Source: Chalara sp. BL73
Lineage: Eukaryota; Ascomycota; Leotiomycetes; Helotiales
Assembly (NCBI GenBank): GCA_918026815.1
Contig: CAKJVC010000025.1
Coordinates: 1 to 64,000, forward strand
Length of the DNA: 64,000 nucleotides
Reading direction: 5' to 3'
The position numbers and the translations under genes are program-made. Below the pieces are notes generated by a model that had not been told where the DNA came from, searched no databases, and saw only the letters and a program-made list of their open reading frames with translations. Of the stretch, positions 1 through 64,000 are shown in pieces. Within the stretch, counting starts at the first letter, position 1. Each line of letters begins with the position of its first letter.

Positions 1-70
1 AAAATCTCGGATAAATGTTTTTACGCCCATTCAAAGCCCAACTCTACCAATATTCCCTCCTTCTCACTCC

Positions 71-1090
71 TTATTGGATTCTTGCACTTCTTGGTTCCGA
101 CACACGGCCAAAATTTGCCATTGCTGTCTCTGCCAACGCCAGCTCTTCTACAATGTTGTTGGAATAGCAGCACGTCATGATCTGCTCCATGACTTGGCGT
201 CGTCGGGGCTCAGTGCGAATGCTAGCGTTCATCTTCGGCAGGTACTGACCTGCGAAAAATGGGTCCATTACTATCGTGTCTGGGTCAGGGCGCTGCACAA
301 GAATCTTTTCAACCAATTTTCGGCCCTCCACCTGCACTGGACGGTCTGGATGCTGGCTGCCTGAACGAAAAAATAGCATCTTCATACTTCATAAAATTAG
401 CAGGAGTGATTTTCCGAGTTTAAATGTGCTTACATGATGATGCCAAGGCTCCATAAATCGACGCTCTTATCGTGGCCGCATCCATCACGCATCTCTGGCG
501 CCATATACTCATATGTTGATGGTACATCGAACATACGGTCGGCAGGTGATCTGAGGCGCGCTGCAAGCCCAACACCTGTTATTTTAATCCTCATGTTCGA
601 GTCTAGAAGTATATCCTGTGTCTGTAGACCTCGGTGCATAAGATGTGCTGTATTGTGAAGATATTTGACCCCCGGCGATTTGGATTCCAAATTCACGCGC
701 TTCGGGCGCGGTAAGATATTCTCGTGCTTGTATCATATCTTCCAACGTAGAATTTGGGCAAAAGTCCAGAACCATATACTCGAGGCCGTTGTAGGTGAGT
801 AGGCCGTGGAATTCTATAATGTTGGGGTGATGCAGGTCCAAAAGTATTGAGCTTTCATCAACATCCTTCTTCAATGCAACCTTGCGTCCGTTGTGCTCTT
901 GTCCTAGAACGACTGCTCTGTATCCCACAACTAAATGTCTCCTACTTCTTAATTCACCGTCAACGAGATAACGCCGATCCTGGCAACACTCGCATGATCG
1001 TTCATTTATGATGAAAGGGATCACGGAATTGTTTCGTTGTTTGGCGGGAATTGGGTTCAGGGCGCGCTGCTCTGTATTGGGTATCAGCAA
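71..1090 (-). pseudogene. Protein kinase-like gene, catalytically degenerate and frameshifted
   Basis: Three reverse-strand segments together give most of a Ser/Thr kinase fold: an N-lobe with VALKK (about 850-900), a hinge-like MVLDFCPNSTLEDM, the C-lobe YLHNTAHLMHRGLQTQDILL, then YMAPEM and DLWSLGII, and a tail with a plausible 47-nt intron at about 386-432 (GTAAGC...AG). The N-lobe and C-lobe segments are in different frames. Removing one G from the GGGGG run near 672-676 would join them. The catalytic HRD Asp is replaced (HRG) and the DFG position reads GVG, so even a repaired protein should be a pseudokinase. The glycine loop is also poor. The 5' end is unresolved because no ATG opens the N-lobe frame. 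Known: HRD and DFG aspartates are needed for phosphotransfer. Inferred: a decaying or pseudo-kinase gene of unknown subfamily. Confidence 0.6.
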
Positions 1091-1306
1091 TCTGAAGGCT
1101 ACGATAAATGCTCAAGACTGACCGTATTGCGGCTTTTGCTCTAGAGGGTATGTAATTGCCATGGTTGGATCTTGGAGAGGTGTTTTTGGAGGAGCAGAGT
1201 TTGAAGAAAAGCACCGCCTGTAGGTATTCTTCATTCTCGCGTCATCCAAAATATCGCGTTTGACGCTGTTGACCCAGCAACAAACCCTGTAAGTTGATAG
1301 CGTCAC

Positions 1307-1761
1307 GCGACTTTCGAGAGCCGACGCCTAACGTACCTGATAAGCAAGTGGTACAGATATGCGAGTGGTACAGTATCCCTGCAACCACCACTATTTTTGC
1401 TCTTTGAATTGCAATTATATCACAACCACTTAAAATATCAAATTACGGATTGAAATGATTGATTTATTGACGTTCTGGGCATGTACGAGCAGTGTGTTCT
1501 AGCGATTTACACATACTACACGTCGCTGGGGCACGTGTACGTACTAGAGCTACGTTTTTGATCAACTACTTGATATACAGCTGATATTGAAGCTGTAACT
1601 TGATTCAACTCTTTTGAACCTCTAAAACCTGTAAAACACCTCCTTTACGTACGAATGATTTCTTTTAGCTCTTTTTTTCTTGACCTTTTCATTTGCGGCC
1701 CGTAATTGTCGATTCTCAGCCGCAAGAAGCGTAGGATGGTGCATGGCCAATTGGCACCCTT
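1307..1761. other. Gene-free stretch
   Basis: I see no supported gene, RNA or repeat here. It is moderately AT-rich, stops occur in all frames, and it separates the kinase-like pseudogene from the first miniature element. Confidence 0.4.
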
Positions 1762-1763
1762 TA

Positions 1764-1934
1764 CAGTGAAATCTGGTTATATGGGATTCTGATATATGGG
1801 AAATCTCTATATATGGGAATAGAATTGCGGCACCGTCGAAATTTAGGTGTGTATATAGGAAAATCTCTATATTAGGGATATGGGAATAGATTGCCGAGAC
1901 TTTAGCGGCATTCCCATATACGGTAGGTGTTAAA
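1764..1934. mobile_element. Pogo-like miniature element (imperfect)
   Basis: The segment starts after a TA with CAGTGAAATCTGG and repeats short blocks of the form tatatgggaa on the left. The right side carries the reverse form (ttcccatata) and ends near another TA at about 1935. The same left end (CAGTGAAACCTGG followed by tatatcggaa blocks) occurs at 47,506. The element at 3462-4009 uses the same internal tatatggga blocks. Terminal CAG plus TA target sites are typical of Tc1/mariner-pogo elements. The right boundary is approximate. Confidence 0.5.
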
Positions 1935-1984
1935 GTAAAATAGCTGTATAGGATTAACTTCTATGTATAATATGTGTGTTCTTT

Positions 1985-2100
1985 CTTGTCGGTCGACTGC
2001 ATCTCACGGGTCGCCGGGCAGACTAGTGATTTCACTTAGTATGCTCGTTGGCGTCAGGTGTAAGATGTGTGTCGATTGTTGTGTTCTAAGCTACGTGTCG
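1985..2100 (+). repeat. Dispersed repeat, second copy at 60,651-60,750
   Basis: The stretch containing GGGCAGACTAGTGATTTCAC and the following cttagtatgctcgttg, then ttgttctaagctac, recurs almost base for base at about 60,651-60,750. The second copy is broken at ctaagcta by the tail of the LINE at the right edge of the window. Nature unknown. Confidence 0.6.
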
Positions 2101-2544
2101 CGAAGAGGCTTACGTAAGTAGGCCAAGGAGCTAGAAACATCTTCCCTCATTTACGGCTCATCGCTGTAGACAATATCATCATCTGTAACGCTCCAACAAG
2201 CCTGTATTTCCATCGCTGTGATACCCTCGCAGATCCTCCAATTGATTCCCTGCCCAATAGACCCTATTTCTGACACCGAAAGGGACCCACAACTCTTCAC
2301 GTGACTAGTTACATGCGTTCCAACATTTCTGTATACTGTTTGATAACGCCCCATAACTGCACTATACCTTCCAACCTAGCTCTGCCGTTTGCGTTGTTTT
2401 ATCGAGCCTAAGCTTTACGAAGAGCACAGCAGGTAGCCTTGGGTATTCAATTACTGTAAATCACGCTTGCTATCATTAATATTTAGGAGTATACCCACTT
2501 TTTACGCCTGATGGTCGTGCTGTATGGGGTCTGTCGATAACTAG

Positions 2545-2612
2545 CTCTATTCATGCTAGTGCGGGTAATTGTGGTGCCAAGATCTGGAACCTACAGTTTG
2601 TGGGGTGTGAAG
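2545..2612 (+). repeat. Degenerate half-copy of the foldback element at 32.3 kb
   Basis: Reads like the right arm of the foldback element at 32,288-32,483: shared blocks are catgctagtgcggg, gtaattgtgg, atctgga and gtggggtgtgaag. No matching left arm is seen nearby, so this is probably a solo arm or an eroded copy. Confidence 0.5.
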
Positions 2613-3072
2613 CGATTTACACGGTCGAGCACAAAGCTCTTATCCTGATTAATACCATCTCTTTATTCTAAACCTTCGCATTGTTAATGCTCCATTATTT
2701 AAGACCCCTGTTTCTGTGTCGTTTCGCCGTATATTTTTTATTACTGTAACAAATATGCTGGCGATTCCATTCTTCCTAGTATCTTTTGCGGTCCTAAAGC
2801 ACTTACAATTCTAAAACCCGTAGTCCTAGAGACTGTATTCTCCTGCCAAGTTGTGTTCTGGGAAGTCAATGTCCTAAGAAAGTATTTGTTCTCAGGTGGA
2901 GCCTGCTCCTGACACGAAATTTGCAAATACAAGAGAAAGATATAGTAATAAGCAAAGAATCTTAGCAAGCACCATTTCAAGAAGTCTATGATTCATAAAT
3001 TCCACCAAGATATCTGTCTGAACGCATATAAATTGAATCACGTGAACGCGAAGTTGTGGGTCCTTTCAGGAT

Positions 3073-3335
3073 TTTGAAGTAGAAAAGAGAGTCACGGGGC
3101 CTTCAGAGAGTATGGGGTAAACAAGTCAATTGCTGAAGGTTGTAGAACATGAACTACAGGAGAGAATCTCTCTGCTTATAGAGGTGTGATACCCACACGT
3201 GAGTACGACATACGACGTAACGCATACGTCAGTAGATTCATCATCGAATGCAAAAGTACCTATGCATCTTGCGCAATCATACCTAAAACTTCTCCAATAG
3301 GCTAGGTATGATCCTTAGACCTAACCTGTTCAACA
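3073..3335 (-). repeat. LTR remnant (same family as 32,860-33,120)
   Basis: The reverse complement matches the 32,860-33,120 LTR along most of its length: TGTTGAACAGG start, the gatcatacctagcc block, the run of cacgtgagtac-like inverted repeats, gagagattctctcctgtag, and the gagtcacggg end. Termini are TGTTGAA and a damaged TTCAACA. No target duplication is seen. Confidence 0.6.
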
Positions 3336-3461
3336 CAGGACCTATAACCTCGCGATACCGTAGCTTAGAATCAAAGAATCAACGAATACCAGAACCACAC
3401 CGGCAAGAGCGTAGTCAATAGCTACTACGCCTTTTGCTACGTGGTAGGTATTTCGACAGTA

Positions 3462-4009
3462 CAGTCGAAACTGTTTATATGAAACTCCTTATATGAAAAA
3501 CCTCTAGATATGGGAATGAAGGCCTGGAACAGTCGATTTTATAGTGGGTAGATGGGAAAACCTCTTTAAAAGCATATGGGAATGAAATACAAGCTTTTTG
3601 GTGCATTCCCATATAAGAATGTGGTGGGGCCTAAGTTCCTGTTCCCAGATTAGTTATTATATGATTGTCAACACCCCTTAATTGAACCAAAATACCTTTG
3701 TTTTGACCTTTTCTAAGCTTCATTATGCCTTATCGACGAGCTAGGAAACCAGTTATCCTAAGTGTACTAATCGAGGCACAGCCTAGAAGTCGAAGGCGTC
3801 GTAATCCTACAAATGAAGAGAAATATGGCCTTCGATATCTACGGAACCTGAATTGCAAGGCCGCAGACGATTTTGGTGTATATACCACTAGAAAATGCTT
3901 CTAGAATGCAATATAATCTTGCTTACATAAGACCTCTTTACATGGGAAACCCCTATATATGGGAATCAGGATTTGGAACCAAGCGTTCCCATATAAACAG
4001 TTTCGACTG
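3462..4009. mobile_element. Pogo-like deletion derivative with 20-bp TIRs and TA target duplication
   Basis: Perfect 20-bp terminal inverted repeats (CAGTCGAAACTGTTTATATG) lie inside TA duplications at 3460-3461 and 4010-4011. Internal tatatggga blocks link it to the elements at 1764 and 47,506. It contains a 59-codon reading frame (3725-3904) that looks like the start of a pogo-type transposase, so the element is best read as an internally deleted copy. Confidence 0.8.
3725..3904 (+). CDS. Truncated pogo-type transposase N-terminus, 59 aa
   Basis: An ATG frame inside the 548-bp element encodes a basic peptide beginning MPYRRARKPV, with an Arg-rich stretch (RSRRRR) and then a segment with the shape of a psq helix-turn-helix (KAADDFGVYTTRK) directly before a TAG. 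Pogo/Tigger transposases begin with such a psq HTH. The rest of the protein is absent. Whether it is translated is unknown; it could act only as a DNA-binding stub. Confidence 0.45.
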   Translation: MPYRRARKPVILSVLIEAQPRSRRRRNPTNEEKYGLRYLRNLNCKAADDFGVYTTRKCF

Positions 4010-4056
4010 TATTCAACATGCTGTAGGATACCGCGTCTAATCCCACGAGCATGGCG

Positions 4057-4275
4057 CATTCCCGCTTACTAAAGATTCACAGGCTGCTTGCTGCTCGACT
4101 AGCGTACCTGATGGACCGCTTAGCATAAAGGGCTAACAGCTTCGTCTTTTTAATGAATTCTACTTTGAAACTAGTGTTATATTGGCTTTACGCAGTAATA
4201 ACTCTAAAGAAACCCCCCACGATCTATCCTTATCCCAAGAACCTTAAATTGGCCTGGAGCTCAATAACTAAAACT
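4057..4275 (+). repeat. Dispersed repeat, copy A (copy B at 24,836-25,372)
   Basis: The sequence from cgcttactaaagattcacaggct through the tggcctggagctcaataacta block matches 24,836-24,883 joined to 25,174-25,372. Copy A is uninterrupted, whereas copy B carries a miniature element, so copy A shows the empty-site structure. The repeat's own nature is unknown. Confidence 0.7.
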
Positions 4276-4287
4276 CTTGTCTTCTTA

Positions 4288-4624
4288 TCAGTCTGTTCGC
4301 TCATGACTAGTATTCTCTAATCGAATGGCGCCGTTAGCACGCCGAGGACTATGCCCGTGTATGATTTGGGGAAGGAGCTCGATAATTTTGATAATTGCAT
4401 CGGAAGAATGATTGTTGGTAGCTCCAACTCGATTTTCAGGGTCCCCTAGCATAAAAATATAAGCAGTATAGAGAGAAATGTCGAAAGAGAGGTGTACCTG
4501 ATGGCATTCGCGAAGTACGTGCTGCAAGGGTAGCAAGAACTGCTGCGACGCCGAGAATTGTGGCCATGATGCCGAAGATAATCGCTACGATTTCGCTAGT
4601 AGAAAGTCCTGACTTAAACGTCAT
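4288..4624 (-). CDS. Small spliced membrane protein, 94 aa
   Basis: Exon 1 is complement(4498..4624) and exon 2 complement(4288..4445). The intron 4446-4497 has GTACAC at the donor and CTAG at the acceptor, and joining gives 95 codons with no frame break. The protein starts MTFKSGLSTSEIVAIIFG and has one strong transmembrane helix at about residues 12-35, followed by a short polar, probably cytosolic, tail rich in Arg, Asn and Ser. Short fungal membrane proteins of this shape are common and mostly uncharacterised. I do not recognise a family. The frame-consistent intron is the main evidence that it is a gene. Confidence 0.55.
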
Positions 4625-4956
4625 TATATACTTCTAAATAAAAACCATTAACTATTAAAGGGTAATACCCATCGACTTGTATTTGGCGAAATCACGTGAC
4701 TATGGATATCTTGATGGCTTATTATGCGTGCTCTTTGCGTGCTGAAGCTCGCGTTAAGCTTACACTACTCTAGATGGGATTTAGTCCAACTTCTAATGCA
4801 ATGGACAAAATCGAAGGTGTTAAGTGAGTGAATGATGGACCTAAAGATATACAAAGCAATTTCTTGATTCTGGTGAGTGACCATGATCATATAAATATGG
4901 TTTTGCCCTCCTTGAAGCTTATGGTTTGGGGGCAGACAAAAACCCCCCCAGGTGGA

Positions 4957-5284
4957 TCACTGACAGGGGGGTTGACAGGGTTGAATTGCGGAGAAATCTT
5001 CAAGAGCCCCCCTGTAGAAAGCTCGATTCTGCCGCCAATCATAAGATTTGGTGGGGACCTCACTGAAAAAAATGGTGTTTATTGTAACCGAAGCCGTGCG
5101 CTTGAGCAAAAGCAAAACGCTCATTATACGAATTGAATTCACCTTGCGGAGGAAGAGATAAAAGTTCGACAATAGAAGCCGTAGAATCGATGCTGGGAGC
5201 TTCCAGGGAGGGCAAATTTACAGTGGCAGATGCAGTCGATGCCATTTGAGAGAGGCGACAGCAAGGTAGCGACGACGAGGTCAA
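4957..5284 (-). pseudogene. Possible FAR1-like/MULE N-terminal remnant
   Basis: The reverse strand reads a Ser/Thr-rich start, then PPQGEFNSYNERFAFAQAHG, which has the shape of the start of the FAR1-like DNA-binding region found in fungal Mutator-like transposases. The frame is lost within 20 codons of this and no downstream transposase follows. Evidence is only this short pattern. Confidence 0.25.
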
Positions 5285-5289
5285 TATGA

Positions 5290-6132
5290 TATCAATCAGT
5301 TATGATACCAAGGGTTACATACAAATTTGAGTGGTCCTTTTTCTGACCGCCTTCATTCTACAAGGGTTCTCCTGAATCGCACCCCGACGAAACAGTACTG
5401 CAAATAGGCTGTACCCTAGTAAAAGAAACGCTCAGCTTTATCTTGAAACCACTGACAACCTGGGGAGTTGTTTCTTTACGTACATAGGGTGATTTTACTT
5501 GGCACACACATATACGCAAAATTGGATGCGCCCGCACTGTTTGCCAGGATTGTGCATTAACGGTCCAAACTTCCACTTGGCGGTTTTCCTCTGGCGGAAT
5601 TGGGCGCTGAGGCTGGTGCATCTGGGTGCATCTGGGCCACGTCAATTTAACACTCAGCCAGAAACCAGGATTCTCATAGCCCGAAACGGTATCCCAGGAC
5701 TTGCGTTAAGCCGACATCCTCCGTCATCCCATTCATCATCCTTCTATAGGCCTTCCATTCTTGACGCCAAGCCCTGACCTCATCCTGCTAGACCGCGTCA
5801 GCATTGCTAAGTTACAGCTATCCTGTTTTTCGCTTTTCCGTACAGTCAGGAAGTGGGGCTCTCGTTTGCTGCTCGGAGGAACGGTATATATATGTCGGCT
5901 GCCTGCCTCTGCGTTGGTTTTTATAATTTCGACGTGAAATTCTTCGTGATTTTGCGGTCGAGCGGTCACGCTCGGCTTGTGCTTCCAGGGGCGGAGTGAA
6001 GCACTTCTCGCTGGGGAACTGAGAATTGGTATACTTGAGAACTGCAAGTAGAAAGCAGAGCAGCTATCTCTTCGACTGTATAATGCCACCTTAGGGACGT
6101 GCGCAACCGTGCTCAAAATGAGGCTTTTCGTC
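5290..6132. other. Gene-free stretch
   Basis: Open frames exist (5736-6116 reverse, 5499-5777 forward) but lack a usable ATG or a recognisable pattern. I see no supported feature before the Fot element. Confidence 0.4.
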
Positions 6133-6215
6133 TAACGTATTCCACAAGCGAGCGGTCCACCCAAGCGAGCGGTCCACCCCAACCAAAAAGCGCGACCTAT
6201 AATCTTTAATATACA

Positions 6216-7865
6216 ATGCAACAACCATCTTCTCTTCAATTACCTCATAAAGAGGGTAAAATATCTCTTGCTATAAATGCTATCAATCACGGCCAATTTC
6301 AAAGCGGACGAAGCGCAATAAAGACGTACGACGCGGTGCGAACGACGCTCCGACGACGACGCGCCGGAATCCGTCCGCGACGCGATTGCACGCCCAATTC
6401 GAGAAAGCTTACAGAGCTAGAAGAATCAGTTATTATTCAACATATCCTAGACCTAGATTCACGAGGGTTTTCGCCCCGATTAAGTGCCGTGGAAAATATG
6501 GCCAATAACCTTCTCCGGGCTCGCAGTGGAGGCAAGGTTGGCAAGAATTGGGCAGGGAACTTTGTCAAGCGCTCTCCAGAGCTTAAAACACGATTCAATC
6601 GCAAGTACGACTACCAGAGAGCCAAGAACGAAGATCCAAAGGTTATCCGGAAGTGGTTTAGACTCGTACAGAATACTATCGCTAAGTACGGTATCCACGA
6701 AGACGACATCTTTAATTTCGACGAAACAGGCTTTATGATGGGCATCGCTTCCACGGCAAAGGTTATTACGGCCTCAGAGCGACGCTATCGACCTAAAATG
6801 GTACAGCCAGGAAATCGCGAATGGGTTACAGTGATCCAGGGAATCAACGCGCAAGGCTGGGCCATTCCCCCTTTCGTAATCTTCGCTGGACAATACCATC
6901 TCTCAGCATGGTACAGCGAAGAAATACCAGGTGATTGGGTTCTCAGTGTAAGCGAAAACGGCTGGACGACAAATGAGCTTGGTTTTGAATGGCTTCAGCA
7001 CTTTGAGAAGCACACAAAGAGGCGTACAAAGGGCACATATCGTCTCCTTGTCATTGATGGCCACGAGAGCCACCACTCGCTTCAATTCCAGGATTTCTGC
7101 AAAGAAAACAATATTATTACACTCTGTATGCCTCCACATGCGTCTCATTTCCTTCAGCCACTTGATGTAGGCTGCTTTGCGCCTCTTAAAAAGGCGTACG
7201 GCGGCCAGATTGAGGACTTGATCCGGAGCGGCATTAACCACATTACTAAACTTGAGTTCCTACCAGCATTTCGAGCAGCATTTGAAGCCTCTTTTACTAA
7301 AAGCAATATGCAAGGAGGCTTTCGAGGTGCAGGGCTCGTTCCGTACGATCCAGAGGCTGTAATTTCAAAACTTGATATTCAATTCAGGACTCCAACACCC
7401 CCTATCGCAGAAGACGTTCCCTGGGAGCCGAAAACACCAAGCAACTCTCTTGAATTAACCTCGCAAACGGAGCTAATTAAAGTTAAAATTGCACGCCATC
7501 AAAACAGCTCTCCTACAGCCATCAATACAGCAGTTGATCAGGTCCTCAAGGGCGCGCACAAAATAGCTCATCAGCTCGCGATTCTTCAGGCGGAAAATGC
7601 TGCTCTTCACAAGGCTAACGAACTTGTAACACAGCGAAAACATCGCCAAAAAAAGCGAATTCAGCAGCGAGGGTCTCTTACAGTTCAAGACGGCCTAAAT
7701 TTAATTGATCAATCGGACATTAATACCCAAATTTTGGAGGATATGCGTCAAAGTAGTAATAGTTCACATGCGACTGTGGGACGTCAAAGGCGATGTGGAC
7801 GCTGCCGCGAGCCAGGACATCGCATTACAACATGTTCCCTAGGTCCTCAAGACATTGTAGATTAA
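6216..7865 (+). CDS. Fot1/pogo-type DDE transposase, 549 aa, intact
   Basis: Cut-and-paste transposase acting on the element's own termini in the nucleus. Order of domains: psq-like helix-turn-helix at about residues 11-55 (KEGKISLAINAI...), a CENP-B/Tc5-type second HTH at about 65-150, a DDE_1 catalytic core with D169 (FNFDETGF), D281 (VIDGHESH) and D317 (LQPLDVGCF), giving 35 residues between the last two (DD35D, as in Fot1), then a coiled-coil-like segment at about 455-490. A C-terminal CCHC zinc knuckle follows at C527, C530, H535 and C540 (CGRCREPGHRITTC). The frame is uninterrupted and the protein is identical to that of copy 2, so it may be active. The ATG at 6216 lies about 80 bp inside the left terminus, as expected for this compact family. 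Confidence 0.95.
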   Translation: MQQPSSLQLPHKEGKISLAINAINHGQFQSGRSAIKTYDAVRTTLRRRRAGIRPRRDCTPNSRKLTELEESVIIQHILDLDSRGFSPRLSAVENMANNLLRARSGGKVGKNWAGNFVKRSPELKTRFNRKYDYQRAKNEDPKVIRKWFRLVQNTIAKYGIHEDDIFNFDETGFMMGIASTAKVITASERRYRPKMVQPGNREWVTVIQGINAQGWAIPPFVIFAGQYHLSAWYSEEIPGDWVLSVSENGWTTNELGFEWLQHFEKHTKRRTKGTYRLLVIDGHESHHSLQFQDFCKENNIITLCMPPHASHFLQPLDVGCFAPLKKAYGGQIEDLIRSGINHITKLEFLPAFRAAFEASFTKSNMQGGFRGAGLVPYDPEAVISKLDIQFRTPTPPIAEDVPWEPKTPSNSLELTSQTELIKVKIARHQNSSPTAINTAVDQVLKGAHKIAHQLAILQAENAALHKANELVTQRKHRQKKRIQQRGSLTVQDGLNLIDQSDINTQILEDMRQSSNSSHATVGRQRRCGRCREPGHRITTCSLGPQDIVD

Positions 7866-7941
7866 TTATTTTTATTAGAATTAAATTCCTCAAGGCGTTG
7901 TAGAAATATATGTATTTAAAGTGGCTAGGTAGAGCTAAGGT

Positions 7942-7999
7942 GGACCGCTCGCTTGGGTGGACCGCTCGCTTGGGTGGACCGCTCGCTTGTGGAATACGT
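7942..7999 (+). repeat. Expanded right terminus of Fot copy 1 (three repeat units)
   Basis: Three tandem GGTGGACCGCTCGCTTG-type units precede GTGGAATACGT at the right end. The left end, and both ends of copies 2 and 3, have two. A one-unit slip or unequal exchange in the terminal repeat is the simplest reading. Confidence 0.85.
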
Positions 8000-8198
8000 T
8001 AAAGGTAAGGATTTAAAAAAGAGGGGAACAAGGGAGAAAAAATCTTCTAAAACAGAAGGGAAGAGGCTCATCGACCCCACCACCAGTGCCGTAGCTGCTG
8101 CGAGTAAGAAACACTCGTGGCAACAGGGATCCAACAAGGAGCCACAAGCCTAAAACTGGTCCTGGGCCAAGCTATTGGAAGCGCGCCGATGGATATCG

Positions 8199-8402
8199 AA
8201 TGTTCGATGACGAACTAGTGCAGCTCCCACAATTGCCCGTAAATGGTATGTCTACCTTCTATCTCGAAATTGGCCATATTAATGAGCACTGCTACTAAAA
8301 CTCTTAATTTTTGTTATTGCATGCCATTCTCTCTATTAACTGAAAGGAATCGTCCCCAAATTCGTCCATGTCTTTCCCATCTCTGAGATCTGGCATGCTT
8401 GA
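8199..8402 (+). pseudogene. Possible two-exon gene fragment next to the Fot insertion
   Basis: A frame reading GPSYWKRADGYRMFDDELVQ and on to LPVNG ends at a GTATGT donor (8246). A 101-nt intron with an AAAG acceptor at 8346 leads into IVPKFVHVFPISEIWHA and a stop at 8402. Phases match. The upstream frame has a stop near 8095 and no ATG before 8199, so either the start is M in MFDDEL or the 5' exons were lost, perhaps when Fot copy 1 inserted 200 bp upstream. Family not recognised. Confidence 0.3.
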
Positions 8403-8632
8403 CCTGATACTCCAGGCCATGGCCGCAGTAGCCATTCATCAAACAGCGCCTTTATCGCTAGCCATTCCCCCATCTTCTACATAGAGGGCTCCAATCTTAG
8501 TCGCTATGCCGTCTTGATAATAGGCGACCAGGACAAATCAGCAGCGTCGCATTCGAAGCGGAACAAAGAAGACAAATATACTTCAGGACCGGGCAGATTG
8601 CCAACCTTAACGTACATGTCCACCGAGGATGC

Positions 8633-9127
8633 CTATTTCCTGTCCTCCGTAATATAGCATGCTCCCTGTTTGCTCTCGTCCATCCCCAAGTTTCTAATGT
8701 GGATCGAGGCACCTGAAGAAGCTGAACCATGGTCCGGCAGAGTGTTTGACATATCAACCTGCTCATTCGGTCTGCGACTTTGTCCCTTTAGTCTGCTGCA
8801 GATAGGTGTTGTCGTCTTTGTTTCAAGGCGAGATGAGGATGAAGGGTCTGCAATAGCCAGGGGAGCATGTTCGAGGTGCGTTTGCATTTGTTGTCGCTTC
8901 AGCTGTTCCTCACGTCGCTGCCGGCGTTCGGCATCGATAGATTGCTTTGCTAAGTAATATGCGCCACCCCCAGCAATACACAGGCTACCCCAGCCCACCC
9001 TAAGCCGGTTAGGCGTAGGTATTCTCAAAGCCGCAGGGCTGGAACATACCAGAAAGATCTGACCTGTTGAAAGGTAAGTAAAAAAATGGTGATCTTAATC
9101 AGATGTCCGGGGGCTTACTGTATTCAT
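8633..9127 (-). CDS. DUF4748-like small membrane protein, 144 aa
   Basis: Exon 1 is complement(9119..9127), ATGAATACA. The 60-nt intron 9059-9118 runs GTAAGC...TCAG. Exon 2 is complement(8633..9058). The joined frame is open. The core LRVGWGSLCIAGGGAYYLAK followed by a charged helix (DAERRQRREEQLKRQQ) matches the pattern of the fungal DUF4748 family: one glycine-rich membrane helix with a conserved Y-x-A-K end. Such proteins are predicted to be mitochondrial; function is unknown. The tail after residue about 60 is low-complexity and polar. The tiny first exon is my inference; without it the frame has no ATG before the helix. Confidence 0.6.
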
Positions 9128-9713
9128 AACGGACAACCGTCAGCTATTGTATAGGTAATGTGGACGGATATTGAGGATGGTGCAGTGCACAGTAGAGATG
9201 TCTAGGAAGTGTGCTGCCGCGCCTGAGCGGCGACGGCACTTATAAGATTTAAACCTGCCTGAACCACTAACCTAATTTGGGTCCTCTCCGGCGAGGGCCA
9301 TTGTGAGTGACAGATCAACAGGCCTTGAAACAGCCACATTCTGATCTTCACTAAATAAATCTTCGCCCTCGAGAAAATGGCGCATTACAGTGGGCACGTG
9401 CAAGGCGCCAGACCGCGATTTCGCTCCGAACGGCGCCGAACAAATAAGGACAGCCAACTCGTGTTGAATTGAGATTTCTTTCGCCCCAAGCCTCACCATC
9501 GCTTTGGCTTTACATATCAGTAAGTTGTCACTCGCTGGAATTGGTGGCCTCTATCTATGCTTACCATTCCTTTACAGGTCTGACTCCCGTCACACCAACC
9601 TCCCCTCAACGGCGGTAGTTCAGAGGTTACCGCCACTCGGAATCGTCAGCTCTGCAACACGCTGACCAGCAAGTTACCGCACGCATAATCCAACGTGCTT
9701 TTGACCCGCAACC

Positions 9714-9938
9714 ATGATCGTTACGCGCCGATTCTCCTTCACCAACTTCGCTATTGCCACTTCCGCTCTATGTTTCCAAGTATTTGTATTGTATCCATGG
9801 CACAAACGGTTAGATGAAGATTTTGCGGAGCTGAGGAAGGAGCATATAAGACTTATGCAAGGAGGCGAGAAAGCTCGTCTGGTTGAGCTCAAGGAGATAA
9901 GGGAGGGTCTTAGCATTTTGAAGAGAAAGACGGGCTGA
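9714..9938 (+). CDS. Small one-helix protein, 74 aa
   Basis: A compact ATG frame encodes an N-terminal basic segment (MIVTRRFSFTNF), one transmembrane helix at about residues 12-29, then a charged amphipathic helix (RLDEDFAELRKEHIRLMQGG...) of coiled-coil type to the end. This architecture fits small inner mitochondrial membrane or assembly-factor proteins of fungi, but I do not recognise a named family. It lies 587 bp from the DUF4748 start in divergent orientation, so the two may share the 9128-9713 promoter region, which holds no other supported gene. Confidence 0.5.
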   Translation: MIVTRRFSFTNFAIATSALCFQVFVLYPWHKRLDEDFAELRKEHIRLMQGGEKARLVELKEIREGLSILKRKTG

Positions 9939-10104
9939 GGTGGTTATGGTCTTGTCCACGATCCGTTAGTTGGGTTATTATTCATGGGGTCTTCTAGAGT
10001 AGATCTTTTCATGGAAAACGCTACGCCGAGATGTTCAGGAAACGGCACGATAGACACCTATTATAAAGATATACTGTCCTAGACTAGACTTTGTATCAAA
10101 CAGA

Positions 10105-10372
10105 TTAAAAACACGGCTTCAATCTAAGACGGCTCTCTAGATAATCCATGAGCTTGGCTTTTTCTATATAGAGTCTCAGGTAGAAGCTCACAGGAGATGC
10201 GTGGAGAATCCAGTTAAGAGTACCTCTAGAGCAGCTTACCATCTCGCTGCTGAGTCGTGGTCTCAGCTTCTCCGTTCTTCGGAGCAACTCGGGTTGGATA
10301 TCGGAGCAAAGCCATACTAAAATGGCCCCTGACCAGACAATTTGTCCAATCCAGGGGTTTTGGGCCAACGCT
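10105..10372 (-). other. Protein-like reading frame, possible exon
   Basis: A reverse frame reads AQNPWIGQIVWSGAILVWLC, then IQPELLRRTEKLRPRL and on to RLKPCF and a stop. Its composition (hydrophobic start, then basic helices) looks coding, and an ATG frame [12 protein letters not shown] lies upstream at about 10,510, but I cannot find a clean intron to join them. Family unknown. Confidence 0.22.
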
Positions 10373-10566
10373 GAGCGGTAGACTTACGAGAGAGAGCTAA
10401 CCTTCCTGCTGTTTCTCCTTGCTTTCTGCTCTCAAAACCACTTGTGTGCAATAAACACTGCCAACAGAGCTGTTGAATTCCAGATACCAGATCCTGCTCA
10501 GGTATTTCATGGCCTCAATTCAGCCTACTGACAGGCTCTTCACTTGTGCTGGCTCCGCCAATCATT

Positions 10567-11704
10567 ATGGCCTCACCGCCGATTACCACGAAGTTGATAA
10601 AGATCAACACAGCCCCAGAGGTCACGCGTACTCGTCCCAATAAGCTAACTGGATTCCAGTTATATACAAGATACGCTTTTGCTGGCGCAATCTGCTGCTC
10701 AGTAACCCATGGAGTTCTCACTCCTGTTGACGTGTTAGTCCACACCATGAACTACCGCTCGGAGCCAAGATTGCTGACTTTTATCTATTTCTATAGGATC
10801 AAGACCAGAATTCAGCTCGATCCCATCACTTATAATCGTGGTCTCATAGGAGCTTTCCGACAAGTCATTACCAAAGGGGGCGCTCCAGCTCTTCTCACCG
10901 GCCTCGGACCCACGGTCGTTGGCTATTTCTTGCAGGGAGCTCTACGATTCGGAGGCTATGAATTTTTCAAAAAGCAGAGCATTGGTTGGCTCGGGAATGA
11001 GACCGCGTCAAATAACCGCACCGCCGTCTACCTCGCGTCCGCTGCGCTTGCTGAGTTCTTTGGCGATATCGCCCTATGCCCACTTGAGGCTACCCGCATT
11101 CGTTTGGTCTCTCAGCCTGCCTTTGCTAGTGGTCTTGTGAGTGGTTTTACCAAGATAGCCAAGCAAGAGGGCTTTGGTGCATTTTACTCTGGCTTCGGGC
11201 CTATATTGTTGAAGCAGTAGTCATCTCCATATGTATTTAGATGCAAGCAACATAATGACTGTCATACAGGGTCCCGTATACAATGGCTGCGTTCGTTGTA
11301 TTCGAAAAGGCTCAGGCAGTTGCTTATACGACGATAAACAGGTCAACGATCACTAACACTACTCAAACTGCGGTCGACCTAAGCTCTGGCCTACTCGCTG
11401 GCTGTGCGGCTGCGCTCGTGTCACAACCTGCCGATACTATGCTGAGCAAGATCAATAAGACTAGTGGTCTTCCGGGAGAAGGAACCCTCAGCCGGTTGCT
11501 TAAGATCGCGAGGGAGCTTGGGCTTCGTGGCAGTTATAGTGGCATTGCGCCGCGCTTGATCATGGTGGGCGGGATGGGTGCTGGCCAATTTGCCATCTAT
11601 GGGTCTATCAAGAAGGTATGCAAGCTGTCCCTGATCTATACTGATGTGCGACATAGCTAATTGGTAAGGCCCTCGGCGCGACTGGTGGAGTAGAGATCTT
11701 GTGA
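10567..11704 (+). CDS. Mitochondrial phosphate carrier (SLC25 family), 322 aa
   Basis: Imports inorganic phosphate with a proton across the inner mitochondrial membrane for ATP synthesis. Four exons join in frame: 10567-10733, 10797-11216, 11270-11615 and 11669-11704 (introns 63, 53 and 53 nt, each GT...AG). The three carrier signatures are present: [24 protein letters not shown] and [11 protein letters not shown]. The third, P-A-D-T with following S-K, is the form seen in phosphate carriers rather than other SLC25 members. Also visible are [21 protein letters not shown] in helix 2 and [21 protein letters not shown] before the third repeat, both typical of Mir1/Pic2-type proteins. The last 11 codons ([11 protein letters not shown]) form their own short exon. 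The start at 10567 is the first ATG in frame. Length fits the family. Confidence 0.88.
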
Positions 11705-13599
11705 GTGGCCGAGATGGAAAGCTGGACAAATTAATTGAAGGTGGACGATGGGCGTTCAACAATTGGTGGTAGAAATGCCCGCTGTTAGATATATCTGGAC
11801 GCATAAGCCAGAGCAATTCATGCGCGGGTGACACAGCGGTGACTCCCATAATCCAGTCTTTCTCTTATACTGCAGGCGCGGCTACTTGATCGGCCGGTTT
11901 AGACTGGATGAGCAAACGGATTTCTGGTCGCTGAATGCTAGGAACAGGCAGTTGCCAGATGTACAACTCAGGTAGTAAAGTCTGATGTATATTTTGAATC
12001 AATCCGTCGCTTTGGGTTAACGCGAGTGCCTGTCGCCCTCCGCTTGCCGTGATCGTTATCGCTTTGTGCACGGTAGTTTAATTTCCTAATTAGGCATGCA
12101 AATACCGTTCGTCTGGATTCTTTTGGTCGCATTGGGGAACATAGAGGTAAGTCTGGGGGGCCGTCTATTGTGTGGTCAAGTAACGAGCCTTTGGAACAGT
12201 GAAGAGTCTATGAAGGTCCAGTCAGCACTAATATCTATATAAGGATGGTTTCCATAGTATAGGAATTTCGTGCCCAACTCGAATAGTAGTCTTTCCCATA
12301 CCAGTAACGGGTTACTCAATTGCATTCGTAATAAATTGCGTGCTTGGATGTGTCTTGGTACGGTCGTCGATGGGAAGAAGGTGCTGGCGTTCTTTTGGGG
12401 GAAGGAGTGGGGGGCTATTACGAGCCACAGGTTCTGTGTGTAATTTTTTGCCTACAACCAAGGACTTTTTATTCTCCAATACGGCCTATATCTAGATGTA
12501 GGATGGTGCTCCTGCTCCCCGGCCAAGATTACCCGGCACCGGACGGATGCCAATGGAAGTAGGAGGCTCAATTAGCCTCCTTGCTCGCACGATTTGAACC
12601 TAATAGAGCAGGTTTGGAGTTGGATGAAGAACTAAATATAATCAAAATAATATCGAGGCTACGAGAGTTGATTTGGAAGGTTTGGGGGGCAGTACTGACG
12701 AGTACCTTAAGAAGCTTTACAACTCGTGGTGGGATGGGTGCTGGGGCTTATTATTGACGCTAATGGAGCCCCTACACGATATTAGTTCTATATAGAATAA
12801 ATATATCTTCAACTTGGAGTCTCCTTGCACCTAATTGGGAGGGAGGCTGTGAGAGTTTGGCCCTTTTTGATGTGATTTAACGTTTCGACCAGGGGAGGAG
12901 GAATCTTTGAAAGCTTGTCGTGCGACGTGCAACAGATAGGTTTGGGTGGCGCGGTGCAGGAGATTAGCTACCCCAGAGTTGGGTCTACCCCGTCTCAGTA
13001 GCCGCTCCTGACGGTCAAAACGCTACATCACGTAGACTGTGGGTAAGTAGAGCAAGGGTTTGTCGAATTAAACCAGCCAGTTTTAGCAGCTAGCGAAGGC
13101 TTGGGCGCTCAATATGATCTCCAAGTCTATGCGACCCAACGAAGGAGTGAGGCATATTAGGTCACTCTGGCCCCAGATCCAGTAAATTCTTTTTATATAT
13201 CCACAAACTTCTTGTTATACATCTCGTGTTCCGAGTATCCCCTCTTGTTGGGCAACTCATGCGGTTATAAAATCAAATAAAGAAATTTATCTACTATATA
13301 CGTTGTTGTGCACGGGCGAAAATCAGCCACTTATTTCGCAGTGCTTTGTTATTATAGATTTGTTGCGCTGGTGTGAGGTGCAAATTAGCGCATTAAGCGA
13401 CGACTGAATTGAGCTATTGTAAAGGGTAATTGTAAAGAATAAGTACAGTACATGCATATAAAATTGGTGTAAATCGCACCAACTGTGACATAGAAAGTGG
13501 GCCTTGGTCCAACATTTCGTCTGTGATATGCCTAACTTCGATACGGCGAGGCGTGTAGCAGGCGTAACACCAGAACTTTAGGCGGAGTTTAACAGTGGG
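11705..13599. other. Gene-free stretch
   Basis: Short open frames only (for example 12344-12562), none with a recognisable pattern. No tRNA-like fold or clear repeat was found by eye. It may contain the 3' regions of the two convergent flanking genes. Confidence 0.4.
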
Positions 13600-14289
13600 C
13601 TAGAGAGAGGTAGAGTCTGAGAGTGCGGACGAGGCTTTTTGGCAGGAAATATGGCCCGACTCAGAAATGCGTCTTCGGTGGCATATCAGGGCTGGTTTTG
13701 CCACAAAGTGCTCCTGAATATTTAAGTGGTATGAACAAGGTTTAAGCATTAATGATCCATACGGCCAGTTGGGATCCTCCTTGAGACAACTAAGTAGGGA
13801 GTCAGGCAGTGCCCGATCTGGCAGCTTGGCATAGTAGACCACTTCCGAAGCCCAGCGCTCAAAGACAGCATGAGGAATATAAAGGTGCCAGTCGACCGTC
13901 GAGAGAAAAACCGCCTCATTCGATTTTATCTCCTCCGAACAGAGCCCAGATATCGCCGCCCATGCGCTTAATGAGTAGTTCCGTTCTTGACTGTACTTAA
14001 ATGCTAAAATAAGCGCAGCAAGAAACATGCGCCGCTGGCACTGCAATGGCCTGACCCTCTTTAAGTCCTCCATCGAATTGGCTATTGGCTTTTGCCGCAA
14101 AATCCTTGACTGTAGGAGGGCCAGGTAGTACAACGTAGCTAAAAGCATAGCGTAGGTTGCTCGAGACCTTCGCAAGATGACCTCAACATAATCACGAAGA
14201 GGGACCAGACTGTGGTTCTCTTTTAAGATTGTAGCAGGGGTTGGCCAAAAGGCAACAAGAAGTCGGCCAGTGAAGTCTTGTAAAGACAT
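13600..14289 (-). CDS. PCL/Pho80-type cyclin, 229 aa (start may be further upstream)
   Basis: Regulatory subunit expected to bind a Pho85-type cyclin-dependent kinase. The cyclin box spans about residues 30-150: PLRDYVEVILRRSRATYAML, then QCQRRMFLAALILAFKYSQE (the MFLAALILA-K-Y core shared by fungal G1/PCL cyclins), SLSAWAAISGL, and EIKSNEAVFLSTVDWHLYIP, the classical E...FL..-D/N-W-L element. The C-terminus is low-complexity. Homologous PCL proteins usually have extra N-terminal residues before the VVWP-like segment (here LLVAFWPTPAT), so a 5' exon beyond 14,289 is possible, but none is convincing. Confidence 0.7.
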   Translation of the reverse strand: MSLQDFTGRLLVAFWPTPATILKENHSLVPLRDYVEVILRRSRATYAMLLATLYYLALLQSRILRQKPIANSMEDLKRVRPLQCQRRMFLAALILAFKYSQERNYSLSAWAAISGLCSEEIKSNEAVFLSTVDWHLYIPHAVFERWASEVVYYAKLPDRALPDSLLSCLKEDPNWPYGSLMLKPCSYHLNIQEHFVAKPALICHRRRISESGHISCQKASSALSDSTSL

Positions 14290-14870
14290 ATGGTTAGCTT
14301 CCTAGCTCACTTTCGACTTAAGCAGGCCAGAATATTCGTACCGATCAAACCATCGACCACTCTGCGATGTCTCATCACTGGGTTGGCCATGACGAAGCAA
14401 CTAGCGTTGTCTGTGGTCACGTGGCCAACTTGACACCATCTAAGCTCAGCGACCACAATTCTAACAATAAGGGCATCACTTGGCCTTACAAGCATAGCGA
14501 AGATCAGTAACATCCCGGATTTGAATGATGTGGGGAATGAGTACATATTATTCTCGTTGTGCTGGCCATGGCTAAGTTCAGGAGCAGCGAACTCCCATTG
14601 AAATCACGCCACTTTTTGTTCGTGGCTTTGCCAATCTCAGGAGCATCTCCTAAAAGAACAAGTAACCACCACTTCACGTCTGCCATGTAATGATCACAAC
14701 CATTGTATAACTGAAAGAAGAGTTCCAATATTAACGAATTTGTATTCTCATCTTCTGATTCGAATGTGCTAGGTTAGAAATTGTTATGATACGTAGTTAA
14801 GAAGTAATTTCGGAATTTAGCTCAACCACATCCCAGAGCCATTATGTTGCCCTCTGACCATATAATACCG
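14290..14870. other. Gene-free stretch upstream of the cyclin
   Basis: Open frames at 14307-14546 and 14504-14728 (reverse) have no recognisable pattern. Likely promoter and 5' leader of the cyclin and the 3' flank of the DUF1275 gene. Confidence 0.35.
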
Positions 14871-15545
14871 CTAATCTTCAGCAGTTTGCCAGAGCCAGGG
14901 AAGAACTACAAACAACTTGAGCCCAGCCGCGATCCACAAAACACCAGCCATACCGATCGAACTGTGAGCCAACAAACCACCTATAATGACGCCGAACAAA
15001 AGCAAGACCGGTGCACAAAACTTGCGATTGCTCTCGGTGTTATGCGGCGCAAACAGCTCAGTATCTGAGAACAGGTCACAGTAGATACTCGTTAATACAA
15101 CACTAGGGAGAACGTTATATCTAAGCGCTCTGCTTGTTATAGCCTGGCCACAGCCTTGGAAGGCGACCAACGCAATGGGCACGAGAACGCTCCAGTCGAT
15201 GTCGTCTTTCTCACCGGTCGGCCGTGGGGCCCAAGTAAGGATTGCTGCTGCTATAGTGATCAGTCCCATCTGTGCCAGTATCGACACGCAAAGGACCCAA
15301 TGCCGGCTGGGCGTCAAGTAACGGTGAAAGCGGCCGAACCAGAAAGATCCCATGCAGAATGAGATGAAAGAGAGGCCCGATTTGATCCACCCCTTTGGCT
15401 CATTTGGTGCGGCCAAGCCGAGTCCAACGTAGATGATAACCGAGATCCCGTGACAAATCCCGTCCCGCATCAAATCCCACTCAAATTTATCAATTGAAGA
15501 CACAAGGCCTTTGAGGGCAGCCAGCAATCCAGTCAGCCAGCAATC
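14871..15545 (-). pseudogene. DUF1275 (YoaK-like) membrane protein, N-terminus cut off by a LINE
   Basis: Multi-pass membrane protein of the DUF1275 family, function unknown. Visible: YVGLGLAAPNEPKGWIKSG, then FCMGSFWFGRFHRYLTPSRHW, VLVPIALVAFQGCGQAITSR and a terminal pair of helices (GVIIGGLLAHSSIGM, then AAGLKLFVVLPWLW). About six helices remain. The frame has no ATG and continues upstream as WLTGLLAALKGLVSSID, then runs into the 5' end of the LINE at about 15,546. An 11-base duplication (cagccagcaat) is visible at the edge. In intact family members a short N-terminal helix and a start codon precede this point, so the gene appears broken by the insertion. Confidence 0.65.
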
Positions 15546-15585
15546 ATATTAGTGAGAATCGGTAGTTGTGTGGAGGAAGGAGAAC

Positions 15586-16938
15586 ATGGAGGCCGTGACG
15601 CGTCAGTCGAGCCGGGAACGCGTCCAGACGTCGAAGGCATCAGAATGGAGCAAGAGAAGATCTAGAGCGGTGTCAAGCGATATAGAGGACACGATTGAAG
15701 TAATTGAGGAAGGTCCCATTCCATTGCAAACTAGACGAACGGGGATCGGCGCGCATCCCAAGGAACAAAGTGTAGCGACGAAGGTTAAGGCCCTCGCCGC
15801 GAAGGCAGGAGAACGTCCTGCAGCAGCGGCAGCGACCCCGAACCAGCCGGTGCACGAAAAAGCGAATGCAAGCGTAAATATGCAGATCAAAGTGCTCACT
15901 GACTTGGTCAAGTCGCTGTTGAAAGCAGTGGAGGAACAGAAGAAGGAGCACGTGACCCAGATCAAAACCATAACGCGGACCTTCACGGAGCAGATAGAAA
16001 CACTTAAGGCAGAGCTTAAGGCAGAGCTTAAGGCAGAGGTTACAGATATGACGGAAAAGATTCAGACCCAGCTGTCCAATGCCCAGGCACCGTCAAGCCC
16101 ATCCCCATCGTATGCAGAAGTCGCCCGAACGCCACCAGACAGCTTACCCAGCAATGTACGAACCCTCTCCTCCCTGCGCACCACGCCGTCAACAATGACC
16201 GATACGCTGTACTGTACGGTTGACACGTCTAGAGTTGGGGAGGGAGAGAGAAGCAAGGCACAACCTGGGGCAGTTCGGAAGGCAATTGAGGAGGAGATTC
16301 GCACCGTGGAAGGACAAGCAAATTGGCGCTGCGCTGCGGTGATCAGAGACGCCAGGAACACGGAACGCATCAAGATTGTATGCAGAGACGAAGCTGAACT
16401 CCAACGGGTCAAGGAAGCGGCCCAGAAAACTGCGGCCGAGGGAGTCCGAGTGCTGCGAGACCAACTGTACCCGGTCAAGGTGGACAATGTCAATCGAACA
16501 ACTATACTCGATCACGACGGAAATATTTTACCGGGCGCCGCCGAAGTCCTTGGGGAGGAAAACGGGGTCCACATAGCCAAGATTGGGTGGCTCAGCAGGA
16601 AAGACGCGGGTAAAGCTTATGGTTCAATGGTGGTCTATGTCACCAAAGGCAGCGAAGCAGCACGTCTGTTACAAGACCAATACTTCCATGCCGCAGGAGA
16701 GTCAGCCTACACCAGGGTTTTCGAGCCGCGATATGGTCCACAGAAATGCTATCGATGTCAGGAAATCGGGCACAAAGCGTACTCATGCACGCAACCGCAA
16801 GTCTGTGCCAAGTGTGCTCAAGTAGGACACCACCACAGTGAATGTCAAGCAGTAATACCAAAGTGTGTTACATGCGGAGGGCCACACGAATCGCTCAGCG
16901 GGAACTGCGGAACACGCCACCGCTCCCGGGATGCGTAA
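15586..16938 (+). CDS. LINE ORF1 (Gag-like) nucleic acid-binding protein, 450 aa
   Basis: RNA-binding and chaperone partner of ORF2 in the LINE RNP. A long coiled-coil-forming region (about 95-165, with the direct repeat LKAELKAELKAE) is followed by an RRM-like middle (about 205-345) and three C-terminal zinc knuckles: CYRCQEIGHKAYSC, CAKCAQVGHHHSEC and CVTCGGPHESLSGNC. The real ATG is at 15,586. The stop TAA at 16,936-16,938 overlaps the ATG of ORF2 (16,931) in the string ATGCGTAA. The frame is intact. A diverged homologue with the same layout is encoded at 21,125-22,504. Confidence 0.9.
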   Translation: MEAVTRQSSRERVQTSKASEWSKRRSRAVSSDIEDTIEVIEEGPIPLQTRRTGIGAHPKEQSVATKVKALAAKAGERPAAAAATPNQPVHEKANASVNMQIKVLTDLVKSLLKAVEEQKKEHVTQIKTITRTFTEQIETLKAELKAELKAEVTDMTEKIQTQLSNAQAPSSPSPSYAEVARTPPDSLPSNVRTLSSLRTTPSTMTDTLYCTVDTSRVGEGERSKAQPGAVRKAIEEEIRTVEGQANWRCAAVIRDARNTERIKIVCRDEAELQRVKEAAQKTAAEGVRVLRDQLYPVKVDNVNRTTILDHDGNILPGAAEVLGEENGVHIAKIGWLSRKDAGKAYGSMVVYVTKGSEAARLLQDQYFHAAGESAYTRVFEPRYGPQKCYRCQEIGHKAYSCTQPQVCAKCAQVGHHHSECQAVIPKCVTCGGPHESLSGNCGTRHRSRDA

Positions 16939-19900
16939 AACCTTTCAAATACTCCAATTGAATGTCCGGAAGCAGCGAGAGGTGCAACACAGTTTAATGA
17001 GTGATGAGCAATTGAAGGATTGTGGAGTGTTGGCGATATCTGAACCATATGCGAGGATCATCGACGGCACTTTGGTGACAGCCCCTATGGGACACCCAAA
17101 CTGGATCAAAATAGTACCCACAGTCCAACGTGTGGAAAGGTGGGCGGTTCGAAGCATGCTCTGGATTCGGAAGGATATCGAAGCAGAACAGGTGCCAATA
17201 CAATCATCGGACCTCACGGCAGCGGTATTGCGACTCCCAGACCGGTCGATACTGGTAGTGTCAGTCTACGTTGAACCGCAGGATGCAGAGGCACTGAGGG
17301 TTGCGATATGCGAATTACACCAGGTAATAAGAGATACACGCAGCAAGATTGGCACCCGCGTGGATGTGGTACTTGCCGGGGATTTCAACCGGCACGATCA
17401 ATTATGGGGAGGAGAGGACGTCTCAGGGGAAAGGCAAGGAGAGGCCGACCCGATCATCAACCTCATGAGTGAGCATGCCCTACACAGCTTGCTCTCGAGA
17501 GGAACGAAGACGTGGCAACGGGGGAATCATGAGTCAACAATTGATCTGGTACTGGCTTCCGAGGAATTGGCAACATCAGTGGTGAAGTGTACAGTCCACA
17601 CGACCGAGCATGGATCCGATCACAGAGCAATTCAGACAACGTTCGACGTCGCGACGCCGGAACGAGCTGTTGAAACAAGGCTACTTTTCAAAAATGCGCC
17701 GTGGACCGACATAAAAGGCAGGATTACTACCAATCTTCGCTTCGTTCCATTTGGTGGCAGTGTACAGCAACAGGCAGATGGGTTGATGACCGCGGTGCTG
17801 GAGGCAGTCCATGCACTCACCCCAAAGGCTAAACCTTCACCATACGCGAAGAGATGGTGGACAACAGATCTCACACAGCTGCGGCGAGTCTATACGTACT
17901 GGAGGAACCAGGCTAGAACGCAACGACGGTTGGGTCGCATGTTTCCTGAACTAGAACAGCAAGCAAATGAAGCTGCTAAGGAATACCATGATGCTGTCCG
18001 GAGACAGAAAAAGGCGCACTGGGAGGACTTCCTCGCAGATGACACAAACATCTGGCAAGCGGCAAAATACCTAGATCCTCGTGGCAGTTCAGCATTTGAC
18101 AAGATACCGCCGCTAACGAGAAGAGACGGATCCACCACGAAAAACAAAACTGAACAAGCAGAGGAACTGCTGTCGGTGTTCTTTCCCCCACTGCCGGAGA
18201 GGATAGAAGATGAAGGACCACGACCACAGCGAACCGCAGTGTCGATGCCTCCCCCGACCATGGAAGAAGTCGAACGGAGGATGTTCGCGGCGAAGCCACG
18301 GAAGGCGCCAGGAGAGGATGGGTTACCAGCCATGGTATGGAAGCAGGTATGGCCAGTGGTCAAGGACAGGGTGTTGCTCCTCTTTCAGACGTCGTTGGAC
18401 GAAGGGGAACTCCCTACACAATGGAGAAATGCCAAGATCATACCGCTGAAGAAGCCAAACAAAGGTGATTACACGGTTGCAGAATCATGGAGGCCGATCT
18501 CGCTGCTCTCCACACTGGGGAAAACACTAGAATCGGTGATTGCTGAGAGAATATCGCACGCAGTAGAGACCTTTGGTCTGCTCCCCACGAATCACTTCGG
18601 GGCCAGAAAGAAGCGCTCTGCTGAACAGGCACTTTTGCTGTTGCAAGAACACATCTATAATGCATGGAGATCAAAGAAGGTCCTGAGCTTGGTTAGCTTC
18701 GACGTGAAGGGCGCATACAATGGAGTGTACAAGGACAGGCTGTTGCAGAGACTCGCAGCGAGAGGCATCCCACCGGCCCTAGTACGGTGGATTGATGCTT
18801 TTTGCTCAGAACGCACCGCAACCATACTAGTCAATGGCCACACGTCTCAACAGCAGCCACTGCCACAAGCAGGCCTACCGCAAGGGTCACCACTGTCGCC
18901 AATCCTGTTCCTCTTCTTCAATGCCGACCTAGTTCAACACAAACTGAATGCAAATGGGGGATCAATAGCATTTGTGGACGACTATAACGCGTGGGTTACA
19001 GGGTCATCAGCGGATGTGAACCGAGAAGGGATTCAAGCTATCATCGACAAAGCAATGGACTGGGAAAGGCGGAGCGGAGCCACGTTCGAAGGCAAGAAGA
19101 CAGCAATCATTCATTTCACTAGACGGCATGACCGAATCAGTACCAGACCGTTCACTATCAAAGGTGAGGCAATCGCACCAAAGGAGGCGACCAAGATCTT
19201 AGGAGTCGTTATGGACTCCGGACTCCGGTATGTACAGCACATCGGGAAAGCAACAACCAAGGGCCTTCTTGCCGCGATGGCATTAAAACGACTACGGCTG
19301 GTTTCTCCCTCAACTGCAAGGCAGTTGTTTGGAGCGACGGTAGCGCCAGTCGTGGACTACGCTTCAAATGTGTGGATGCATGCTTGCGGGCACAAGGGCA
19401 TGGCCTTAATGAACCGAATACAAAGAATCGGAGCACAGGCCGTCACAGGAGCTTTTCCGAACCGTCGCCACCGCAGTTGCAGAAGCCGAGGCCAGCATAC
19501 GTACAGTGAGCGAGCGGTTTGCAGAGAGGGCTACGAAAGTGTGGGTCAACATCCGCACGCTGCCCGAAACGAATCCAATATCGAAGCTAAACACCAGAGC
19601 ACTCCGGAGATTCACGTCACCATTGCAAAAGATAGCTTGTGCGCATCAAAACATGCCAACAAATAAGATGGAGGTTATTCAGCCTTATGTAATCGCTCCG
19701 TGGGAGGAACGGCTCCCCGCTACAATCGACTTCGGAACGGAGGAGATTACCAACATTGCGAACACTATCTGCGGTATTCGGATTGCGACAAGCTCGTCCG
19801 CGAGAAAGAGGATAGTGGGGATGGGAGGAGCCATCCACGACACTCTCGGCATTGTAACAGGTAGAGAACCGAGTGCATACTCGGTCACGCTGGGAGCAAG

Positions 19901-20693
19901 AACGGAGCAGAACCCGTACACGGCTGAACTCGCCGCGATAGCGATGGCAATGAAGCGCCTACCGCTACATCTGGTGGGAAGACAGATCACGATTATTTCA
20001 AACAACCAGGGAGCCCTGCTAGCAACGAGCCAACCAAGACATCAATCAGGACAAACCAGCATTAAAGAGATTTACGAGGTAGCGTCTGCGCTGAGAAAAG
20101 GAGGCAATTCTATCTCGATGATATGGATCCCGTCTCAGGAGAGCTTCGAGCTCGGCAGGAGAGCAAAGGAAGCCGCACGACAGGCTACCGAGCCAGACCG
20201 AACACCACAAGGGCAGTGCTACCAAGCCAAATCTACAACTATCAACAGGGGAAAAGCAGAAAAGGCAATAAGGACACTACCAGACGAGGTGGGAAAGTAT
20301 TCCAGAGAAATAGACACCGCACTGCCAGGAAAACATACTCGTACCCTATACGACGGTCTCAAGCGGAGAGAAGCGAGCGTATTAGCACAGCTCCGTACAG
20401 GAATGGCACGACTGAACGGATATCTTCACCGGATTGGAGCAGCGGAATCTGACCAGTGTGCCTGCGGACAGGCAACAGAAACTGTCAAGCACTTCCTTTT
20501 CCGATGCACGAGATGGGACGCACACCGAACGCAAATGCTAGCACAGACAGACACTAGAAGAGGCAACCTCTCCTTCCATCTTGGGGGGAAAGCTCCATCT
20601 GACCCAGAGACATGGACACCAAATATAGACGCGGTTCGAGCAACGATCAAGTTCGCCATAGCCACAAGACGACTGGACATGGAAGTAGAGTAG
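16931..20693 (+). pseudogene. LINE ORF2: APE endonuclease, reverse transcriptase, RNase H (one frameshift)
   Basis: Polyprotein for target-primed reverse transcription. APE-type endonuclease at about residues 5-235 (LQLNV, VVLAGDFNRHDQLWGG, STIDLVLA, GSDHRAI), reverse transcriptase at about 480-760 (LSLVSFDVKGAYNGV, GLPQGSPLSPILF, AFVDDYNAW in place of YADD), then RNase H (YTAELAAIAMAM) and a terminal CCHC-like motif (CACGQATETVKHFLFRC). The frame breaks after TGAF at about 19,453: four T here against three in the related fragment at about 53,800. The distal part continues in another frame from about 19,456 to 20,693. The RNase H segment reads ISNNQGAL where DxxQ is common, so its activity is uncertain. 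The single-base break suggests a recently inactivated copy or a sequence error. Confidence 0.88.
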
Positions 20694-20996
20694 GCAACTA
20701 ACTTCCTACAATAGGAAATCCCATTTCTTTCTTTTATCCCGACTAACCCCTTATCACCTCGTGTCCCCAGCAGGTCTCGCTTCAGTCGCCGACAATAGGA
20801 CATTGAACACTTGGAGGAATGAACTTCAAGTTAACTTGCCACTAACTACGCACGAGACCACGTGGAATATGTGTTACTGAAATCGGAAAATATAAATAGA
20901 AGCAGTTCTGTATGGGCTTCAGGAGGCATTAGAAACACCGAAGGAAGCGTATTATGTAATATAGAATAGGGCCCTTTAGGCTTAGCCGGGCGCAAT

Positions 20997-21020
20997 AAAC
21001 TACTACTACTACTACTACTA
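20997..21020 (+). repeat. (CTA)n tail of LINE-1
   Basis: Seven to eight CTA repeats close the 3' end after CAATAAA, the usual short tandem tail of Tad-clade LINEs. Confidence 0.85.
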
Positions 21021-22835
21021 GAGAATAACAAGTTCCCCCCAAGGTGATTAATGCAGCGAATAGAACCAGCTCGACATTCAGCATTCGAAGTTACATCAAG
21101 GAGGAAGGTTAGGGTGGTGCGGATATGGTTGAAGGAGACCCAGGTCCGACGCGTCAGTCGCGTCGTGAACGTGCCAAAACAACGAAAGCATTGGAACAAG
21201 AAAGGGTCATGCTCCTTGCGGATGAAGACGAGAGCAATGACAGCGGACCAGAGAAGACAATTCACGTAGCAACGGCCCCTGGCGCACCACGACCGACTCG
21301 AACCGCAATCACGCCTCAACCCAAGGACCAAGCAGCGCCCACGAGAACCCGAACATCTGCAGCGAAGGTTGCAGAACGATTGGCAGCAGCCACTACAACT
21401 GCAAATCGATCAGTGATCGGAAAGACGAGCACAACGGCCAATGGGCAGAGCAAGGCACTGATCGAGTTGATTACCTCCTTACTGAGCGCCATAGAGGAAC
21501 AGAAGCAAGAACAGATGGAGGCAATGGCGGAGCAGAAACGGGCACACGCCAACCAGATCGAGACTCTCTCCGAATTATTCACGAAGCAGATCGAAACACT
21601 GAAGGCAGAGGTGGCTGGATTGATCCAGACCCAGTGGTCCAACATCCAAAATTCGTCGGCACTCAATCTGTCGTATGCAGATGTTGCCCGTACGCCACCG
21701 AGCAGTCAACCAAGCAATGTTCAGACCCTTACCTCGGTGGGTACGATGCCATCAACAATAACAGATACGCTGTACTGCACCATCGATACGTCCAGGATGG
21801 GAGAGGAAGATAAGAGCAAGGTGCACCCAGGATCAATCAGGAAAGCAATCGAGGAAGAGATCCGCACCGCGGATGGACATGCGAATTGGCGATGCGCAGC
21901 AGTATCAAGGATTTCCAGAAATGCCGAACGTGTCAAGGTAGCATGTAGAGACGAAGCTGAGCTTCACAGGGTCAAGGAAGCAGCTCAGAAGACGGCCCCA
22001 CCTAATGCTCGGGTGTTGCGAGACCAGCTCTACCCAGTGAAGGTGGACAACGCAAACCGAACAGCCATTCTCGATCAAGAGGGAAACATTTTACCTGGGG
22101 CCGCCGAGGTCCTGGGAAAGGAGAATGAAGTCAACATAGCCAAGATCGCATGGCTCAGCAGAAAAGATCAGGGGAAAGCGTATGGGTCAATGGTAGTCTA
22201 CGTCACTAAAGGCAGTGAAGCAGCACGACTACTGCGAGAGCAGTACTTCCACGTTGCTGGGGAATCCGCATACACCAGGATCTATGAACATCGAGCGGGC
22301 CCAACGCAATGTTACAACTGTCAAGAAGTCGGTCATAAGGCATATGCTTGCACCAAGGCGCAGGTATGTGCAAAGTGCGCCAAGGAGGGCCACATCCACA
22401 AGGAATGCTCGCAAACGATAGCAAAGTGTGCGTTATGCAAAGGACCGCATGAATCATTTAGCAAGAATTGTCGAGTGCTTCACGGCACCCGGCCTGAGAA
22501 ATAGTTGTGATTTGACCCCATTGAATCGCAAACCTCCCCTTCACCCTTCTTTACCTCACTAACCCCCAAAGCACTCTCGTGCTCACAGCAGGTTCTGCTT
22601 CAGCTGCTGAGGATAGGACGCTGAACACTTTGAGAATCGCCTCCAAGCTACTTGCTACTAATCATTTTACACGAGAACCCGCAGACGACGATGGACCACA
22701 AGTGGAAAAGCACTACTTTGGATGCAGACGTATTGTACGGGCCTTGCGAGACCAAGCCAACTATAGAAGAACTTGAATTGTATATAATCGATCTAGGCCC
22801 TTTTAGGCATATTGCCGGGCGTAATAAAATACTAC
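21021..22835 (+). mobile_element. Non-autonomous LINE with ORF1 only (no ORF2)
   Basis: A 5' leader of about 100 nt is followed by an intact ORF1 (21,125-22,504). A 3' UTR of about 330 bp comes immediately after it, homologous to that of LINE-1 (shared blocks around ACAGCAGGTTCTGCTTCAG, ataggac...tgaacacttt, and the terminal aggccctttt...gccgggcgtaataaa). No endonuclease or reverse transcriptase sequence remains. Fot copy 2 sits in its tail at a TA. Such an element would need ORF2 in trans from a relative such as LINE-1. Confidence 0.8.
21125..22504 (+). CDS. ORF1 protein of the ORF2-less LINE, 459 aa, intact
   Basis: Same architecture as LINE-1 ORF1: basic N-terminus, coiled coil at about 110-170, RRM-like middle and three zinc knuckles (CYNCQEVGHKAYAC, CAKCAKEGHIHKEC, CALCKGPHESFSKNC). 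The sequences are clearly homologous but diverged across the whole length, especially in the first 150 residues, so this is a different subfamily and not a copy of LINE-1 that just lost ORF2. An uninterrupted frame despite the lack of ORF2 suggests the protein has been kept by selection or that the element is young. Stop TAG at 22,502-22,504 leads straight into the 3' UTR. Confidence 0.88.
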   Translation: MVEGDPGPTRQSRRERAKTTKALEQERVMLLADEDESNDSGPEKTIHVATAPGAPRPTRTAITPQPKDQAAPTRTRTSAAKVAERLAAATTTANRSVIGKTSTTANGQSKALIELITSLLSAIEEQKQEQMEAMAEQKRAHANQIETLSELFTKQIETLKAEVAGLIQTQWSNIQNSSALNLSYADVARTPPSSQPSNVQTLTSVGTMPSTITDTLYCTIDTSRMGEEDKSKVHPGSIRKAIEEEIRTADGHANWRCAAVSRISRNAERVKVACRDEAELHRVKEAAQKTAPPNARVLRDQLYPVKVDNANRTAILDQEGNILPGAAEVLGKENEVNIAKIAWLSRKDQGKAYGSMVVYVTKGSEAARLLREQYFHVAGESAYTRIYEHRAGPTQCYNCQEVGHKAYACTKAQVCAKCAKEGHIHKECSQTIAKCALCKGPHESFSKNCRVLHGTRPEK

Positions 22836-22837
22836 TA

Positions 22838-24685
22838 ACGTATTCCACAAGCGAGCGGTCCACCCAAGCGAGCGGTCCACCTTAGCTCTACCTAGCCACT
22901 TTAAATACATATATTTCTACAACGCCTTGAGGAATTTAATTCTAATAAAAATAATTAATCTACAATGTCTTGAGGACCTAGGGAACATGTTGTAATGCGA
23001 TGTCCTGGCTCGCGGCAGCGTCCACATCGCCTTTGACGTCCCACAGTCGCATGTGAACTATTACTACTTTGACGCATATCCTCCAAAATTTGGGTATTAA
23101 TGTCCGATTGATCAATTAAATTTAGGCCGTCTTGAACTGTAAGAGACCCTCGCTGCTGAATTCGCTTTTTTTGGCGATGTTTTCGCTGTGTTACAAGTTC
23201 GTTAGCCTTGTGAAGAGCAGCATTTTCCGCCTGAAGAATCGCGAGCTGATGAGCTATTTTGTGCGCGCCCTTGAGGACCTGATCAACTGCTGTATTGATG
23301 GCTGTAGGAGAGCTGTTTTGATGGCGTGCAATTTTAACTTTAATTAGCTCCGTTTGCGAGGTTAATTCAAGAGAGTTGCTTGGTGTTTTCGGCTCCCAGG
23401 GAACGTCTTCTGCGATAGGGGGTGTTGGAGTCCTGAATTGAATATCAAGTTTTGAAATTACAGCCTCTGGATCGTACGGAACGAGCCCTGCACCTCGAAA
23501 GCCTCCTTGCATATTGCTTTTAGTAAAAGAGGCTTCAAATGCTGCTCGAAATGCTGGTAGGAACTCAAGTTTAGTAATGTGGTTAATGCCGCTCCGGATC
23601 AAGTCCTCAATCTGGCCGCCGTACGCCTTTTTAAGAGGCGCAAAGCAGCCTACATCAAGTGGCTGAAGGAAATGAGACGCATGTGGAGGCATACAGAGTG
23701 TAATAATATTGTTTTCTTTGCAGAAATCCTGGAATTGAAGCGAGTGGTGGCTCTCGTGGCCATCAATGACAAGGAGACGATATGTGCCCTTTGTACGCCT
23801 CTTTGTGTGCTTCTCAAAGTGCTGAAGCCATTCAAAACCAAGCTCATTTGTCGTCCAGCCGTTTTCGCTTACACTGAGAACCCAATCACCTGGTATTTCT
23901 TCGCTGTACCATGCTGAGAGATGGTATTGTCCAGCGAAGATTACGAAAGGGGGAATGGCCCAGCCTTGCGCGTTGATTCCCTGGATCACTGTAACCCATT
24001 CGCGATTTCCTGGCTGTACCATTTTAGGTCGATAGCGTCGCTCTGAGGCCGTAATAACCTTTGCCGTGGAAGCGATGCCCATCATAAAGCCTGTTTCGTC
24101 GAAATTAAAGATGTCGTCTTCGTGGATACCGTACTTAGCGATAGTATTCTGTACGAGTCTAAACCACTTCCGGATAACCTTTGGATCTTCGTTCTTGGCT
24201 CTCTGGTAGTCGTACTTGCGATTGAATCGTGTTTTAAGCTCTGGAGAGCGCTTGACAAAGTTCCCTGCCCAATTCTTGCCAACCTTGCCTCCACTGCGAG
24301 CCCGGAGAAGGTTATTGGCCATATTTTCCACGGCACTTAATCGGGGCGAAAACCCTCGTGAATCTAGGTCTAGGATATGTTGAATAATAACTGATTCTTC
24401 TAGCTCTGTAAGCTTTCTCGAATTGGGCGTGCAATCGCGTCGCGGACGGATTCCGGCGCGTCGTCGTCGGAGCGTCGTTCGCACCGCGTCGTACGTCTTT
24501 ATTGCGCTTCGTCCGCTTTGAAATTGGCCGTGATTGATAGCATTTATAGCAAGAGATATTTTACCCTCTTTATGAGGTAATTGAAGAGAAGATGGTTGTT
24601 GCATTGTATATTAAAGATTATAGGTCGCGCTTTTTGGTTGGGGTGGACCGCTCGCTTGGGTGGACCGCTCGCTTGTGGAATACGT
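22838..24685 (-). mobile_element. Fot1/pogo-family DNA transposon, copy 2 (reverse)
   Basis: 1848-bp element with TA duplications at 22,836-22,837 and 24,686-24,687. Two 17-bp terminal units are present at each end. It is inserted in the tandem tail of the ORF1-only LINE. Its transposase is identical in protein sequence to copy 1, so the two separated recently. Confidence 0.95.
22955..24604 (-). CDS. Fot1/pogo-type DDE transposase, 549 aa, intact
   Basis: Residue-for-residue the same as the copy 1 protein: psq HTH, CENP-B-type HTH, DD35D core (D169, D281, D317), coiled-coil-like stretch and the CCHC knuckle at 527-540. No frame damage. Two identical intact copies in opposite orientation 15 kb apart suggest current or very recent activity, and could also mediate inversion of the 8.0-22.8 kb interval. 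Confidence 0.95.
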   Translation of the reverse strand: MQQPSSLQLPHKEGKISLAINAINHGQFQSGRSAIKTYDAVRTTLRRRRAGIRPRRDCTPNSRKLTELEESVIIQHILDLDSRGFSPRLSAVENMANNLLRARSGGKVGKNWAGNFVKRSPELKTRFNRKYDYQRAKNEDPKVIRKWFRLVQNTIAKYGIHEDDIFNFDETGFMMGIASTAKVITASERRYRPKMVQPGNREWVTVIQGINAQGWAIPPFVIFAGQYHLSAWYSEEIPGDWVLSVSENGWTTNELGFEWLQHFEKHTKRRTKGTYRLLVIDGHESHHSLQFQDFCKENNIITLCMPPHASHFLQPLDVGCFAPLKKAYGGQIEDLIRSGINHITKLEFLPAFRAAFEASFTKSNMQGGFRGAGLVPYDPEAVISKLDIQFRTPTPPIAEDVPWEPKTPSNSLELTSQTELIKVKIARHQNSSPTAINTAVDQVLKGAHKIAHQLAILQAENAALHKANELVTQRKHRQKKRIQQRGSLTVQDGLNLIDQSDINTQILEDMRQSSNSSHATVGRQRRCGRCREPGHRITTCSLGPQDIVD

Positions 24686-24835
24686 TATAAGCTTTTAGTA
24701 ATCCTGTTCAGGAGAATTGGGAAGCCGTTTTGGCCTTCAGCTTAGATCGACAAACTGAAAACCAAAATCGAGCATTGGGTCTCTTTTAATATGGCACCAC
24801 TTTCGGCGCCTGAGCGCTTATGCCACTAAAGATAG

Positions 24836-25372
24836 ACGCCTGTCAAGGTGGGCGATTCTCGCTTACGAAAGATTCACAGGCTACGAAGCTCTGGCCCAAA
24901 AGTATTGATACTGCGCTAGCAAGGGGAGGGAGAAAGTGACAGGGGGTGGTGCCGGCGGAGCAACGGTCTCATAGCCTAGACTCCTTTACTTTAGTGATCA
25001 TTACAGGGCTTACTCGCTAAATTATAGCGTGTAACCGCTAAGTTATCTGCCCGTAAGATTTCCACCATTCTTACTTATAGGCTTCTCGTGGTTGCCCGGC
25101 TAGCCTACCTTCTAAGCTACTTTTGGCTTGCCCCTGCTAGCGCGTATCAATACTTTTGGGCCAGAGCTTCGTACTTGCGGCTCGACTAACGTACCCCTGC
25201 TGGACTGCTCAGCATTAAAGGCTAATAGCTTCATCTTTTATTTTCTTTTAATGAATTCTACCTTGAACTAGTGTTGTATTGGCTTTACGCGGTAATAACT
25301 TTAGAGGAAATCCCCCACGATCTATCCTTTATCCCAGGAACCTTAAATTTCCCTGGAGCTCAATAACTAACT
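24836..25372 (+). repeat. Dispersed repeat, copy B, split by a miniature element
   Basis: Matches copy A (4057-4275) on both sides of an insertion at 24,884-25,171. Shared landmarks are cgcttac-aaagattcacaggct on the left, and gctcgacta-cgtacc, ttttaatgaattctac and gatctatcctt on the right. Confidence 0.75.
24884..25171. mobile_element. Tc1/mariner-like MITE, 288 bp, TA duplication
   Basis: Terminal inverted repeats start CGAAGCTCTGGCCCAAAAGT and continue with attgatac. They pair over about 40 bp with a single gap and are flanked by TA at 24,882-24,883 and 25,172-25,173. Copy A of the host repeat shows the matching empty site. No coding capacity; it must have moved with a transposase made elsewhere. 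Confidence 0.88.
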
Positions 25373-25692
25373 CAGTGTAGCCAGTAGTGTGTACGCCGTA
25401 ATTACTGCAGTAATTTGATGTAATTAATTAAACTATTTCAAATATAATCATTATAAAATTTAAACTTGTATCTATTTTTACGATCCGGCAATTAAATAAC
25501 AGCTGCGTTGAAAAACTAATAGTAATCAATTGAAAATAGTCAAAATACCTAAAAAACCAATCGTTCTCACCAAAGCGATCACCATTTGACCTCAGACTCC
25601 GGAGCCCCCTTAGTACCTTGTGGCCACTTCAACTTTTCGCAACCCCGCATAATCACTCAAACCACGCAAACCACTCAAACTTTGCACATTGC

Positions 25693-26133
25693 ATGATAGT
25701 TCCTACGATGCCTGTTCCTACAATTGATATAGACTTTTATCAAGATGATATTGAATATTGGTTTATTATCAACAATCGTACGAGAGAAGAAATTGTGAAG
25801 GAATTATCAAGAATTCTTGGTCAACCTGTATCTGGTCGTACGGTTGGCCGTCGATTGAAATCTTGGGGAATTAGCAAAAGAAACATTATTCAAGAATCTG
25901 CTTGGTTAAAAATTCAAATTGCTACTTTATTTCAAAAGTCTTATTCAGATAATCGGATCGTACGATACCTAGCAAAACAAAACGTAAAGCTTTCTACACG
26001 TCAAGTTGCGCGAATTCGCAAATCACTTGGATGTACAATTCGTATGTCTATTCAACAAAGAAATGAAGCAGATACACATTTGCAAGAGATCGTACGAACT
26101 GCTTTCGCTTCTGGGCAAATTCATGGTTACGGA
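25693..26133 (+). pseudogene. Helix-turn-helix protein, split by a hAT element
   Basis: An ATG frame (MIVPTMPVPTIDIDFYQDDI) encodes two tandem HTH-like units: RTREEIVKELSRILGQPVSG with RTVGRRLKSWGI, and KSYSDNRIVRYLAKQNVKLS with TRQVARIRKSLG. This layout is typical of the N-terminal part of fungal integrase- or transposase-like proteins whose catalytic domain follows. At GYG (26,133) the frame enters the terminus of the element at 26,134-28,023. After it only LKRRRAQLAL and a stop fit the frame, so the catalytic part is missing. The exact family is uncertain. Confidence 0.5.
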
Positions 26134-28023
26134 CAGGGCCTGAAATAGGTGGGTCAAAAACAGGTGACCTGACCCATATTACCTGACCTTTCAGGTCCGG
26201 GTCACTACCTCACAAATCCGGGTCGGGTCTGGGTCAGGGTCCCGAAAACTCGGGTCAACCCGGATTATGGTAGGGATATATGGGATATACAGCTTCTTAT
26301 TGGCTGGATCGAGGTTCGGGTGATATTTATTGGCCAAAATCCGGAAATTATATTATTATTATTATTATTATTCCTTTTAACGTGCTGTATCAGTCGGGGA
26401 CTATGTAACACGGCCAGGGCACTCGGGCCTAGCAATTCGGTTGGGTGATTGACAATATATACTAAGTCTCGAGAGTAAAAAGGAAAAAGCAGGAGCACAA
26501 GTACCCTACAAGGACTGTACTAGCCAATATTAATAGACCAGTAGCCTTAACATACTCCTTCCAAAAACCTCTCATATATTCCAGTGAGTGTTGGGGATCG
26601 AGTCCCAATAAAAAAGAGTCCTTCCTTCACGTCCCGTCGATTCTTTCGTTCCCTACACGTCTTTCTCCATTACAGCCTTCGCCTTGTCGACTTTTCTCCG
26701 CGATCCTTCCTCCGGCCATGGGTATGTATCTATCGAAGGTACGAGCCGCCCAAATGCTTGTGTTGTAATCTTGTTGTACGTGTAACTTTCGACCGTTCTT
26801 CCGGTTCACTTCCTCAGCCTTTCCACGTTGTGTGTTCCGAAACTCGTATAGTAAACAGGTGCAAATAGTTGAAAGCTGGTTCGAGAGTAGCTAAAGTCGT
26901 GTTTCAACTCGTTTTTCAGTGTTGTAGAGGGTTTGTTGTTGAATCGAAGTGATACCTCTCATAGAAGAACCTCTGGCCTTGGCGTGAAAACTCTGCTCCT
27001 CCCTTCACTTTGGCCCCAGAAATCCTCCCACATCACTGTTTGGGCTGAATCTCGGCTCTGGAATCGTTATTAAACTGCCTCAGGAGAGTAATATTGATTC
27101 CAGGTTCGTAGAGGGCACCGCATACAGGTGTTCAGCCATCGCCCTCCTCCGGAAATTATAGATCGCAGGTCTCAACGCTCTGACCATCCACTTTTTCACT
27201 GTCTTTTCAAGGAATTAGAACATGACCCTCGATACTATTCATACTCTAATTATGTCGGGTCTTGAGGACCCCGATGCTATTTCGACTGTTGAAACTCATT
27301 CAATTCCGCCTTCTGCAACTGGTAGCTATGTGACTGTTGATGTTGCTGGCGCTAGTACCTCTCCGCCTTGTAAAAAGGCGCGAAAGAATACTGGAAAGCG
27401 GAATATCAAACAGGTTCCCCTAGGCTTCGCTGCGGTATTTAAAAGAGAATGATACACGCTGGTTTTCTACGTATATGATGATCTCCCGAGCTATCAAGTT
27501 CGTCGATATCGAGGAGAGGCAAAGGATGGGGAGACATTAGGAGACTTCAAAATGTCGTCCGACGATTGGAACTATTGCATAGAAGTGCTTGCTTTTATGA
27601 AGCCATTTTATAATCTAGTCCAGCGACTAGATATATCGAGAGTTCTTAGATTCCCCGGTTTGTATTCTAGCAGTGGTCTTAGTCCCATGGTACAAGTGGG
27701 AGTATTTTGAGCAGAAGTGGACTCGATCCAAAGTCAAATCTGCGTACTTCGAGACTCACTATTCGAGCACGCCAGGCTCTTTAGATGGATCGGAGGCTTC
27801 TGCGGTCTTGTTTAATACATTTTATTTGATCATGCCGCTGAATTGAGGCCCAAAATCTATCCTTAGTAATTTTCGACCCTATGTTTAGCTCTAATATATG
27901 ACCCGGTTTTGACCCGGGTCATGATATTAAACACCAGGTCAGGTCAAGGTCATACTCTTCAAAACCCGGGTCGGGTCTGGGTCAACCCCTTCACCTGACC
28001 TGACCCACCTATTTTAGGCCCTG
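26134..28023. mobile_element. Decayed hAT-like element with CAGGGCCT termini
   Basis: Inverted termini begin CAGGGCCTGAAATAGGTGGG on the left and CAGGGCCTAAAATAGGTGGG on the right, followed on both sides by many GGGTC/GACCC blocks (subterminal repeats). CAGGG ends are typical of hAT elements. No clean 8-bp duplication is seen. The interior (27,222-27,840) keeps broken pieces of a hAT transposase. Confidence 0.7.
27222..27840 (+). pseudogene. hAT transposase remnants
   Basis: An ATG frame 27,222-27,452 (MTLDTIHTLIMSGLEDPDAI, basic end PCKKARKNTGKRN) is followed in other frames by DDWNYCIEVLAFMKPFYNLV, which resembles the W-x3-E-x4-L-x-PF helix of hAT transposases, and by VPWYKWEYFEQKW. Stops and frame changes separate the pieces and most of the catalytic core is gone. 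Confidence 0.5.
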
Positions 28024-28707
28024 ATCTGAAGCGTCGTCGAGCTCAATTGGCTCTGTAGAAAGCATAATAAAAGCAAAGCGGTTAAGAAGTGTTGACTGTT
28101 TTAAAGGTTTTCATCGCGACCTTAAGTATACAGAATTGTAGTCTTCCATCATACAAGACAGGATTGATGATCGGTACTTCGAAGGACCTTCGTATCCAGC
28201 GAAATGAGGTTCTCAACAAGTACTTTCTATGTACTTGGCATCTTGTCTTAATTTCCGCGACCCGACAATTTTTTGAGTGGATGCTGACGGAAGAAATCCC
28301 CGAGACCCGACCAATCAAGGGTCCTAGCTGTCCCCTATATACCCTGCCCAACCCATCCTTGCCTCCCCTCATTACTAGGAAGGCAACGCCGGGATATTTC
28401 ATTAGGGTTAGGAAGGCAAGTTCCCCAGGATTGGGCTTACAGGGTTAGGAAGGAGCGCCAAGACTGGGGTTGGGCAGAGGAGGGGATGGGCAAACGCAAA
28501 CACTGCTCGAAATTTACTTGCTTCCTATTCTCATGCCCACAGATTCGTGACAGAAAGGGGATGGATGTCAATAAGATACCCAGCACATCAGACAGTTTGT
28601 ATCATGCTGTAATTGTATTACCGCTTCCTTCCTTGGTCACTCCTTCTATTGATCGTCTAATTGAGAACACACAATAAGTTCCTATGAACCTATTGCATAA
28701 GAAGATA

Positions 28708-28875
28708 CAGTAGAACCTCGCTATAAGAATACCATCGGGACCCCGAAATAAGAATATAGCCAGGTATTCTTATATAGAGGTAAGTTTTGGCCTGTTTAAA
28801 AAAAGGGGACCCAAGAGCGTATTCTTATTAGTCAGGTATTCTTATGTAGAGTATTCTTATATAGAGGTTCTGCTG
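28708..28875. mobile_element. Pogo-like MITE, 168 bp, TA duplication
   Basis: Termini CAGTAGAACCTCGCTATAAG (left) and, reversed, CAGCAGAACCTCTATATAAG (right) are flanked by TA (28,706-28,707, 28,876-28,877). The interior repeats gtattcttat blocks several times. No coding capacity. Similar ...ACCTCG-TATAA termini are common in Tigger/pogo elements. Confidence 0.85.
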
Positions 28876-28943
28876 TAGTATTCAAAGGTCGATCTCATAT
28901 GTCTCGAGACTTGATATTACTAAATACTACGATACTAACTCGT

Positions 28944-30276
28944 TCACTGATGCAAGGCACTCCTATTAACCTGGATAGAACCTTCAAAAGTCTCGCCTGT
29001 CCAACTGAGTATTCCGGAGGCATTTCTCCACGCTTGCCCCGGCGCGCCGGATTGCGTTGGCAACTCCTGCAACTCCACATCAAATGACTGCTGTATATGG
29101 ATATGGCTATCTGTCACTGTGCTTGATGTAACAGAGCGATCCCCGTTTATTTTTGACTCATCCTCATTCAGCCTCGTCTGAGAGATGTCACCTGTTTGCG
29201 GTGTGAAGTGTGAGAAGATGTAAGGTAGGAAGCGTGTCACAAGAGGTCGGAGTGCTGAGAGAGAGGTGCAGATTATTGCGGTTCCAACTTCGATAACGCT
29301 CCAGTTAAGTGAACTAATTATCTGATCTGTGAGGCTATATTAGCATTCTAGAGAGATGGAAGGCATGCAAAGAATCCGCAGCACAATTTCTAGGCTACAT
29401 ACAAGAGACATCGACACCAGTCAGATGGTGCAACTGAGTGAGCCTTAATATACTGGCCACGCAAGCACTGAGGCTCAATCATTAGCTCAAGGAGGAATCA
29501 TCAGATAAGGATAGATATACAAAATTCCCATGCTGAATAATAGACATACAACGACTCGTTGAGCTTTCGGCATTGTCAAGTTCCAAATCGTTGGTAGCGG
29601 CAGGAAACAAAGTAACATATCAGTGGCAATGCCAAATCCCGCAGAAATATAGAAGTAGTCCACGATGTGAATGCAACGGGCGTTCGTGACCGTGTAATCC
29701 CAAGCAGCTTGTACGGGAACACAAGTGAAAATAATGGCGAAGATGGAACTGATCCAGAAAGCCATCACAACAACCCCAGTGGCGTAGACTGTGTATCTGA
29801 GGATGCTGCTATTCGGGAAGATTCGGATGTAGGTGGCCATGATAGAGAGCTTAGTGGAGGTTATGGCTGTGGAATATGCAAGATAGCATCCATATAAGGC
29901 TTTTATAATGCGACCCACATCATAGGGGAGCTCTATGAGCTTGGGGTTGAGGTTCCATATGTGTTTTCCGAGTCCAAAGCTCTCCCCAATTAGGCAAGAA
30001 ATAGAGAGGAGGAGAGCAAATATCAGAGCTAAGACCATAAATACTGCGAAGAGTCAGTTATTCTGTAGGTGTCAAGTTTCCCAGATGCTTACAGTCATCT
30101 AGTCCTGCAGCACGAAGCATGTGACACCGAACAATGAATCGCAAACCAGTCGTCAAAATTATCGTTACCATGAAGACGATGTTGACATTGACAAGGGACT
30201 GTTGGAGCGAGCTGTAATCTGTTTTCTCTCCGAGAAGATATGGAAGTAGCGAGGGAGGAATCGCAACTCCAAGCAT
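28944..30276 (-). CDS. Pth11-like rhodopsin-domain membrane receptor, 384 aa
   Basis: Seven-helix plasma-membrane protein of the fungal rhodopsin-domain family; members such as Pth11 sense surface cues. Exons complement(30093..30276), (29521..30043), (29403..29467) and (28944..29326) join in frame, total 385 codons. Introns of 49, 53 and 76 nt all have GT...AG. Visible: helix 2 (VNIVFMVTIILTTGLRFIVR) with the RF-R motif, GLGKHIW, the long third helix with TKLSIMATYIRIF, CVPVQAAWD, FYISAGFGIATDMLLCFLPL (the DxxLxxLP motif), MPKAQRVVVCLLFSMG, a short exon with ACVASILRL, then WSVIEVGTAIICTSLSALRP and a Ser/Thr-rich cytosolic tail. The N-terminus before helix 1 is short; the ATG at 30,276 is the first in frame. 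Confidence 0.85.
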
Positions 30277-30299
30277 TTTCAAGTACTAAGGGAAGGATG

Positions 30300-31140
30300 T
30301 GCGGAAGAGATTTGCAGATATTAAAAGGATATTCAGCATATGATAAGAATAATGCTACATATAAGTTCGTTGTCGGGGACACTATAAGCAGTGGACAAAT
30401 ATTTCTGTACGTCTCGACGTATAATATAAACACGATAAAGGAATGCAACGCTCAGCAGCGAACAAGAGTTTACCAAATCTGGTCTCGGCGGGGCAGCTAA
30501 AACGACTCAGCTTGGCTGTGATGAAGATGCGTGAAACAGAGGAACTGCATGCTGCAGGCAACAAGGTGGACACCCGGACTCTGCAATTAATTGTGTGACG
30601 GGGGATGTGTAGAACATCAATCAATAGGTTTCCAAATACCCTTGAGTAAATCGGGAGAATAAGGCTTTTTACTAGGTGTTGGTAAGATCGTGCTATGCAC
30701 AGACGTGGCGCTGTCAGGAACGGCAGTCAGTAAGGGGGCGGGGCCATGTGTTCGTTGTGATCGTTGAACGAGAGCGTCAGCTTAACGACGGGAGTTGGAT
30801 CCGGCCCGTGCTAGCGGGACAGCGCCGAATGGGTCTTCCCGACTTCGAATAGAGTTCGTGGCTGAAGGACGTGCGTTGTGGGGATAGCACAGGCTACAAT
30901 TACCAGTGGCGAACACCCGCCAAGACACTTTACGTGAGGGTATCAAGCCCGTCCCGTCCCTATTCGAAAAAGGATCGCAACTCCTCTTGTCTCAGAGCAA
31001 GCTTTTTCTCATTTAATTCTATCAAGACGTTAGCGCCTGGCAATTGCCGCCTGACCGAAGTCAATGACTGGGGATCCAACTCTCCCCCTGTGCCACGGAC
31101 CCAGTGGCACTCTCAAAGGATCCCACAAACTGATCCGTCC
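30300..31140. other. No gene seen; may hold the 3' end of a copia element
   Basis: No convincing frame. Because the copia fragment just downstream is on the reverse strand, its polypurine tract and 3' LTR should lie in about 30,650-31,135; purine runs such as cacagggggagag are present there on the reverse strand, but I could not define LTR ends. Confidence 0.3.
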
Positions 31141-31270
31141 TTACAGTTTTTCATCTCCCCCTGACAGAACATTCAGACGATCCACCAAATTCTCGTGTGT
31201 GGGTCTTGGTAAAGCTTTGGTAAACACATCAGCTAAGTTATCCTTTGTATCGTTGAGCTTTGAGTTTGAA
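31141..31270 (-). pseudogene. Copia polyprotein, C-terminal fragment
   Basis: The reverse strand reads [20 protein letters not shown] then VDRLNVLSGGDEKL and a stop. The block DN-AD-FTK-L is the conserved end of the copia RNase H domain, directly before the polypurine tract. Nothing recognisable remains upstream of about 31,270. Confidence 0.75.
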
Positions 31271-31759
31271 GAATTTCTTAATGGTCCAGTCGAATACGTT
31301 GTCATATTGAAAACCCTTGCCCACGAAGAGGTCGTGGAGAAGATTGCGAAGATAGGAGTAATCAGGCCGGCTGTCAAACTTACCGCTGGCATCCTATACC
31401 CAAAAGCTCCATACGCCAGATAGGACAAGTAGTCTGTAGTCACTTACTGGTACTTGGTACGATTCTCTGAGATGGGGGAGTTTCCATTCATGCATTCCTC
31501 CGTGCTTAAAAGTCATGATTTAATGATTTGGAGAAGTGGGCAATGATGGTGAGAGGAAACAGTAAATCGGGATAACAACAACGTAACCCGCATGCTGCCA
31601 GGGTTGATTGGCAGTCGTTTGCTCCATCCAATACACAGCAGGAGCAAGAGGTAGTTAGATCCGGTTACACTTAGTCATGCGGCAACGAATTACTTGTTTG
31701 TATACAGCTATCCAGGATCGTTATTGGCTCATCTGGTTGTAAAGCACAATACAACAATT

Positions 31760-31862
31760 GAATTCACAGCATCCTTAAACTGGATGGTGATAACTTTTTT
31801 GTGATTTGGGACAAGGGCCTTCAACCTCCTGAATGGAACCTAGAATCAATGAACTGTTTACC
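31760..31862 (+). pseudogene. Possible copia Gag N-terminal scrap
   Basis: A forward frame reads HSILKLDGDNFFVIWDKGL, which has the LDG-NF--W pattern at the start of copia Gag. It is only about 30 codons, without ATG context. The rest of 31,271-32,285 shows nothing I can support. Confidence 0.25.
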
Positions 31863-32287
31863 ACAAAGCCCGTCTAGCTAAGCAGAGCTGTGGAGGTCAC
31901 CGATGCCGCTGTTATTGGGTACAGTTGTATATCGAGAAAGAATATACAGTCTGAGGTCAGGCATTTTTGGCTCTGGGCAGAAAGGACCTAGAAAAAGCCA
32001 TCGACACCGGCTCTCATTCTGGCCCATTATAACACTGAATGTTGGCTTCACTTCTGGCGGCTTCCGTTTTTGCGAGCTATAAGAGCGAAGTTCTCCTTGA
32101 TATTTATAATGTCTCTCCGGCATAGATATGCGATAGGGATTTCTGCTCCTTGTTTTCTCCAACCTGGTAAAACCGCGTCAGGAGTAGAAGGTTGAATCTT
32201 GAAGCTGGGTAATTAGCGTTCAGGGGTTTCCCATGCGGTCGTATTTGCCGTCGAAAATGCCGTAGCCAATAATGACCAAAGTGGGTA

Positions 32288-32483
32288 TGCCGTAGGATTC
32301 GGAATTGGCTTCACACCCCACAAACTCTGGTGTCCAGATTCGGCCCCACTATTACCCCATACTAGAATGAATATAGTTAGATATAAACAGACTAACTATA
32401 TTCGTGCTAGTGCGGGGGTAATAGTGGGGCCAAATCTGGACACCAGAGTTCGTGGGGTGTGAAGCCAATTCCGAATCCTACTG
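32288..32483. mobile_element. Foldback MITE, 196 bp, near-perfect 85-bp arms
   Basis: Left arm 32,288-32,373 and right arm 32,398-32,483 are inverted copies with few mismatches (for example ggattcggaattggcttcac on the left and its reverse on the right), joined by a loop around atataaacaga. TA flanks both ends (32,286-32,287, 32,484-32,485). The transcript would be one long hairpin. A degenerate solo arm is at 2545-2612. Confidence 0.88.
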
Positions 32484-32859
32484 TATGTAGAAAACTTCAG
32501 AGATCAATCAATCGTTCATTGCATACTTTGTGAACTCCCTGAATCGATACTTACACCGGCCCCTGGCCAGTCTCTTGTATATAAAGCGCTGCTTTCCTTC
32601 CCTTCTTCTATCTGTAGCTTGCTCTCTTCGTTATAACAATTGATAGTCGTTCATACCTTTGAGTCCTTCTCCTGAGATCTACGGATCGAGATCCCTGTTC
32701 GCCTTGAGTTCCTGCACCAGACATATTAAAGTGACTATATTACTATATAATTCATCCCCTTCTTTTACGCGGAGCGATAGGGTCCCTACCTTGACTTGGA
32801 AGAGTAGAAGAACGTGGCTGCACGCTGTAGTGCTTGAAGCCCTAGCTCCTGAACCCTCT

Positions 32860-33120
32860 TGTTGAACAGGCTAGGTCTAAGGATCATACCTAGCCTATTG
32901 GGGATGTTGTAGGTATGCTTGCGCAAGATGCATACGTACTTTTGCCTCCGATGATGAATCTACTGACTTGTGCGTTACGTCGTATGTGATACTCACATGT
33001 GAGTATCACACCTCTATAAGTAGAGAGATTCTCTCCTGTAGTTTAGGCTCTACAACCTTCAGCAACTGATTTGTTTACCCCATACTCTCTGGCCCGTGAC
33101 TCTCTTCTTTTATTTCAACA
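32860..33120 (+). repeat. Solo LTR, 261 bp
   Basis: Starts TGTTGAACAGG and ends TTCAACA (inverted TGTTGAA termini, TG...CA). Contains a strong internal palindrome (tgatactcacatgtgagtatca). A diverged copy in reverse orientation is at 3073-3335. Flanking 5-mers (cctct / cactg) do not match, so either recombination or decay has erased the duplication. Confidence 0.65.
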
Positions 33121-33384
33121 CACTGGCCACCTTGCCGAATACGTCAGCGGGTGCCGGGTGTGGGAGCATATATCTCCCCAAAAGGCAAAGGCTATGATAA
33201 CATTAAAGTGTCAAGCGATAAGTATATATTAATAAGCTACAAATAGTAATGTCCTGTTTGGTGCAGTTGAAGTTGCCTCCAGGAGCCGATCTAAGTAAAT
33301 AGAGTGAGTGTCAATGAAGAGAAACGCTTTAGCTGCTCGCCAGACTAATTGTACAAGAGTGGCAGTACCACTCGCAAAACTAGA

Positions 33385-34351
33385 CTAGGTGTAGAACAAT
33401 GGTATAGCCTCTCCCAAGAAGCGTTCCACAGAGCCATTTGACTGATTCGCAGATAGCTCTAGTGCTTTCCCAATGAAGGCTTGAGCGGTAGGATTAGCCG
33501 CTGCCTGCAAGAACCTGTCCGCATCCCCCAAGAGGTCGCTAAGCTGGGGTCTCGAGGCAACATTGATTGACTGCTTGGCGAGGCCAAGAGCTGAAAGTGG
33601 GAACAAGGCGAGACGCGAGATGAGGTCGTCAATATAGCCATTCATTTCTCCCGTGGTGTCAAAAGCCTTGTTGATCCAGCCTATGCGCTCTGCTTCTACA
33701 GCACTAACATCGTTCCCGCTCAGGATATACTCCATTGCACGACCACGGCCAATCAATCGGGGCAGGTACTGGCTCCCTCCGCCACCAGGGATAAGACCTA
33801 ATCCGATTTCAGGTTGTCCTAGGAGCGTATGAGTCTTGGTCGCAAAGCGCATGTCGAGGGAGACAAGGAACTCGTTGCCAGCACCACGTGCTACACCTTC
33901 AACAGCACCGATGGTAACCTGTGGGAGGTTACTCATGTTGAAAAGTAGCTCAATAGTTCGGCCTGCGATGGTGGTATCTAAAACGGTCAGCCAAAGGTTC
34001 GTAGGAAAAGAGCTTGAACTGAACAACCAGGAGATGGTTTGCCACAGTTCGCTTACCGAAGGGTTGGATCAGGAGGTCCAAATGAGCCATGAAATACTGA
34101 GGGACGTCGCTCTTGAAAAAGATGACTTTGGTCTCGGTGTCATTTTGAAGTCTTTGGACTATGTCGGTGAGGCCGGCGAGAGCGTCCTGACTCCAGACGT
34201 TCACCTCTGATTTCGTATTGTTAAAGGCGATTTCAAGAACGCCGGGTCTTGACTGGTTGGTTCGGAGCCCAGGGTAAATGGGAAGGTCTATGGCGTCAAC
34301 GACGGACAAAAGCAGGGAGATTGCTGAGACGCGAAGCCATGAGAAAGCCAT
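33385..34351 (-). CDS. Crotonase-fold (enoyl-CoA hydratase/isomerase-like) protein with signal peptide
   Basis: Exon 1 complement(about 34065..34351) starts MAFSWLRVSAISLLLSVVDA, a clear signal peptide or anchor, then reads FNNTKSEVNVWSQDALAGLTD. Exon 2 begins near 34,020 and runs to 33,385 with the crotonase oxyanion-hole motif GAVEGVARGAGNEFLVSLDM, then LGQPEIGLGLIPGGGGSQYL (the ExGLG-PGGGG block) and GRGRAMEYILSG. The Glu of PEIG and the Gly-rich stretch suggest an intact active site. A GTAAGC donor at about 34,056 is clear, but with either nearby acceptor the phase is off by one base, so the exact junction (or a one-base break) is unresolved. Secreted-type crotonase homologues occur in filamentous fungi; substrate unknown. 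Confidence 0.7.
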
Positions 34352-35379
34352 TTCTAACCGAGAGTAACAAGCAGTAGATGTGATGTGGCTATTGACGTGA
34401 TACAAAAGAGAGAGGTGAATGCTTAATCAAGGTTCAATTTAAGAGCCAGAGCAGAATACCTCAATATATATTTTCCGTTTACTGCTATCGTTGACTCAGG
34501 TCAGGGCTTCCAACGTTGAAGACAGCTTCCCTGGCACTTTAGTCCTGTGTTAGATTAATTTTATTATTGTCAACAAAAATCCCACAAGGCATTTGAAATC
34601 ACAGGCGTTTCTTTCAAAAATATCGGACATCCTTGAAGTGCCGAATACCGAAGAGAAGACCGAAAAGAGGTGTAGTGCGACTACACACTCTTCGGCAGGT
34701 CGCCAGCAACTCCCATGACTCCGCTGCTGCTAGATTACTGAACTTCTCGCAAAGTTGCGTGCATCACAGTATACCAATTGTTAGTGTTATTCCATTCAGG
34801 CCTTATTTACCCGCACTCGTAGGTTGTCCCAAATATCATGCTCAAATTCTAAATCTATGGATCCAGGCACAGTCGCTCATCAGCTCAGTGTGACTACAGT
34901 ACAGAAAGCCCCAGAAAACAAGCTTTCGGGGCGGGCTGACATTCCCACCACGTCAGATGTTCCCGAGGTGTTCAGTAATCAACAATACCAGACTACCTAG
35001 CAGGGTCAGAGTAATCCAAGGACACTCACTTGAGTACTTGTCCGAACCCTGCCTCCAATTAATGGCTGTCTTGCCAATACACAGCTTCTCTAAATCCTGA
35101 CACTACCGCTGGATCGCATTGACAACGAAGCTAAATTGTGACAGGTGCTTGCTAATCTTGCGATGATGAGTGGAGCATGCTGTCGCATTGCCCGACTTTA
35201 TGGGGTGCTTTTCATTCATGTTTGTAAGCTGTTATATCCAGTCTATGCTTTGAAAATGGCTATATTAACGGGGAGAATTGCTGGTTGAGACTGGGTGTTG
35301 GTCTATCAACCAGTTTATTCCTTACCATCAACAATCTCAAACCTCTAAATACTGGCAAGTCCATAAAAATTCAGCAATC
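34352..35379. other. Gene-free stretch
   Basis: Intergenic region between the divergent crotonase and reductase genes. ORF 34,633-34,893 has no recognisable pattern. No repeat or RNA gene seen. Confidence 0.4.
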
Positions 35380-36586
35380 ATGTCTTCAAAACTCATCTTC
35401 ATTGTACGTTACTTCCACACTAAGTTTCATGTTTTCTTGTCCATGAAAAAGAAATCTCTTGTTCCTGCGCTCCAAGCAAATCAAAAACAAAGCTGGTCAA
35501 CCCCTCCCCCAAACATCTTGAATAAAGAAGAATAAACTAACACCCCGGTCAATTAGACCGGAGCCACGGGTTTCATTGGTGCCGCAACTGCCAACGCAGC
35601 TCTAAAAGTAGGCTACCGTCTCCGAGTTTCAGTCCGCAAGGACTCCCAAATCTCCAAACTCAAGGAAATCTTCTCTGAGTACGCCGACAAGATCGAGTTT
35701 GTCATTGTCCCAGATATCACTGCCCCCAATGCGTTCTCCAATGTTCTGGACGGTGTTGATTATATCCTCCATTTGGCAAGCCCAATCGCCGGCCCAATCA
35801 AGAAAGAGGAGATATTTCCCCCTGCTTTGGAGGGAACCTTGAGTATTCTGAGAAGTGCGAAGGAAGTAGGCAGTATCAATAAAGTGGTGATTACTAGTTC
35901 AAGCCTTGCGCTGGAACCTGTGGATGGTGTGCCTGAGGGAGGTATTACTAGAGGTATATTATCTCCCATTGCTCTACCAAAAGAACCAGTACTGATTTAG
36001 AACGCGTGTAGAGGAGAACGGATGGGATCTCTCCGTCAGCACCGAAGACAATTTCGACACCGGCAATGACATGTTCACCTCCTTCAAACTCTACGCCGCC
36101 TCCAAGCTCCTCGCTAACAACGCCAGCTGGGAGTTTGTAGAGAAGGAGAAACCAGGTTTCGAACTCTTCACAATCCACCCCTCTCTCGTATACGGGCACA
36201 ACCTGATCCAACAATCCGCCAAGGAAATAGAGGGCTCATCCAACGGTTTACTATTCGGCAGTATCATGAGTGGTGCGCTCAAGGATGCTGCACTTTTCAG
36301 CGTCTACGTTGGTGATGTAGCGGATGCACACATCAAATGCCTGGATAACAGTGTGACCAAGGGGACGAAGTATCTTGTGAGCGGGACTCCGTATACTTGG
36401 AAAGATATTGTGGAGATTTTGGAGAAGGATTATCCGGGGTTGCCGCATAAGCTGGATAAGGAGAGTAAGCCGGTTTTGAAGAACGCGGATACGGCCAGAG
36501 TGGAGAGGGAGTTGGGTATCAAGTGGACTGCGCCAGAGAAGATGATCAAGGAGGTTTTGGATCAGCAGTTGGCGTACTTCAAGTAA
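35380..36586 (+). CDS. GRE2-like NAD(P)-dependent reductase (extended SDR)
   Basis: Reduces aldehydes or ketones with NADPH in the cytosol; methylglyoxal reductase and dihydroflavonol-reductase-like proteins are the nearest known types. Exon 1 35,380-35,403 (MSSKLIFI), intron 35,404-35,556 (GTACGT...TTAG), exon 2 from 35,557 with the nucleotide-binding TGATGFIGAATANAAL, then DGVDYILHLASPI and VVITSSSLALEP. Exon 3 begins about 36,001 and contains LYAASKLLANNASW, where YAASK is the catalytic Y-x3-K, then IHPSLVYGHN and YVGDVADAHIKCL. It ends LDQQLAYFK. Length of about 335 aa fits. The second intron (about 35,954-36,000, GTATAT...TTAG) leaves the frame off by one, so its borders are uncertain or the gene carries a one-base break. 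Confidence 0.75.
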
Positions 36587-37034
36587 AGAGGCTGCTCGGG
36601 CTGCAATTGCAAAGTGTCCGCAGTAGTTGGATAGATAGATTTGGTTTGGAGAATGATTGAGAGAAGGGAAATGTTCAGACTTGCCTAGGACATTGAGAGA
36701 CTTTCCAATCAGGACAAAAGATTTCCATGATTTTAAGGAGCTCCAATGAAAGAGATCTTAGGACAAGATACTTATTTGACATATGATTTTTTTTAGACGG
36801 ATTGCTTTTCTGGCCGCAGATTTATATCCTAGCGTCGTGCGATCCACAAGAGAGACTATCTTGCAACTCTTTCCTACATTAGCTAAGAAGTGACGTAGCT
36901 ATTTGTTTTCGCTGAGGGGGAACATATGACAACGCCTAGAAAAACACACACAGACACATATATATATATTCTTCCCTATTCTAACAGCGTTTGAAACAAC
37001 ATAGAACCAAAACAGGACCAAGTAAATTCTAGAT
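36587..37034. other. Intergenic 3' regions
   Basis: Lies between two convergent genes (reductase and monooxygenase). It contains an (AT)n run at about 36,958-36,969. No gene seen. Confidence 0.4.
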
Positions 37035-37312
37035 CTAATACGAAAACGGCCTTAATCTGTTCACACCTGACGTCTCCGGCTCGCCCTCTTTTGGTACATC
37101 CACAATCGTCGGATCCAGATACCACGCCGGATCGCCCCCACCCCCAATCTGTGTCACACTCCACCCATTACCTAACCATCGCAACTTATTCTCCTCCCTA
37201 CTTTCCAGCTCAAAATCCTCCCACCTCGGTGCCCTCATCGTCTCGAGTGCATGTAGCGTACTCCCGGGCCATAACCCTGTAATTCGAACCCCCTGCCCAC
37301 TCTCGCTACGAT
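37035..37312 (-). pseudogene. Baeyer-Villiger monooxygenase, C-terminal part (cut off by the hAT element)
   Basis: The reverse frame reads NRSESGQGVRITGLWPGSTL then HALETMRAPRWEDFEL and ends NRLRPFSY plus stop. This continues the monooxygenase interrupted at 43,545: the other half ends QSWYRS and both sides carry the same 8 bases GCTACGAT (forward strand). GLWPGS-LH---T-R-PRWEDFE followed by NKLRWLGNGW is the usual C-terminus of fungal flavin monooxygenases of this group. Confidence 0.85.
37305..37312. repeat. 8-bp target site duplication, left (GCTACGAT)
   Basis: Identical to 43,545-43,552 on the other side of the hAT element. An 8-bp duplication is the hallmark of hAT insertion. Confidence 0.93.
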
Positions 37313-37455
37313 TAGACTGCGCAGAAACCCACGGGGCGGGCCGGGGCCCCCGACCCATGGGACCCCGTGGGTCGGGTCTTCGAGGCTCGCTTCCCCCGTG
37401 GGGTGGGTTGTATATTTTGACCCCAACCCGCGGGACCTCAATGGGGCCCCGATAA
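37313..37455 (+). repeat. Left terminal inverted repeat and GC-rich subterminal region
   Basis: TAGACTGCG, CAGAAA, CCCACGGGGCGGG, then repeated ACCC-GTGGG palindromes and GGGGCCCC up to about 37,452, where composition drops abruptly to AT-rich. hAT transposases bind short subterminal repeats; these palindromes are the obvious candidates. Confidence 0.8.
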
Positions 37456-37769
37456 GATTAACTAAATATAGAAACTACAGTCAAACTCCTCTACAAGAAT
37501 GTAGGGCGGACTGGCGGAATTTTAAAAATATACGAGGTATTCTAGTATCGAGATGATTCTTTCCAGTTTTGGCATTGATTTTTCTATGTGCACACAGGTT
37601 AAACAAGGCTATTTTGTATACTTGTTTTTACAAAAGTACTTGAAATGCAAAGTGGTTGATTAGTATAAAAATTAGTATAAAAATTAAACTTCAAATGTTA
37701 AATCTAAACATATTGTAATAGAGTGGAAAAAATTGTGAATTATAATAATACAACACTAATATTCTAAAA

Positions 37770-40582
37770 CTAATTTTTTTTTTGCTTTTTTGACCTGTGA
37801 ATGCCTATTGGAGTATCCGGCACAATATTACCAATACCAGGAGTCGGAAGTCGAGGCAGCTCTTGACTACTATTACTAGATAGTTCCCAGTTCGTTGTTT
37901 CAATTGACGGTTCGCGGCGATTCCTAAGTGTATTTTGAAACTGAGTAGTCGAAAGTGGCTGATTTTGATGAATTGATTGACGTAAAGATTTAGAAATCTT
38001 GTAATCCCAGCGTTCTTGAGCACGACGAGTTCGAACTTCTTCGTTTCCTTCTGGTTCTTCATCACTAATATAGTAATGATTTTCCCAAAGATCAATTTGA
38101 TCAAGTTGGACTTCAAGATCATTTTCTCGCGTTTTAATTTCCGTTTCCATATCTTCAAGTGTCATATCCTGGATATTAATAGTTGAAAATAGTAGATTTT
38201 GAAGCTCACGTGTTCGTGAATGTTCAACGAGCGAATGATAAACCAAAAGAAGCGACCGAATAGTTGTCGGTTGAAGCTGGCCACGGCGATATCCGCATAT
38301 ATCACGTGCAAAACTAAAAGCACGTTCTACTCCAACACCGGCCATCGGGATACAAAGTAAGTCTCTAGCCATTGCTGATAAGCCAGGAAGCTGTGTTTCA
38401 AGCGATTTCCAAACAAGTAGCGGTGATCGATTATCAGGCTCTAAAAAAACAACACAAAGATTAGTATAAAAATTAGTATAAAAAGTAGAATTGTAAACAT
38501 ACTCATAGCCAGCCATTCATCAATTTCAGAAGGAGAAAAGTCATCATCTTTGCGATAAGGGTTCTGAATGTCTCGAGTAAAGCGCTTGCGACTTAATGCC
38601 AATGCTAAAGGGTCGTGATTAACTTCTCGAATTTGAGAAAGTCGGTCAGCATTCGTAGACTTTTCTTTATATTCCGTATCGTATAACGACCGAAATTGAC
38701 GCTCAAATTCTTTGGCCCAATCAACTGTTTTGAAATTAAGCCAGCAGTAATCTTCTTCAAAGCATTTTAGCTTCGATTTTGGATCAAGAATTGCTCCGAT
38801 GCCATACAAACTACCAAGACTACTATATGTTTTGTTATAGTAAGTATCAAGCTTGGCTTCTGCAGCGTTAATCGCACCAATTAAATCTTTTACCCAAAGT
38901 TGAGCAACAGACTTTTTGGTTAATACTCGGCGAGATTCTTGCAAGTGTTCAAACAATTCATCGTAAATTGATAAAGCATAAGGCAATGTTATGCTTGTTG
39001 TTTTGCCGATTGTTGTTGTAAAAAAATTGAAAGGACGTAACAAATCGGCCAAATAGCCAAGTTTTTTCCATTCTAATGCAGAAAAAGAAAAAGGCTTAGC
39101 AGGATCGTATGCACTGCAAAATTGATTGATAGACTCTTTAAGACGCAATGCACGAAGAATCATATGCACTGTTGAGTCCCATCGAGTGCATACATCAATT
39201 AACAATGTAAGAACTGGATCATTCGGAGAAGATGAATCTCTGATTTGTTCTTGTTGAACTCTTTGAAATCGATGTTTCCGCTGTGCACTGGAATTAACAA
39301 GAATAGCAAGCTTTCGAATCTAATATAAGATTAGTATAAAAATTAGTATAAAAGTCACGTGTTACATACCTTTGCTAGTATATATGGAATACCACGTTTG
39401 TCACTAGCTTTGATTCTCTCAAGATCAGACAGCTCTTTTTCTGCTACCCAATTCCGAACAAATGTGTCGTTAGTAGGCCTCAATTGAACAAAGCCCAAAA
39501 GTGCTTGAAGACTAAGCTGAATCACATGCGATAAACACGGCACGTGTTGGACTTTCTTTTTTAGAATACTATTAGCTTTCAAAGCTTCTTGTAAGTATCC
39601 GTTGATTTCGAGAACCATTGTAGTATTCGAACTCGCATTATCAGTTGTAATTGAAACAACACGATCAAAAAGATTGTGCTGTTGAAAAACGTTATTGACA
39701 ACTTGAGCAAGCGCATTTCCGGAATGAACGTTTACTAAACTTTCAAATCCTATTAATTCTTGACAAAGAACCCATGACTTATCAATATAGTGAGCTATTA
39801 TACCCATAAATGATAGTCTTGTTGTACTAGACCAGCAATCAAGAGAAATTGCAATTTTGCTTCCAGGAACAACATTTGAAAGCATGTTCTGTTCAAGTTT
39901 GACTGATTGTTCCATTAGTCGATTCTTCATAGTTGTTGCAGAAGGAAGTTCGAAATTTGGATTTTGCATAACAGCTAGCTTTCTCCATTCAGGATTTTCG
40001 ACTGCGCGGAAAGAAGTACGAAGTGAAACAATAGTTGCAAGAACCTGGTCGTGAAATGCTTGCTTCGTAAAGATTGGTTGCTATTAATATTAGACATTAT
40101 ACTAATATTTATACTAATCTACTTACAGAGATAGCGTGAAACATGTCTTCCACTTTTTTCTGCCTTGTATTACTTTGGCTAGAATAAACAAAGCATTGCC
40201 GAGACGCTATATGACCAGACAAAGCTTTTGTGCCGGTATTCCGCGTATTTGGATGTGCGAGAACCTTGTTGCAGTTTTGACATATGACTTTAGGCTCTCC
40301 GGTGATCCGGTGTATTCCTTGATCGAATTGTTTCCAAGCAATAGATTTTCGATTTTGAGATTTCCAATTTAATTGCTTTACCAAATCAATTGATTGGTTT
40401 GCAACTGCTTGAACTGCCCATTGTGTACTTAACCACCATTCAACAAACTTATCGTGATATTCGAGTTCCCATCGAAAATATAGGTTTTTTGGACCAATTT
40501 GCGAAAATAGTAAATTGTCAGAAGTATTTGGCTCAAATGAGCTAAAAGGATCAGAAAAGTCTTGCGAATTGCTTGACTCCAT
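37770..40582 (-). CDS. hAT transposase, 884 aa, apparently intact
   Basis: Cut-and-paste transposase. Exons complement(40127..40582), (39370..40080), (38503..39319) and (37770..38440) join to exactly 885 codons. The three introns (46, 50 and 62 nt) have GTAAGT or GTATGT donors and TAG acceptors. Order: BED-type zinc finger at about 83-130 (W83, C101, C104, H124, C130), RNase H-fold catalytic core with D233 (ISLDCWSS), D299 (ITTDNASSN) and the C-L-SH motif (VQHVPCLSHVIQLSL), an insertion domain, and the third acidic residue near 700 in MAGVGVERAFSFARDI, within the C-terminal hAT dimerisation domain (VWKSLETQLPGLSAMARDLL). A charged 150-aa tail ends in KKQKKN. The start is the ATG at 40,582. 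No stop or frame break was found, so activity is possible. Confidence 0.9.
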
Positions 40583-40819
40583 AGCAACAAAAGTGTGCAA
40601 GTAAAAAAAAAAAGCATCAAATCGGAAAGAAAAAACAAGTATTTAAACACAAGTTAAATTACTACTTCCAAAAAATTGTACATATTAAAGGTTATAATTA
40701 AACTTCCAAAAATTAATGTAAAATATAATGATTAGTATAAAGATTAGTATAAAATTGAATATATCTGCTTAAAGTTCCTTGCTTCATTTGTTGTATATAC
40801 TTAAAAACTACATATACAT

Positions 40820-42125
40820 TTACAGCTTACGCGGCTTTTGAAAGCTGCTTTGTAAACCAAAGAATGCTTTAACGATTGTTTGACTTAAAGAATTGTCTGT
40901 CATCAAAAACAAATCATTATAAGCGGGGAAAATACGTTCGTATGATCCATCTTCCGGAATTTCCGTAGCATATACCATATCAAACGCTTCTCTATGGCCT
41001 GTCAACGAATCGGAGAAGCCGAATCCTGTGTCATTTAACTTATCGTCGGCTGGCCACCAATTTGCAGGGCCCGGCAGATCGATCCACTCTTCATTTCCGT
41101 ATGCCCATGCTGCAAGATTTTTCCAAATTGCCTTTTTCTCCTTGAGTAAAGTATCTTTCAGGAGTTTTATACGCATAGAATTTGCTATATCAGTTAGCAG
41201 ATTAGTATAAAAATTAGTAGAAATTTGTACTTCTTGTAAATGTAAGGACAGCTTGTTCTTTCCAAGTATTCCTGTCCACCAGCAGCAAGCTTTCGGATTT
41301 TGCGGAACAAAGATCGACGGCTTCGGCGCCATTTTCTTTGCCAAAACTTAAATTCAAGCTTTTTGGCATCCTGAAATTGTATTAGCGTTATACGAATCAT
41401 TATATTAATCTGAAACTTACTAAAATGGATCGTTTATGCTTGGCAATCCCGTCATTTTTCAACTCTTTAGCAGATTTGCCGACAACTGCTTTATCACCGT
41501 TTTGCTTTTCATTCAATCTCCACATATGCTCAAACTCGTATTCGTCTTCCGATTCATACTCAATATCTTCCCATGCTGGATTTCCATCATCATCAATTGC
41601 ATATAGGCCACCAATTTCTCCATAACCCAAAGCTTTTGCCACAGATTTCCAATCTTTGCCATCTCGTTCACTATACAGGTTAGTATAAAAATTAGTATAA
41701 TCAAAATTAAACGAACCGCTTTGTTCTAACTTGCAAAGCAGACTGCTCAATCATTCGCTTCTGCTCGGCAACAGATGCGAGTGCAAATTCGGCAGACTTT
41801 TTGAGTACTTTTTTTCTGTATGTAATTGCTGCTTGATCTGCGGCTTTCGCTTTTTCGATCTGATTTTGAATACTGTTGCTTTTTATAGCTTCAAGTCTTC
41901 TTCTAGCTTTAACAGTATGCACATTGGTAGAAAAACTGCCCGGAGATTTGCGCTTGCGTTTATTGGAAGAACCGATTTGCTGCGAGGAATCAAGATCCAT
42001 ATCAAATTCATGATCTGAATCATCAGAAATGACAATGATATCCTTGAAACCGATTAGTATACAGATTAATATAATATTTCAATAAAAATTACCTGAGGAG
42101 GTTGCTTTTCGAAAGGTGAAGCCAT
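40820..42125 (-). CDS. Unrecognised cargo gene of the hAT element, nuclear-looking protein
   Basis: Five exons are suggested: complement(42093..42125), (41717..42042), (41421..41670), (41231..41370) and (40820..41184), with introns of 50, 46, 50 and 46 nt that all contain the TATACTAAT-type motif. The first three exons join in frame. The protein starts MASPFEKQPPQ, then DIIVISDDSDHEF, a SUMO-interaction-like motif (hydrophobic core followed by acidic and Ser residues). Next come the basic SNKRKRKSP (likely nuclear signal), a long Lys/Ala-rich helical stretch, an acidic WEDIEYESEDEYEFEH region, and later AAWAYGNEEWIDLPGPANWW. The frame is off by one base across exon 4, so either a splice site is different or the gene is damaged. 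The donor of intron 2 (GTTCGT) is weak. No family recognised. It is divergent from the histone gene and shares its 300-bp upstream region. Confidence 0.6.
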
Positions 42126-42431
42126 ATTGGAAAGTAACGCAACCGAAAAGTAGGCGTATTTTGCAAATTTCAACTCGCAAGAACTAGAGCTTCAAAAATT
42201 AGTATAAAGATTAATATAATACACCAAAAACACGTACTGCGATAGATGTTTGACTTTGTTCAGATTTAATAAGTTGGTGCAAAAAGAATGAATGAGGGAA
42301 AAGTACGCGTTATCCTGAAAAATAAGGCAGTCGCGTTTTTATGCCTCGATTTTAAGGCATCCAACTACTTTTTTTAAACCTGACTTCTTTTAACCTTCAA
42401 TTAAATTTACCAACAACTACACCATACACAA
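42126..42431. promoter_or_regulatory. Divergent promoter region between cargo gene and histone gene
   Basis: About 300 bp separate the ATG of the middle gene (reverse) from the first 5' UTR intron of the histone gene (forward). It holds one motif pair (42,198-42,221) outside any intron. No clear TATA box position can be fixed. Divergent transcription from one region would couple the two genes. Confidence 0.4.
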
Positions 42432-42648
42432 GTATGTATTATATTTATCTTTTTTATATTCTATTTTTATATTAATCATTATACTAATTCTTTATAGTCT
42501 TCTCGTCGAAATCACAAAGCTATAATTTCAATTTCACGTGTCAATATTCACATTCACCTTCACCTTTTCTGAAAATAATTTGCGACTTTGCACAGGTACA
42601 TATTATTCTGTATTATACTAATATTTATTCTAATCTTAATAGGTTACA

Positions 42649-43199
42649 ATGGCACGTACCAAGAAAATAGCTACCAAATCTGCTCGCAAACCCTCTGCCA
42701 AAACCTCTGCCAAAACCTCTGCCAAAACCTCTGCTAAAACCTCTGCAAAAGCTGTACCAAAGAAGAAATATCGATTGAAACCTGGCAGTAAGTTGATTAA
42801 TATAATAATTAGTATAAAACTAACATTTAAACGTAGCCAAAGCACTTAGAGAAATCAAACGATACCAAAAAAGCACTGAGCTTTTAATCCCAAAAGCTCC
42901 ATTTACTCGACTAGTTAGGGGAAATAATGTATGATATTACGTCTCGACACGCATTTCGCATTCAACTTAGTGCTTTACAATGTCTCCAAGAAGCCGCAGA
43001 ATCTGCTTTGGTAGCTGAGTTCGAGCGTAAGTTATTTCATATAAATACATTATACTAATATTTATACTAATATTACTTTAAAGTCACAAATCTTGCCGCA
43101 ATCCACGCTAAGAGAGTTACTATTCAAGTAAAGGATATGCATTTGGTTCAAAGAATGAGAGAGGGAATGACGGGCTACAAGTACCCAGGCCGGTGTTAA
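42649..43199 (+). CDS. Divergent histone H3, CENP-A/CenH3-like, inside a transposon (one-base frame break)
   Basis: Exons 42,649-42,787, 42,837-43,026 and 43,084-43,199; introns of 49 and 57 nt. The N-tail begins [16 protein letters not shown] and then repeats AKTS four times. The fold follows: [22 protein letters not shown] (alpha-N), PFTRLVREI (alpha-1), [18 protein letters not shown] (alpha-2), [17 protein letters not shown] (loop 2) and a C-end [18 protein letters not shown] instead of the canonical RRIRGERA. Between the REI and LQEA motifs it is two residues longer than canonical H3, the length seen in CENP-A loop 1. One extra G in GGGG at about 42,917-42,920 breaks the frame between LVR and EI; without it the frame is open to 147 aa. 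Two 5' UTR introns (42,432-42,497, 42,596-42,642) are also suggested. It could be a damaged gene or a consensus error in a G run. Confidence 0.8.
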
Positions 43200-43409
43200 A
43201 GAATCAAACGCAGTTCATACAAAGGAAATGGGTTAAGCAATGGAGTTATTAAAGGTATACACGCTAGCGATAGGGCGCTAAGCACATAATAAAATTCACA
43301 AACCAAAATTTTAATACGTTTATGTCGCGTAGCTTTTGATTAGTAGACTTATTAGTATAACTTCTCTAACTGTACAGCAACTATTGTAATGTCACGTGTA
43401 AATGTAATG

Positions 43410-43544
43410 GGTGCTTGGCACCCCATCAAGACCCCATGGGGTGGGGTGGGTGCTTTTGATAGACCCCAACCCATGGGGTGGGACCCCGACGGGTGGGGTC
43501 AAGTAGGTGAAAACCCGCCCCGTGGGACCCCAGTTCGCAGTCTA
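43410..43544 (-). repeat. Right terminal inverted repeat and GC-rich subterminal region
   Basis: From the right tip inward (reverse strand): TAGACTGCG, AACTGGGGT, CCCACGGGGCGGG, then several ACCCCATGGGGT-type palindromes back to about 43,412. It mirrors the left subterminal region in composition but not base for base. Confidence 0.8.
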
Positions 43545-43552
43545 GCTACGAT
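43545..43552. repeat. 8-bp target site duplication, right (GCTACGAT)
   Basis: Matches 37,305-37,312 exactly. Confidence 0.93.
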
Positions 43553-45228
43553 ACCAGCTTTGACACTGATCCATATACACCGTGTGTTTGAAATACTCGC
43601 CTACATAGTCCTGGAAGTCTCGCACGCGTGCCGGCTTCGGCGTAATAGATAAGTAGTCTTCTTTCTGCAGCTTACGGACGCATTTGATGATGTAATCGCC
43701 TTCGGTTTCGAGGATCATACTCTGCGAGCCTGTTCCAATTGCGGAATTTGGACCGAGCATCAAAAAGTAATTCGGGAAACTGTCGACACACATTGAGAGA
43801 TAGCTCTCAGCATAAGGCGTGAAGCGTGCTGCGAGAGAGATTTCGTTCCGTCCGATGATTGGGAAAGGCACGGTGGTAGTTTGGAACCCAGTTGCGCACA
43901 CCAGAACGTCTAACTCAACCTCTCTACCGTCGTCCATTTTGATACCCCTGGGCATTATCCCGGCGATCTTTCCGTTGATAAAGTTGACATTATCTTCAAC
44001 CAATGCCTCGAGATAGCCGGGACCGGGCGTTAGACGTCTACAGCTAATAGCAAAAGACGGAATAAGAAAGTCGGCGATTTCGGGCTTCTTGTCCAAGCGC
44101 TGCCTCATCATTGCTGTAAAAGCCTCGACTGCGTGCTTCTGGACTTCGGACTTTGCTAAAGATAAGGCGTGGACAGTATTGCCCTCTCGTTCAATTGTCT
44201 GCCTAAATTTCAGATACGATTCTGGATCCGTTTGAAAGGCCTGGATCTGCTCCGGGGAGACTAGCGCTGGTCAGCGGAGTCGGATGGCCTCATTGTCTGG
44301 ACATTACACACATTCGATCGTCTTGGGATCCAGACCAAGGGTTTTCATCGCATTATCACCAAAAGGATTTGATATCCAAGCCTTGCTTCGCACAAAGCAG
44401 TTCAGCTTAATCTCTTCCAACTTTTGGAGATTAGGCACGATCTGGATAGAACTTGATCCTCCTCCAATGATGCCCACAGTTTTGTGTTTGAAATCATATC
44501 TGAAAGTTCATATTAGCTATGGGAGTCTTTAGAAGTGGAGATGATTACTCACGTCTGGTTCCATGCAGCTGAATGCATAACCTCTCCCTGGAAAGATTCC
44601 AATCCCGGAATTTGAGGCCAGGCAATATTGTTCAGCCCACCACGAGCATTAATCAGGACATCGCAGTCATCTTCAAAAGTCTCTCCAGTCTTTACATTCT
44701 CAATCTCCAATTTCCTGTACCAAGATGAGCATTTCTCTCCTCCAAAAGTTGGTTGCAATTTTTCTTCCCCTCTTTTTCTTCGAGAACTCACCATTTTTTT
44801 GCAGAATCATCCCAGACACACCGCGTAACTCGATGCCGCAGCTTCACAAATCTTAAGACATTATACTTCTCTGCCGCACTGGTCAGATAATTGCAGATCT
44901 CCTCGGCAGGCGCGTAGAACGCCGACCAGGTGGGATTTGGCTCGAAGGAATACTGATAAGAATGCGCTGTATTGTATCCAAACTTATCAGCGATCTTTCT
45001 CAAATCCAGGAAAATCTGTGAAACTCGACGGTGCAGAAGTCTGTGTAAATACTCACAAGGGATATCGCAGGCGCAGCCAGGATAACGATTCTCCCACCAG
45101 GTTCCGCCTATACCTTCATTCTTCTCGTAGATCTTCAAGTCAATGTTTCGCAGGCGCTGAGGGATGCGGATGCCCAAATAGATTCCTGAGTAGCCAGCGC
45201 CGATCACGCGCACTTTTAGCGGGCGCAA
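43545..45228 (-). pseudogene. Baeyer-Villiger-type flavin monooxygenase, N-terminal three quarters
   Basis: Flavoenzyme that would insert oxygen next to a ketone using FAD and NADPH. Exons complement(45057..45228), (44792..44966), (44553..44714), about (44310..44499) and about (43545..44262), with introns of 90, 77 and 53 nt plus one poorly defined. Motifs: FAD-binding VRVIGAGYSGIYLG, GGTWWENRYPGCACDIP, SYQYSFEPNPTWSAFYA, the Baeyer-Villiger fingerprint FQGEVMHSAAW (F-x-G-x3-H-x3-W), NADPH-binding GIIGGGSSSIQI and VCATGFQ. The coding sequence ends at QSWYRS where the hAT element begins; its last part is at 37,035-37,312. The upstream end has no in-frame ATG after the previous stop, so the start is either in an unrecognised exon or damaged. 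Confidence 0.85.
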
Positions 45229-45479
45229 GTTCTCGACTGGCGCGTCTTTAAGGGTGAGCGGAGAGGCATTAGAATGTGTTGAGTCCGTTGTCTTGGCTTC
45301 TGTCTTGGCTTTTGCAACGATAGCATATTATTCTCTCTTCTGAGCTCTGATCTCTTCAGTTCATATATAATCATGGTCGAACTTTGCTGCTCGCTTCAGT
45401 CATAACCGTATCGAGTCATATTTTCTGACTCCGGATACCCCACAATCAATTCTGCAGCCACTTTCGCCTGCATGGAGGT
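45229..45479. other. Intergenic
   Basis: Short region between the monooxygenase 5' end and the HET gene 3' end. No feature supported. Confidence 0.3.
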
Positions 45480-46793
45480 TCACTCTGAAAACCTTCCTGG
45501 CCAGCACATCTCGCCGACATGTGCGATTTTATCAACGAAGATGGCGGATGCGCGCAGGATGCCAGGACCGTGTGCAAGTGCGTCGTTGTTCGGGATACTC
45601 GTTCCGGATGCATTGTACCAGTACAGATTACCCGGCCAGGACTTACTGAACGTCGCCAGTGAGCTCGAAGTTGTCTCTTTCAGGTTAGAAAAATCTGGTA
45701 CCCATGACGCGAGATTCCGGTGTTTTTTCGGGTGCGCACCGTGGCAGATCATATCTAAGGATTCATATTCTCGGATATGGAATTTGACGATGTTGAGATA
45801 GACCTCCTCGACCGGCAGGCCGTAGTCAACAGCCAGCTCTGGTGCGTCTTCAGTATTGGTCGCGAGCCCAAAAAGTGAGAATACCATATCCCGCGGGTCG
45901 CTAGCTTCGCACGATACGTTGTTTTCTAGCAATTCCTGTAGCAAAATAGGATTGCCTTCCTGTTTTCTCATTCGGTACTGCATCAAGGTATAAACCCTCC
46001 AATAATTTGAGAAGCCATTCTCGCACACGGAGAATATATGCTTCATGTCGTTCTGCTTAAAAGCGAACTCGGCGCCCAACGCTAATCTCTGAAACATTAA
46101 TGTTTTCGTTCCGCACAAGATCATAGCTCTCTGGCCAAGTGCAATCTCTTGGATAACCCACATCCTGCGCCACCAAGGCACAGCCAACAGCACATGAACG
46201 CCTTGCCAGACAGAGTTGTAGTTCAAGTCGTTGATGGTGTGGTTCAAATCAATCGCTGGTACTCCAAAATCGTTATGAAAGACCCGTGCTTCCTCTAACA
46301 TGTCTATCGCCTCTGAGATGGCCGGGTTGCACTCTCCGAGCCAAACGAGAGTCACACTAGCAGCAGCATATATCTCACCCATCATTGCCACTTGAGTGTT
46401 CTTCTCAGGAACATTGTTTTGATTGATGCATATTGCATCGATCCAGAAGAGGCCGCTAGCGTCTGTGTTGCCTATGTTTCGCAAAGCGGATTCGAGAGTC
46501 GAGGTGACTTTGAAACCCAAGCCATTAATCTTTACAACTTTATCTTTTGCACCAGTGCCCCAAAAATAGGAGAGCGCAGTGTACTTGCGATGGGTTTCTT
46601 TGATTTCTGCCAGGGTAATATGTGCGATACGTAGAGCGATGAGTCCATCGGTTGTTTGATCTGCTTTCTCGTCGAAATACAAGACGCGGATCTCTTTTGG
46701 TCGAGTGAGTGGAATGTATTGGAATCCTAATAGCTCCTGGGAGGTGACACCAAGTTCAAACGGTTGTCTCAGCCCCAGGAAGGACAAAGACAT
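45480..46793 (-). CDS. HET-domain (heterokaryon incompatibility) protein, 437 aa
   Basis: Cytosolic protein of the fungal HET family, whose members trigger programmed cell death on allorecognition. Visible: FQYIPLTRPKEIRVLYF at the start, the HET core YTALSYFWGTG (usual S-Y-x-W-G), FWIDAICINQNNVPEKNTQV, MGEIYAAASVTLVWLG, then WWRRMWVIQEIAL and SDPRDMVFSLFGLA, all in canonical order. The ATG used is at 46,793. Intronless. The stop at 45,480 after GEMCWPGRFSE comes earlier than in many relatives of about 600 aa, so the C-terminus may be truncated, but the HET domain itself is complete. Confidence 0.85.
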   Translation of the reverse strand: MSLSFLGLRQPFELGVTSQELLGFQYIPLTRPKEIRVLYFDEKADQTTDGLIALRIAHITLAEIKETHRKYTALSYFWGTGAKDKVVKINGLGFKVTSTLESALRNIGNTDASGLFWIDAICINQNNVPEKNTQVAMMGEIYAAASVTLVWLGECNPAISEAIDMLEEARVFHNDFGVPAIDLNHTINDLNYNSVWQGVHVLLAVPWWRRMWVIQEIALGQRAMILCGTKTLMFQRLALGAEFAFKQNDMKHIFSVCENGFSNYWRVYTLMQYRMRKQEGNPILLQELLENNVSCEASDPRDMVFSLFGLATNTEDAPELAVDYGLPVEEVYLNIVKFHIREYESLDMICHGAHPKKHRNLASWVPDFSNLKETTSSSLATFSKSWPGNLYWYNASGTSIPNNDALAHGPGILRASAIFVDKIAHVGEMCWPGRFSE

Positions 46794-47157
46794 TTTCAAC
46801 TGTCGTTGGGATAACCAGCAATACCCGTCTAGTTTTGCAATGACGAGGAGTCAGCTAAATGTTCAAACACACTGCATACCTGTCTCTTATAACTATGAAG
46901 GAGGAGATTTCTCGATTGTAACTTATAGCACGGGGTAGGTCGTGGATTTAAGGTTGTCTCTAGGGACTTTGCTGAGCCCCTCTGCGAGGGGGTACAAATA
47001 AGCGGGAAATTAGGAAAACTTTGCTGCGCCCCTCTCTGTGAGGCTCTCCGCATTCATGATGGGTGCAAATAGGTATGTATCACGAGTCTTATGGCCAGCA
47101 AATTCCATCCGCTCGGCGTTCGAATAACCACGATCTTAAACTTAATTAGCTAATGGT
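46794..47157. other. Upstream region of the HET gene with a short direct duplication
   Basis: Contains two near-identical blocks (actttgctg-gcccctct) about 60 bp apart (46,970 and 47,026). No gene seen. Confidence 0.3.
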
Positions 47158-47505
47158 AATCTGGATATGATGATGGTGAGGTAGCGCAGGAGGAAAGGCT
47201 TGATTTCACTCCACAGTGCCATCGACGAATTGAACAATCCAGCTTGAATTTTCCATCACTCAATACATCAGAATCAGACATTGAAATCAGGTTATGGCTG
47301 GCAGACGTAGGACTGTGGATAGAAGACAAACTTGCGGCATGGTTGAAGGCTAGCTCAGATTCTGCGAATGCCACCACATTACTGTCTGAGCTAATTGACG
47401 AGTACACAACACTTGCAAGTTCGATTTACACCGGCAATCCAGAAGCCATCTCATTGGTACTACTCAACGCGATGGATCTGTGGGTCGCCCTTGACAAGTG
47501 TGCTA
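47158..47505 (+). pseudogene. DUF3638-like large-protein fragment
   Basis: A forward frame reads EERLDFTPQCHRRIEQSSLN, then LADVGLWIEDKLAAWLK and SIYTGNPEAISLVLLNAMDL with WVALDKCA. The pattern Y-GNPE--S--LL--M-LWVALD is characteristic of the very large fungal DUF3638/DUF3645 proteins. No ATG context, and the frame ends at a TA (47,504-47,505) where a pogo-like terminus begins, so only a shard survives. Confidence 0.5.
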
Positions 47506-47640
47506 CAGTGAAACCTGGTTATATCGGAACTCCTTATATCGGAAGCCTCTATATATCGGAATGGAAGTCTGGAACGGCCGATTTTTGGCTGTGTATATCG
47601 GAATCCTCTTTATATCGTGATCGGAATGGATTTGCTGAAA
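47506..47640 (+). mobile_element. Pogo-like left terminus (solo end)
   Basis: Starts CAGTGAAACCTGGTTATATC after TA and carries four tatatcggaa-type blocks, as in the elements at 1764 and 3462. No matching right end found downstream, so either a truncated element or one whose right part was lost. Confidence 0.5.
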
Positions 47641-48888
47641 ATGCCCTGAAACGAAGTGAAAGGGAAAACTATCCCCGCTGGCACGAGCCCTGCGTCCCGA
47701 AATTGTGGCGTTGGCCAGCGTAGCAGCCCTTCGCCGAGCTTCGCGCTAATTGGCTGGTTTTGATTGGTCTTAAAAATTGCTGTCACGTGTGCCATTTCTT
47801 GAGCGAGCTGGTTTTTTCGTTTTGACTTCTGCTGTCGCGGGATGATCCCAGGAGAACGCTCAAGTGTGCCGTTGGCGGGGTGCCGCCTCCGCTTTTGGCT
47901 TTTCGCTCTTCTCTGTCTTCGTATCCTGCTGATGCGTATCGCACTTTTGGGGCGGTCGCAATGTCTTCAGACCGGGTCTACTGTTCAAGTTGTGCTGAGA
48001 AGTTACCACTATGCAGCTTCGCACAATGGCCGGATGGGAAGCGGAAGAAGACCGGTATTCATTGTTTAGTGTGTATATCTGTTCTCTCTATTTTTATGCT
48101 CTTATAATGAATTTTTGGCCCTAGGATAGGATGAAAAGATACCGGTATTCTGATGCAAGAAGGTCGAATAAGGAGCCTCCAAAGAATCCTTTCCGTCTTC
48201 GGCCAGCTACTCTTCTCTCTGGACAGGCGAGTCCGTTATTGCCACCTGCGGGTGGCCCATCTATGGTGTCTACGCCAGTCTCGCCAGAACCCCTATCAAC
48301 GATAGTGCTGGACAAAAGGAGGCGCCAGCACGACGTGAATCCCCTCACGCTCTTGTCTCCAAAGATCAAGAGACAAAGGACGACGGAACATGATACGGCA
48401 CCGGAGGCTGTGAAGCTTGCAGTCTGTTTGCTGGAGGATGAATTCAAGCTTCGAGAGGCTGCCTCTGAAGCATTTCCTCCAAAGATTGCATCATCGCATA
48501 AGTCCGTGCACCCCCATGTCGATCACCCCCCCATGTCGATCACCTAAATAAACGAGTACCAACCTAACCAAAATTAATATAACTAAATAACTACTCAACT
48601 AAAATACAATCCAAAGTAGAATCAGATTCATTAGCTTCTTCTTCATCTTCTTCTCCAAGTATAGCTTCTCCTGCGGCTATTTGCGTGTTTCTGATCTTAG
48701 TAATGTCCGCAAACTTCGAATTTGAACTAGTCCTAACTTTCATTCGTTTTCTTAGCCTAGCTTTTTCTAATTAAACTTCTAAAGACTGTATTTAATAGTT
48801 ATGATTTGCTAAAACACTTTCTTGCTTTTTAAACCCTTTTGTAATTTTTCTAAACAAGAGTTTTTGTGTTGAAAAGCTGTTGTCTTAA

Positions 48889-49062
48889 TGTCACGGCACG
48901 AGCTGTGGATCTACAGATACAGAGGGCAGCGGTGGTACTATTCGAGAATCTATAGCTGAGGAAGGGAGAAGGAGCTCGAGGAGAGCAGGCTATATATACA
49001 CGAGGCGCTCTGAGAGCTCGGCTAATATAGGTCACGTGTGCTCGAGAGCACGGGACGTGACA
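48889..49062 (+). repeat. Solo LTR, 174 bp, with 5-bp duplication CTTAA
   Basis: Begins TGTCACG and ends CGTGACA. CTTAA flanks both sides (48,884-48,888, 49,063-49,067). Contains a TATA-like ggctatatatacacgag and is GC-richer than the surrounding decayed element. A perfect LTR-type insertion with the internal region lost by recombination. Confidence 0.88.
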
Positions 49063-49067
49063 CTTAA

Positions 49068-49886
49068 AGCATTTGAAACTTAGCTACTTAAGCTTTAATA
49101 TCGATCGATTTTTGAGGAGTAGTAAAAATTACTTCTTCGGAATCGATTTGCGGGCTATTATTAAAGCTTTTTGTAGCTTGTTAAGTGCTCTTCTTTGAAT
49201 TGCTATTTTCTAGGAGCAAAAAGCTTAAAAAAGGTTTAGCTATCGATTTTAGCCATAAACTAGTTGCTTTTTATTCAGCTTTGATTATTTTGGCCGATAA
49301 CGCTTTTTTTTGGGTTATTTAATAGCAAGCAAGAAAATTTTGCTTTTTAATTGAGCTAGAATTAGTCAAAAGGTTCAAATGACTAACCGCTGTACGATAG
49401 TGGCTTTTAAGTAATGAAAAGACTAACAAATCTAAAAGTTGTAAAACATATGATGTATATAAAGGTAAAAAAAGTAAGTGTATGTTGTTTTAATAACATA
49501 AATACATGAAATCAGTAGTTTCATGACTGCTATAACCGTCTAGAATAAGTAGTTTAAGCTCGAGAGTATTAGTTTAAAGAATAAACACTTTTTCTAGCTA
49601 TTTTATTGCTGTAAAGTCTAAAGTTTAAGCATTTTCGGTAGCTGTAAATTGCTAATTTTTATATTGATCGATATTCGAAGGAAACTATTGTTGCTAAACT
49701 GATTTCCTTTTAAAAATAACTAATAAAGAAAAAGCTTTGTGTTGTGGAAGAGTGAATGTTCAAGGAGCAAAAAGCTGGTTTGGTATTGAAGTCCCAAAAG
49801 GAGTTTATATACAACTGTACAAGTCATGTGCCAGCCTAACACCTGACAAAGCCACTATTTGACACCTTGACATAACCCCACTACAG
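49068..49886. other. AT-rich interior of the decayed element
   Basis: Very AT-rich, with many TTTAA/AGCTTT strings and no open frame. Part of the Fot-like element's old coding region after C-to-T type decay; the same holds for 50,242-50,960. Confidence 0.5.
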
Positions 49887-50241
49887 TGTTACGGTCCTAG
49901 CAGCCTACAACTGCTATAGATAGAAGATCTGGGTCCGAGGGTTGTTAGTCTGGGGAAGAAGTAGGTATATCACATATGAGGAGTAAGATCCCGATAACAG
50001 TATGGTGTTAAGATACTATGTTGAGTTGAGCACGAAGCTCCTATCTAAGGAAAAGCTATCTACTTATATAGATTCCTCGTGGGTTGGATCATTACCCTAG
50101 CGCATGATCCATGGATCGTGGATCATAGCCATGATCCATGATCCGTCACGTGATCCGTTATTCTTAGGGGTTCTCTGTGTAAACCAGGTCTACCGAGCCT
50201 CAGGCCCCTAAGGCATAAGCCTGTTAGCGATGCGCGTAACA
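49887..50241 (+). repeat. Probable solo LTR, 355 bp
   Basis: Begins TGTTACGG and ends CGTAACA, an inverted 7-bp terminus with TG...CA. Has a TATA-like acttatatagattcc and repeated atccatgatcc blocks. Less AT-rich than its surroundings. Flanking 5-mers (tacag / ctttg) differ, so the duplication is not confirmed. Confidence 0.6.
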
Positions 50242-51579
50242 CTTTGCCGGTAGCAGAAATACACTCGATAAATGACGTTCAAGCTCGAGAACTAGGCTGT
50301 TTTTTTTTTAAATAAAGCGTTTTTTAGAGCTTCTTACTACTAAGCTATTTGCTTTAAAGCTTTTCATTATACTTGATTCGTTTATATTCCACTGATTTTC
50401 GGGTTTAATAGCCATAATAATAAAATTAAACAGCCGTTAAAACTATGATTTAATTATAGCAGTTGTAGCATTATTAACTCTTGTAGAATCAATATTTCGA
50501 GCTTTTTTAGTCCGCAAAATAGGATTACGCCGTAAAAAGCTTTTTATTCAACGTTTCTTTGGCTTTTTATGGTCTTTTTTAATCACAAGTAGCCGGCTAG
50601 CAAATTGCCGAATTTAGCCATGAGTTAAAGGAACACTTAAAGCTTTTTAAGTCAAAACTTAAGCAAATAAGTGTTTTTCTTGTATCTTTAATAGTCTCTG
50701 TTGACTTTCTAAAGCAAAACTATGATGCTTTCTCTTTTGATTGCGATTTTGTAGTGTACTAAAAGGAACACTCTATTCTCGACTAGCTAGTCGTAAAGAC
50801 TTCTCGTTTTTAACGTCATTAAAAGCCGCAAGCAAATCTTGTTCGGTGTATTAAGGCATAATTACTTAAAGATAAAGAATTTCAAGTTTGAAGTAATTTG
50901 AATTGGAATTGATTTAATAATTAATTATATTGTTGGAATAACGGTGTGCAAATTCGCTTATTTTAGGTGATCGACATGGGGGGTGATCGACATGGGGGTG
51001 CCAGCGACCCCCTCTACTGTGCCTGGTCTGGCTTCTATCTACATCTATATTCAGATTACACCTCATCCCCGAAGAAGCGCAAAGTTCAAGAATGTCAGCA
51101 AGCAGCTCTCTATCGACCTTCCAATTCAGATCCCCTGTCTCGGACACGCAACCAATCGGCTGCAGGCGCGCGTGGCTTTGGCGTGGAACATGACCCTGAG
51201 AGTCGGTGAATTGAGTCCACTGAGAAGCGGGCGAGATGAGTTGATTGCGCCTCACTCCGCCAGCTATAGTAGGTTCCAGAGCGGTTTTCGTGACGAAGAT
51301 CTCCGAGAAAAGAAGCTTTCGCTCACGGACTAGAATCTATTGGCGCTAGTGTTTTGGAGTAACCCGTGTGGAGTATTTCCCCATCACAGCCTTACATTGA
51401 TCTCCTTGCTTCACAAAGGGTCTAAGCACTCCGCATTATCCAAAATTCCACCGGGAACACTATTCGGCCATGTAAGTTCAAGACTCGTATTTCGCCACGT
51501 TGTCCAGATACTCACGGGTTGTCTTAGCACGTTGATCCCTGAAACATACGCCTACCTGAATCGTTGCCAACTGCCCAGC

Positions 51580-51690
51580 ATGTCCGGCGCCGAGGTTGGG
51601 TTTGTCATTGGCCTTATTGTGAGCGTGATAACAATCGTCGACGCAACATAAAAGGCGTATGATGCTGCCAAAGACGCGAAAGGTCAGCCC
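51580..51690 (+). pseudogene. SesA-type N-terminal domain remnant of a STAND/NLR-like gene
   Basis: An ATG frame reads MSGAEVGFVIGLIVSVITIV then DAT, a TAA, and in the same frame KAYDAAKDAKGQP. This is the start of the SesA-type N-terminal domain (M-GAE--FV-G-I-S-I-IVDAT---YDAA-DA-G-P) found on fungal NACHT/NB-ARC proteins. One nonsense codon and then the 5' edge of a LINE fragment (about 51,690) cut it off. Confidence 0.65.
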
Positions 51691-51749
51691 TCACGCAGCT
51701 GCGGCGAGTCTACACGTACTGGAGGAACCAGGCCAGAACCCAACGGCGG

Positions 51750-54312
51750 ATGGGTCGCATGTTTCCCGAACTAGAACAGCAAGCGAATGAAGCGGCTAAG
51801 GAGTACCACGATGCCGTCCGGAGACAGAAAAAGGCGCACTGGGAGGACTTCCTCGCAGATGACACAAACATCTGGCAAGCGGCAAAGTACTTGGATCCTT
51901 GTGGTAGCTCAGCATTTGACAAGATACCGCCGCTGACAAAGAGAGACGGATCCACCACGAAAAACAAAACTGAACAAGCAGAGGAACTGCTGTCGGTGTT
52001 CTTTTCCCCACTACCAGAGAGGATAGAAGATGAAGGACCACGACCGCAGCGAACCGCAGTGTCAATGCCTCCCTTGACGATGGAAGAAGTCGAACGGAGG
52101 ATTTTTGCGGCGAAGTCGTGGAAGGCGCCAGGAGAGGATGGGTTACCAGCCATGGTATGGAAGCAGGTATGGCCAGTGGTCAAAGACAGGGTGTTGCTCC
52201 TCTTTCAGACGTCGTTGGACGAAGGGGAACTCCCTACACAATGGAGAAATACCAAGATCATACCGCTGAAAAAGCCAAACAAAGATGATTACACGGTCGC
52301 AAATTCATGGAGGCCGATCTCGCTGCTCTCCACACTAGGAAAGACACTAGAATCGGTGATTGCTGAAAGAATATCGCATGCAGTAGAGACCTTTGGTCTT
52401 CTCCCTACGAATCACTTCGGGGCCAGAAAGAAGCGCTCTGCTGAACAGGCACTTCTGCTGCTGCAAGAACACATCTATAATGCATGGAGATCAAAGAAGG
52501 TCCTTAGCTTGGTTAGCTTCGACATGAAGGGCGCGTACAACGGGGTATACAAGAACAGACTGTTGCAGAGACTCGCAGCAAGAGGGATCCCGCCGGCCTT
52601 GGTGCGGTGGATTGATGCCTTTTGCTCAGAACGCACCGCAACCATACTAGTCAATGGCCACACCTCTCAACAGCAGCCACTGTCACAAGCAGGCTCAGTG
52701 TATACACAAGTTACTCTAATTACTCTAATAAAATTTAAGTTACTTTAATTAGATTATATTAGATTAAAGTAACCAATTTTTTATTAGAGTTAGATTAGAG
52801 TTAGAGTAACACTTAACATTACTTTAATTTTACTCTAATTTTATAATTACTTATGTCTAAGTTATAATTTGTTTAAGTATAAGCGTAATATAGTTATATA
52901 ACAGCGACTATTTACAATACTATTAGAAGTTTACAGATTTTTTTTAGAAAGTTCGAAGTTTTATTAAGCCGAAGTTCGGAAATAGAAGTTTATCCGTGCC
53001 GAAACTCGCTAATTTAAAAACACTAGTCTTAATGCGGCATGTATCGAGCCGGAAAATTAATAATCCGGTATCACGTGTCGTTACTCTAGTTACTCTAATA
53101 AAATTTAAGTAATCAAATTAAATTAAAGTTAGATTAGAGTAATAGCTTTTTTATTAGATTAGAGTTAGAGTAATATTACTTACTCTAGAGTAATTACTCT
53201 AATTGTATACACTGAGCAGGCTTACCGCAAGGGTCACCACTGTCGCCAATCCTGTTCCTCTTCTTCAATGCCGACCTAGTTCAACACAAACTAAATGCAA
53301 ATGGGGGATCAATAGCATTTGTGGATGACTATAACGCGTGGGTTACAGGGTCATCAGCGGATGTGAACCGAGAAGGGATTCAAGCTATCATCGACAAAGC
53401 AATAGACTGGGAAAGGCGGAGCGGAGCCACGTTCGAAGGCAAGAAGACAGCAATCATTCATTTCACTAGACGGCACGACCGAATCCGTACCCGCCCGTTC
53501 ACCATCAAGGGTGAGGCAATCGCACCAAAGGAGGCTACCAAGATCTTAGGAGTCGTTATGGACTCCGGACTCCGGTATGTATAGCACATCGGGAAAGCAA
53601 CAACCAAGGGCCTTCTTGCCGCGATGGCATTAAAATGACTGCAGCTGGTCTCTCCCTCAACTGCAAGGCAGTTGTTTGGAGTGACGGTAGCGCCAGTCGT
53701 GGACTACGCTTCAAATGTGTGGATGTATGCTTGCGGACTCAAGGGCATGGCCTTAATGAACAGAATACAAAGAATCGGAGCACAGGCTGTCACAGGAGCT
53801 TTCCGAACCGTCGCCGCCGCAGTTGCAGAAGCCGAGGCCAGCATACGTACAGTGAGCGAGCGGTTTGCAGAGAGGGCTACGAAAGTGTGGGTCAACATCC
53901 GCACGCTCCCCGAGACGAATCCGATATCGAAGCTAAACACTAGAGTACTCCGGAGATTCACGTCACCATTGCAAAAGATAGCTCATGCGCATCAAAACAT
54001 GCCAACAGATAAGACGGAGGTCATTCAACCCTATGTGATAGCTCCGTGGGAGGAACAGATCCTCGCGACCATCGACCTCAGAACAGAGGAGACTACTAAT
54101 ATTGCGAATACCATTTGCGGCATTCAGATTGCGACAAGCTCGTCTACGAGAAAGTCGGTAGTTGGGATGGGAGGAACTATCCACGACACTCTCGGCATTG
54201 TAACAGGCAGAGAACCGATTGCATACTCAGTCACGCTGGGAGCAAGAACGGAACAGAACCCGTACACGGCTGAACTGGCCGCGATAGCGATGGCAATGAA
54301 GCGCCTACCTAT
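51750..54312 (+). pseudogene. LINE ORF2 fragment (RT to partial RNase H), broken
   Basis: Contains LSLVSFDMKGAYNGV, the A(V)DDYNAWVTG active site after the MITE, and MNRIQRIGAQAVTGAFRTVA, where the frame is continuous across the site that is broken in LINE-1 (three T instead of four). Nonsense codons, the MITE insertion and loss of both ends make it non-functional. Confidence 0.85.
52696..53214. mobile_element. hAT MITE, 519 bp, 8-bp target duplication AGCAGGCT
   Basis: Termini CAGTGTATACA, inverted at the two ends, and perfect 8-bp duplications at 52,688-52,695 and 53,215-53,222. LINE-1 shows the empty site (GCAGGCCTACC). The interior is AT-rich with many ttactctaat/attagagtaa repeats in both orientations and no coding capacity. 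Confidence 0.92.
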
Positions 54313-54798
54313 ACACGTGAAGGTATATCGAGGGGTGAGGGTCCGGATTAAACTTGTAAATATATAGACTTAGTCAGTCTAGAATCTTTCAGTGATTGTA
54401 TTGATGCAATTTCCTAAGCGAAATGATAGTTGTGGTTGAAGATATGCTCGATTAAAGGTAGGTGTTGTGTTTGTTGCTTTCCCGATCCGGCAAAATCTCA
54501 GGGGTTCGCTCATCATGTGACCAATTTCCGAATTAAGGTTATCTTCTAGTCCAAGTTTATATCCACCCAACGCAACCAATATCGGATATAATCCACTTTC
54601 CACCAAGAGCTAAGCATTACAGTGTTAAATGAATGGCCATAGTAAGTTTGCAAAACATTTTTATAAGTGGTTGTTGCGTTGTAGAAGTGTGGAGCCCAAG
54701 ACCGATTCAGGGGAACCACGCTAACTAAATCGAGGTTTATTTCGAGTCGCGAGATGAGCAACAAAACAACCGCGTACTTCCATCATTTCTATATTTCA
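54313..54798. other. Gene-free stretch
   Basis: Follows the broken 3' edge of the LINE fragment. No supported feature; short reverse frames at 54,379-54,764 have no recognisable pattern. Confidence 0.35.
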
Positions 54799-56085
54799 AT
54801 GGCACCACATCAGTCTCCAAAGAAACGCGGTGGCAGACCACGAAAGCATAGGAGCGAAGCAGATGCAGCAGAGGCTGTGAGACAGAGTAAGCTTCGCTCT
54901 TATCATCGATCGCGTCAACCTGTCGGTCCAGTATCATTCATCGCATACAAGCCTCCACATCCAAGCGTGTCCGTTGAGACTCCTGCCAGTGGGCTCCGAA
55001 CGAGCTCTGATATTCGCATTCCTTTGGATGATAATGTCCCGCAAAATGATGCTCTGTCCAGCCACCGACCGATTTCTCCACCACCGACCCAACAGCCTCC
55101 GTCTAATGAAGACATTGAAGTAGCTACGCAGATTTGCAAAATCCGAATCCGGGAACAAGATGCCAATCCTGAGCAGCGCGAATATGATGCAGAGATTTCT
55201 CGGCAGATAAATGAGACGGATAAAGCAGTTGCGGAAATATTGATGGGGTTGCGGTTTCCCATTGCGAAGGAAGCGCAGAAAAAACAGACACCAGCAGAGC
55301 AAGAGAAGAATGAATTAGAATACTCTTCTGCGGACATAGACATGCTGGCAAAAGAAGGCTCATATGTTGCGGACGAAGGAGATACGGGTTGCGATGAGGA
55401 GCTGTGCCGTTTTGCTTTTCAGCAGTTGCTGCATTAGACGAGCAATCGATTATAGCATGGGAGAATGACAGAATAGACTGATCAACCCCGTCTGATATAC
55501 CAGTGACTCCCCAACACGCCCAAGAACATACGGTACAGCCACAGACACCAGTCCCACAAAGGTCTGTTTCTGGGCCGCAATCAAGCACCATCAAGGGAAA
55601 GAACAGCAGGCGGAGCATGTCGTTTCCAACGCAGAAAAATAATCTTATGTCTTGGATAAAATCTACACCACAGCAGTCAACCCCTAGTATTGATTCTATA
55701 AGCTCACCATCTATCACAAACCCATGCTCCATCAATGTCTCCCCAACACCTGCTATTCAAGCAGGGAACTCAGTGCCTTTACCACCCGCTCATAATAGGA
55801 TTCACTCTCATCCAACCCCCAATCTGCCCACATCCATGCTGCCCCCTACCCCAACAGCACAGACTTTATCCCATTCACCAACCCCACACCCCACAGCTTC
55901 TCCAGCCCCAAACGAGCGGACATCGTTTAAGCTTGCCGAACAACTTCGTAATTTTCGAGGCTGTACGCACGAGCAACATCATGAAGCAGACCAGTTGCAC
56001 CACGAGCATCACCAATGCTCTGACGTGCATTCTGAGTGTTCTTCAATCCAACAAATCACAAGCATCTTGCGCGGGAGTAACACAG
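54799..56085 (+). pseudogene. Repeat-associated protein with AT-hook start, frameshifted and truncated
   Basis: Starts MAPHQSPKKRGGRPRKHRSE: GGRPRK is an AT-hook-like DNA-binding motif. A Pro-rich segment and a helical, charged segment (ICKIRIREQDANPEQREYDA) follow, then DEELCRFAFQQLLH. There a frame change and a TGA occur (55,436-55,480). The reading resumes as TPQHAQEHTVQPQTPVPQRS, a long Pro/Ser/Thr stretch, and FKLAEQLRNFRGCTHEQHHE, ending about SILRGS (56,085). Such proteins occur in multiple copies in some fungal genomes, but I cannot name the element or the function. The rest of the protein is missing. Confidence 0.5.
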
Positions 56086-56309
56086 GAAGCCTGATTAATA
56101 GAATATTCAAACTTTTATCACACAGTTGCCAATTAAGGAGGCATATGTCTAATAGCTTAAGCGCAAGCACAGCAAGCTCGTTTGCGGGTATAAAATAACG
56201 AACGCTATAGCGGTGTTTTCATCTTGTTATCCGATGGCGTCTGGAAAGGAAACAGGGTTTAGAAAATTCAAAGGGGGTATATTCGCTACGCCTAGACTAA
56301 AAGAAGATT

Positions 56310-57758
56310 CTACTCTATTGAACCATCCTCAATCACCTTAAGTAATCTACAATCCTCAAGCTCTCCGCCATTAAATTCGAGCCAGCGCCGAGCATTGGCC
56401 TCGCCAAGTGTAATGCCGCCTTTGTAAACCTCAGCGACCCACGCCACTTCCTTTTCCCATCGAAGGTCTGTATCCGAGCGCAGCCTTTCTTGTTGTAACC
56501 ACTCCTGCTGGAGTGAGGTCGCGCCAGGCGTTGCAGGTGATGATTCATTCAAACTTGGAGCTTCGACGGAGGCGGTCTTGATGTTCACTAGACCATGTGC
56601 TGGTCCAGAATGTCGATGACGCTTCCGAGGTTGCTGATATTCCTCTTCTCGCAACGAACCGATATTTCCATCCGCTATGCTATCTTCCGTCCTGCCCCGT
56701 TTCTTAGGACTGGAATTTCGAGAGTTGGGTGTTTTCGTAATGAAATTCTCGCATTGCTCTGCTGATGCAAAAATTGGTGTCATCTCCGCGCCGTTCGCCT
56801 CATTTATTGTCGTGCTTAGTCGCAGGCGTCGTTGTACCTTGCCCTTCAGGAAACTAGCCAGCAATGGGAAAATGGTCCAAGCGAAGCGTGCAAACAAGAA
56901 CTCCACATTTACTTCGAGGCTCTGCATCGCTCGATTATGGTATAAGGATTCGAATTCTCGAGATGGTTCGAACAAGTGGAGAACAAACTGTTGTAACTCG
57001 ACATTGGCGGGTTTAGGAACGAGGACGAAGCTAGGCTTGTCGAAGGCAATATGCATATCCGCCCGGAGCAAGAGTGCATTCGCAGGATTATCTACGCTCT
57101 CGGTATTGCCAGCATTGTATCTCGGCATTCCATTTCGCAAGTACCAGTCTTCTTCTGCCTGGGGGCACACGTGTGCAATCTGAAGCACTTCTCTATGGCC
57201 GGTGATGCGACAGGTAACATCACGTTGTCGCAATACCGTCGTCAGACCAGAGACGGAATATGTCTGTGGTTGTTCAGGGGGTTCGAACGGTGTAGTTTGT
57301 GACCACGAAGGCGGCAGATGATCGTGCGGGAAGGGCCATTCTCGAAATGTCGGCACAATTGGATATGGTGGAGAGAGGGCATCATCGTCGCCATCATCGT
57401 TGCACGGTAGGTGGAAATAATAGCTGTGCTTGTCTAGCATCTTGTCTCGATCCACATCACCAAAAGTGATTCGGGTCAATTCATCCCCATCTCTATTGTG
57501 GTGCCTGTGTTCTGAGAGCCAGCCATCCCATCGATTTCCTGCGACAATACCGCACGCCGTCAACGCATACCCAGCGTGCAAGCCAAAGCCCGAGGAAGGA
57601 GATGAGGATGAGGACAAGAGAGCATCAGGCGCGAATAGTTTGAGCAAGACATTGCGCGCATCGTCGTAACCCGGATGGCGGAAGATGATGTAGCGCGACT
57701 GCGACGTCGGCGGCGCAAGCGAGGCATCAGGCGGGGTCGCAGCGCTGCGTACATACAT
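56310..57758 (-). CDS. HNH-nuclease-domain protein, 482 aa
   Basis: Fungal protein with an HNH_2-type domain at about residues 175-255: DVTCRITGHREVLQIAHVCP (C-x-I-T----QIAH), then DNPANALLLRADMHIAFDKP (D-P-N---L-AD-H-AFD). This matches the widespread fungal HNH family and keeps the histidine and asparagine positions. The N-terminal region RYIIFRHPGYDDARNVLLKL and GFGLHAGYALTACGIVAGNR is also usual for that family. The C-terminal 150 residues are polar, with the basic KKRGRTEDS and QQPRKRHRHSG. Substrate and role are unknown. Intronless; ATG at 57,758 is clear and the frame is intact. Confidence 0.8.
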   Translation of the reverse strand: MYVRSAATPPDASLAPPTSQSRYIIFRHPGYDDARNVLLKLFAPDALLSSSSSPSSGFGLHAGYALTACGIVAGNRWDGWLSEHRHHNRDGDELTRITFGDVDRDKMLDKHSYYFHLPCNDDGDDDALSPPYPIVPTFREWPFPHDHLPPSWSQTTPFEPPEQPQTYSVSGLTTVLRQRDVTCRITGHREVLQIAHVCPQAEEDWYLRNGMPRYNAGNTESVDNPANALLLRADMHIAFDKPSFVLVPKPANVELQQFVLHLFEPSREFESLYHNRAMQSLEVNVEFLFARFAWTIFPLLASFLKGKVQRRLRLSTTINEANGAEMTPIFASAEQCENFITKTPNSRNSSPKKRGRTEDSIADGNIGSLREEEYQQPRKRHRHSGPAHGLVNIKTASVEAPSLNESSPATPGATSLQQEWLQQERLRSDTDLRWEKEVAWVAEVYKGGITLGEANARRWLEFNGGELEDCRLLKVIEDGSIE

Positions 57759-58279
57759 AACAACAAAATAAATGGCGAGAAGATTAACTTTGGGGTGCGT
57801 ATAGGGCCATTAATAGCGTTGAAGACAGCGGACTTGAAGTTGTTAATATTTGTTGTTTTGAACTTTCAAAATGATATGGTGCCGTGAATTATGCAGCCTG
57901 AGGCATACAAACGGCACGTGTCGGTGCGGCCGCCTTGGTGGAAGTGACTACGGCGGCCTATTGTAGGTCGAAGTGCAATTTGGTGAAATTTGGTGGCCTC
58001 GAAGGGCAATAATAAACCCCTCCCCTTGAGATGATGAAATCTTTCGCAATTCTTGTCCGAACTCTCCTCTACGCATTTTACGCTTTGTAACCTGCCCTTG
58101 ACCGCGGGCACCGGTTATAAATATATGCAAAACTACAATTAATTCTTCTTGCCTGTTTCTTGAATACATACTTGGCTTTCGTTCCCCTGATGTTCCCCTG
58201 ATAATTTTAACCCCCCCCAAATCCGCTAACTCGCTCTTATTCATCGTTTCTAACATGCTCCCAACCGGGGGCGACCGTT
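57759..58279. other. Gene-free stretch
   Basis: Upstream region of the HNH gene. A short near-repeat (accggttataaatata / accgttataaatacatga) occurs at 58,111 and 58,277. No gene seen. Confidence 0.35.
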
Positions 58280-58533
58280 ATAAATACATGATATATCGCC
58301 CGAATCCCACCTGCTTTTTTGTTGCTCCAAAATTCGCCTTGTACGAAAGGGTACTTCATAGACACTAACGACCTGATGGAAATTGATTATTTGAATCGCT
58401 GAAACAGCAAGAGTTATTTGGCCCTCTTTTTGAGGGAATTGATACGATGAGGTGGTGCCATTTTGTGTTAAAGCTGGTAACGTGTTTTGGTGGTGAAAAG
58501 TAGCCGATATGGGGGGTGGCCGACATGGGGGTG
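58280..58533 (-). mobile_element. 5' remnant of a Fot-like element (relative of the 48.5-kb one)
   Basis: The right edge (58,501-58,533) reversed reads CACCCCCATGTCGGCCACC plus a second similar unit. Just inside, the reverse strand reads MAPPHRINSL and then, with frame changes, KEG-ITLAVSAIQI, the psq HTH start seen in Fot transposases (compare KEGKISLAINAI of the intact copies). Only the 5' quarter remains. Confidence 0.6.
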
Positions 58534-58711
58534 AAACAGGTTACACCATGGTGTAGGTGTACTGGGACCCTGGGGTACGCGTATTGGGACCCTTAGCGTC
58601 ACGTCGCGTCACGTCACCTGTTCTTACTTCCTTCTCCAACGCTTTCTTTGGCTCTGTCAGTTTTCCTGCATTGTAGATCAGGAATGAACATGGCTGCTTA
58701 ATTTCGACTAA

Positions 58712-60558
58712 CGTATTCCACAAGCGAGCGGTCCACCCAAGCGAGCGGTCCACCCCAACCAAAAAGCGCGACCTATAATCTTTAATATACAATGCAACAA
58801 CCATCTTCTCTTCAATTACCTCATAAAGAGGGTAAAATATCTCTTGCTATAAATGCTATCAATCACGGCCAATTTCAAAGCGAACGAAGCGCAATAAAGA
58901 CGTACGACGCGGTGCGAACGACGCTCCGACGACGACGCGCCGGAATCCGTCCGCGACGCGATTGCACGCCCAATTCGAGAAAGCTTACAGAGCTAGAAGA
59001 ATCAGTTATTATTCAACATATCCTAGACCTAGATTCACGAGGGTTTTCGCCCCGATTAAGTGCCGTGGAAAATATGGCCAATAACCTTCTCCGGGCTCGC
59101 AGTGGAGGCAAGGTTGGCAAGAATTGGGCAGGGAACTTTGTCAAGCGCTCTCCAGAGCTTAAAACACGATTCAATCGCAAGTACGACTACCAGAGAGCCA
59201 AGAACGAAGATCCAAAGGTTATCCGGAAGTGGTTTAGACTCGTACAGAATACTATCGCTAAGTACGGTATCCACGAAGACGACATCTTTAATTTCGACGA
59301 AACAGGCTTTATGATGGGCATCGCTTCCACGGCAAAGGTTATTACGGCCTCAGAGCGACGCTATCGACCTAAAATGGTACAGCCAGGAAATCGCGAATGG
59401 GTTACAGTGATCCAGGGAATCAACGCGCAAGGCTGGGCCATTCCCCCTTTCGTAATCTTCGCTGGACAATACCATCTCTCAGCATGGTACAGCGAAGAAA
59501 TACCAGGTGATTGGGTTCTCAGTGTAAGCGAAAACGGCTGGACTACAAATGAGCATGGTTTTGAATGGCTTCAGCACTTTGAGAAGCACACAAAGAGGCG
59601 TACAAAGGGCACATATCGTCTCCTTGTCATTGATGGCCACGAGAGCCACAACTCGCTTCAATTCCAGGATTTCTGCAAAGAAAACAATATTATTACACTC
59701 TGTATGCCTCCACATGCGTCTCATTTCCTTCAGCCACTTGATGTAGGCTGCTTTGCGCCTCTTAAAAAGGCGTACGGCGGCCAGATTGAGGACCTGATCC
59801 GGAGCGGCATTAACCACATTACTAAACTTGAGTTCCTGCCAGCATTTCGAGCAGCATTTGAAGCCTCTTTTACTAAAAGCAATATGCAAGGAGGCTTTCG
59901 AGGTGCAGGGCTCGTTCCGTACGATCCAGAGGCTGTCATTTCAAAACTTGATATTCAATTAAGGACTCCAACACCCCCGATCGCAGAAGACGTTCCCTGG
60001 GAGCCGAAAACACCAAGCAACTCTCTTGAATTAACCTCGCAAACGGAGCTAATTAAAGTTAAAATTGCACGCCATCAAAATAGCTCTCCTACAGCCATCA
60101 ATACAGCAGTTGATCAGGTCCTCAAGGGCGCGCACAAAATAGCTCATCAGCTCGCGATTCTTCAGGCGGAAAATGCTGCTCTTCGCAAGGCTAACGAACT
60201 TGTAACACAGCGAAAACATCGCCAAAAAAGCGAATTCAGCAGCGAGGGTCTCTTACAGTTCAGGATGGCCTAAATTTAATTGATCAATCGGACATTAATA
60301 CGCAAATTTTGGAGGATATGCGTCAAAGTAGTAATGGTTCAAATGCGACAGCGGGACGTCAAAGGCGATGTGGACGCTGCCGCGAGCCAGGACATCGCAT
60401 TACAACATGTTCCCTAGGTTCTCGAGACATTGCAGATTAATTATTTTTAATTAGAATTAAATATCTTAAGGCGTTGTAGAAATATCTGTATTTGAAGTGG
60501 CTAGGTATAGCTAAGGTGGACCGCTCGCTTGGGTGGACCGCTCGCTTGTGGAATACGT
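58712..60558 (+). mobile_element. Fot1/pogo-family DNA transposon, copy 3 (frameshifted)
   Basis: 1847 bp between TA duplications (58,710-58,711, 60,559-60,560) with two terminal units at each end. A few base changes relative to copies 1 and 2. The termini are intact, so it could still be moved in trans. Confidence 0.93.
58792..60273 (+). pseudogene. Fot1/pogo transposase of copy 3, C-terminus lost by frameshift
   Basis: Same protein as copies 1 and 2 up to residue about 478, with substitutions including G-to-E near residue 31, NEHGF for NELGF, and HESHN for HESHH beside the second catalytic Asp. A run of seven A (copies 1 and 2) is six A here (about 60,224-60,229), which shifts the frame. 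The protein ends KSEFSSEGLLQFRMA at 493 aa, losing the CCHC knuckle, which is still readable downstream in another frame. The DD35D core is complete. Confidence 0.9.
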
Positions 60559-60650
60559 TAATTACTATTAAGTTAATTAAAGTAATAATATTCTGTTAAC
60601 TAACATTAAAAATTTTGACTATGCTTTATTTTTATATATTTTTTAAAGAT

Positions 60651-60750
60651 ATTGTCGGTTGACTATATCAACTGCTCGACGGGCAGACTAGTGATTTCAC
60701 TTAGTATGCTCGTTGTCGAAAGGTGTTGAATTAGTTGTTGTTCTAAGCTA
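60651..60750 (+). repeat. Dispersed repeat, copy matching 1985-2100
   Basis: Same sequence as at 1985-2100 up to ctaagcta, where the tandem ATT tail of the reverse-strand LINE begins. The LINE therefore inserted into this repeat. Confidence 0.6.
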
Positions 60751-63700
60751 CTATTATTATTATTATTATCTATTTTACGTCTTGTCGGGGGCGGGCAGCG
60801 TAAGCCGCGGGGCCTCCTGAACTCCGAAACCGAAGAAAGGACGCTAGAGGGTGGGCCTCTAGTAGGGTACTGCTTTCAGCGTAAGCTGAGAGCGCTGGGT
60901 GTATGTACAGGTGCTAGCGTTGTGCCCTAACTGCTAGCATAAAGAGCGATAACGTAGAGAATCTAAACTACACAAAGAAAGTCTAGAAAATACAGGCGCC
61001 TCCACTTGTGCGCTGCCCTCCTACTCCCCTTGGCCTCAGCAACAGCGGTTCATTATGGATTATATTGTAAAGGGAAAAGATAAAGCACAGTAGCCTAATT
61101 TAGGCTAGGTAAACGTAGCGGAGAGAGTTCCTCGAAGAGAGAGGATTCTTTCCACCACTGAGTTAGCTTGAGAGCTCCTTCGGGGGTGCCGAGAAGCTCG
61201 GAGAGATCCTGAAAAGGGTAGCGTGAGGATAGCGGGTTTGTCGATTTACGGCGTGCTATTCGGCAGAAAAAGAAGTGAATGGGGGCCTTTGGGCGGCCAC
61301 AAAGGCAGTTAGGCTCGAAGTCAGAGTGGTTAAATCGTTCATGGTAAGCTGAAAAGTCTCCATGGCCGCTGCGTGCGGCTATTAGGTGCCCTAATGCTTT
61401 TCGAGGTAGCGAGAGCTCTTTTGGAGGTAGAGCAGCTGTTGAGATAGGGATTGTTTGGTACGAAACAGGTGCATTAGCCAACCACCATTCAAGGTGTTTT
61501 TGAGGGAGCTGGGTAGCTACATGGCGCTTTAAAGAAGCCCAAGAGTGTGAGAAAGAAACAAGGGGAGTGAGTAGTGCTCCGTGTCGAGCAAGAGCGTCGG
61601 CACGCTCGTTGCCTGGCACTTGGCAGTGCCCTGGTACCCACCGTACCTGAATTGCTTCTTTATCAGGACGCGATAGCCATTCTGATTGTAAATCGAGGGC
61701 TTTCTGGAAAAGTTCGGCTGAAGAGCCGAGAAAAGGAGTAAGTAGCCGAAGAGCGACTTCTTGGTTGTCAAGGCAGATCCAAATGTTGCAAGCGCAGTTA
61801 GAGGTTGTTCGGGACATAACGTCTTCAAGCCCAGCAACTGCGGCTCGGACTTCAGCATCAAACACTTCGGTACTATTACCGTAAGCGACTGAAGCTTCGG
61901 CGATTTTGCGGCTGTCTTGAATAGCAATATATCCTCCGCCTGCGTTACCTGATTCGAGCTTTGAGCCGTCTGAATAGATTACAATATCGTTGTAGGGAAT
62001 CGATTTTAGAAAATTTCGGAATAAAGCTGCGGCTTCTTTCCGGGTAAGTAGCGGTTTTTCTAGAGTGCAAGCTCCGATTCGGAGCCTGGCAGCAGCTCTG
62101 TTTTCCGGCTCGTGCCAAGGGGGTAGCTTTATCGGATTAAGCTGCTCCGATGAAGGGAAGGATAGCCATCGCCGGGCGTGCCGCGAGGAAAGTTTAGTGA
62201 TTTGCCGAGAGTCTCTCAGGCAGGCTTTCGCGTGTGATCTTAAGGGGTGTCGAGGGTCTAAGCGGCGAGTGCGAGCTGCGTCTGCAAGCGCTAAAGCGTC
62301 TAGCAAATGTTCTGGGAGAGGGATTCCGGATTCTCTGTGTAGAATCGGAAGGGGGGTAGTTCGGTAAACTGGTAGAATTGCTCTAGCGCTTGAAATTAGT
62401 GTTTTCTGAAAGATTTTAAGGGTTTCTTGTTGCCTGTTGCTAATGGTTCCAGAAGTGTAGTCTCGTGTAGTTCCTGGCCACCAGGTTTGAGCTCCGTAAA
62501 ATGCTACAGGGAGCACACAAGTGGTTACAGCACGTCGAAGCAGTGCTGGTGGGACTCCTTGGACCGTGTTACTAAGCCGAGCAAGAGCCTGGCTGACTTT
62601 CAGAGCTTTTGAGGCTTGGTTGTAGGCGTGAGCTTTAAAAAGGAGTTTGTGGTCAAAAATGACACCTAGCCATCGGATTTGAGAGTTTGGGGTGCATTCT
62701 GTGACAGTCATTGTGCTTGTAACTACCGAAGGAGAGATTGTTTGGTCGGCGAGCTTTCGAGAAAAGTGAATAAGCTCTGATTTGTCTGGGTCGAAAGTAA
62801 TTCCTTCTTCTTTTCCCCATTCAAGAGCTTGCTCCAGTCGAGCCGAGAGCTTTTCAGCGTTTTCGGTTAGTGAGTGTGAAATTTCGAGTTTTGCAGCATC
62901 ATCCGCGTATCCAAAGTTCTTGCGAGGGTTATCAAGAGAAAAAAGAGGAGCGATGTATAGCATAAACAAAATTGGGGAGACTGGAGAGCCTTGAGGGAGC
63001 CCGCAGTCGATTTGCATTTCAGGGCCGATTTCTCCATCTAGCCGAATGTGCACTCGGCGACCTGTAGCGAAAGAAATGATCCACCGGACTAGTAAGTCGG
63101 GCCAGCCTTGCTCTCGGAGTCTACGAACTAGTCGGCCTGGGAGAGTTGCGTCGAAAGCACCTTTAATGTCTAGTGTAAGAACTGAGGCAACTTTGCCTTG
63201 TAGAAGCGCTGTTTCGACGTCGTGTGTTAAGCATGAAGTTAAATCTGTAGCTGAGCGCAAAGGGAGAGCACCAAATTGTTGTTTAGTTAACACTTTTGAC
63301 GTTACTGCAATCCATGACATTCTGCGTGCGATTAGCCGTTCAAGACCTTTCCCTAGTACGGAAAGTAGTGCAATTGGCCTATACGCGCGAGGAGAAGAGC
63401 GGTCCGGTTTTTTAGGCTTGCTAAGGATTGCTAAAATTGCTGTGCGGAAGCATTGAGGATGGTATCCGAGCTGAAGGCATTGACGATACAGTGTGTTGAC
63501 TAGCGGGCAAATTATAGGCCAGGCTAGCCGGAGAATTGGCGTGGAAATCTCATCTTTGCCAGGAGCTGTATTGCCGGCTTTTAGAATTGAGGCTTCAATT
63601 TCATGGTCTGTAAGGTCGGGGAAAGAAAGAGAAGTACAAGGAATTGCCGGAGCAGTAAAAGGGATATCCCCGGCTTCAGCCGCGTTTTGTAAAAGGTTGC

Positions 63701-64000
63701 GAGCTAAGACGTCTCTTTTTTCATGAGGCAGCACAGCCGGCAAGGCGTTTGGCCGCGTGGGGTCTTGCAGCGGGGGTGTTCTGAACGAGCCTGTAGATTT
63801 GTGCCATTTCGTCATTTTAAACACGTTTTTGCTTGTTGCGGTATTGATCATTTTGCGGTAGTAATGGTTCTTAGCTCGTCGGACTGTGTTACGTAGCTTT
63901 CTTTTTGCTTCTGTACAGTCATCTGTAATTCTACGAGCTTGTCGGTACTCTTTAGCGGCTGTAGAGCATTCTTCAGACCACCATGGGTTTCCGATAGAGC
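60751..64000 (-). mobile_element. Second LINE type (reverse strand), runs off the window
   Basis: Tail (ATT)n at about 60,751-60,770, 3' UTR 60,771-61,094, and an ORF2 with reverse transcriptase and RNase H from 61,095 to beyond 64,000. Its protein is unrelated in detail to the LINE-1 type: it has FGYADD rather than AFVDDY. Confidence 0.88.
61095..64000 (-). CDS. LINE ORF2: reverse transcriptase and RNase H, partial, open to the edge
   Basis: The frame is open from the right edge (reads NPWWSEECSTAAKEYRQARR, the linker after an endonuclease) to a stop at 61,095. RT: NTAPGKDEI, AYRPIALLSVLGKGLERLIA, SVLTLDIKGAFDATLPGRLV, GLPQGSPVSPILFMLY and the active site NFGYADDAAKL. RNase H keeps all four acidic positions: VIYSDGSKLESG, FDAEVRAAVAGLE, ICLDNQEVALRL and PGNERADALARHG. 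The C-terminal CLCGRPKAPIHFFFC is a zinc-binding-like CCHC motif. No stops or shifts in over 2900 bp, so this copy may be functional. The endonuclease and any ORF1 lie outside the window. Confidence 0.92.
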   Translation of the reverse strand, partial: SIGNPWWSEECSTAAKEYRQARRITDDCTEAKRKLRNTVRRAKNHYYRKMINTATSKNVFKMTKWHKSTGSFRTPPLQDPTRPNALPAVLPHEKRDVLARNLLQNAAEAGDIPFTAPAIPCTSLSFPDLTDHEIEASILKAGNTAPGKDEISTPILRLAWPIICPLVNTLYRQCLQLGYHPQCFRTAILAILSKPKKPDRSSPRAYRPIALLSVLGKGLERLIARRMSWIAVTSKVLTKQQFGALPLRSATDLTSCLTHDVETALLQGKVASVLTLDIKGAFDATLPGRLVRRLREQGWPDLLVRWIISFATGRRVHIRLDGEIGPEMQIDCGLPQGSPVSPILFMLYIAPLFSLDNPRKNFGYADDAAKLEISHSLTENAEKLSARLEQALEWGKEEGITFDPDKSELIHFSRKLADQTISPSVVTSTMTVTECTPNSQIRWLGVIFDHKLLFKAHAYNQASKALKVSQALARLSNTVQGVPPALLRRAVTTCVLPVAFYGAQTWWPGTTRDYTSGTISNRQQETLKIFQKTLISSARAILPVYRTTPLPILHRESGIPLPEHLLDALALADAARTRRLDPRHPLRSHAKACLRDSRQITKLSSRHARRWLSFPSSEQLNPIKLPPWHEPENRAAARLRIGACTLEKPLLTRKEAAALFRNFLKSIPYNDIVIYSDGSKLESGNAGGGYIAIQDSRKIAEASVAYGNSTEVFDAEVRAAVAGLEDVMSRTTSNCACNIWICLDNQEVALRLLTPFLGSSAELFQKALDLQSEWLSRPDKEAIQVRWVPGHCQVPGNERADALARHGALLTPLVSFSHSWASLKRHVATQLPQKHLEWWLANAPVSYQTIPISTAALPPKELSLPRKALGHLIAARSGHGDFSAYHERFNHSDFEPNCLCGRPKAPIHFFFCRIARRKSTNPLSSRYPFQDLSELLGTPEGALKLTQWWKESSLFEELSPLRLPSLN

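What the first reader, a model, noticed from the sequence alone, without database searches (positions are those of the whole stretch)
37313..43544. A hAT transposon that carries a histone H3 variant gene
Seen: 9-bp tips (TAGACTGCG) plus a shared 13-bp inner block, a perfect 8-bp duplication (GCTACGAT) in a broken monooxygenase gene, an 885-codon four-exon hAT transposase, and on the opposite strand a histone-fold H3 gene. Known: hAT elements normally encode only a transposase (sometimes one accessory ORF) and make 8-bp duplications. I know of no described hAT with a histone cargo. Inference: the element could use its own H3 variant to mark its chromatin, to resist silencing or to bias its target or segregation behaviour; or the gene was simply captured.
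Basis: partly seen in the sequence, partly recalled or inferred. Interest (0 to 1): 0.95.

Follow-up and report, generated by a model that had tools for sequence, protein, structure and literature searches.

The report
Jumping gene with its own histone
A fungal jumping gene carries, besides its transposase and an unknown protein, its own unusual DNA-packaging protein (a histone H3 variant), and one short DNA signature recurs in all of its non-coding parts; similar elements are already known from other fungi, but this one hints that the histone is an old working part rather than a stray passenger.

Summary
37313-43544 is a real hAT transposon: 25 of 25 two-ended copies in the same genome have perfect 8-bp target duplications, and the histone gene sits in the same place in all 25, including copies about 82% identical. 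The claim of novelty is wrong: Manning et al. 2013 described a 5.6-kb hAT in Pyrenophora tritici-repentis with the same three genes, and Dhillon et al. 2019 other H3-carrying hATs. What is new here: (1) the histone (H3L) is not a recent capture of host H3; it groups with proteins of Bisporella, Tricladium, Pseudogymnoascus, Clarireedia and Talaromyces, apart from H3 and CenH3; (2) transposase and ORF2 show purifying selection; (3) a 22-bp doublet (TATACTAATNTTTATACTAATC) lies in every intron and spacer, in either orientation, not in exons. Older copies are RIP-mutated. Best mechanism (inferred): an element-encoded binder, probably ORF2, recognises the doublets and helps place H3L nucleosomes on the element, resisting silencing, comparable to VANDAL21/VANC anti-silencing in Arabidopsis. 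No step of this mechanism was tested.

The parts
37313..43544 (.). whole hAT element, 6232 bp
   Evidence: 25 genomic matches; 25 of 25 two-ended copies with perfect 8-bp duplications
37305..37312 (.). left target-site duplication GCTACGAT
   Evidence: sequence
43545..43552 (.). right target-site duplication GCTACGAT
   Evidence: sequence
37313..37321 (+). left terminal inverted repeat TAGACTGCG, followed by inner block CCCACGGGGCGGG at 37328-37340 and further G+C-rich subterminal repeats
43536..43544 (-). right terminal inverted repeat (TAGACTGCG on the - strand), with the same inner block nearby
37770..40582 (-). hAT transposase, 884 aa; exons 40582-40127, 40080-39370, 39319-38503, 38440-37770 (the last includes the stop)
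   Evidence: unbroken frame; PF05699 E=1e-9; 4 non-synonymous and 11 synonymous differences between subfamilies
40820..42125 (-). ORF2 (central ORF), 364 aa in copy L014; exons 42125-42093, 42042-41735, 41670-41421, 41370-41231, 41184-40820; frame-shifted in the window copy; one GC-AG intron inferred
   Evidence: homologs in Tricladium and Chlorociboria
42649..43199 (+). H3L, histone H3 variant, 147 aa in intact copies; exons 42649-42787, 42837-43026, 43084-43199; window copy has one extra G in the run at 42918-42921
   Evidence: PF00125 E=8.7e-30
42126..42648 (.). divergent spacer between ORF2 and H3L with three doublet motifs, one of them inside an apparent 5'-UTR intron of H3L (no transcript data)
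37658..37679 (-). doublet motif copy 1 (3' of transposase)
38459..38480 (-). doublet motif copy 2 (transposase intron 3)
39329..39350 (-). doublet motif copy 3 (transposase intron 2)
40098..40119 (+). doublet motif copy 4 (transposase intron 1, antisense to the gene)
40730..40763 (-). doublet motif copy 5 (spacer between transposase and ORF2; two overlapping matches)
41200..41221 (-). doublet motif copy 6 (ORF2 intron 4)
41389..41410 (+). doublet motif copy 7 (ORF2 intron 3, antisense to the gene, 3 mismatches)
41678..41699 (-). doublet motif copy 8 (ORF2 intron 2)
42052..42073 (-). doublet motif copy 9 (ORF2 intron 1)
42197..42218 (-). doublet motif copy 10 (spacer ORF2-H3L)
42468..42489 (+). 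doublet motif copy 11 (spacer ORF2-H3L, 3 mismatches)
42614..42635 (+). doublet motif copy 12 (apparent 5'-UTR intron of H3L)
42795..42816 (-). doublet motif copy 13 (H3L intron 1, antisense to the gene)
43051..43072 (+). doublet motif copy 14 (H3L intron 2)
43338..43359 (-). doublet motif copy 15 (3' of H3L, 3 mismatches)

Best explanation
It is a recently active, multi-copy, probably autonomous hAT transposon with three genes (transposase, ORF2, H3L), of the type first described from Pyrenophora tritici-repentis. SHOWN: boundaries, copy number, H3L in all 25 two-ended copies, RIP-like damage of older copies, purifying selection on transposase and ORF2 between two un-RIPed subfamilies, grouping of H3L apart from H3 and CenH3, and a 22-bp doublet in every intron and spacer. 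INFERRED: H3L is a working part of the element. H3L pairs with host H4 and is placed on the element's own copies by an element-encoded protein, most likely ORF2, that binds the dispersed doublets. Its tail lacks the usual K27 context and has T instead of R before K9, so nucleosomes containing it should be poor substrates for K9/K27 methylation. The element thereby keeps its copies accessible and delays silencing, although it does not stop RIP in the long run.
For: 25 of 25 two-ended copies with perfect 8-bp TSDs, all with H3L. H3L and five relatives are separated by a 100/99 branch from host H3, host CenH3, Cnp1 and other H3 rows. Tricladium encodes homologs of both H3L (62%) and ORF2 (41%). 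Non-synonymous/synonymous differences between L014 and the majority of 13 other young copies: transposase 4/11 (p=0.0019), ORF2 1/6 (p=0.0068), H3L 0/1; in older copies, counting only changes that RIP cannot make, transposase 3/13 (p=0.001). Motif: 16 of 16 window matches at up to 3 mismatches are in non-coding element DNA, each of the 13 non-coding segments holds at least one, none in 300 base shuffles of those segments. 108 of 108 exact genomic matches lie in element copies, so it is not a general intron feature of this fungus. Non-RIP changes hit 2 of 342 motif sites against 29 of 1367 other non-coding sites, one-sided p=0.036. H3L keeps H113, R116, D123, L126, R129 and differs at R8, K27, R63, D106 (roles recalled). 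Precedent: VANC21, a TE-encoded protein, binds a short motif in introns, intergenic and terminal non-coding regions of its own TE and causes loss of DNA methylation (PMC5735166, passages).
Against: No binding, expression or chromatin data. H3L alone has too few non-RIP changes for a selection test; ORF2 is not significant in the older-copy test (1/2, p=0.33). 11 of 14 young copies carry a frameshift in H3L, so H3L is not needed in cis, if those shifts are real rather than assembly errors. Older copies are heavily RIP-mutated, so protection is incomplete. H3L tails vary among the relatives, and the Pseudogymnoascus one has an SARKST stretch, so loss of K9/K27 context is not a rule of the group. 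The motif was defined from this very sequence, so the shuffle controls are partly circular, and any 22-mer of a repeat family would be confined to its copies; the telling points are its recurrence in all 13 non-coding segments and both orientations. ORF2 has no recognisable domain, and the fold prediction (two sequences) is poor, mean pLDDT 44, with only a helical stretch at about 50-110 confident. 7 of 10 introns carry the doublet in sense orientation, as expected if it also serves as branch point. Whether H3L and ORF2 are linked in Tricladium is unknown.
Confidence: 0.4

Rival explanations
1. H3L is a passenger: a histone-like gene carried along by the transposon, amplified with it, without a role for the element (transduplication in the sense of the two earlier papers).
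For: Gene capture by hAT elements is the explanation given for Pyrenophora and Pseudocercospora. 11 of 14 young copies have a broken H3L frame, yet spread. No selection signal for H3L alone.
Against: H3L is in all 25 two-ended copies and free of frameshifts in 10 of 11 older ones, although most of those have RIP stops or a lost start codon; relatives with the histone fold at 55-90% identity exist in other fungi; its introns carry the element's motif. The homopolymer shifts conflict with each other across copies (39019 and 40554 show all four combinations) and look like recurrent slippage or consensus errors.
Confidence: 0.22
2. The doublet is splicing-related: a doubled branch-point box spread from intron to intron when the element gained its introns, and H3L/ORF2 serve expression or transposition rather than anti-silencing.
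For: TACTAAT resembles the yeast branch-point box (recalled); 7 of 10 introns have it in sense orientation, its half-sites about 13-36 nt before the acceptor.
Against: 3 of 10 introns carry it antisense and have another candidate branch point; five copies lie outside any intron modelled here; 0 of 108 exact genomic matches are outside the element, so it is not a general intron feature of this fungus.
Confidence: 0.25
3. H3L acts in transposition itself: as part of the chromatin at the element ends, in choice of target, or in marking existing copies so that new ones avoid them.
For: H3L and transposase gene are together in all 25 two-ended copies. The TSDs show only a weak base preference (T at position 2, hence A at position 7, in 24 of 48 strand-symmetrised sites), so target choice could be by chromatin.
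Against: No direct evidence; other hAT elements move without a histone (recalled). Young copies with a shifted H3L frame have spread, which would need H3L in trans.
Confidence: 0.13

Closest known systems
H3L-hAT of Pyrenophora tritici-repentis (Manning et al. 2013, PMC3538342)
   Same: hAT transposase, central ORF of unknown function and an H3-like gene between terminal inverted repeats; about 5.6 kb; near-identical copies; H3L neither H3 nor CenH3. [quoted passage not shown]
   Different: Sequences could not be compared here. No such fusion form is among the 25 matches; older copies here are strongly RIP-mutated; a dispersed motif is not mentioned in the passages and the part of section 20 that I read.
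H3-carrying hAT of Pseudocercospora fijiensis and relatives (Dhillon et al. 2019, PMC6710886)
   Same: hAT with 8-bp duplications, H3-like sequence, RIP.
   Different: There about 9.5 kb, one or two H3-like copies that look like an intron-less retrocopy, all inactivated, dimerisation domain not identified; here 6.2 kb, intron-bearing H3L, unbroken copies, dimerisation domain present.
VANDAL21 with VANC21 anti-silencing protein (Arabidopsis; PMC5735166, PMC10398659)
   Same: A TE with a non-transposase gene and a private short motif in its introns and spacers. The motif YAGTATTAY agrees at seven of nine positions (by eye) with TAGTATAAA, the other strand of the half-site here.
   Different: VANDAL21 is a Mutator-like plant element without a histone gene (recalled); binding and demethylation are shown there and not tested here; ORF2 shows no Pfam match.

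Membership tests
hAT superfamily | 8-bp target-site duplication | tested here: met
   25 of 25 two-ended copies
hAT superfamily | short terminal inverted repeats | tested here: met
   TAGACTGCG at both ends; the 25 two-ended copies were picked by these ends, so they are no separate test of them
hAT superfamily | transposase with hAT C-terminal dimerisation domain | tested here: met
   PF05699 E=1e-9, 38.5 bits over cut-off 21.4; RNase-H model PF14372 19 bits, below its cut-off 27
hAT superfamily | DDE catalytic residues | tested here: inconclusive
   candidates LDCW, TDNAS and VERAFS read by eye in the protein against a motif recalled from memory
H3L-hAT of the Pyrenophora type | transposase, central ORF and H3-like gene in one hAT element | tested here: met
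   against PMC3538342 section 20, part 1
H3L-hAT of the Pyrenophora type | H3L is neither canonical H3 nor CenH3 | tested here: met
   split 100/99 in a 13-row tree
H3L-hAT of the Pyrenophora type | sequence homology of transposase, central ORF and H3L with the Pyrenophora element | not testable with these tools
   Pyrenophora sequence not held; no Pyrenophora name among the 120 listed of 7647 hits (names are cut short there)
Mycosphaerellaceae H3-hAT | intron-less H3 retrocopy, dimerisation domain not identified | tested here: not met
   H3L has introns; PF05699 present
CenH3 (CENP-A) | groups with fungal CenH3 | tested here: not met
   host CenH3 and Cnp1 fall on the other side of a 100/99 branch, although the loop-1 stretch is also longer (12 residues against 10 in host H3 and 13-16 in the two CenH3s)
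VANDAL/VANC anti-silencing system | private motif repeated in non-coding TE DNA | tested here: met
VANDAL/VANC anti-silencing system | TE protein binds the motif and removes silent marks | not testable with these tools
   needs binding and chromatin assays
VANDAL/VANC anti-silencing system | accessory protein is a VANC homolog | tested here: inconclusive
   ORF2 and two homologs have no Pfam match up to E=1; no direct comparison with a VANC protein was made

The most novel reading that the evidence does not exclude
The element is a self-marking transposon: it encodes its own histone H3 variant, a dedicated sequence-specific deposition factor (ORF2), and its own address label, the 22-bp doublet written into every intron and spacer, so that only its own copies are wrapped in H3L nucleosomes that host silencing enzymes read poorly. 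This lineage would be old and spread over several classes of ascomycetes, and the published 'capture of a housekeeping H3 gene' in Pyrenophora would be a member of it.
Probability: 0.27. Interest if true: 0.93.

Novelty: new member of a known kind. Interest (0 to 1): 0.62.

Why it matters
Transposon-borne histones were reported as captures of a housekeeping gene. Here the histone belongs to a distinct H3 group, is present in all 25 two-ended copies together with the transposase and an ORF2 that shows purifying selection, in an element whose non-coding DNA is sown with one private motif. If H3L is deposited on the element, it would be a transposon that brings its own nucleosomes, and a ready tool for asking what an H3 variant with altered K9/K27 context does to silencing and RIP.

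Tried and rejected
Rejected: H3L as a separate later insertion (same place in all 25 two-ended copies; the inserts in L030 and L031 are other elements inside H3L, one with 206-bp direct end repeats, one with inverted ends). Rejected: H3L as CenH3, my own first idea from the [10 protein letters not shown] stretch and the longer loop 1; the tree puts it apart. Rejected: recent copy of host H3 (intron positions differ as read by eye).

Led nowhere: a transversion-based selection test has no power for H3L or ORF2 (H3L 2 of 297 codon-position-1/2 sites, 0 of 148 third positions; ORF2 2 of 730 and 1 of 364) and shows depletion only for the transposase (2 of 1768 against 6 of 884, p=0.02; against non-coding sites p=0.0003) (there the ORF2 exon 4 was one base short, so its later codon positions are off; corrected). 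In older copies, changes that RIP cannot make gave 3 non-synonymous/13 synonymous for the transposase (p=0.001), 1/2 for ORF2 (p=0.33) and 0/1 for H3L (p=0.39). ORF2 in viral contigs: 2 stretches matched a pattern, none confirmed. ORF2 or its homologs in solved structures, NCBIfam and fold search: nothing significant. Phrase search for transposon-encoded histones: 0 papers. The DNA around the relatives in other fungi could not be examined: the genome collections held are prokaryotic, and no metagenome scan was allowed. The host species was not identified.
Full report
What is there. The window holds a 6232-bp element with 9-bp inverted tips TAGACTGCG, a shared inner block CCCACGGGGCGGG, and a perfect 8-bp duplication GCTACGAT. 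Taking it out with one duplication leaves one open stretch of 331 codons across the site in a gene that reads like a flavin monooxygenase. In the same genome (58.66 Mb, 199 contigs) the element matches 25 places, 25 of 38 candidates having been scored; 24 of 25 include the H3 gene. The 25th, on C53, is cut at element position 4220; its left duplication ATTATATT is also the right duplication of the copy that runs into the end of contig C73, so the two are probably one insertion. A search with the right end of the element gave 36 matches, several of them fragments. Of the 31 element loci held, 25 have both ends (picked by the end sequences) and 6 have one; 25 of 25 have identical 8-bp flanks, with 24 different sequences among them. 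L018, L026 and the one-ended L029 share one; L011 and the one-ended L015 share another. The duplications show T at position 2, and by symmetry A at position 7, in 24 of 48 strand-symmetrised sites.

Genes. Transposase: 884 aa, four exons on the - strand, unbroken in L001 (the window copy), L009 and L014 among the 14 young two-ended copies; hAT dimerisation domain E=1e-9. ORF2: 364 aa in L014, five exons on the - strand, one intron with a GC donor inferred from phase; no indel among the 25 copies falls at that junction. It has two relatives among 1424 candidates, in Chlorociboria aeruginascens (44%) and Tricladium varicosporioides (41%), and no Pfam domain. Its N-terminal IIVISDDSD looks like a SUMO-interacting motif (recalled pattern; absent from the two homologs in the alignment). 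H3L: 147 aa, three coding exons on the + strand; in unbroken copies a full histone fold, PF00125 E=8.7e-30.

State of the copies. Young copies (L001-L014) differ mostly by single-base changes of homopolymer runs, apart from L014, which is a separate subfamily, and a cluster of changes in L013. The H3L frame is unbroken in L007, L010 and L014, and broken in 11 of 14 by one extra G at 42918-42921 and/or one A fewer near 42867. Sites 39019 and 40554 show all four combinations across copies (L001, L002, L005, L007), so these shifts either recurred or are consensus errors of near-identical repeats; I cannot tell which. One young copy (L014) has all three frames unbroken. Of 11 older two-ended copies (L016-L022, L025-L028), 10 have H3L without a frameshift (two of them lack one 12-bp unit of the tail, in frame) and L018 has indels; but 10 of the 11 read isoleucine in place of the start methionine, and six of the 10 without frameshift have internal stops. 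L016 keeps a start codon and an unbroken frame. In the 10 older copies counted (L026 left out as a sister of L018) C-to-T against T-to-C changes are 235:14, 230:19, 227:18, 335:12, 358:16, 470:9, 701:13, 1026:9, 1057:8 and 1068:6, mostly in CA and CT contexts: RIP or a RIP-like process. So the family has been hit before, and the young copies have not, which points to recent movement.

Selection. Between L014 and the majority of the other 13 young copies: transposase 4 non-synonymous and 11 synonymous (p=0.0019), ORF2 1 and 6 (p=0.0068), H3L 0 and 1. H3L alone has no power in any test made, and ORF2 is not significant in the older copies (1 and 2).

What the histone is. Against solved structures the 60 shown of 176 matches are all named H3; the best align from the ARTK start to the end of the fold, with two extra residues in loop 1 of H3L. 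Against 5.8 billion proteins (7647 hits among 7993 scored candidates; the best 120 listed) the closest is a Bisporella sp. PMI_857 protein (90%). Of the proteins that I then read (14 of 120), those of Tricladium (62%), Pseudogymnoascus (59%), Clarireedia (65% over 75% of the length) and Talaromyces marneffei (55%) share its special residues. The Tricladium protein is listed on three contigs. In a 13-row tree of the fold these six form one side of a branch with support 100/99; host H3, other H3s, host CenH3 and S. pombe Cnp1 are on the other. The six have EFE(L/M)T and LV where the other rows have LFEDT and LA (P0042, with a duplicated stretch, aside). I picked the relatives by eye, so the tree shows that the six are one group, not how many other H3Ls exist, and whether the other five sit in transposons is unknown. 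H3L keeps H113, R116, D123, L126 and R129, which serve H3-H3' contact (recalled), and R49, K64, R69, R72 and R83, but has P for R63, L for D106, T for R8 and no K27 context; the alignment of tails is uncertain. Host H3 and host CenH3 genes are elsewhere (C159, C66).

The motif. A 22-bp doublet TATACTAATNTTTATACTAATC, which I derived from this sequence, is found 16 times in the window at up to 3 mismatches, against 0 in shuffles, 16 of 16 inside the element. All lie in non-coding DNA, and each of the 13 non-coding segments between exons and ends has at least one; shuffling those segments 300 times gave none. In three of ten introns (transposase 1, ORF2 3, H3L 1) it is antisense, and five copies are outside the introns modelled, so it is not just a branch point. 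Genome-wide there are 108 exact matches, and 108 exact matches lie in the 29 element loci counted. At one mismatch there are 243 in the genome, of which 228 are in those loci; 15 were not placed. No match lay in the flanks held, and none in the fragments L030 and L031 (up to one mismatch). Confinement to the element would hold for any 22-mer of a repeat family; here it says only that the doublet is no general intron feature of the host. Motif sites have fewer non-RIP changes than other non-coding sites, 2 of 342 against 29 of 1367, one-sided p=0.036; the two parts of this test gave p=0.054 and 0.050.

Known relatives. Manning et al. 2013 (PMC3538342; passages and part 1 of section 20 read) describe a 5.6-kb hAT with transposase, central ORF and H3L in Pyrenophora tritici-repentis, 10 long and 16 short copies, with ESTs for H3L. 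Dhillon et al. 2019 (PMC6710886; abstract, passages and section 9 read) describe H3-carrying hATs of the Mycosphaerellaceae, intron-less and RIP-inactivated, and treat the Pyrenophora case as recent and independent. A later Pyrenophora paper mentions the expanded histone family in all its isolates (PMC5913888, passages). So the kind is known. In the listings (15 of 45 listed), 44, 45, 69 and 70 I saw, by title and start of abstract, no further hAT with a histone; the other papers listed there and all supplements were not read. In what I read nothing corresponds to the dispersed motif or to an H3L group shared across classes.

Mechanism. A histone variant that travels with the transposase, and a motif in every stretch that is not coding, would fit one cause. 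[quoted passage not shown] I therefore think most likely that an element protein, ORF2 first, binds the doublets and places H3L there. This is inference; its weak points are given under evidence against. The direction of descent, from an old fungal H3 paralog into the transposon or the other way, is open.

Noticed in passing
window 6145-7989, 22848-24675, 58721-60548: Three copies (98-100% identical) of a 1.83-1.85-kb transposon with inverted ends made of TAACGTATTCCA and a doubled or tripled 17-mer; the middle one holds a 549-aa frame that reads like a pogo/Tc1-type transposase (by eye).
   Followed up: partly
window 48511-50998: A 2.49-kb stretch with inverted ends made of a doubled 17-mer (CCCCCATGTCGATCACC) and no frame of 150 aa or more: a possible non-autonomous or decayed element.
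   Followed up: no
L030 (C62) and L031 (C114): In two decayed copies other elements are inserted within about 15 bases of each other at the end of H3L exon 2: an 8.3-kb insert with 206-bp direct end repeats and a 1.86-kb insert with inverted ends.
   Followed up: partly
L001-L014: Near-identical copies differ by conflicting homopolymer indels, as expected of a long-read assembly whose repeats were not polished; gene calls in repeats of this genome need care.
   Followed up: partly
window 42687-42761: The H3L tail contains a 12-bp tandem repeat (about 6 units) coding for KTSA-like units; two older copies (L027, L028) are 12 bp shorter there.
   Followed up: no
window 41671-41742: ORF2 intron 2 seems to use a GC-AG splice pair.
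   Followed up: no
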